Part shown: positions 1 through 35,370 of the stretch, in pieces
Layout of the letters: the number at the start of each line of letters is the position of its first letter
Position numbering within the stretch: the first letter of the stretch is position 1
The notes under the pieces: generated by a model
The model's database searches: none
The model's input: only the letters and a program-made list of their open reading frames with translations
What the model was told of the DNA's origin: nothing
Program-made: the position numbers and the translations under genes
Assembly (NCBI GenBank): GCA_016181275.1
Contig: JACOZQ010000028.1
Coordinates: 1 to 35,370 of the forward strand
Direction: 5' to 3'
DNA length: 35,370 nt
Source: Candidatus Woesearchaeota archaeon
GTDB lineage: Archaea; Nanobdellota; Nanobdellia; SCGC-AAA011-G17; ARS1403

Positions 1-1707
1 GTTGTCCGCGATTTAGGAATACCAAAAGATATACTGCTTGGAAGGTATGTTGTAAAAGGAATTGCAACTTATGAAAGCCAGGGAAGAATTTTAGAAGCAA
101 CTGCCTTGTCGCCGATAACTGTAACCAGGCCTTTATTGCAGAGGCAGTATCTTGGCATATCAATAGGGCAGTATATTATAATAGCTTTAATCATGATGCT
201 GAACTGGTCTGCATATCTATTCTATAAAGCAAAGCAGGAAAAGAAATTAAGATATAAAAAAGTAATTGACTACAGCAGCCTGCCGCAGCCAGGAGCCAGA
301 TCTGCATTCGTTGGAAAAATAGCTGAAACCGGTGTTAGGGCCTTCATGGATTTAGATAGACTGCAGACGCATACATTGATTGCTGGAGCTACTGGGTCTG
401 GAAAGACTGTTGCTGCTATGGACATAATTGAAGAGGCTTTAAAGAAAGAAGTTGCTGTAATGATATTCGATCCCACTTCTCAATGGAGTGGTTTCTTCAG
501 AAAATGCAATGACAAGAAAATGCTGAAGCGCTTCAAATACTTTGAGATGAGTGTTGATGATGCACAATCATTCAAAGGAGAGCTGCATACAATAACAAAT
601 CCAAGAGAATTTATTGACATAACCACCTATTTAAAGCCCGGAACAATTGCAGTATTTAATACTTCAAAATTAAGGCCGGAAGACCTTGACATTATTGTTG
701 CGTCGACGATAGAGCAGATATTCAGGCAGAATCTTCCAGGAAGCCACAGATTGAAAACTTTGATTGTATACGATGAGGTTCATAGACTTCTTCCTAAATT
801 TGGAGGATCTGGACAAGGCCTAGTTCAATTAGAGAGAGGAGCAAGAGAATTCAGGAAATGGGGGATTGGCTTGGTATTAATTTCACAAGTATTGTCTGAC
901 TTCGTCGGCGAGATTAAAGCTAATATCGGAACTGAAATGCAGATGAGGACTGTTTATGAAGGCGACTTGGAGAGAGTGAAGATGAAATATGGAGAAGAGG
1001 TGCAGCAGTCAGTTGTAAGAGAAGCTGTCGGAACTGGAATGGTTGTTAATGCAGAATACAATCATGGCAGGCCGTACTTTGTGAGCTTCAGGCCAATACT
1101 GCATTCGACATTTGCTCTAACTCCGAAAGCTGTTGATGCCTACGAGAAATACAATGAAAGAATTAGAGAATTGAGATACCAGCTGCAGCAGCTTGAAGAA
1201 TTAAAAGTTGATGTGTATGATTTGCAATTAGAGCTGAATTTGGCAGCTGTCAAAGCCCAGCAAGGGCAGTTCAACATGGCCGATATTTACATGGAGAGCA
1301 TCGAGCCAAGGATTTTAGACCAGTGGAAAAAAATTGGAAAGAAACCGAAAAAACTTGAAGTCAGATTAATTGGCGAGAAAGAAATACAAAGAGGAATTGA
1401 GCTGGCTGAGCGAGCCAGAGCAGAATATATGCAGGCACTTGAAAAGCAGAAAGTTAAAACGGCAATTGAGCTCGAAACTGGGGAGAAAGAAAAAGAAAAG
1501 GAGAAAAGCTATGTAACTGAGCCAAGCCCTGCAAGACCTGAGGAAGCAAGAAAAAGAGAAAAGGCGGCCAAGGAAAAGGAAGCTGAGAAAATAAAAGTTG
1601 AGAAAAAAGAAGGTGAGGAGAAAGAAAAAGTAAAAATTGCCGGAGCTGAGACTGGAGCTAAAAAAGAAGGGCTGATAAAAATACTGAAGAATAAATTAAA
1701 GAGATAA
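1..1707 (+). CDS. Membrane-anchored HerA/VirB4-like (DUF87-type) ATPase with N-terminal extracytoplasmic domain; truncated at window start
   Basis: Track ORF starts at an internal TTG (106). The frame is open to base 1 (VVRDLGIPKDILLGRYVVKGIATYESQGRILEATALSPITV...), then one TM (IGQYIIIALIMMLNWSAYLFY), Walker A GATGSGKT, Walker B LIVYDEVHRL, and a Lys/Glu-rich tail. Confidence 0.85.
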   Translation, partial: VVRDLGIPKDILLGRYVVKGIATYESQGRILEATALSPITVTRPLLQRQYLGISIGQYIIIALIMMLNWSAYLFYKAKQEKKLRYKKVIDYSSLPQPGARSAFVGKIAETGVRAFMDLDRLQTHTLIAGATGSGKTVAAMDIIEEALKKEVAVMIFDPTSQWSGFFRKCNDKKMLKRFKYFEMSVDDAQSFKGELHTITNPREFIDITTYLKPGTIAVFNTSKLRPEDLDIIVASTIEQIFRQNLPGSHRLKTLIVYDEVHRLLPKFGGSGQGLVQLERGAREFRKWGIGLVLISQVLSDFVGEIKANIGTEMQMRTVYEGDLERVKMKYGEEVQQSVVREAVGTGMVVNAEYNHGRPYFVSFRPILHSTFALTPKAVDAYEKYNERIRELRYQLQQLEELKVDVYDLQLELNLAAVKAQQGQFNMADIYMESIEPRILDQWKKIGKKPKKLEVRLIGEKEIQRGIELAERARAEYMQALEKQKVKTAIELETGEKEKEKEKSYVTEPSPARPEEARKREKAAKEKEAEKIKVEKKEGEEKEKVKIAGAETGAKKEGLIKILKNKLKR

Positions 1708-2175
1708 AACTTTTGATTTAAATAATGCTGAGCAGATGTCGAAGGAGAAATGAAAAAATGTTGAAGATAAAATAGACAATCTTGATCTCACATCAGAAGT
1801 GGATATGAATTCGACATTGCCAATTTTTATAAATCTTTTTTCGTACGACCAGATTGGGCAATTGAATTTTAATGCCAATCCAACATATGGAACATCTTTC
1901 TTATGTTCCCCCAATATTTGCTCTGCTTTGGGCAATAAAGAAATAAATTCTCCTAGCGGAATGGATTTTATCCTAGATTCAAGCAATTCTATTAATGTTT
2001 CAAATTCTGATTTTGAAAATTTTGACTTGGAGATTGCTTCAGATTTATGCCTGATAATTTCGGTAAATAACAAGTCTGGAGCTATTAATTCCAGCTTGGG
2101 AGAGAAGATTATATGCTCCTTGCTTCCTGCTATTAAAGAAGACAAAACGATGTTAGCATCTACAACCAATAGCAT
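1696..2175 (-). CDS. PIN-domain toxin (VapC-like)
   Basis: N-terminal LLVVDANIVLSSLI, acidic PIN pattern, coupled to an upstream small antitoxin-like ORF. The last 26 aa are encoded by the flanking direct repeat. Confidence 0.8.
   Translation of the reverse strand: MLLVVDANIVLSSLIAGSKEHIIFSPKLELIAPDLLFTEIIRHKSEAISKSKFSKSEFETLIELLESRIKSIPLGEFISLLPKAEQILGEHKKDVPYVGLALKFNCPIWSYEKRFIKIGNVEFISTSDVRSRLSILSSTFFHFSFDICSALFKSKVLSL
1704..1774. repeat. 71-bp direct repeat, copy 1 (left of vapBC)
   Basis: ataaaacttttgatttaaataatgctgagcagatgtcgaaggagaaatgaaaaaatgTtgaagataaAata; matches 2478-2548 at 69/71. Confidence 0.95.
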
Positions 2176-2415
2176 TTATTTCAACCTTTCAAATGCTTTT
2201 TTATATCTTTTATACAATCCTTCATTTACTTTAGACCCTAGCTTAAGAGCATCTTTCTTCGAAAGCTTAGATTTAGCTACAATTGATCTAAATAAAAGGA
2301 ATTCTGCAGCCCTATTTGATATTGCCTCTCTAGCTATTTCAGACCAGTTTATCTCGGGCAATGAATCCATTGTAGATTTCAAATCTTCAGATATTGCTAA
2401 TGTTAACGTAGGCAT
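2176..2415 (-). CDS. VapB-like antitoxin
   Basis: 79 aa directly abutting the PIN gene; N-terminus MPTLTLAISEDLKSTMDSLPEINWSEIAREAI is RHH-like. AGGAGGT ribosome-binding site upstream. Confidence 0.75.
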   Translation of the reverse strand: MPTLTLAISEDLKSTMDSLPEINWSEIAREAISNRAAEFLLFRSIVAKSKLSKKDALKLGSKVNEGLYKRYKKAFERLK

Positions 2416-2444
2416 TTTTGATTTACCTCCTATTAATACAGTTA

Positions 2445-2471
2445 ATTATGTGTATTATGTGTATTATGTGA
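2445..2471. promoter_or_regulatory. Three tandem 9-bp iterons (ATTATGTGT x3, last copy ATTATGTGA) upstream of vapBC
   Basis: aattatgtgtattatgtgtattatgtga lies between a TATA-like element (2474-2484) and the vapB start. Confidence 0.65.
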
Positions 2472-2477
2472 AAGTTT

Positions 2478-2548
2478 ATAAAACTTTTGATTTAAATAAT
2501 GCTGAGCAGATGTCGAAGGAGAAATGAAAAAATGCTGAAGATAAGATA
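2478..2548. repeat. 71-bp direct repeat, copy 2 (right of vapBC)
   Basis: Same sequence as 1704-1774 with two transitions (T/C, A/G). Confidence 0.95.
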
Positions 2549-2658
2549 AAATTAACAATGAGGGCTGTTGATAAAAATATTTCAAAACTAAAAAAAAGAA
2601 TGGAATACTAAAGAGAGTTGGTCCGGATAAAGGAGGCTACTGGAAAATTAAAAAGTAA
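2486..2658 (+). pseudogene. Relic of a C-terminal winged-helix domain gene
   Basis: Frame reads FDLNNAEQMSKEK*KNAEDKIKLTMRAVDKNISKLKK. One added A in the poly-A run near 2591-2597 would give ...AVDKNISKLKKKNGILKRVGPDKGGYWKIKK*, resembling the wHTH tail of Schlafen/AlbA-type ATP-binding proteins. Confidence 0.5.
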
Positions 2659-2730
2659 ATTAAACTATATGCTTGAAAATATCCATAGTAAACTTTATAT
2701 AAAAAAAGAGGCAATTAAAAGATAAAGAAA

Positions 2731-4326
2731 ATGTCTATATTCAAAAAACCTCCTGATGTCGGGAAGGAGCCTACAGAGATAAAAGTCGATAAAGAGGAAG
2801 GAACTGTAGCTGATGACTATATAGAAGATGGAGAGGATGTTGAAGATGTAGAAGAGTATCCTAAAAGCACTTCAAGAGCACAGAACATTTCGCGAGCTCA
2901 AAGCAATTTTAATTCTAGTTCTGGGATTTTTTCGCCTGTTTTTCAAGCTGATTTGGAAAGAATAAAGATGCAGCTGCAGGCTATGGAGACTATGAGGGAT
3001 GCAGACAACCAGAGATTTAACAGGCTTAACGAGCAGATTGGCGAGCTTAGAAGCATGATCATAAACAATGAGAAGGAAATAAAAGATGCAAGGGTTGCTG
3101 CTACAAAAGCATCTGATATTTTGGGAGCAATTCATCCGGAGCAGCTTGCAATTGAGCTACAGAAAAAAGAAGCCAAGATAGAAACATTAAGAGCTAAAAT
3201 TGAAAGCAATGAAGAAATTTCCAACACAATATTAGAAGAAATGAAAGAGATGAGAAGGCACATCGAGCTCTTTAGAGGATCTGAGGGAATTTTGAAATTA
3301 AACGAGGAAATAAAAAATGATTTGATACAAACACAGAAAATAAAATCCATAGTTGAATCAAGAGCTGACAAAGCCGAGCAGATTTTTATACAGCTCCAGA
3401 AAGAATTTACTGATGTTCAAAAGCTTGATTCATTAATAAAAGAAACAAAAGACTCTATATCTAAAGTTGACAGCGAAGTTGAAGAGATTAAAATCAGGCT
3501 TGAATCATTTGCGAACAAAGATGAAATAGAGAGCTTGAGGGAAAGCAGCCTGGAATTTTCAGGAAAGAAGCAGGATTTTGCAGACAAAAGAGAGATAGAA
3601 GATGTGATGATAAGAATAAATGAGATTGAGAAGAATATTGGTACATTGGCGCAGCTTAATGACACCGTTGCTGAGTCGATTGAAAAAATCAGAAGAAGGG
3701 AATCTGAAGCAGACACTAGCGTTGACCTGCTCAAAAATAAGCTTGACAAAAATATGAAGATCATTGGTGATATATTGGATGGTTTAAACAGAAAATTATC
3801 TTCTGGCAGTGGAAGAAAAATAAAAGATGGGAAAGAGATAAAAGAATTTTACAAGGAAGGTAATAATATAAATCCGATTGACTTGACAAAGCATCTGCCA
3901 AAACTTCTCAAGAGATTTAAGATAAAAAAAGAGCAAGAGCTCGCGAGAGTATCAAACTACATGAAGAAAAATGCTGAGAGGCAAGTTACCGGGAAGGTCG
4001 AGCAAAATGCAAATGAAGAAGCTGAAGAAAATAGAAATGAACTCAATGAAGAGGAGTTTTCTGAAAGAACTGAAGATCTGAATGAATCTGTTAAAAACTT
4101 GAGCAAGCCGTTTCCAAAAATTGAAACTGAAAAAGTGAAAATTTTACAGGAAAATGAGCTGAAAAACAAATCAAATTCTAAAAGAAAAAAGTTTGAAAAC
4201 ATAAAAGTAATGGATTCAAAATTAAAATCGGATAAAACTAAAAATAGACCGAGAATAAAATTATCCAGCAATACTGCAAAGGGAATAGATAAAATTTCCA
4301 GCAAAATGAAGAGCAGAAAAAAATAA
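2731..4326 (+). CDS. Long coiled-coil protein with basic C-terminal tail
   Basis: 531 aa, extensive heptad-like Glu/Lys/Leu helices, start of an apparent operon (next ATG 20 bp after the stop), TATA-like tttatata at 2694-2701. Confidence 0.75.
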   Translation: MSIFKKPPDVGKEPTEIKVDKEEGTVADDYIEDGEDVEDVEEYPKSTSRAQNISRAQSNFNSSSGIFSPVFQADLERIKMQLQAMETMRDADNQRFNRLNEQIGELRSMIINNEKEIKDARVAATKASDILGAIHPEQLAIELQKKEAKIETLRAKIESNEEISNTILEEMKEMRRHIELFRGSEGILKLNEEIKNDLIQTQKIKSIVESRADKAEQIFIQLQKEFTDVQKLDSLIKETKDSISKVDSEVEEIKIRLESFANKDEIESLRESSLEFSGKKQDFADKREIEDVMIRINEIEKNIGTLAQLNDTVAESIEKIRRRESEADTSVDLLKNKLDKNMKIIGDILDGLNRKLSSGSGRKIKDGKEIKEFYKEGNNINPIDLTKHLPKLLKRFKIKKEQELARVSNYMKKNAERQVTGKVEQNANEEAEENRNELNEEEFSERTEDLNESVKNLSKPFPKIETEKVKILQENELKNKSNSKRKKFENIKVMDSKLKSDKTKNRPRIKLSSNTAKGIDKISSKMKSRKK

Positions 4327-4346
4327 TATAAAAAAAGGCGGCTGAA

Positions 4347-5141
4347 ATGAGAAACAATAATGTGCTTATGATAATGTCTCCTAAAGGTGGAGCTGGGAAG
4401 ACTGTCACTACTGCAAATCTTGCCGCTGCATTATCAACTTATTATGGGAAAAAAATCTTGGCTGTTGATACAAATGTAACTACTGCATCGCTTGGATACC
4501 ATCTCAACTTATTATATCCTGAATTTACAATACAAGATTTATTAAGAAAGGGATTTTCGATAGACAAAGCCATTTACAATTACAGCCAGAACCTGCATGT
4601 GATTCCTGCTACCATCTTGATTGAGAAATCTGACAAAACGCCTTTAAAAATAGAAGAGAGGATTCAAAAATTATCTTCCCATTATGAAGAATTCCTTTCT
4701 AAATTATCACCATATTATGATCTGGTGCTGCTTGATTCAGCTCCCGGATTTGGCATCGAAACTTTAGCTGCTATGCAAGTTTCTCAGGGTGTTCTGCTGA
4801 TAACAAATCCTGAGCTCCCTGCCCTTGCAGCTACGATGATGTCCGTTGAATACACAAAGCTGACAAAAATACCTACGATGGGAATTGTGCTCAACAAAGT
4901 AACTAGAAGAAGATATGAATTGGGAAAGGATGAAATAGAAAAATCTACCGGAGTGACTGTGCTTGAAGAAATTCCTTTTGACAAAAAAATTCCTGAATCA
5001 ATATCGCAGAAGATTCCTGTTACTCTTTATTCTCCAAATTCAAGATCTGGCTTGGCTTACAGAAGGCTTGCTGCTCAGTTAATTGGAGAGAATATAGACA
5101 AGAGAGGATTTTTCTTGAAACTGATGAATTACTTTAAATAA
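4347..5141 (+). CDS. MinD/ParA-family ATPase
   Basis: Deviant Walker A SPKGGAGKTVTTANLAAAL; ILAVDTN and DLVLLDSAPGF motifs. Confidence 0.9.
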   Translation: MRNNNVLMIMSPKGGAGKTVTTANLAAALSTYYGKKILAVDTNVTTASLGYHLNLLYPEFTIQDLLRKGFSIDKAIYNYSQNLHVIPATILIEKSDKTPLKIEERIQKLSSHYEEFLSKLSPYYDLVLLDSAPGFGIETLAAMQVSQGVLLITNPELPALAATMMSVEYTKLTKIPTMGIVLNKVTRRRYELGKDEIEKSTGVTVLEEIPFDKKIPESISQKIPVTLYSPNSRSGLAYRRLAAQLIGENIDKRGFFLKLMNYFK

Positions 5142-5142
5142 G

Positions 5143-5868
5143 ATGGTTTTGCATAAAATCAAGAAGAGGATAACTGGAGCGGAGCAAGATACAAAAGAAG
5201 ACCAGAAGAGCAGCAAAAATAATGATGATCAAAACAACCAAAATATTGATTATGACAGCAAGAAATTCTTATTTGAAAAGGTTGAAAAATACCAGGATGA
5301 GCTGCTGAAAAAATATGAAAAAATAGACGAGCTGATAAAAGAGCTTGGAAGAAAAGACAGCTTGATAATGAAGCTTAAAAGCGACAAGAAAATCGAGCTG
5401 CTTAGCGAAGAGCTGGAGCAGAAAGAGGAAGAGATTAAGAACCTTAATAAAAAAATAGAAAAAATATCTGCTGATTTGAGCGAGAAAAATAAAAAAATTG
5501 AAAGCCTTGAAAAAATTAAAATTCATGGATTTGATAATCTAAAAGAAAGATTGAAAGAGCAGAATGAAAAAGTAAAAGAGCAGAAATTATTTATCAAATC
5601 AAAAGATGAAACATTAAAAGATGTACATAAATGGGTTGATAAAGACAAAAAATCCCCTTCTGTTGAGAATTTAAAAAATTTGCATGCTGATATAGAATCT
5701 TTGCTCACTAAGAAAAGAAAAGAAGGCAAAGATGTTTCTATCCAGACTTTACAGATTAGAAAATTAGCTCCTGACATAAATGTTGCCGCTGTTTTTCAAG
5801 ACCAGAAAAAAGTTAACTTCCTGGAAAAAAGATTCAATGAATTGAAGAAGGAGATAGAAGATGTCTAA
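5143..5868 (+). CDS. Coiled-coil protein
   Basis: 241 aa, starts 1 bp after the MinD-like stop codon; long charged helices. Confidence 0.7.
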   Translation: MVLHKIKKRITGAEQDTKEDQKSSKNNDDQNNQNIDYDSKKFLFEKVEKYQDELLKKYEKIDELIKELGRKDSLIMKLKSDKKIELLSEELEQKEEEIKNLNKKIEKISADLSEKNKKIESLEKIKIHGFDNLKERLKEQNEKVKEQKLFIKSKDETLKDVHKWVDKDKKSPSVENLKNLHADIESLLTKKRKEGKDVSIQTLQIRKLAPDINVAAVFQDQKKVNFLEKRFNELKKEIEDV

Positions 5869-5915
5869 AAAATTCTTAGGTTAAATTTATATAGAAAATA
5901 TCCCTAATATAATCC

Positions 5916-6584
5916 ATGGAAAAAAGAAGCGCAGCAGTAATAATTACAGTAATTTTTTGCCTCTTGGTTGTTGCATTGATCGGGGAGTATACTGGGTTTT
6001 TTGCATACGAATATCCTGAAGACAATCAAATTAAAAAGCCGAACATCAAAGTTTCTGTTCCTGAAGAATTTAAAAGGGTTCATCCTGGAGATGATATAGA
6101 ATTCACAATTGTTTTTTATGAATTTCAAGATCCTCAAGACGTCAATGTGAGCTACAATCTTAAAAAAATAAACGGCGATTTGATTTATTCATTGATTGAA
6201 GAAACATACCTTAGCGAGGAAACATTGAAAACAAGAAAAGTAAAGCTGCCGAGCGATGCCGAGATTGGAGCTTATGTCTTCAGCGCTAGAATATTGGATT
6301 CAACTTCCATTTCCAGCGATTTCTTCGAGGTTGAAAAAACATTCATTCCAAAAAAAGTAGGCATCTTGACTTTAACTTGGATTGTAATTGCGCTCATTGC
6401 TTTAGTTTTTGCAATAATAATAAAACTTAATTGGTCTGCCATCAGCAGATTTAAGAGATTAAAATGGGAGCTATTCTGGTGGAACTTCAAATGGAAATTA
6501 AAAGAAAGGAAATATTACTTGACTGTGATACTGATAATATTAGCTCTTATAATGGGTTTGCTGATTATTCTGCTTATAACTTAA
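5916..6584 (+). CDS. Membrane protein with extracytoplasmic beta-sandwich-like domain
   Basis: N-terminal TM, ectodomain (IKVSVPEEFKRVHPGDDIEFTIVFYEF...GAYVFSARIL), then two TMs. TATA-like tttatata at 5886-5893. Confidence 0.7.
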   Translation: MEKRSAAVIITVIFCLLVVALIGEYTGFFAYEYPEDNQIKKPNIKVSVPEEFKRVHPGDDIEFTIVFYEFQDPQDVNVSYNLKKINGDLIYSLIEETYLSEETLKTRKVKLPSDAEIGAYVFSARILDSTSISSDFFEVEKTFIPKKVGILTLTWIVIALIALVFAIIIKLNWSAISRFKRLKWELFWWNFKWKLKERKYYLTVILIILALIMGLLIILLIT

Positions 6585-6618
6585 TATCCAGAAATAGTGA
6601 TGCAGGTAAATAATAGTT

Positions 6619-9600
6619 TTATTTTAATAATTCATCCCTTATTCTCATGAGCTTTTTCTCGTAGTCTTCTTCTTTGCCTTTGGACTTTGGAATTTCATAT
6701 TCTTGATAATCTCGATATTGAGATCCTAATTGCCTGCTCAGCCTGCTCTTTCTCCACTGCAGCAGCTTCATCAAGTTAAGTTTCTTGTATAATAAATAAC
6801 CTACTGCAATTACTAATATGATTAATATCCAGGTGATTATCCATACCAGATATTTTTGTATCAATGGCTTTGGCTTCTGCAAAACTTTGAAGCCTAATAA
6901 TCCCAGCTGCTTTTCAGCATCCTCCATGTATTTTTTAATAACTGCAACTCCATCTTGCGCAAAGATAATCTCATCCTGCTGCAATAAGCTTACAACTTCG
7001 TTAATTCTTTTCTTTGCAAGATCAATAAGTATTTTTGATTCAAATATATCATATCCTTGTGATTTTGCCTCTTCCAATGTGAACTCTAAATCATTTAATT
7101 TTCTTTCCAACAACCTAACTTCTACAATCAAAGTATCTGATATGCTCTTAATTCTTAACTTTCCTTTTTTAACTGCATCTCCCTCTCTTGATTTAATTAC
7201 ATAATTGAATGGATATATTGATGGGTTTGCATACGACGACGGATGCAGCTCTATATTAAAAGACTTGATTTCATCCGGAAGTATCGAAGAGTAATTTTCT
7301 GGAGCTATATTATACCATTGAGGGAGAAGCCCCTGCAGCTCGAGCTCAATTTCATGCAGAGTTATTGCTCCTGTATTTTTTAATGCAACATTGAACTGCT
7401 TTGTCCCGTTGTATTCAACTTCGACTGTTTCTGGAAAATCTGTAAACTCAATTGAAACTTCCCTATCTGGAACTCTTTTTGTTCCTGTACCTCTAGCACC
7501 GCCTTCAAAACTTGGTGCGGCTCCTGCTGCGACAGCAGATACTGTAGTGAATGTTTCAGTTGCCCCTGCCCTCTCTGTAAAATCAGATCCATAAAATCCT
7601 AAGAAGGTAATTTTAACATTCCCTTCAAAACTTGTTGATGGAGTAACTACATGGGTTTTTGTGCTGCTCCCTGCAACGAAAACAGTATCTTGTCCGCTGT
7701 CTAATTCTGCATCTGTATCTGTTCTAGTTAGATTCCAGTTAACAACCATGTCCTGACCATTATTACCTGTGTTTTCCAAGATTACAGAAATCTGCAGATC
7801 AGGAACAATATTGTCAGCAACGGAGATATCGCGAACATCAAATGGACCTCCAGTTAATTTCCAGAAGTCTCTTGCAAGATATTCCTCATTATTTCTTGTT
7901 GCATAGACTAAAGTTGTCCAGAATCCCTGGGTATTTCCAGAAGCTGTTGTGTAACTATAATTATATCTTCCCAAACCTAGCTCAGTAGTGCTTACATTTT
8001 CTGTAATGAAATTTCCTGTTGGGTCTATTAAATTTGCCTTAATATCTGTAGCATCACCAGTTAAATTCCCCCCGCTGTCGCGAATATAAATTTCGGTTGT
8101 GTAAACATTTCCAGCCTCTACTTCTGGGAAGCTGATGAGCTCAATGAAAGTTCCATTCAAGGTTTCGCTGCTGCTACTTCCGCTTCCATCTCCTCCAGGC
8201 CCTGTCACATTTACATTGAGATTATTGCTCGTCCAATTATTATAGTAGCGGTCTTGGTAGCTGATATTCAACGTGTAATTTCCTCCTGTGTTCGGTGTTG
8301 AAACAAACCATGTTGCAGTTCCAGTTGAATTTTCAGTTAGATTTCCAATTTCAGTTATATTTGGATAATCATTCAAGAAAACAAAATTTCCCTCTATAAT
8401 TAAAGTTGCATTGAGCTCAACTACTAAATCAGTTGCATTAAAATCACCGCTAATTCTTACCGTGCTGAGATGCTGAGCCAGCTCAGGATAGACTTCATTT
8501 TCAGCTGTTCCATTAGGCTGGAATACTGTAAACGTTGTGTTTGTACCATTGCCTTCATTTCCTGAAGAGTCATTTGCATATACTGTGAATTCCCATGTTT
8601 CATTTTCTTCAACTCCGAATGTAAAATTAAACAAATCTCCAGCTTCATTCACCATCGTGAAATTCCTTTGATCTCCTGATGTGTTTGTAATTCCAACCCA
8701 GACTATAGACAGGAAGGAATCATTTACTGTAGCCAGAATATCTGCTAATTCTCCTGAAGACAAATCCTCTGTAATATTCTCTCCCGCTATCGTCGGCGGA
8801 GTTATATCTGTAACCGAAACTATTGTAAAACTGCTGTCACTTGAATCGCTGTGCTCCAAGAAAGTGTCTGTGATATTTGCATCTATAAAGTAATTTCCAG
8901 ACAGCTCGCTTGTGTTCCAGCTGTAGCTGCAATTATTTGTCTGCGTAAAATCGCCGATGTCGCAATTTGTTTCATTCAAAACATAATTTGCAACTATCAA
9001 AGTGTCATTGTCTCCTGCAGCATCTGAATAATACAAATAAACTTCTAATGTGTCATTGTCTGAATCATTGACATCGAAGGTAATCAGCTCTGTCTGGTTG
9101 AAGCTCTCATCGCCATTTGGCCTTGTTATATTAATTAATGGACGGTGATTTACTGAAAAATTATTAGGACCTGATGCTGAGCTGCATGCATTTCCATCAT
9201 CGCACATTGCTACAAAATAATCAATAACGCTTGTATCATTTTCATAAGTTGTATAAGTACAGCTAACTGGATCTGTTGTCGCATTTCCTGTGCTGCAGAA
9301 TGTTACATTTGCACATCCAGAGACATCTATTGTTGCATTATCACATACATACAATCTGGCTGTTGTGGAATCCAAATCAGACCAGTCGACGGTAAAATTA
9401 ACATCGTTGCCGACATTAGTTGGACTTGTGCTGTTTGAATCATCTGAGACATCATCGATTACAGGCTCTGCATTCGCTATATGATTAATTGTCAGATTTG
9501 GAGCAAAATCAATATCATCTACATCGCTTGAGTTGAAACTTTTCAATTCTCCTGTGGTGTTGTCAGCAACCAATAACAAGCCATTGTTTGTATAACTCCC

Positions 9601-10161
9601 ATTAACCCATCCTTGAACTAAAGCTGTTAGATTAAATGTGTACCATCCTGTTGCACCTATTTCTGTAGAGAATATCGGAGCAGCTTCATAATCTCCTCCT
9701 GCTGCATCCCATGCTACTCCCGTCCCCCTATCATCATATGTTGCCTCGCTTTCATTCCATGAATTTGTAACTCTATGAAGGTTTACTGTTATGCTTGTGC
9801 TTGAGGTTACACTAAATACAAAAAATTCCAATGTTGCATTTTGAATTGTGTCTGTTGATACAATATCATCTGTTATGTTTTCAAATAGAAATAGAGACCT
9901 GTGACTTGATGCAGCTGTCTGCCCGACTATTAATTCTGTCTGGCTGCCGTAATTCTGCCCTGAGAAAACTCCTCCTTTTAGATAAGTGTCTATTCCAGAA
10001 GAGTTGCTTGAGTTGTACTGGTAGCTAGTTACTGCTAATCCAGTTATTCCACCGAATGGAAAAATGAAATAGACAATGGCTATCAATAATATCGAGCAGA
10101 AGAATATTGAAATCTGCAGCTTCTTTTCCCTGGAAAATTTATTCTTTTTTCTCCTGTTCAT
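6619..10161 (-). CDS. Giant sequon-rich surface protein with N-terminal DNRLRE domain, C-terminal helical stalk, TM and cytoplasmic tail
   Basis: 1180 aa. N-terminal signal-anchor ...FPFGGITGLAV; DNRLRE-type pattern (DTYLKGGVFSGQNYGSQTELIVG...VTNSWNESEATYDDRG...WVNGSYTNNGLLLV). About 52 N-X-S/T sites by hand count; C-terminal TM YLVWIITWILIILVIAVGYLLY. Confidence 0.8.
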   Translation of the reverse strand: MNRRKKNKFSREKKLQISIFFCSILLIAIVYFIFPFGGITGLAVTSYQYNSSNSSGIDTYLKGGVFSGQNYGSQTELIVGQTAASSHRSLFLFENITDDIVSTDTIQNATLEFFVFSVTSSTSITVNLHRVTNSWNESEATYDDRGTGVAWDAAGGDYEAAPIFSTEIGATGWYTFNLTALVQGWVNGSYTNNGLLLVADNTTGELKSFNSSDVDDIDFAPNLTINHIANAEPVIDDVSDDSNSTSPTNVGNDVNFTVDWSDLDSTTARLYVCDNATIDVSGCANVTFCSTGNATTDPVSCTYTTYENDTSVIDYFVAMCDDGNACSSASGPNNFSVNHRPLINITRPNGDESFNQTELITFDVNDSDNDTLEVYLYYSDAAGDNDTLIVANYVLNETNCDIGDFTQTNNCSYSWNTSELSGNYFIDANITDTFLEHSDSSDSSFTIVSVTDITPPTIAGENITEDLSSGELADILATVNDSFLSIVWVGITNTSGDQRNFTMVNEAGDLFNFTFGVEENETWEFTVYANDSSGNEGNGTNTTFTVFQPNGTAENEVYPELAQHLSTVRISGDFNATDLVVELNATLIIEGNFVFLNDYPNITEIGNLTENSTGTATWFVSTPNTGGNYTLNISYQDRYYNNWTSNNLNVNVTGPGGDGSGSSSSETLNGTFIELISFPEVEAGNVYTTEIYIRDSGGNLTGDATDIKANLIDPTGNFITENVSTTELGLGRYNYSYTTASGNTQGFWTTLVYATRNNEEYLARDFWKLTGGPFDVRDISVADNIVPDLQISVILENTGNNGQDMVVNWNLTRTDTDAELDSGQDTVFVAGSSTKTHVVTPSTSFEGNVKITFLGFYGSDFTERAGATETFTTVSAVAAGAAPSFEGGARGTGTKRVPDREVSIEFTDFPETVEVEYNGTKQFNVALKNTGAITLHEIELELQGLLPQWYNIAPENYSSILPDEIKSFNIELHPSSYANPSIYPFNYVIKSREGDAVKKGKLRIKSISDTLIVEVRLLERKLNDLEFTLEEAKSQGYDIFESKILIDLAKKRINEVVSLLQQDEIIFAQDGVAVIKKYMEDAEKQLGLLGFKVLQKPKPLIQKYLVWIITWILIILVIAVGYLLYKKLNLMKLLQWRKSRLSRQLGSQYRDYQEYEIPKSKGKEEDYEKKLMRIRDELLK

Positions 10162-10289
10162 TTTCCTTTTTTAACTCCTTTTTTCAGAAGATACTCGATA
10201 TATGTAGACCTTGGAACTAACCCGCGACTTTTATCAATGTTTTTCAGAAGATCTTCGCTCAATGTAATTGAAAGCTTATTTTTTCTCAT
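10158..10289 (-). CDS. 43-aa ribbon-helix-helix regulator (not in ORF track)
   Basis: Translation MRKNKLSITLSEDLLKNIDKSRGLVPRSTYIEYLLKKGVKKGK*. Its TGA overlaps the ATG of the 1180-aa surface protein gene (ATGA, 4 bp). Confidence 0.75.
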   Translation of the reverse strand: MRKNKLSITLSEDLLKNIDKSRGLVPRSTYIEYLLKKGVKKGK

Positions 10290-10298
10290 TATATTTAT

Positions 10299-10343
10299 TT
10301 ATCCTACTTATGCTACCTATATTATTAGTAGTATTTATCCTAC
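10299..10343. promoter_or_regulatory. Candidate RHH operator: 9-bp units on a 9-bp register
   Basis: ttatcctac at 10299-10307, ttatgctac at 10308-10316, ttatcctac at 10335-10343 (third offset by 27 bp = 3x9). TATA-like element on the minus strand at about 10350-10359. Confidence 0.6.
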
Positions 10344-10422
10344 TTTCAAATATATAAAGTTTTCCTAGCTCAAATAAAGAAATCTTAGAATTAAAAACAG
10401 AAATCTGAATAAAGATTAGAAA

Positions 10423-10689
10423 TTATCTTGGCTTGTTTTTCTTTTTGTATACTCTCATTGGCTCTGATGCTTCCGACATTATGTCATTCAATACAGAATG
10501 CAGCTTTAGGATGCCATCTTCGTGCTGCTTTAATTTTTTTGCAATTAAAATATTGTCCCTTTTTACCCTTTGGAAAGAACTTACTGTATTTTTTTTGTGC
10601 TTGTCAATGATGTTCTTATGTGTTTTAACTTGTTTTGACAGCGAAGAAAAATCTCTGCTCCTTGATAAAACCCAGTCGATAAACCCCAT
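10423..10689 (-). CDS. Small basic, helical protein of unknown function
   Basis: Track start is TTG at 10695; the ATG at 10689 (MGFIDWVLSRSRDF...) has a TATA-like tttatata at 10713-10720. Confidence 0.55.
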   Translation of the reverse strand: MGFIDWVLSRSRDFSSLSKQVKTHKNIIDKHKKNTVSSFQRVKRDNILIAKKLKQHEDGILKLHSVLNDIMSEASEPMRVYKKKNKPR

Positions 10690-10800
10690 AATCAAGCTAA
10701 AAAATTTTCTCTTTTATATATTTATCGATTATTTTGGAAAATAATATTTGAATTATTATTTATGATAAAGTATTTAAATTATGAAAGAAAAGAGATTATA

Positions 10801-11649
10801 ATGGTTATTGAAACCCTTATTAATCCTGCCAAGGCAGAAGGGAGGCCCTGGGAAACTTTTTTCCTTGGTTTTTTATATGCTTCCATTGCTGTTTTCTTGA
10901 GTTTGTGGATCTTCCAGGATTATTCAAGTCTGGTAATGGTTTTTCTAACTGTTTTTGCGAGCGTCCCTCTTGTATATATGCTGATTGCGATTGAGGAGAA
11001 AAAAGACACTATTGATGTAAGCGAGAAATTTCTGCTGAAGGAGCATGGAAAAGCTTTGGCAGTTTTAATGTTTTTATTTTTAGGATATACAGTTGCTTTT
11101 TCTCTTTGGTTTGTTGTTCTTCCTGAATCAACTGTAACAAACATGTTCAATGTCCAGCTCGAAACAATAAGGAGCATAAATGCCGGAGTAACAAGCTTTA
11201 GCGCCGGCACAGGATTTGTAATGCAGATTTTCAGCAACAATATTAAAGTAATGATATTCAGCATAATGTTTGCTTTTCTTTTTGGAGCTGGCGCAATTTT
11301 CATTTTGACTTGGAATGCATCTGTCATTTCAGCTGCAATAGGCACATTCATAAAGAATAATGTTGCGAGCTATGCTCAAACTGCAGGCCTTGGAAAACTA
11401 ACAGGATATTTTCATATTGGAAGCCTGGGATTATTGAGATATATGATACATGGAATTCCTGAAATACTTGCTTATTTCGCTGCTGGTCTTGCCGGCGGCA
11501 TAATTTCAATTGCTGTAGTAAGGCATGATTTTGGAACAAAAAAATTTAACAAAATATTATATGACTCTATTGATTTAATTGTTATTTCAATTTTGATTTT
11601 ATTTATTGCTGCTCTTATTGAGGTGTTTATAACGCCGATTTTATTTTAG
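10801..11649 (+). CDS. SpoIIM/DUF95-like integral membrane protein
   Basis: Multi-TM; ...GAGAIFILTWNASVISAAIGTF...HGIPEILAYFAAGLAGG typical of SpoIIM. The TATA-like tatttaaat (10771-10779) lies downstream of the track start 10762, so 10801 is preferred. Confidence 0.75.
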   Translation: MVIETLINPAKAEGRPWETFFLGFLYASIAVFLSLWIFQDYSSLVMVFLTVFASVPLVYMLIAIEEKKDTIDVSEKFLLKEHGKALAVLMFLFLGYTVAFSLWFVVLPESTVTNMFNVQLETIRSINAGVTSFSAGTGFVMQIFSNNIKVMIFSIMFAFLFGAGAIFILTWNASVISAAIGTFIKNNVASYAQTAGLGKLTGYFHIGSLGLLRYMIHGIPEILAYFAAGLAGGIISIAVVRHDFGTKKFNKILYDSIDLIVISILILFIAALIEVFITPILF

Positions 11650-12384
11650 CTTCAACTTTTCTATTACAAATTTTTTTACATTTTTATAAGTAGGCAGTTC
11701 ATCTAATACGAAAGGATTTAACTCTTTCTCCCACACTGCCTTGATATTTTCTATTTTTCCTGCTATTTTTTGTGGATTATATTTTATATCAAATATCTTT
11801 AATTTTTCTTGCGTAAGCTTTTTATCTAATGCAGAAATCCTTAATAAGAAGAACAGGTCATAGACATCGCGTGCTTTTTCTCTAGTAAAAAGAGCGTGTA
11901 TTTTTTCTGAAATTATCTCTTCCAGCTTAAGTGACCTTAAAGAAAATGGGTTTATATCGATGAACTCAGAGATATAGTTTTTAATGTCAAATCCCTTTAT
12001 TACTTTATTTTTAAAATTTATATCAATTCTTAAAGTATTGTATTTTGTTAATATCCCTTTGCAACTTATTTTAATTAATAAGGAATCTTTTGTTTCTTTT
12101 ATTGATTTTATTTTAAAACAGCCTGTATTTTCCACCATATCCCTAATTATCTGTTCTATTGATTTGGTATTTAGATTTTCGAGCAATGAAAAATCTAAAT
12201 CTTCTGAAAATCTTTTGAGACCATATAATTTGTAAAGTGCCGTCCCCCCTTTGAAAATTAATTTATTTGTCTTTTTAAAAAGATGAAAGAGAAAAAGGTC
12301 CTGAAAATAATCTTTTTCTATATATTCTTTATTTGTTAGCCCTTTTTTCTTTCCTATCTCCATAAGGATTTCCTTTGTTATCAT
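11641..12384 (-). CDS. Nucleotidyltransferase, AbiEii/AbiGii toxin family
   Basis: LIFKGGTALYKLYGLKRFSEDLDFSLLE is the AbiEii nucleotidyltransferase signature. Confidence 0.85.
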   Translation of the reverse strand: MITKEILMEIGKKKGLTNKEYIEKDYFQDLFLFHLFKKTNKLIFKGGTALYKLYGLKRFSEDLDFSLLENLNTKSIEQIIRDMVENTGCFKIKSIKETKDSLLIKISCKGILTKYNTLRIDINFKNKVIKGFDIKNYISEFIDINPFSLRSLKLEEIISEKIHALFTREKARDVYDLFFLLRISALDKKLTQEKLKIFDIKYNPQKIAGKIENIKAVWEKELNPFVLDELPTYKNVKKFVIEKLKLK

Positions 12385-13059
12385 TTATTTGATATTAATA
12401 ATTACCCCCCATTTTTTATCTTTCTCTCCATTTTTCTTGGAAAGAGGATCTAACAATATATACTTATAATTGATAAACCTCTTAAGAGATTTATGAGCAT
12501 CATAATCCTGTTTTTCCATAAGATAGCCTATTCTTTTTACAATACTACTTTTTTTTATTCTTTTGAGATAATTAATCATCATTTCCTCGTCTATAGAATC
12601 AAGAGCCTCTTCAAATACGGAGATTGGAACCTTGCCGATAGAATCTATTATTGCTTTTTCCGGATCTGCTATTGGAATTTTAAAATCTTCATATTCCTCA
12701 TATTTAAAACCAAAAAAATAGTTTGTATGAAAAAAATTTATATTGCCGGCAAAATTTATTCTAGCCGGGCTTTTTGATGTTGCGCAGAAAACCCTATTCG
12801 GGATCTGCGTTACCAGCCTATGATAATATAATGCTGACATTCCAGAGATATAACTCGGCTTAACAAGAAAGGCACTTATTAGAAATGGATCTTTATGAAG
12901 AGTGTATACATTTCTTTTAATCTTAAAGACTTTTCCATTTTTTACCATTCGTCCTAAGAATTTTTTTGCATAGTCCCGATTATCTATCACTTGATTCACA
13001 TCAGAGAGAGAGAATACTGGAAATTTATTGAATCTACTAAGTATTTCTATATCATACAT
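12385..13059 (-). CDS. AbiEi-like antitoxin/transcriptional regulator
   Basis: N-terminal wHTH (FSLSDVNQVIDNRDYAKKFLGRMVKNGKVFKIKRNVYTL) and ISGMSALYYHRLVTQIPNRVF...DPEKAIID. Abuts AbiEii. Confidence 0.8.
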   Translation of the reverse strand: MYDIEILSRFNKFPVFSLSDVNQVIDNRDYAKKFLGRMVKNGKVFKIKRNVYTLHKDPFLISAFLVKPSYISGMSALYYHRLVTQIPNRVFCATSKSPARINFAGNINFFHTNYFFGFKYEEYEDFKIPIADPEKAIIDSIGKVPISVFEEALDSIDEEMMINYLKRIKKSSIVKRIGYLMEKQDYDAHKSLKRFINYKYILLDPLSKKNGEKDKKWGVIINIK

Positions 13060-13161
13060 AAATGAACTATATTTCTGTTATATTTAAACTTTTCTATTTA
13101 GAAAGTGTATAAAAATAACCTCTTACTATGCTAAAAAGTTTAAAATAATGCAGATTATTAC

Positions 13162-14127
13162 TTAGGTATGTTTTCTTATTTTCACCAGCTCGAATGCAAC
13201 TGCAAGAATTAATGGGCCTATTATTAGTCCTATGAATCCAAGAAAATTCAAGCCGCCGATAATCCCTATCAAAACAATTGCAGGATGAATATCTGCTCTT
13301 TTCCCTATTAATTTTGGCTTTATAACATTATCAATAGTGCCTACGATTAATGCACCGAACAAAATGATTCCAAATCCTGAGAAATAATCCCCCTGGAAGA
13401 GCTGGATTATCCCTGCTGGCAGCCATACAATTGCCGTCCCTAAAATTGGGATTACAGAAGTGAATGCCATTACAAATCCCCATAATACTGGAGAGGGAAT
13501 ATTGAATATTGCAAAACCAATTCCTCCTAAAAATCCCTGGATTATTGCTGTTAATATTGTCCCATATATCAATGCCTTTGTAACTCTTTTCATTTTCTCA
13601 AGTATTGCATCTTTCATCTTTTCAGAATAGGGAAGATAATTCTTTATATTTTGTATCCAGATTTGAGCTTCTTTCAATAGATAATACGTCAAAAATAAAG
13701 TTATAAAGAAATTTAACGCTAATCCTGGAAGGGATAAGATAAAACTTGAAGTTGATTTCACAATTAATAATAATGCATTATTAATTACTCCAGAGATTTG
13801 GTCATCAAAATCAGATTCAAGATATTTTGACACTAGGGAGGATAGATCTTCATACCTGACTTTTTGGTATACAGAGAGAGATTCCTGAGCTAACAAATTA
13901 ATTATCAATAAAGAAGGCAGGATTATTAACAGCAGGATTATTATCAAAGTTATTGCAGAGGAAACATTACTGTTTTTTATTTTATTATTTATTTTCAGAT
14001 ATAGCGGATAAAATACAAATGCCAAGATAAAACTTGACAATATTGAGGATATCAACGGCTTGATTGTTGTGAAAATTAGATAGATTAAAATTAGTATGAA
14101 TACTGTCAAGAAATATGACTTTTTCAT
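13162..14127 (-). CDS. AI-2E transporter-family (PerM/YdiK-like) membrane protein
   Basis: Multi-TM; GFLGGIGFAIFNIPSPVLWGFVMAFTSVIPILGTAIVWLPAGI and IDNVIKPKLIGKRADIHPAIVLIGIIGGL signatures. Confidence 0.85.
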   Translation of the reverse strand: MKKSYFLTVFILILIYLIFTTIKPLISSILSSFILAFVFYPLYLKINNKIKNSNVSSAITLIIILLLIILPSLLIINLLAQESLSVYQKVRYEDLSSLVSKYLESDFDDQISGVINNALLLIVKSTSSFILSLPGLALNFFITLFLTYYLLKEAQIWIQNIKNYLPYSEKMKDAILEKMKRVTKALIYGTILTAIIQGFLGGIGFAIFNIPSPVLWGFVMAFTSVIPILGTAIVWLPAGIIQLFQGDYFSGFGIILFGALIVGTIDNVIKPKLIGKRADIHPAIVLIGIIGGLNFLGFIGLIIGPLILAVAFELVKIRKHT

Positions 14128-14176
14128 ATCTGAATAAAAGAGATTTTGTTATATAAACATTGCGGAGCAAGTTTTA

Positions 14177-14323
14177 TTATATTGTAATAGCAAATAAAAT
14201 ACTTAAGATTGCTTCAAGAAATGCAAATATTAATAATAGATTTTTTTCTCCTTTAAATGCCAATATGCTAATCCAAGCCAGGTTTAAAATTACCAATATT
14301 AACAAAATTATTTGATGTATCAT
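14177..14323 (-). CDS. Small membrane protein
   Basis: MIHQIILLILVILNLAWISILAFKGEKNLLLIFAFLEAILSILFAITI; ATG overlaps the upstream gene's stop (ATGA). Track start (14392) lies inside the upstream gene. Confidence 0.5.
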   Translation of the reverse strand: MIHQIILLILVILNLAWISILAFKGEKNLLLIFAFLEAILSILFAITI

Positions 14324-14511
14324 TTTAATAACACCTTTTCCAGTATTGCTGAAACCAGGGTTATTATACCCAATACAACAGAGCCAACCCAAACTAAAGA
14401 GGCATTGTTAAAAATAAATCCGAGCCCCATAAAACTTACTGCAAGTATGCCCACCATTATAATAATTAATCCTAGAAAAAATTTAATATCAAATTGGTCT
14501 TTCTTTTCCAT
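14320..14511 (-). CDS. Small two-TM membrane protein
   Basis: 63 aa hydrophobic; TATA-like element at 14535-14542. Confidence 0.55.
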   Translation of the reverse strand: MEKKDQFDIKFFLGLIIIMVGILAVSFMGLGFIFNNASLVWVGSVVLGIITLVSAILEKVLLK

Positions 14512-14585
14512 CCTTATTTATTCTATATAATAGATTTATAAAACATTGTGGAAAGTTTTAAATAGAAACTGCTCGATGAATAATT

Positions 14586-14936
14586 ATGCGAGATGATTCT
14601 GAAAACAATGACGAGAAAAAAATTATAATCAAGCTAGTTGAGAAAGTTAAAATAAAAAATGAAGAAATTTTGGCGAGGATTGACACTGGAGCAAGAAGGT
14701 GCAGCATTGACAGAGATTTAGCTAGAAAATTAAAACTAGGCCCTGTTGTTGGGAGCAGGAAATACAGAAGCGCTCATGGAAAAAGTATAAGGCCTGTTGT
14801 AATCCAGGAAATTGAGCTCAAAGGAAGGAAGATGGCTGTGAAAATAAATATAAGCAACAGAGGACATATGAAATACAACTTTTTAGTGGGAAGGGAAGCT
14901 TTAAAAAATGGGTTTTTAATAGACCCGAATAAGTAA
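14586..14936 (+). CDS. RimK-associated retropepsin-like / putative ATP-dependent zinc protease family protein
   Basis: ILARIDTGARRCSIDRDLARKL...GRKMAVKINISNRGHMKYNFLVGREAL; directly upstream of the ATP-grasp gene. Confidence 0.75.
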   Translation: MRDDSENNDEKKIIIKLVEKVKIKNEEILARIDTGARRCSIDRDLARKLKLGPVVGSRKYRSAHGKSIRPVVIQEIELKGRKMAVKINISNRGHMKYNFLVGREALKNGFLIDPNK

Positions 14937-14948
14937 AAATAAAAAAAG

Positions 14949-16040
14949 ATGAGACTTGCGATTATAAGCCTGGGGGGAACTAGCAGCGAGCTAATAGCAA
15001 AAGAAGCAAAAGATTTCTTTGAAAAAGTTGACCTGCTTGACATAAGAAAAATAGAAATTCATGCTCATTTAAAAAAGCTGGAAGTAATCTATGAAAAAAA
15101 ACCAATACAAGAATATGACTGTATTTATATTCGAGGAAGCTTTAATTATTCATTATTGCAGAGAAGCCTGGCTTATATATTAAAAAATGAAAATACATAT
15201 ATTCCATTTCAACCAGATACTTTTACAGTAGCTCATGATAAATTTCTGACAATACTTTCATTGCAGAAAAATGGCGTTAAAGTGCCTACAACATATCTAG
15301 CTGCTACAATGAAGGCTGCAAAAAAGCTGCTGGAAGATATTCATTTTCCAATTATAATGAAAGTTCCTTCAGGGACGCAAGGAAAAGGAGTTATGTCAGC
15401 TGATTCTCTTGCTAGTGCGAGATCAATGTTAGATACATTAGAAAGCTTGAAACAACCTGTAATTTTGCAGGAATATATCGAGACAGGAGCTACGGATGTA
15501 AGAGTAATTGTTGCCGGGAAAAAAGTGATTGCGTGCATGAAGAGAAAGGGAAGAGCTGGAGAAATAAGGAGCAATATTCATCAAGGAGGAGTTGGAATTC
15601 CATACGAGCTCGATTATCAAGGAGAGAATGATGCTATTCGAGCTGCTAGGGCTGTTGGAGCCGATATATGCGGAGTTGATATGCTTGAAAGCGCAAAGGG
15701 AAATATGATAATAGAAGTAAACCTCAGCCCTGGACTAAAAGGGATTATGAATGCAACTAAAAAGAATGTTGCTAAACTTGTTGCGGAGTTCTTATACAAG
15801 CAAACTGCTGAATTCAAAAAAGGAGAGAAAGAGAAAGGGGTTGAAGAGATTATGAAAATAATTAAAACTAAAAATGAAAAGGAAAATGAGAAAGCAGTTT
15901 TAACCAACTTAGATATTAAAGCTGGAAAGATAAGACTGCCTGAATTGATGACGAAGATCTCCGGATTTAGAGAAGGAGAAGAAGTTGTGCTTGTTGCCGA
16001 GAATGGAAAAGTTGAAGTCAGAAGGCATGATGTGAAATAA
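14949..16040 (+). CDS. RimK-like ATP-grasp ligase with C-terminal AbrB/SpoVT-like domain
   Basis: ATP-grasp motifs (PIIMKVPSGTQGKGVM, VILQEYI, DVRVIVAGKKVIACMKR, IIEVNLSPGLKGI). C-terminus LTNLDIKAGKIRLPELMTKISGFREGEEVVLVAENGKVEVRRHD resembles an AbrB hairpin. Confidence 0.85.
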   Translation: MRLAIISLGGTSSELIAKEAKDFFEKVDLLDIRKIEIHAHLKKLEVIYEKKPIQEYDCIYIRGSFNYSLLQRSLAYILKNENTYIPFQPDTFTVAHDKFLTILSLQKNGVKVPTTYLAATMKAAKKLLEDIHFPIIMKVPSGTQGKGVMSADSLASARSMLDTLESLKQPVILQEYIETGATDVRVIVAGKKVIACMKRKGRAGEIRSNIHQGGVGIPYELDYQGENDAIRAARAVGADICGVDMLESAKGNMIIEVNLSPGLKGIMNATKKNVAKLVAEFLYKQTAEFKKGEKEKGVEEIMKIIKTKNEKENEKAVLTNLDIKAGKIRLPELMTKISGFREGEEVVLVAENGKVEVRRHDVK

Positions 16041-16085
16041 AAAATAAAAGGAAGATATTTAAATCTTTGTTCTAAAACTAATGAA

Positions 16086-18797
16086 ATGGAAGCAAATCCT
16101 GTTAGTGAAGTTTTGAAAGAAGAGGCTGTTTTTGATAACTCTGCTGCAAATATCTTGGAAGAAAGAAAAAAGAAAATATTTTCTTTTTTAAAAAAAGACA
16201 AGAAATGGTTGATTTGGGGAATTTTTATTTTGATTGCTTGGTTTGGATATTGGATAAGAACGAGAAATATTCCTCTGTTGAAAGATGTTACAACTGGCGA
16301 TTTTATACAGGCCGATCCTGATGCTACTGCTTTTCTTAGATATGCAAGATACATTGTTGAAAATGGGAGATTGATGGACATTGATTTCATGAGATATTAT
16401 CCATGGGGATATGGAAATATGGTTGAATTCAAATTATTGAGCTATGCTATTGCTTATTTTTATAAGTTCCTGCATTTTTTTAATTCTGATGTTACGGTTG
16501 GATATGCCCATGTTCTCTACCCGCCGGTTGCTTTTGTAATTGGGTTGATATTTTTCTTTTTGCTTGTTAGAAAATTATTTGATTATAGGATTGCTCTGCT
16601 TTCCAGCTTGTTATTAACAATAATCCCTCCATATTTATTTAGGACAATAGCTGGTGTTGGAGATAAAGAAGCATTCGGGATGATTTTTTTCTTTGCTGCG
16701 TTATATTTTTTTGTTTGTAGTTGGAAGTCAGAAACTTTAAGGAAAAATATTTTATTTGGAGCATTAGCTGGATTATCAACTGGTATTATGGGGCTGGTTT
16801 GGGGCGGGTTCGCTTTTGTAGTTAGCATTATTGGATTGACAACATTAATAATGTTCGTATTCCTAAAATTTAAAGAAAAATTATTTTTTACATATATTTT
16901 ATGGTATTTATCTTTTTATTTAATAATGATTATACTTAGAGATTATCATCTTAATAATATTATCGGAGTGTATTTCGGGGCGGTTGCAACTGCTTCTCTT
17001 TTTATAGGGTTATCGAATTTTTTAATCTTAAAATACAAAGTTAAAGAAATAATAGAACATAAAACAAATCTACCATATGGGATAGTTTCATTGCTTTTGG
17101 TTACTGGAGTTGGGATAATATTTATGATCATATTGATGGGTCCAAATTTTCTTTTTAATCAGCTAGATCAGATATATATAACTTTAACAAGTCCATTCGG
17201 AAATGATCGATGGCAATTGACAGTTGCAGAAGCACATCAACCATACTTAACGGATTTTATTAATAATGTGGACTGGAAATTTTTTTGGATTTATGTTGCA
17301 GGAGCGCTTATGTTGGTTTATTCTCTTTTTCAGCCATTAAATAAAAAAATAAGATATTTTGGATTTATAATCTTTACTTTCTTTCTATTGGGATTTAGTT
17401 TCAGCAGATATTCACAAAGCTCATCTACATTTAATGGAACAACGTTTTTTTCACAGACAGTTATGTACTTTGGAGGAATGCTATTAATAATATTAAGTTA
17501 TGCTGGCTATTATCTCTACACTTATTATAAAGATAAAGATAGTTATGAAAAAATCTCAGATCTAAAAATAGATTATATATTTGTTTTGATATGGCTTTTC
17601 GTTCTTTTAGTAGCTTCGAGAAGCGCCATAAGATTGCTGTTTATTTTTTCTACAATAGTTTCTCTTCTAACAGCATATTTAGGTATAAGATTATTTGATT
17701 ATTCAAAAAAATTAAAAAAAGATATTTATAAAATTTCATTATGGATATTATTATTTTTATTATTTATTAACCCATTTTTAATAGCATCTGGTTTTGCATA
17801 TGGCTTGTTTGATGAAGGGATTATAATCAAGCATTCTGAAATAACATTAAATCAGGCAAAATTTACAGGAACTGGTTATAATCAACAATGGCAGATAGCT
17901 GGAAAATGGGCAAGAGAAAATACTCCTGAACATTCTATTTTCTCTCATTGGTGGGATTATGGTTATTGGGTGCAGACTAATTTTGGAAGAGCGACAGTTA
18001 CAGATGGAGGAAACAGTAAATCAAGCTTGAATCATTTTATGGGTAGAACAGTTTTAACTGGACAGGATGAAATTGAAGCGTTGGAATTTTTAAAGGCGCA
18101 TAACACAACCCATTTACTTATTGTTTCTGACGAGATTGGAAAGTATCCGGCATTTTCTTCAATAGGTGCTGATGAAAATTGGGACAGATATTCTTGGCTG
18201 CCTCCATTTCAATTAGATTCTAATAAAGCTCAAGAGACGAGAGACTATATTGTTAATGTTTATACTGGAGCTACCCCTCTTGATTGGGATTTTACATACA
18301 AGGGAGAATTATTCCCAAAGGGAGGATCTGCAATAGTTGGTTTCTTTGTTCCCACAAAAGAGATAAATGGAACAACTGTTATGGAAAATCCTCAAGCAGT
18401 TGTCATAAACAATGGACAGCAAAAACAGATTCCTTTAGAATGTATATTTGCTAATGGGCAAGAAATACAGTTCAATCAGATTGGAATTAAAGGATGTTTG
18501 ATGATAATCCCGAGCATTAATGGAAACAATGTTAATCCTGTTGGAGCTGCTCTATATATTTCTGAAAAGGTTAGGAAAACTAATTTTGCTAGATTGTATT
18601 TATTTGATAAGGGAAAATATTTTAAACTTGTTTATAGTGACGATAATCAGATCCCATTAGCATTATTCAACGGGAGGATAATCGGTCCTTTAAAAATATG
18701 GGAAATATCCTATCCACAAAATTTAGAAGTACCCGAATTTTATTACAAAGATGAATTACCAAATGAGAATGTTAAAAAATTGGATGGAAGATACTGA
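16086..18797 (+). CDS. aglB: Oligosaccharyltransferase STT3/AglB
   Basis: Multi-TM N-half, WWDYG catalytic motif (FSHWWDYGYWVQTNFGRATVTDGG), 903 aa; TATA-like atatttaaat at 16055-16064. Confidence 0.95.
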   Translation: MEANPVSEVLKEEAVFDNSAANILEERKKKIFSFLKKDKKWLIWGIFILIAWFGYWIRTRNIPLLKDVTTGDFIQADPDATAFLRYARYIVENGRLMDIDFMRYYPWGYGNMVEFKLLSYAIAYFYKFLHFFNSDVTVGYAHVLYPPVAFVIGLIFFFLLVRKLFDYRIALLSSLLLTIIPPYLFRTIAGVGDKEAFGMIFFFAALYFFVCSWKSETLRKNILFGALAGLSTGIMGLVWGGFAFVVSIIGLTTLIMFVFLKFKEKLFFTYILWYLSFYLIMIILRDYHLNNIIGVYFGAVATASLFIGLSNFLILKYKVKEIIEHKTNLPYGIVSLLLVTGVGIIFMIILMGPNFLFNQLDQIYITLTSPFGNDRWQLTVAEAHQPYLTDFINNVDWKFFWIYVAGALMLVYSLFQPLNKKIRYFGFIIFTFFLLGFSFSRYSQSSSTFNGTTFFSQTVMYFGGMLLIILSYAGYYLYTYYKDKDSYEKISDLKIDYIFVLIWLFVLLVASRSAIRLLFIFSTIVSLLTAYLGIRLFDYSKKLKKDIYKISLWILLFLLFINPFLIASGFAYGLFDEGIIIKHSEITLNQAKFTGTGYNQQWQIAGKWARENTPEHSIFSHWWDYGYWVQTNFGRATVTDGGNSKSSLNHFMGRTVLTGQDEIEALEFLKAHNTTHLLIVSDEIGKYPAFSSIGADENWDRYSWLPPFQLDSNKAQETRDYIVNVYTGATPLDWDFTYKGELFPKGGSAIVGFFVPTKEINGTTVMENPQAVVINNGQQKQIPLECIFANGQEIQFNQIGIKGCLMIIPSINGNNVNPVGAALYISEKVRKTNFARLYLFDKGKYFKLVYSDDNQIPLALFNGRIIGPLKIWEISYPQNLEVPEFYYKDELPNENVKKLDGRY

Positions 18798-18809
18798 TCT
18801 GGGGGATTT

Positions 18810-19439
18810 ATGTACGAAGAAGAATATCACTCTAAGGTTCATAAGAATCTTTTAGATAATAAAGATTATTATTTATTTAGAGCAAAATGCGCCGACTTGT
18901 TTTATTGGAAATATCTAAATGGAAAAGTCTTGGAATTTGGTTGTGGTGTTGGACAGAATATCTTTTTACATAAAGGATCTAGTCTTGGAATGGACATCAG
19001 CAATTTTGCACTAGAAGAATGCAAGAAAAGAGATATTTTAGTGGAAAGCAATATAAAAAAAATAAAAGATGAAAGTTTTGATGGGATTTTGTGTGTTCAT
19101 GTTTTAGAGCATCTAAAAAATCCTTATAAAGCCATTTTGGAGTTTTCTCGTGTATTAAAGAAAAGTGGAAATCTGGTTATTGTTCTTCCTTATTCTAAAA
19201 ATAATAAACCGATTAAGAATTTTAAAAGCGATATAGCAAAGCATTTTTATAATTGGAATTTTAATAGTATTAATGAGTTATTGAATGATGTTGGTTTTAA
19301 GATAGAATTAAATAAAATTGGCTATGGATATGGTTATTCCAAATTTTATAAGCTTCCATTTTCAATTGCTAGCATGTTATTACAAGCTGCTGGTTTTCTA
19401 AAGATGAGCAGGGAGATGATTATTGTTGCTAAAAAATGA
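18810..19439 (+). CDS. Class I SAM-dependent methyltransferase
   Basis: VLEFGCGVGQNIF; VHVLEHLKNPYKAILEFSRVLKKSGNLVIVLP. Confidence 0.85.
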   Translation: MYEEEYHSKVHKNLLDNKDYYLFRAKCADLFYWKYLNGKVLEFGCGVGQNIFLHKGSSLGMDISNFALEECKKRDILVESNIKKIKDESFDGILCVHVLEHLKNPYKAILEFSRVLKKSGNLVIVLPYSKNNKPIKNFKSDIAKHFYNWNFNSINELLNDVGFKIELNKIGYGYGYSKFYKLPFSIASMLLQAAGFLKMSREMIIVAKK

Positions 19440-20920
19440 GAAGGCATATCCCAAAATCCTGGCTGTATTTTCCGATTGTAATTTTGATAATATATTTTCT
19501 TATAAGATTAGTAGATCATTCTAAGTTAATATTCTTTTTCCCCCTTGATTATACAAATGACCATAGTTCTTATATGGCTCAGTTATTTTTTTTGAAAAAT
19601 TGTGGCTTTCATGCACTCTGTGATTTTTGGTATAATGGTTTTACAACTTTTCTATTATATCCTCCTGGATGGATGTTTTTTACTTATCCATTATACTTAT
19701 TAACAGGTAATGTACAGGTTTCGACGTATCTTTCTTTGATTTCTATGTTTGCATTGAGTTTTATTTTTATTTGGATTATTGGAATGAAAAACTCTTTTAA
19801 CAAAGTTGAACGTATTGCTTTTTTCCTGTTTTATTTTGTTAATGCTATTAATATTGGTAATTTTATTAGGCTAGGAAGAGTAACTGAATTATTTGCGTGG
19901 ACCTTATTTTTAGCTTTTGCTGGACTTATTCTTTGGTATAAAGACAATAGGATAAATAAAAAATTTATATTAGTCCCCATTATTTTTGGCATAATCATAT
20001 TATCCCACCAAACAACTACAATTATATCTTCAATATTTTTTATATCCTTATTCCTGATCAAAAAACAAAAAGAGAAGCTATTGATAATTGGGTCTTTTCT
20101 ATTTAGCTTGTTGATTTCTAGTTTTTGGTTGATTCCTTATCTAATAAATGTTGGTAAAAGCGCAACTTTTAATTACTCATTTAGCAGATGGCTTCTTGGT
20201 TTTAGTGGAAGATTTCTTGTGGATAATATCGTGAGCGCCATCCTATCATTGATATTGTGGGTTACTTTCTATTTCTACTTGAAAAGCTATAACAACAGGA
20301 GAAATAATATTGTATTTTTCCTTCCAATCTTTATTCTCAATTTCATATTTGTTACAAGATTTATTATCTTTATACCCATTCTAAAAAACATCGCCCCAGA
20401 TTCCTACTTGATGCTCTTCATGTTTTTATCCATATATTTCTTTTTCAAAACAGATTTTAAAATTTATAATGTTTTTGTAAAGAGATTAATATTCTTTGGT
20501 GTTTTAATTTTTGCAATTATCAATGTAGTAGTTTCCTCTATATATACTTCATTCTTTCCAGAATATACATCTTATGATTATGAAACAATAGAATTGTTGC
20601 TGGAGGTTGATGGGATGTTAGCTATTTTAAATCATCCAACATCTTATGTAAAAGCTTACTATTCTTTCATTCCAATAAAATATAAGATTCCTGTTGTGGG
20701 AGGATGGTCTGATGCAACAATAAGCCAAGAATATAACCTTAAATGGAAATCTTTGCAAGATACACTAGAAGAAATGAATTGTGAACAGCTTAATAGAGAC
20801 TTAAAAGAACTAAATGTCGTTAATGTAATAACTTACAATGATTATTGTAAGACCTTAAATGAGTGCGGTCTAGAAGAGATAAAAGTTGCTGGTAAATCCT
20901 GTTTGCTCAAATTTTCCTGA
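19436..20920 (+). CDS. Polytopic membrane protein, possibly GT-C-like
   Basis: Many TMs; luminal-type N-terminal loop with FPLDYTNDHSSYMAQLFFLKNCG. 4-bp overlap with the upstream methyltransferase. Confidence 0.6.
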   Translation: MRRHIPKSWLYFPIVILIIYFLIRLVDHSKLIFFFPLDYTNDHSSYMAQLFFLKNCGFHALCDFWYNGFTTFLLYPPGWMFFTYPLYLLTGNVQVSTYLSLISMFALSFIFIWIIGMKNSFNKVERIAFFLFYFVNAINIGNFIRLGRVTELFAWTLFLAFAGLILWYKDNRINKKFILVPIIFGIIILSHQTTTIISSIFFISLFLIKKQKEKLLIIGSFLFSLLISSFWLIPYLINVGKSATFNYSFSRWLLGFSGRFLVDNIVSAILSLILWVTFYFYLKSYNNRRNNIVFFLPIFILNFIFVTRFIIFIPILKNIAPDSYLMLFMFLSIYFFFKTDFKIYNVFVKRLIFFGVLIFAIINVVVSSIYTSFFPEYTSYDYETIELLLEVDGMLAILNHPTSYVKAYYSFIPIKYKIPVVGGWSDATISQEYNLKWKSLQDTLEEMNCEQLNRDLKELNVVNVITYNDYCKTLNECGLEEIKVAGKSCLLKFS

Positions 20921-21620
20921 TTTTCTCGGCTATTACAAATAAACTTACTCCGATGGGGATATTAAACTTTGTTGCAATAAAATTCTCCAAATATATAATA
21001 TTCTTAAGAACTGCATTTATTTTTGTTTTATTTAAATTATCTTCTGATTTTGAATTTATTAATTTCATTATTATTAATGGCAAGAGAGAGGACATGTTCC
21101 AATATGAGATCCTTTTTACTTTTAATCCAGAAAGTTTTAGCCTCGATAGTAAATCACTTTTAGAATAGCGTCTTTTGTGCTGATTCTCCTCATCATGTTT
21201 TCTCCATAAAAATTTAAATGCCGGAACAAAGATGATTATCTTTCCTGACTTTTTTAAAGTTCTATTCCATTCATTTAATGCCTTATTATCATCTTCCAGA
21301 TGCTCTAATATATCTGAAGCGATTATTAAATCGAATGTTTCATCTTTAAAATTGGTTTTTGTTGCATCTGCAATAATTGCATTTATGCCTTGTTTCTTAG
21401 CCAAGTCTATTGCTGATTTATCTAAATCTATTCCAATAACATCACTGAACCCCCTTTTTATTATTTCTTTAAGAAGAATCCCACCAGAGCACCCAAGATC
21501 CAATATTTTATAATTTGGAGGAAAATTTTTTATTAATCTTAGGATTATATCTCTTCTACTAACAAACCACCAATGAAAGGCTTCTAGATTATGATATTTA
21601 GTGATATATTGTTCTTTCAT
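20907..21620 (-). CDS. Class I SAM-dependent methyltransferase
   Basis: YKILDLGCSGGILLKEI; IIASDILEHLEDDNKALNEWNRTLKKSGKIIIFVPA. Track start is 21632; the second Met (21620) fits the nearby TATA-like element better. Confidence 0.85.
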   Translation of the reverse strand: MKEQYITKYHNLEAFHWWFVSRRDIILRLIKNFPPNYKILDLGCSGGILLKEIIKRGFSDVIGIDLDKSAIDLAKKQGINAIIADATKTNFKDETFDLIIASDILEHLEDDNKALNEWNRTLKKSGKIIIFVPAFKFLWRKHDEENQHKRRYSKSDLLSRLKLSGLKVKRISYWNMSSLLPLIIMKLINSKSEDNLNKTKINAVLKNIIYLENFIATKFNIPIGVSLFVIAEKIRKI

Positions 21621-21673
21621 TCTATATTGCATGGAAAGAAATATTAATAAGGTTTTTTAAAACATAAAGAACT

Positions 21674-22408
21674 ATGAAGAAAGTGGATATTGCAATTCCA
21701 GTTTATTATGGAAATCTGCCTGAGATTGAGAAGAGTCTTAAGAAACAGTTAGAATTCTATAAAAACAACTTAAAAGAATACAACTGGGAGATAATATTAG
21801 CTATAAATGGTCCTGATAAAGGAATTCTTAAATTTGCTAATGAGATGATGAAAACCTATGGGGGAGTTAGATTTACTTATACTCCAATAGCTGGAAAAGG
21901 AGCGGGGATTAAAAAATGCTGGAAGGACAGCAATGCGGATATTGTAGTTTATATGGATGTAGATTTATCTACTGGAATTGAAAAACTTCCCGAACTGATT
22001 AAATCGGTAGATGCAGAATATGACTTATCCTTAGGTTCAAAATATCTCCCCGGATCTAAGATAAGAAGAGTAAAAGAAAGAGCTTTTTTTTCTAGAATAT
22101 ATCATACTATTATTACCCGGTATATATTAGGGATTAAAACTAGCGATGTCCATTGCGGCTTCAAGGCCATAAAAAGAGAATCCTTCAATATTATTTTTCC
22201 TTTATTGAAGGATGAACAATGGTTTTTTGACACAGAATTAATGTTTTTTGCTACTAAGAGTAATTTTAAGATTAAAGAGATTCCAGTTATATGGACAGAT
22301 AGTAATAGTCCTAGCGGGGTTAAGATTTATAGAACAATGATAAAATTTGTCTTTAAGATTATCGAGTTAAAGAGTAGATGTTTATTCAATAGAGGGAGTA
22401 ATCTTTAG
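21674..22408 (+). CDS. Family 2 glycosyltransferase (dolichyl-phosphate hexose synthase-like)
   Basis: KVDIAIPVYYGNLPEIEKSLKKQL...ADIVVYMDVDLSTG...DVHCGFKAIKRE. Confidence 0.85.
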   Translation: MKKVDIAIPVYYGNLPEIEKSLKKQLEFYKNNLKEYNWEIILAINGPDKGILKFANEMMKTYGGVRFTYTPIAGKGAGIKKCWKDSNADIVVYMDVDLSTGIEKLPELIKSVDAEYDLSLGSKYLPGSKIRRVKERAFFSRIYHTIITRYILGIKTSDVHCGFKAIKRESFNIIFPLLKDEQWFFDTELMFFATKSNFKIKEIPVIWTDSNSPSGVKIYRTMIKFVFKIIELKSRCLFNRGSNL

Positions 22409-22413
22409 GAAAG

Positions 22414-23292
22414 ATGCAAAAAAAGGTTTTTATTACAGGAGGAACCGGATTCCTAGGAAGAGCAGTAGTTGAATTACTTGCAAAGACCGGAGGATATTAT
22501 TTAATGGTTCTTACAAGAAAAAAGATTAAGTCTAATGATAATAACATAAAATTTGTAATAGGTGACATTTTAGAAAAAAATTCTTTTCAGAAGTATACAA
22601 GAGAAGCAGATATAATCTTGCATATGGCAGCTATAAGTATAGGAGATGATAAAACAATCTGGAATGTTAATGTTAATGGAACAAAAAATATTATAGAGTT
22701 ATGCAAAAATAAGAAGTTAATCTTTATCAGTAGCGAAAATGTACTTTATAATAACCAAAGTATATACGGGGAGAGTAAAAAAATTTGTGAAAACCTAGTC
22801 AAGAATATTAAAGATCATTTGATTTTAAGGATTACTGTAGCTTATGGAAAGCATGATAAGGCTAGGCTTGGTAGAATAATAAATTGGTGTAGAGACTGGC
22901 CTGTTATTTTTATACCTGGAAATGGAAAAAGTTTAATGCAACCTATATTTGTAAATGATGTAGCTGGATTTATTCTAAATGCGATAGAAAAAGATAAAAA
23001 AGGAACTTTTCTCTTGGCTGGAAACTCAATGATCTCTTTAAATGAGTTTATTAACCAGGTAGGATTAATCTTAAACAAAAAAATAATAATGGTTCATATC
23101 CCTCTTTTTTTACTGTTTCCATTAGTTAAAATAAATGAGATCCTTTTAAAAAATCCTTTTGTTAGATGGTCTCAGTTGAGAAATTTGAATACTAAGAGGG
23201 TTTATAACATCATCAAGACTATTGAAGAATTTGATTACACCCCACATACAATTAAAGAAAGTTTTCAAAGAATATTATTGGATGACGAATGA
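22414..23292 (+). CDS. NAD-dependent epimerase/dehydratase (SDR)
   Basis: KVFITGGTGFLGRAVVELL; NVNGTKNIIELC; SIYGESKKICEN. Confidence 0.85.
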   Translation: MQKKVFITGGTGFLGRAVVELLAKTGGYYLMVLTRKKIKSNDNNIKFVIGDILEKNSFQKYTREADIILHMAAISIGDDKTIWNVNVNGTKNIIELCKNKKLIFISSENVLYNNQSIYGESKKICENLVKNIKDHLILRITVAYGKHDKARLGRIINWCRDWPVIFIPGNGKSLMQPIFVNDVAGFILNAIEKDKKGTFLLAGNSMISLNEFINQVGLILNKKIIMVHIPLFLLFPLVKINEILLKNPFVRWSQLRNLNTKRVYNIIKTIEEFDYTPHTIKESFQRILLDDE

Positions 23293-23360
23293 AGTCGACA
23301 CCAGAATAGTAATATTTGCCTTTAGAAATATTTTTATAATGTTCTTTTGTGAAGATTATT

Positions 23361-24380
23361 ATGAAATTTATTTTGCTTATCTGTATGATTGTATCTTTCT
23401 TAATAGCATTATACATTACTCCGTGGTCGATACGCTATTTGAGAAAGATAAATCTTGTAAGCAGAGACCAAAATAAAAAAGACAGGCCTTTAGTTCCTAT
23501 CTCTGGCGGAATGGCTGTCATGTCTGGGTCGTTCATCGGAATAATGTGTTTTATTTTTTTAAATACTTTTTTCCCAGATGGTGGGATATTGGCATTGAAT
23601 AATCGAGTTTTGATGTTGCTCCTTAGCGGTTTAATTTCAATAATTATGATTACTTTTGTTGGATTTGTTGATGACCTATTAAGGATTAGCAGCGGTCCCC
23701 ATATTGGCTTGAGGCAATGGCAAAAACCCTTATTGACTTTAGCTGCTGCAGTTCCACTTATTGTTGTGAATTCTGGAATTAGTACAATTGCAATTCCTTT
23801 TCTTGGAATAATTGATGCTGGATTAATTTATCCTTTATTGTTTATTCCTATCGGAGTTGTTGGAGCTGCTAATATGGTTAATATGTTAGCTGGTTTTAAT
23901 GGCTTGGAAACCGGATTAGGCATGATAATTACTGGAATGTTGGGAGTTTATGCATACTTTAATATAGAAACCCAATTTTTTTCAGAAAGAGTAGCTGCCG
24001 TTGTTATTTCTGCCATAATATTTTCAGCTTTGCTTGCTTTTTACTTCTTTAACAAATTTCCTGCAAAAATTCTTCCAGGGGATTCTTTGACTTATTTGAT
24101 GGGTGGAGCTTTAGCGAGCATAGCCATAATTGGAAATCTTGAGAAAGCTGCTTTGGTCGCTTCAATTCCTTTTTTCATAGAATTTGCGTTAAAGATGAGG
24201 GGGAAATTTAAGAATCAGAGTTTTGGTTATTATCATAATGGAAATGTAAAATCATTATACAAAGAAATTTATTCTATTCCTCATATTTTAACAAGAACAG
24301 GAAAATTTACTGAAAAACAAGTAGTTTATTTCGTTCTTGGGATAGAATTATTTTTCAGCAGCCTAATATGGATTATATGA
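23361..24380 (+). CDS. UDP-GlcNAc-1-phosphate (GPT/AglH-like) glycosyl-1-phosphate transferase
   Basis: FVGFVDDLLRI; NMVNMLAGFNGLETGLG; multi-TM. Track start 23349 is GTG; the ATG at 23361 has a TATA-like element at about 23331-23338. Confidence 0.85.
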   Translation: MKFILLICMIVSFLIALYITPWSIRYLRKINLVSRDQNKKDRPLVPISGGMAVMSGSFIGIMCFIFLNTFFPDGGILALNNRVLMLLLSGLISIIMITFVGFVDDLLRISSGPHIGLRQWQKPLLTLAAAVPLIVVNSGISTIAIPFLGIIDAGLIYPLLFIPIGVVGAANMVNMLAGFNGLETGLGMIITGMLGVYAYFNIETQFFSERVAAVVISAIIFSALLAFYFFNKFPAKILPGDSLTYLMGGALASIAIIGNLEKAALVASIPFFIEFALKMRGKFKNQSFGYYHNGNVKSLYKEIYSIPHILTRTGKFTEKQVVYFVLGIELFFSSLIWII

Positions 24381-24381
24381 A

Positions 24382-25659
24382 ATGTTAAGATTAATAAAAT
24401 CTCACTTAAATAAAAATAAGATTTTGCTTAAGGATAATTTGACACTTTTCTTATCCATGCTACTAGCGTTTGTAATTAATTATGTATTCCATTTTTATGT
24501 TGGTAGAACACTCGGACCCGAGGATTACGGAATCTTTGGTGTTTTATTATCTCTAATTTATATAATTGTAATGCCTCTAATGGCTATTCAAACGACCCTT
24601 TCCAGATATGTGGCTGAACTAAACATAAAAAATGAGAAGGAGAAATTATCTTATTTATTTTTAAGATCGCTTAGTAAAGGCGCGGTAATTGGTTTAGTGA
24701 TGAGCCTATTGTTTATTGTTATAAGTCCATTATTATCATCGTTTTTGAAAATTAATATGATAAGTCCATTAATAATTTTAGGAAGCTCGATTGTGTTTGC
24801 TTTTTTAGTTCCGATAGTAAGAGGATTTTTACAGGGGATTCAGAATTTTAAACTTCTTGGTTTGACTTTTATTATCGAAAGTTTTTCTAAAATATTTTTT
24901 GGTATTCCGTTAATATTTTTGGGATTTGGTGTAAATGGAGCAATTACTGGATTTGCGTTGAGCTTCTTACTTCCATTAATTATTTTAGTTTATTTTGTAA
25001 AGAGAATATTTAAAGGAAAAAGAACGAGATTTAACACATCTCAAATATACAAATATTCTTTCCCGGTCCTGATTATGTTACTAGCATTAACTGGTTTATA
25101 TACTTGGGACGTTGTTCTTGTTAAAAGATTTTTTGATCCTGTTGAAGCTGGACAATATGCTGCATTAAGCTTGTTTGGTAAAATAATCTTTTTTGCTACT
25201 TTATCAATAAGTATGGTGATGTTCCCAAAAATACTTGAGCTCAATGCTCAGAATAAAAGGTCTTTATCCTTGCTGTTTAAATCTATACTGATAACTTTGT
25301 TTTTGGGATTGACTGCAAGTTTGACTTATTTTTTAATGCCAGAGTTCATAGTTGCTATGCTCTTTGGAAAAGAATATTTAATTATATCTAATTTGATATG
25401 GATCTTTGGTGTTGTTATGACTATGTTTTCTATTTGCTATTTAATCTCTTATTATAACATTGCCCTTCATAAAATTAAATTCCTCTATTTATTAATATTT
25501 TTTAATTTTTTAGAAATTTTGTTGATAACATTATTTCATAATTCAATAACCCAAATTTTGATAAACTTAATAATTGTTATGGTGCTATTATTTTTAAGTC
25601 TAATCATTTATACTATAAAAAATGTCAGAAATATCAATTATAGTGCCGGCATACAATGA
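24382..25659 (+). CDS. Oligosaccharide flippase (Wzx/MATE-like)
   Basis: Multi-TM; FHFYVGRTLGPEDYGIFGVLLSLIYIIVMPLMAIQTTLSRYVAE. Confidence 0.85.
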   Translation: MLRLIKSHLNKNKILLKDNLTLFLSMLLAFVINYVFHFYVGRTLGPEDYGIFGVLLSLIYIIVMPLMAIQTTLSRYVAELNIKNEKEKLSYLFLRSLSKGAVIGLVMSLLFIVISPLLSSFLKINMISPLIILGSSIVFAFLVPIVRGFLQGIQNFKLLGLTFIIESFSKIFFGIPLIFLGFGVNGAITGFALSFLLPLIILVYFVKRIFKGKRTRFNTSQIYKYSFPVLIMLLALTGLYTWDVVLVKRFFDPVEAGQYAALSLFGKIIFFATLSISMVMFPKILELNAQNKRSLSLLFKSILITLFLGLTASLTYFLMPEFIVAMLFGKEYLIISNLIWIFGVVMTMFSICYLISYYNIALHKIKFLYLLIFFNFLEILLITLFHNSITQILINLIIVMVLLFLSLIIYTIKNVRNINYSAGIQ

Positions 25660-26308
25660 AGGAAAAAGGATAGAGTCTACCTTGAAATCATTGTTTCTAA
25701 CTTTTCCTAAAGAGGAGATTATTGTTGTCTCGAACGGAAGCGTTGACAACACTGTTGAAATATTAAAAAGATGGAAAGAAAAAAACTCCAATCTTAAATA
25801 CCTTGATTTTCCTGAAAAACTTGGGAAGGGCGGAGCAATAATTGAAGGTCTAAAACTTGCTGAGGGTGATTGGGTCGGATTTGTTGATGCAGATGATGCC
25901 TTTGATCTTAGTTATATTAAAAACCCATTAAATAATTTACATGATTATGATTGTTTTATTGCTTCGAAATGGAAAGGCAAAAATATTTTTCAAGTAAATG
26001 AGCCGATGGTTAGAAAAATCTTGAGCAGGGGATGGAATATTTTGGTGTTAATCTTGCTAGATTTGAATTATCATGATACTCAAGCAGGAGCTAAATTCTT
26101 TAAAAATACGGTTAAAGAGAAAATTGGTTATAATTTTATATCAAGTGGATTTGCTTTCGATGTTGAATTGCTTAAAAAAATAGAAAAAAATAATTTTAGA
26201 ATAAAAGAGATATATATTCCAAGCAAATTTGTAGATGGGAGCACCTTTAAATTAAAGCATTGCAAAACCATGTTCAAAGATTTGATAAAGATATGGAGGT
26301 CAAAATAA
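25622..26308 (+). CDS. Family 2 glycosyltransferase
   Basis: SEISIIVPAYNEGKRIESTLKSL...LGKGGAIIEGLKLAEGDWVGFVDADDA...DTQAGAKFF. 38-bp overlap with the flippase gene. Confidence 0.85.
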   Translation: MSEISIIVPAYNEGKRIESTLKSLFLTFPKEEIIVVSNGSVDNTVEILKRWKEKNSNLKYLDFPEKLGKGGAIIEGLKLAEGDWVGFVDADDAFDLSYIKNPLNNLHDYDCFIASKWKGKNIFQVNEPMVRKILSRGWNILVLILLDLNYHDTQAGAKFFKNTVKEKIGYNFISSGFAFDVELLKKIEKNNFRIKEIYIPSKFVDGSTFKLKHCKTMFKDLIKIWRSK

Positions 26309-27081
26309 AAACAATATTACTAACATTTGATATAGAAGAATTTGACTTGCCTTTAGAATTCGGTAAGAAGATTTCTGATGAAAAGCAGTTTAATGTTAGT
26401 AAAAATGGAACAGAAATTATTTTAGAACTATTAGAAAGAAATAATATTCAAGCAACATTTTTTATTAGTGCAAAATTTGCAAAACAATATCCTGAGCTAA
26501 TTGAAAGAATATCTACCAACCATGAGATTGGATTGCACTGTCTTGAGCATAAAGATAATTATTCAGAAATGAATGAAAAAGAAGCTTATGAGAGAATTAA
26601 AAAGGGGAAAGAAATAATTGAGAAAATAATTAATAAAAGGATTGTTGGATATAGGGCTCCAAGGTTTCAACCACCGCATTATGAAATTTTAAATAAAGCG
26701 GGGATACTCTATGATAGCTCATTACACCCTACATTTATTCCTGGCAGATATAATAATTTTTTTTCTAAAAGAAAAGTCTTTTTAAAAAATGATGTGAAGG
26801 TCCTACCCCTATCTGTGTCTCCAATTTTAAGATTGCCATTATTTTGGTTGGCTTTTAGAAACCTTCCTTTATTTTATTCGAAATATATAACAAACAGGAA
26901 TAAAGATTATGCATGTTTGGTTTTTCACCCTTGGGAATTTGTGAGTATAGAAAATATTGATTTACCAAAATTAATTAAAAGAAATACTGGAGAGAGATTA
27001 ATAAAAAAATTACAAAAATATATTGATAATTATAATGGGGATAAATTCACAACAATCTCTTCTTACCTTTTTATTTCATAA
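26293..27081 (+). CDS. Polysaccharide deacetylase-family protein
   Basis: LLTFDIEEFD...NNIQATFFISAKFAKQYPELIERISTNHEIGLHCLEH...IVGYRAPRFQ. MEVKIKT at 26293 is a better start than track 26260. Confidence 0.85.
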   Translation: MEVKIKTILLTFDIEEFDLPLEFGKKISDEKQFNVSKNGTEIILELLERNNIQATFFISAKFAKQYPELIERISTNHEIGLHCLEHKDNYSEMNEKEAYERIKKGKEIIEKIINKRIVGYRAPRFQPPHYEILNKAGILYDSSLHPTFIPGRYNNFFSKRKVFLKNDVKVLPLSVSPILRLPLFWLAFRNLPLFYSKYITNRNKDYACLVFHPWEFVSIENIDLPKLIKRNTGERLIKKLQKYIDNYNGDKFTTISSYLFIS

Positions 27082-28565
27082 ATAATGAGGATTGGTCTCT
27101 GTTGTGAATCCATATATACTTTGACAGGAAATACTTTATCTGTATTTTTTTCTGGCCATATATATGTCCATTGTGAAGTTTGCTCTAGAAGACTTAAAAC
27201 AATGTACTTAATGTCTTTATGTGTTTCTATGAATTCATCTATTTCATCTTCTTCTGGCCAATAGATTATATCTCTTTCAGCATAATAATTCAATTGTGGC
27301 TGTCCTGCAGCAATTACTTTATCCACGGGATTAGAGTTTTCTTTTATCCACTCTCCAGATTGTTTGAATTGAACATATGATGTGGATTTTAATTTAATAA
27401 TCATTTCAGCAGATTCTATCTGTTTTATAGATGAGGAAATCAGTATGAACAATATTAAAATTATTCCGACAATCCCCAATTTAATATTTATTTTTTTAAA
27501 TTTTAAGTAGAGTGAGAATAAAGCAAATCCTATTATGTAAAAAGCCGCAGAATAAAGATAAATTAAATATCTGTCTTCTGGTAGTTGCCCTGCAAAGAAT
27601 GCAAAATAAATAAAAGGGAATAATGTCCATAATAAAATAAATAACTGCTTTTTTAGCACTTCATTTTTTCTTATAAACCCATATCCAATTATTATATTAA
27701 ATATTATTATTACCAATCCAATAATGAGAAATATGAGAAATATATTTTGAATACCAACCAAAGAACTTTGGAAAACTGTTGGAAGAATTTTTAGATAAGT
27801 GCTGAGATAATTTACAGAGCTATAAAATCCCGCAGATCCAAAGAGGGGTATTTTATTATAAGTTGAATAATACCATATAGAATACGGAATTATTGTTATT
27901 AATGCTATCAAAGATGTAATCCAAAATTTCTTGTTTCTTAAAAAATTTAATTTTTCGGTTAATAGTAAGTAACTTATTAATAGAATTATAAGCAGACCAA
28001 ATGGAAATCTCGTCAGTGTTCCAAGAATCAAAGACAATCCTAGCAACAACAGATAGATTTTTGATTTATCTTTTACATAACCATTCCAAAATAACCAAAC
28101 AGAGATGAGCCATATTGTGGCAGAAGGAATATCAGTCATTATCCTTGCAGAAAAAAATAGGTGTACATAAAAAAACGACATCATAAATGTTGCAATCAAA
28201 GCAATCCACTTATTGAACATTTCTTTTCCTACGAGATAGGTAAATAGTACTCCCACTATCGAGAAGATTAGCATTAAAATTCTGAAGGAAGTTTCCCCCC
28301 CTCCAAGCTTGTATAAAATGGCTAACATAAATGGGAGAAATGGTGGTCTGACAAAATGAAGCTGATACGAGGTTACATTAAATGCCCAGTTTTTAGCTAC
28401 TCCCAAATATTCTGCTTCATCATACCAAACTGCTTGGTTTATTGTTAAATATTTTAATCTTAAAATTAATGCAAATATTAAAATTGCAATTAGAATTAAA
28501 TTTGAATTATTATCCAAAAAATTTAATAATTTATTTTGAAACTCCTTTTTGTTTTCTTCGGTCAT
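27063..28565 (-). CDS. GT39/PMT-like (GT-C) membrane glycosyltransferase
   Basis: NQAVWYDEAEYLGVAKNW acidic first-loop motif; VRPPFLPFMLAILYKLGGGE; multi-TM. Confidence 0.8.
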   Translation of the reverse strand: MTEENKKEFQNKLLNFLDNNSNLILIAILIFALILRLKYLTINQAVWYDEAEYLGVAKNWAFNVTSYQLHFVRPPFLPFMLAILYKLGGGETSFRILMLIFSIVGVLFTYLVGKEMFNKWIALIATFMMSFFYVHLFFSARIMTDIPSATIWLISVWLFWNGYVKDKSKIYLLLLGLSLILGTLTRFPFGLLIILLISYLLLTEKLNFLRNKKFWITSLIALITIIPYSIWYYSTYNKIPLFGSAGFYSSVNYLSTYLKILPTVFQSSLVGIQNIFLIFLIIGLVIIIFNIIIGYGFIRKNEVLKKQLFILLWTLFPFIYFAFFAGQLPEDRYLIYLYSAAFYIIGFALFSLYLKFKKINIKLGIVGIILILFILISSSIKQIESAEMIIKLKSTSYVQFKQSGEWIKENSNPVDKVIAAGQPQLNYYAERDIIYWPEEDEIDEFIETHKDIKYIVLSLLEQTSQWTYIWPEKNTDKVFPVKVYMDSQQRPILIIYEIKR

Positions 28566-30358
28566 ATCTGCCTCTTGTTTAAATTTTGTAAGTCATAAAT
28601 CCAAACTGCATCAGTTTTTTTTAGTTTTATCGTCTTATTAGGAATAAAATCTTTTCTTAGATTAATTATTAATTCATCTTCTGTCCTAAATTTATTTGGT
28701 CTGATTGCAACATATCTGATTGTCTGATTGTCTGGATGAAAATATTCTATTTTTTCTATTAATGTTGGTCTTCTACCAACTTTATTTGAAAAAAACTGGT
28801 CAAATAAAAACTCTTGAAGGTGCTGATTACGCCTAACATAATAATGGATTATTAACCCCGTTGATAAAAAAGTCTCATTTTCTTTTAATACATCATTAAA
28901 ATAATTTGCTACGTCTTTTTGGGCAAAACCTGCTATATCCGGTGGATCACAACCAACCTCTGAGAAACGACAAAAGATAAAATTACGATTAGAAAAATGA
29001 GGGCTTGAATAGAATGCTATTGAAAAAGAAAATATAATATAAATTATTAAGAATCCTATATTATAAACCCTTATATTTTTAACTCTAAATATCTTGAAAA
29101 TTGAATACTTTTCTGAGAATGCTAAAGACATTAAAAAGATTAATCCGAATAAGAACGCTACTAACACCCTTGGAAAATTTAGAGCCTTCGTTATAATGAT
29201 ACTTAAAATTAAAAATAATAACAGATATAATATAAATTTTTCATTATTATTTCTTTCTTTATTTGCAATTAATTTGAAAAATATCCACAAAGAGAAGATT
29301 ACTAAGATTACATCTAAAATATTCACTAAAAGGAAGAACTCGGATATCATATCAAAGATTTCTGTATTAAATGCTAATGTACTATAAGAAGTTTCTATGG
29401 ACTGGTATTTATTAATAATATTAAAGAAATTTTTTGGATTGAAATAAAAAACTGCTAAGAACACGATGAGATAAGATAAGATTGAATAAACTAAGATATT
29501 TATTAATCTTGAACAATTTATTTCTTCATTTTCTTTAATTCTTTTAACAAACTCTAGATTTAATTTGCTCCCAATCTTTTTTAAGATATCGAAAAATTCT
29601 TTTGAATATTTTTCTAATAAGATGAATACTGCAAATACTATAAACATCCCATTTGGCAATTTTGTTGTGAATGCTAATGCAAAAGACGTGAATGAAACAA
29701 TGAATAATAAAATTTCTTTTCTTGTTTTTTCTGAATTGTAGGCCCACCATAAAAATAGCAAGCCAAGAGCTACAAAGAAATAACCAAATATGTCAACATG
29801 TATCCACCTGCTGAACTTTAGAATTTCTGGATAAAAAGCATAAAATGAAATTGCGAAAATAGAACTATATTTATCTAACAAATTTATTGAGAATAGACAT
29901 ATTGTTAAAAAAAATAATATTGAAAAAAGATACATAGGAAGATGGCAATAAGGAAATGCTTTTATTAGCTCTTCTCCTATTAAAGTTTCTCTCCCGGGAT
30001 AGAACATTGGTTTAACTTCACTTACTTTTGAAAAATCCTCCCCTGAGAGCATGCATCCTGCTGCAATTATAATATTTCCTAAGATTGGTTCTCCCTGTCC
30101 TGCCAATCCAGGATATAATTCATAAGGATAAAAGAATAATAAACCTGTAGGGATTGTGGTCATATCATCATTCCAATATCCTACTAATGAAGCATCATTT
30201 AATCTAATGAAGATTCCTAATGCTATTATTAAGAACAATATAACCATAAGGAATTTATCATACTTAAACTTAGTAAAATCCATAAATTCAAAAAGAAGGT
30301 AATCTTTAAATAGGTTTTCAATGGATTTGATTAAATTTGCACTGTTTAAATATCCCAA
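28562..30358 (-). CDS. GT-C/PMT-like membrane glycosyltransferase
   Basis: YWNDDMTTIPTGLLFF in the first loop, multi-TM; overlaps the next gene by 4 bp. Confidence 0.65.
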   Translation of the reverse strand: MGYLNSANLIKSIENLFKDYLLFEFMDFTKFKYDKFLMVILFLIIALGIFIRLNDASLVGYWNDDMTTIPTGLLFFYPYELYPGLAGQGEPILGNIIIAAGCMLSGEDFSKVSEVKPMFYPGRETLIGEELIKAFPYCHLPMYLFSILFFLTICLFSINLLDKYSSIFAISFYAFYPEILKFSRWIHVDIFGYFFVALGLLFLWWAYNSEKTRKEILLFIVSFTSFALAFTTKLPNGMFIVFAVFILLEKYSKEFFDILKKIGSKLNLEFVKRIKENEEINCSRLINILVYSILSYLIVFLAVFYFNPKNFFNIINKYQSIETSYSTLAFNTEIFDMISEFFLLVNILDVILVIFSLWIFFKLIANKERNNNEKFILYLLLFLILSIIITKALNFPRVLVAFLFGLIFLMSLAFSEKYSIFKIFRVKNIRVYNIGFLIIYIIFSFSIAFYSSPHFSNRNFIFCRFSEVGCDPPDIAGFAQKDVANYFNDVLKENETFLSTGLIIHYYVRRNQHLQEFLFDQFFSNKVGRRPTLIEKIEYFHPDNQTIRYVAIRPNKFRTEDELIINLRKDFIPNKTIKLKKTDAVWIYDLQNLNKRQI

Positions 30359-31113
30359 GATTTTATTTTATTAATCGATTCTATTGAATCTTGGAGTTTG
30401 TTACATTCCAAAATTATTTTTTTATTATAATTTTTAGCTTTTAATTTTCTGAAGAAATCTTTAAAATCTATAGAACCTTTTCCAATCTCGAGATGCTGGT
30501 CCATTCTTTTATTATTATCTGTGAGATGAATATGATCTATATTTATTTTCATCAGTTCTTCTGTTTGATTGTAAATTTCTGAATGTGCCAAATCAAAGCA
30601 GAACCCCAGAAATGGAAATTTGCATTTTAAATATCTTATATCATATGGTCTACCCAACAGATAGCAAGGGTAACAATTTTCAATTAAAATTTTTATTTTA
30701 TGATTATGCGCTTTCTTGAGGATTGGGCCGAAATTTTTAGAGAAAGTATCTAAAAAAAAGTTCAATCCAATATTTCTTCTTAAAATTTTGCTTAATCTTA
30801 TATACCCTTTAAAAAATGAACCTCCATGCATAACGATCTCTTTTATATTTGAAGCTATAGCGAAATCAATTTCATTTTCTATTTTTTTTACTTCGCTTAT
30901 ATGATAACCAAAACTTAATAGTGGATGGATTCTAAAGTCAACAGAAGCATGCAGAGAATATTCAAATTGCCCTTTTATACGATCCAACTCATTAATATTG
31001 ATTCTTTCCGGGATTTTATGTAATTCCACAAAATTAATCCTTTCTTGTTTTAGCTTAGAAACAACATCGTCTCTTAAAATATCATCATATCTGCAATTAA
31101 CTCCAAACTTCAT
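30346..31113 (-). CDS. Sugar phosphate isomerase/epimerase-like TIM barrel
   Basis: KEIVMHGGSFFKG; KILIENCYPCYLLG; LGFCFDLAHSEIYNQ; IDHIHLTDNN; GSIDFKDFFRKL. Confidence 0.75.
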   Translation of the reverse strand: MKFGVNCRYDDILRDDVVSKLKQERINFVELHKIPERININELDRIKGQFEYSLHASVDFRIHPLLSFGYHISEVKKIENEIDFAIASNIKEIVMHGGSFFKGYIRLSKILRRNIGLNFFLDTFSKNFGPILKKAHNHKIKILIENCYPCYLLGRPYDIRYLKCKFPFLGFCFDLAHSEIYNQTEELMKINIDHIHLTDNNKRMDQHLEIGKGSIDFKDFFRKLKAKNYNKKIILECNKLQDSIESINKIKSWDI

Positions 31114-31136
31114 GCTGTAATCAATTAAACAATAAT

Positions 31137-31146
31137 CTTAAATAAG
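31137..31146. promoter_or_regulatory. Palindromic TATA-like box of a divergent promoter
   Basis: cttaaataag, near-palindromic AT core. Its centre is 28.5 nt from the minus-strand start (31113) and 27.5 nt from the plus-strand start (31169). Confidence 0.6.
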
Positions 31147-31168
31147 TTTTCAATCAAAATTAATATTT

Positions 31169-31696
31169 ATGTCTAACAAATTGAATTTGGCATCTGGCGA
31201 ACGCTATATGGAAGGTTATATTAATCTAGATTATAATAAAAATCTAAAGGCGGATATTTATCATGACTTAAATAGATTTCCTTATCCTTTTGAAGATAAT
31301 TACTTTGAGGAAATATATTGTCATCATATCCTGGAGCACGTTGAAGATTTGTTGAAGACCATGGAGGAACTTTGGAGGATATCAAAACCTGCTGGGAAAA
31401 TTTTGATTTTTGGTCCGCATAGTGGTAGCTTTGAAATGCATGTTGATTTAACCCATAAAAGAGGACTGAATACCCAGACTTTTAGAAGATGCTTTCTTCC
31501 AGAAGGGGACACTTGGGGATTCTATACCCGGGCCAAGTTCATGGTCATGAAAGATTACATCAGATTTTATAATTATATGAAACCAATTGAATACATCGTG
31601 AATAAATCCAGAAGATTAAAGAATATCTACGAAAGGCATTTTGCTTATACAATACAAGCTAAGGAAATGAGGATTGTTTTGGAAGTAGTAAAATGA
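31169..31696 (+). CDS. Class I SAM methyltransferase-like protein
   Basis: KLNLASGERYMEGYINLDYN...EEIYCHHILEHVEDLLKTMEELWRISKPAGKILIFGPH. Confidence 0.8.
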   Translation: MSNKLNLASGERYMEGYINLDYNKNLKADIYHDLNRFPYPFEDNYFEEIYCHHILEHVEDLLKTMEELWRISKPAGKILIFGPHSGSFEMHVDLTHKRGLNTQTFRRCFLPEGDTWGFYTRAKFMVMKDYIRFYNYMKPIEYIVNKSRRLKNIYERHFAYTIQAKEMRIVLEVVK

Positions 31697-32841
31697 ATAT
31701 CTTAATTACAATCTACAGGGGTTTGGGTTATGGTGGAGCCGAGGTTAGCACAAAACTACTTGCGGAAGGATTAACTAAATTAGGAAATAAAGTGATCATT
31801 GCCTCTTCAGATGAATATTATGGTATAGATACAAAAAAATTCAAAAAATTCGATAGAATTCCAGTTTTTAGATTTCAAGAAGCATACTTATCTAGATTTT
31901 TAAGTAAGATAATAAAAGAAGAAAAAATTGATTTAATTTATGCGCATGATAGATTGACAAGCATTCCTGCGATTCTTGCAGCTAAGAAAAATAAAATTAA
32001 AAGTATTGTGCATTTTAGAGACTATTGGTTTGCATGTCCTTATAGCAACTGTTTAGCTCCAGATAATTTTGAATATGATAAATGCGACTTGAGAATCATA
32101 TTAAAACATTTTAAAGCTAAAAGATGGTTAATTGACCTATATAAATTGATTTATCTAAAAAGAGCCAGAAAAATTTTAATAACGGCAGATTTAAAATTTG
32201 CATTAAGCGAAGCAGTTAAAAAAAGATTGGAAATAAACAATATAAAAGATTCTCGGATTATTACAAGTGCACGAAAATTTCATGATTTTGATGGTAATAA
32301 AGAAAATATAAAAAGAAAATATAATTTAAAGAAAAAAGTAATTACATTTATAGGGAGTCTGATTTATCCTAAAGGCATTATGAATATGATTAAAATAATG
32401 CCCGAGATTTTGAATGAGAATATTAGCTTTTTGATCGTCGGAGATGGTCCTTTGTTAGAAGAAATTAGAAATAAAAATATTCCTGGAATAGTTTTAACTG
32501 GAAGATTAAAAGCTGAAGAAATGCCTGATGTTTATGCAGCATCAGATTTAATTTTATTGCCAAGTGTATGGCAGGAACCATTTAGCGGTATTTTACATGA
32601 AGCAGCAGCGGCTAAAAAAGCCATTTTAGCTTCAAACACTGGCGGGAGTAGGGATGCAATGACAGAAGAGGAACTAATAGAAGCCAATAATTTGGGAGAA
32701 TGGAAGAAAAGAATTAAAGAATTAATTACCAATGATAGACTAAGAGAAAAATTGGCACTAGATTATGCTAAAAGATCCAGAAAAAATTATGATGTTGATA
32801 TTGTCGCTAAGAAAGTAAATGAGATTTTTGAGAATTTATAG
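31693..32841 (+). CDS. Family 4 glycosyltransferase
   Basis: GLGYGGAEVSTKLLAEGL; VITFIGSLIYPKGI; VGDGPLLEEI; QEPFSGILHEAAAAKKAILASNTGG. Confidence 0.9.
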   Translation: MNILITIYRGLGYGGAEVSTKLLAEGLTKLGNKVIIASSDEYYGIDTKKFKKFDRIPVFRFQEAYLSRFLSKIIKEEKIDLIYAHDRLTSIPAILAAKKNKIKSIVHFRDYWFACPYSNCLAPDNFEYDKCDLRIILKHFKAKRWLIDLYKLIYLKRARKILITADLKFALSEAVKKRLEINNIKDSRIITSARKFHDFDGNKENIKRKYNLKKKVITFIGSLIYPKGIMNMIKIMPEILNENISFLIVGDGPLLEEIRNKNIPGIVLTGRLKAEEMPDVYAASDLILLPSVWQEPFSGILHEAAAAKKAILASNTGGSRDAMTEEELIEANNLGEWKKRIKELITNDRLREKLALDYAKRSRKNYDVDIVAKKVNEIFENL

Positions 32842-33697
32842 CATTTTCTATTTCTTTGATTAATTTAACACTATTCAAAGCCAGGAAGTTATTTTTTGAA
32901 TAACTGGCTTTTTCTTCTAAAATATTTAAGAACATTAAAGATAAAGCATCATTTTCAATCTCAAAATAATGAGGTTGATTATTAATTAAGATTTGTCTAT
33001 TTCTCCATTCAAATAATTTACCATCTGCGATAATTTTAAGAATTTTCTCTTTTTTATTATTAGTTCTATCATAAAAATATTCAATTAAGACATTATTGTA
33101 TTTGAATTTGAACTCCAAAATATCTGTTCTATTTTTCTTGAGAGGATCTTCTATATTAATAATTTCAAGATTTTTCAGATTATTTTTTCCCAATAGATCA
33201 ATAAGTAAATACATATCATGATAAGTTAATGCATTAAGAATAGAATCATCAAATGTCCCATATTTAGTCCAAGTAAATTGAATCTTATTTATTTTGTGAC
33301 CTATAACTAAATTTTTTAACTCGGAATATTCTTTTCTATAGAGAAAAACATCATCGACATAGATTTTAAGTTTTTTTTCTTTAGCCAAATTAAAAAGCTC
33401 TTGTACTTCCTTCAAATCTGAACAAGGAGGTTTTTCAACAAATACATTTTTTCCTCTTAATAAACAATTCTTTGCAATTGAATAATGCGAGTTTGTCGGC
33501 GTTGAAATTACTATGAAATCTACTTTGTCCAATATCTTTTCATAATTATCAGAAATTTCAACTCCATAATTCTCTTTCACTTTTAATAATCTGTCATTAA
33601 TACTTCTACCGCAAATATATTCAACTTGATTATACTTATTCAATTTCTTAAATAATATTGAACCAAATTTTCCTAATCCCACTATTGCTATTTTCAT
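32807..33697 (-). CDS. Gfo/Idh/MocA-family oxidoreductase
   Basis: MKIAIVGLGKFGSILFKKL; DFIVISTPTNSHYSIAKNCLLRGKNVFVEKPP. Internal Met at 33697 overlaps the upstream stop by 4 bp. Confidence 0.85.
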   Translation of the reverse strand: MKIAIVGLGKFGSILFKKLNKYNQVEYICGRSINDRLLKVKENYGVEISDNYEKILDKVDFIVISTPTNSHYSIAKNCLLRGKNVFVEKPPCSDLKEVQELFNLAKEKKLKIYVDDVFLYRKEYSELKNLVIGHKINKIQFTWTKYGTFDDSILNALTYHDMYLLIDLLGKNNLKNLEIINIEDPLKKNRTDILEFKFKYNNVLIEYFYDRTNNKKEKILKIIADGKLFEWRNRQILINNQPHYFEIENDALSLMFLNILEEKASYSKNNFLALNSVKLIKEIENAINSQKSHLLS

Positions 33698-34758
33698 TTT
33701 CTCATTCTTTTTGCTATTGCTACAACCTGATTGGTTGCATCTATGCATGTAGGAATTTTTCCAGAAAATAAAGTAACTATTTTGTCATTTATCTGCTCGA
33801 CAATTGTAGGACGGGCATCATCATGCTCTCTATGCGGAAGCACGGTTCTAATTGTATACATAGAGCCAATGTGTTCTGCCTTTTCTATTCCTGGAAAGAA
33901 TTCTGATGCATGCTCTAAGAATTTTTTAACATTTGTTAAAGATGGATTTTTAATTATTCCATTATTTAATAATCTTGCATATTCTCCATAGAGTTCAATT
34001 TTTTTCCCTACAGTTCTACTATGGATAGCATGGACTACATTGCCCATTACATGATAACCCGTTCTACCATAGGGATCTATACACATGAAAGGGCCATCCA
34101 TAACTATCACACTTTTCTTATGAAATTTCTCGGGTAATTTTAATACTAATTTTTCACAAAGTTCAAATTGATAATCCTTTTGAGCATCTAGATAATCACC
34201 TAAAAATGCATTATTATGAGCATAAGTAGCAACAATAATTAGATCATATTTATTCTTAAGGACTTCATACCTACCTTCTGTATTTAGTAAAACATTGACT
34301 TTATATTGCTTGAGCTTAAGCCAGCAAATTTCCTTTAATTTAGCAGAATCAAAAAGAAATTCTTTAATTTTAAAATTGGCAGCTATTTTTTCTTTATTAA
34401 CTATTTCAAGATCTTTTTCTTCGTATTCTAGACCACATTCTTTCCACACATTGGAGAATTGTTCCGGAGTTAAAAAGCTGCCTTCTTTGGCTATAGAATA
34501 GTAATGTTCAATTCCATCATCCAAAATAGCTTCTGGATAAACATTCCTAAATTCTTTTTCTCCATGAAGACAAGTAAGGATTGTTTCTTTGCTCCTGGGA
34601 TAATGATAACCCCTATGAAGTCTGTATTGGTTTATACCTGAAGCAGCTTTAAAAATGTCATTTTCTTTTTCATATAAATCTACCAAAAAGCCTTCCTTAG
34701 CTAAAAACCAAGCTGCTGTAATACCAAAGATTCCTCCACCCACAACTGCTATTTTCAT
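33694..34758 (-). CDS. FAD-dependent oxidoreductase (DAO-type)
   Basis: MKIAVVGGGIFGITAAWFLAKEGFLVDLYEKE dinucleotide-binding N-terminus; C-terminal VTLFSGKIPTCIDATNQVVA. Confidence 0.8.
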   Translation of the reverse strand: MKIAVVGGGIFGITAAWFLAKEGFLVDLYEKENDIFKAASGINQYRLHRGYHYPRSKETILTCLHGEKEFRNVYPEAILDDGIEHYYSIAKEGSFLTPEQFSNVWKECGLEYEEKDLEIVNKEKIAANFKIKEFLFDSAKLKEICWLKLKQYKVNVLLNTEGRYEVLKNKYDLIIVATYAHNNAFLGDYLDAQKDYQFELCEKLVLKLPEKFHKKSVIVMDGPFMCIDPYGRTGYHVMGNVVHAIHSRTVGKKIELYGEYARLLNNGIIKNPSLTNVKKFLEHASEFFPGIEKAEHIGSMYTIRTVLPHREHDDARPTIVEQINDKIVTLFSGKIPTCIDATNQVVAIAKRMRK

Positions 34759-34783
34759 AATTTATCTGAGTTTGCATGCTCTT

Positions 34784-35370
34784 TTAAGTTTTTCTGAGAT
34801 ATAAAGTATACATAATCGCATCTATACAACCACGTGCCATTAGTTCATAAGTAAAATTATTTTCTATTATCTTCTTGGATTCCTTCCCCATCTTCTCTTT
34901 TAACCTTTTGTCAGATAAAATCTTTCTTAAAGAATTATATAATCCTTCAATATCCTTCTCTTTAACCATAAAGCCGTTAATTCCTTGTTTGATTAGATCA
35001 TGAGCCCCTCCTGTTGCATCTGTTGATATTACTGGTTTGCCAAGAGACATCGCTTCATTTAATACAACCCCCCAGCAATCAGCATCATAATCACGAAATG
35101 TTGATGGAAGAACGAAGACATCACAAATTGAATAATAGAACCCTTTTTCGTAAGGACTGATTATTTTATCTTCGAAATGAATGTTTTTTATGTTTAACTC
35201 CTGTATTAACTTTTTAATTTCTACTTTAAATGGACCGTCTCCACAAATTAATAAGAACACATCATTTCTTTCCTTCTCTAATTTAGCAAAGGCTTTTACT
35301 AAAATATCTAATCCTTTATAATGCATTATCCTACTTAGATATAATATAATTTGTTTATGTTTTATATCAA
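34784..35370 (-). CDS. Family 4 glycosyltransferase, truncated at window end
   Basis: Frame open past track start (DIKHKQIILYLSRIMHYKGLDILVKAFAKL); CGDGPFKVEI; WGVVLNEAMSLGKPVISTDATGG. Confidence 0.85.
   Translation of the reverse strand, partial: DIKHKQIILYLSRIMHYKGLDILVKAFAKLEKERNDVFLLICGDGPFKVEIKKLIQELNIKNIHFEDKIISPYEKGFYYSICDVFVLPSTFRDYDADCWGVVLNEAMSLGKPVISTDATGGAHDLIKQGINGFMVKEKDIEGLYNSLRKILSDKRLKEKMGKESKKIIENNFTYELMARGCIDAIMYTLYLRKT

Follow-up and report, generated by a model that had tools for sequence, protein, structure and literature searches.

How might a DPANN-type archaeon control the proteins with which it meets hosts and neighbors? To our knowledge, almost nothing is known about such control, and a micro-regulator layout is easily missed because the genes fall below usual annotation size limits. 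The question is raised by a 35,370-nucleotide stretch of DNA from a tiny-genome Candidatus Woesearchaeota archaeon (hereafter the window), in which an earlier note had proposed that a hidden ribbon-helix-helix (RHH) micro-regulator of 43 aa is coupled to a giant surface protein and provides its autoregulated or switchable expression. Our analysis makes it probable that the two genes form an operon in which the RHH protein is an autorepressor, acting on two predicted operators in its own leader and coupled to the large surface protein.

A small RHH gene overlapping a surface protein gene

The RHH gene lies at 10158–10289 on the minus strand, and its translation is identical to the sequence first reported. 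A leave-one-out profile, built from relatives with the window protein excluded, ranked the window ORF fifth of the 5,835 ORFs in the genome (E = 4.5e-9). With the window protein included, the profile matches CopG (E = 4e-4), NikR and an RHH antitoxin in a PDB search. Taken by itself the protein is divergent, on a long branch with a best identity of about 45–49%. Its own Pfam match is weak (RHH_5, E = 0.11, short of the cut-off), its nearest solved sequence, CopG, is a weak hit as a single query (E = 0.14), and a single-sequence AlphaFold2 prediction with helices at residues 12–20 and 27–37 is a poor model (pLDDT 64), too weak for a fold search. With the threshold relaxed to E ≤ 1, seven of the nine members of A1 match Pfam RHH_1. 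The profile results support placing the window micro-ORF in the RHH (CopG/MetJ/Arc) superfamily, as the earlier note had proposed.

The downstream gene (6619–10161, minus strand) encodes a predicted surface protein of 1180 aa, the longest among the surface-like genes found in its genome. Pfam places a CBM96/disaggregatase-type domain at residues 56–226 (PF06848, E = 5e-17; PF24517, E = 1e-14), and a reading of the sequence finds an N-terminal hydrophobic segment, a C-terminal hydrophobic segment with a charged tail, and a richness in N-glycosylation sequons. The two genes do overlap by ATGA (10158–10161, minus strand), the TGA stop of the RHH gene sharing bases with the ATG of the surface gene, and a -4 overlap is common among the micro-RHH cassettes of relatives. 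A single RHH–surface transcript is likely because of this overlap and because there is no separate intergenic region, and we infer that the two genes are translationally coupled. The same ATGA coupling would suit a small ORF whose chief role is that of a leader peptide, or of an enhancer of surface-gene translation, rather than of a regulator, but the recognizable RHH sequence and the matching predicted operators in the leader make this very improbable.

We rejected a type II toxin–antitoxin pair, as the RHH partner is the 1180-aa surface protein, which has no toxin-like domain match in Pfam. The RHH protein could instead be an orphan antitoxin or a mobile-element relic, with operators that serve the RHH gene alone and the surface gene as a bystander. 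Against this stand the likelihood of one shared transcript and the content of the window operon, in which no toxin-like gene was found. Elsewhere in the window, an AbiEii-type toxin gene occupies 11641–13059 (minus strand; PF08843, E = 2e-29), and an AbiEi-like gene (weak match) lies upstream of it; the two likely form a type IV toxin–antitoxin pair.

Promoter and predicted operators in the leader

Upstream of the RHH gene, the minus strand carries a TATA-box-like TTTATATA (10351–10358) that adjoins a BRE-like GGAAAAC (10359–10365), and the usual archaeal TATA-to-start spacing predicts a transcription start at about 10328–10333. An exact 14-bp direct repeat, TATTTATCCTACTT, occurs on the plus strand at 10296–10309 and again at 10332–10345. 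Within the 80-bp leader no exact direct repeat is longer (P = 0.0002 for this one, dinucleotide shuffles), and the repeats are located at the RHH gene's own promoter, a feature of autoregulated RHH operons. They could be chance repeats in an AT-rich leader, and direct repeats of at least 14 bp do occur in 7 of the 871 gene leaders of the genome. The shuffle result and a code and motif common to relatives (described below) leave that explanation hardly any credence.

The earlier note had described TTATSCTAC units at 10299, 10308 and 10335 on a 9-bp register. All three units are present on the plus strand. The register holds for the first two; the third lies 27 bp beyond, and no unit stands at 10317 or 10326. 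We therefore rejected the idea that a 9-bp iteron register organizes the array, since this spacing separates just two units and the spacings in relatives differ. A fourth half-site, TAGTAGTAT (10326–10334), was absent from the earlier description and pairs in inverted orientation with the unit at 10335. Four half-sites in two putative operators describe the array better. O1 (10326–10345) consists of the inverted half-sites TAGTAGTAT/ATCCTACTT, fits the residue-to-base code of relatives, and sits between the TATA box and the expected start site. O2 (10299–10318) lies in the leader immediately ahead of the RHH start codon and consists of the tandem half-sites TTATCCTAC-TTATGCTAC, offset by 9 bp.

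TTATSCTAC has four matches in the whole window versus 0.58 expected, and none of 100 shuffles gave four. Genome-wide there are 15 matches in 942 kb. Those before RHH genes are the three in the leader and one at C30:28552, and the remainder are mostly inside coding ORFs. TTATCCTACTT also precedes a second Thr9 RHH gene in the same genome. Another TTATCCTAC occurs in the window at 35326–35334, at the start of an ORF on the minus strand (34784–35326), and no RHH gene was found upstream of that ORF within the window.

The suggestion that expression is switchable found no specific support, and the earlier note's description of the surface protein as dominant is likewise unsupported. Between 10150 and 10450 the promoter is flanked only by weak, imperfect arms of 13–16 bp, and we rejected phase variation by an invertible promoter because there are no long inverted repeats around it.

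In the arrangement that we favor, RHH dimers would bind the inverted pair O1, which directly follows the TATA box, and the tandem pair O2 just ahead of the start codon, and the bound protein would block transcription initiation of both the RHH gene and the surface gene. A burst of surface-protein synthesis would co-produce the repressor, so that output would be capped. The ORF, its likeness to RHH proteins, the repeats and their placement, the leader motif across the family, the correlation of residue with base and the surface-gene enrichment are computational results; binding, repression rather than activation, translational coupling and the purpose of the arrangement are what we infer.

The main rival to autorepression would be activation: the RHH protein may be a DNA-binding activator or a mainly trans-acting regulator, placed upstream of the surface gene only for co-expression. 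Such is the case of CdrS, a 55-aa RHH protein encoded three nucleotides upstream of ftsZ2, which has 18 chromosomal binding sites (PMC8406309, PMC7439475) and is reported as an ftsZ2 activator (PMC7439475). The presence of an identical operator word ahead of another RHH gene in the genome also makes cross-talk possible. However, the TATA box precedes both predicted operators in the window, and no wider regulon is visible among the TTATSCTAC matches outside RHH leaders. An operator downstream of the TATA box normally blocks initiation. This site position favors repression, as it does for F55 and further RHH proteins of archaeal viruses, and we consider an activating or mainly trans-acting role rather unlikely.

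Micro-RHH relatives and a residue-to-base code

A profile search found micro-RHH genes of 43–57 aa in many of 103 genomes from the order, and most of these genes overlap a large gene at its start. Across the class, 207 of 378 genomes match the RHH profile, a count to which fusions of an RHH domain with a nucleotidyltransferase-like protein also contribute. At L002, L003, L004, L005, L007, L009 and L010, the RHH domain is fused N-terminally to such a protein of ~250–285 aa, and several of the fusions in this set adjoin a UDP-glucose 6-dehydrogenase gene. The leaders of related micro-RHH genes share a motif: AAGTA/TACTT is present in 32 of 42 of them versus 16 of 111 control leaders (p = 8.5e-13, with kinship not discounted).

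Residue 9 of the RHH lies on the predicted DNA-reading strand. Among relatives in the order this residue correlates, by eye, with the base three before CTACTT. Thr9 goes with A in eight of eight RHH proteins and Ser9 with T in nine of ten (the one exception has C), and Arg5-Ser7-Thr9 proteins go with G in three of three. The window protein has Thr9, and A stands at the code position in all four half-sites.

The code was spotted post hoc in the order and afterwards tested outside it, with patterns that left the code base free, in the 378 genomes of the class. All eight out-of-order matches, which are pattern matches only and some of which belong to one family, obey the code. Thr is paired with A in G112, G198, G157 and G252 (in the last, the RHH is part of a larger fusion protein), and Ser with T in G312 (where the last codon base lies beyond the match and the residue is Ser or Arg), G292, G261 and G281. 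Reversed-pattern controls gave no out-of-order match in the same 378 genomes. Thr9 and Ser9 are intermingled on the RHH tree, with about five changes and clustering no greater than chance; independent Thr/Ser contrasts number only five, one of them on a well supported branch, which is too few for a sign test.

These correlations are indirect evidence that strand residues of the RHH may read operator bases. Together, the leader motif, the residue-9 code and the matching half-sites give good comparative support to predicted autoregulation through the gene's own operator. A residue-to-base code would allow genome-wide operator prediction in unculturable organisms, and it is cheaply testable with a 43-aa peptide and 80 bp of DNA.

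Micro-regulators at surface genes and in known systems

The direct conservation check that the earlier note had proposed, of the RHH–surface pair in relatives, gave a mixed answer. No RHH was found upstream of the two best homologues of the window surface protein, and we rejected direct conservation of the window RHH with a homologous surface gene. A small ORF nevertheless occupies that position in both: the best homologue (G020) has a 73-aa winged-helix-like ORF that overlaps its start, and the other (G082) an 85-aa ORF of a type not recognized and not RHH. A public-genome scan with the window surface protein returned no relative, and one with a surface protein of another genus matched only three records, all labeled 'Candidatus Nanoarchaeia archaeon' and of the same order.

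Small RHH genes do stand directly upstream of other surface genes. A secreted or surface partner follows the micro-RHH in one genus (L075, L076, L100), in another (L079, L083, L103), and in three families (L093, L095, L101). The majority of the partners in the order are cytosolic (SNF2 helicase-methyltransferase, kinase, AAA and others), and the window's own genome has three micro-RHH genes with cytosolic-type partners (L068–L070). This cassette of a micro-RHH and a large cytosolic gene is widespread (L068, L069, L070, L072, L077, L080, L087, L096, L099, L104 and others), with PLP enzymes also among its partners; its promoter layout is near-identical across examples, with operator words flanking the TATA box on both sides.

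We took a census of regulators directly upstream of surface-like genes, defined heuristically by a hydrophobic N-terminus, sequon density and few further hydrophobic segments, and compared these with the remaining genes that encode 250 aa or more. In the window's own genome (883 kb), a micro-regulator precedes four of nine surface-like genes versus 3 of 367 others. The complete genome G013 has one at three of five versus 2 of 349 (one of the latter resembling a RelE-type protein, not an RHH), and G037, about 46% covered, at none of four versus 5 of 164. Pooled, the three genomes give 7 of 18 versus 10 of 880 (p = 6e-9; p = 1e-7 with the window removed), the enrichment coming from two of the three.

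The regulators upstream of surface genes in the census are RHH or MazE/AbrB-like. By Pfam, one of the latter is above the cut-off for MazE and a second just below; the other two were assigned by a profile built from them and a pattern recognized by eye. MazE/AbrB-like micro-ORFs of 44–105 aa lie directly before surface-like genes at L125:17353, L122:17744, L122:19723 and L212:16915, and in the L125 leader TTAGTACTA flanks a TATA-like stretch on both sides. As longest-repeat tests mostly gave no significant result for MazE/AbrB-like leaders and others, we do not claim autoregulation for these regulators.

The neighborhoods bear on whether the surface gene is a bystander of an orphan antitoxin or relic. 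The genes that follow micro-RHH relatives are for the most part unrelated and often accessory, and homologues of the window surface gene come without this RHH, as such a reading would have it. The strong enrichment of micro-regulators at surface genes speaks against it, and we judge it improbable. In the genomes compared, the exact RHH–surface pair is not conserved, a regulator in that slot recurs, and its apparent fold is interchangeable (RHH, MazE/AbrB-like or winged-helix-like). On the autorepressor reading, the exact partner would not be ancient; surface genes of this lineage would tend to hold some private micro-regulator, in a slot refilled by unrelated DNA-binding folds. More tentatively, surface proteins could be organized as cassettes of one surface gene and one private micro-repressor, with regulators swapped over evolution, allowing independent and perhaps alternate expression in host attachment.

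Several known systems share parts of this arrangement. F55 (SSV1), SvtR (SIRV1) and AvtR (AFV6) are small RHH proteins that bind tandem or inverted repeats at promoters, their own among them, and SvtR represses a tail-fibre gene (PMC5569661). The predicted operator position in the window fits these known archaeal RHH repressors, because F55 sites overlap the start site and BRE (PMC5569661). They differ in being viral, in serving several viral promoters, and in not being overlap-coupled to a cellular surface gene. CopG of plasmid pLS1, the best, though weak, PDB match for the window protein and also that of the family profile, is a 45-aa RHH autorepressor, but of plasmid copy number genes at a bacterial promoter. 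Anti-CRISPR operons likewise contain small autoregulators, the Aca proteins, each co-expressed with the gene that it limits (PMC11065993), but Aca proteins are viral, serve anti-defence genes and are typically HTH.

In the literature searched, which was covered in part, we found no description of micro-regulators for surface genes in DPANN archaea. The pairing of a micro-RHH with a structural gene is already known from cdrS–ftsZ2, and CdrS is the best-studied archaeal relative in architecture: its gene, which codes for a single-domain RHH of ~55 aa, sits just ahead of a large structural gene and shares a transcript with it (PMC8406309, PMC7439475). The protein differs in being a reported activator with several targets, under CdrL in haloarchaea, and its authors did not detect CdrS in DPANN (PMC8406309, PMC7439475). 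In the window, unlike in the haloarchaeal system, the downstream gene is not ftsZ2 but one for a surface protein with a CBM96/disaggregatase domain.
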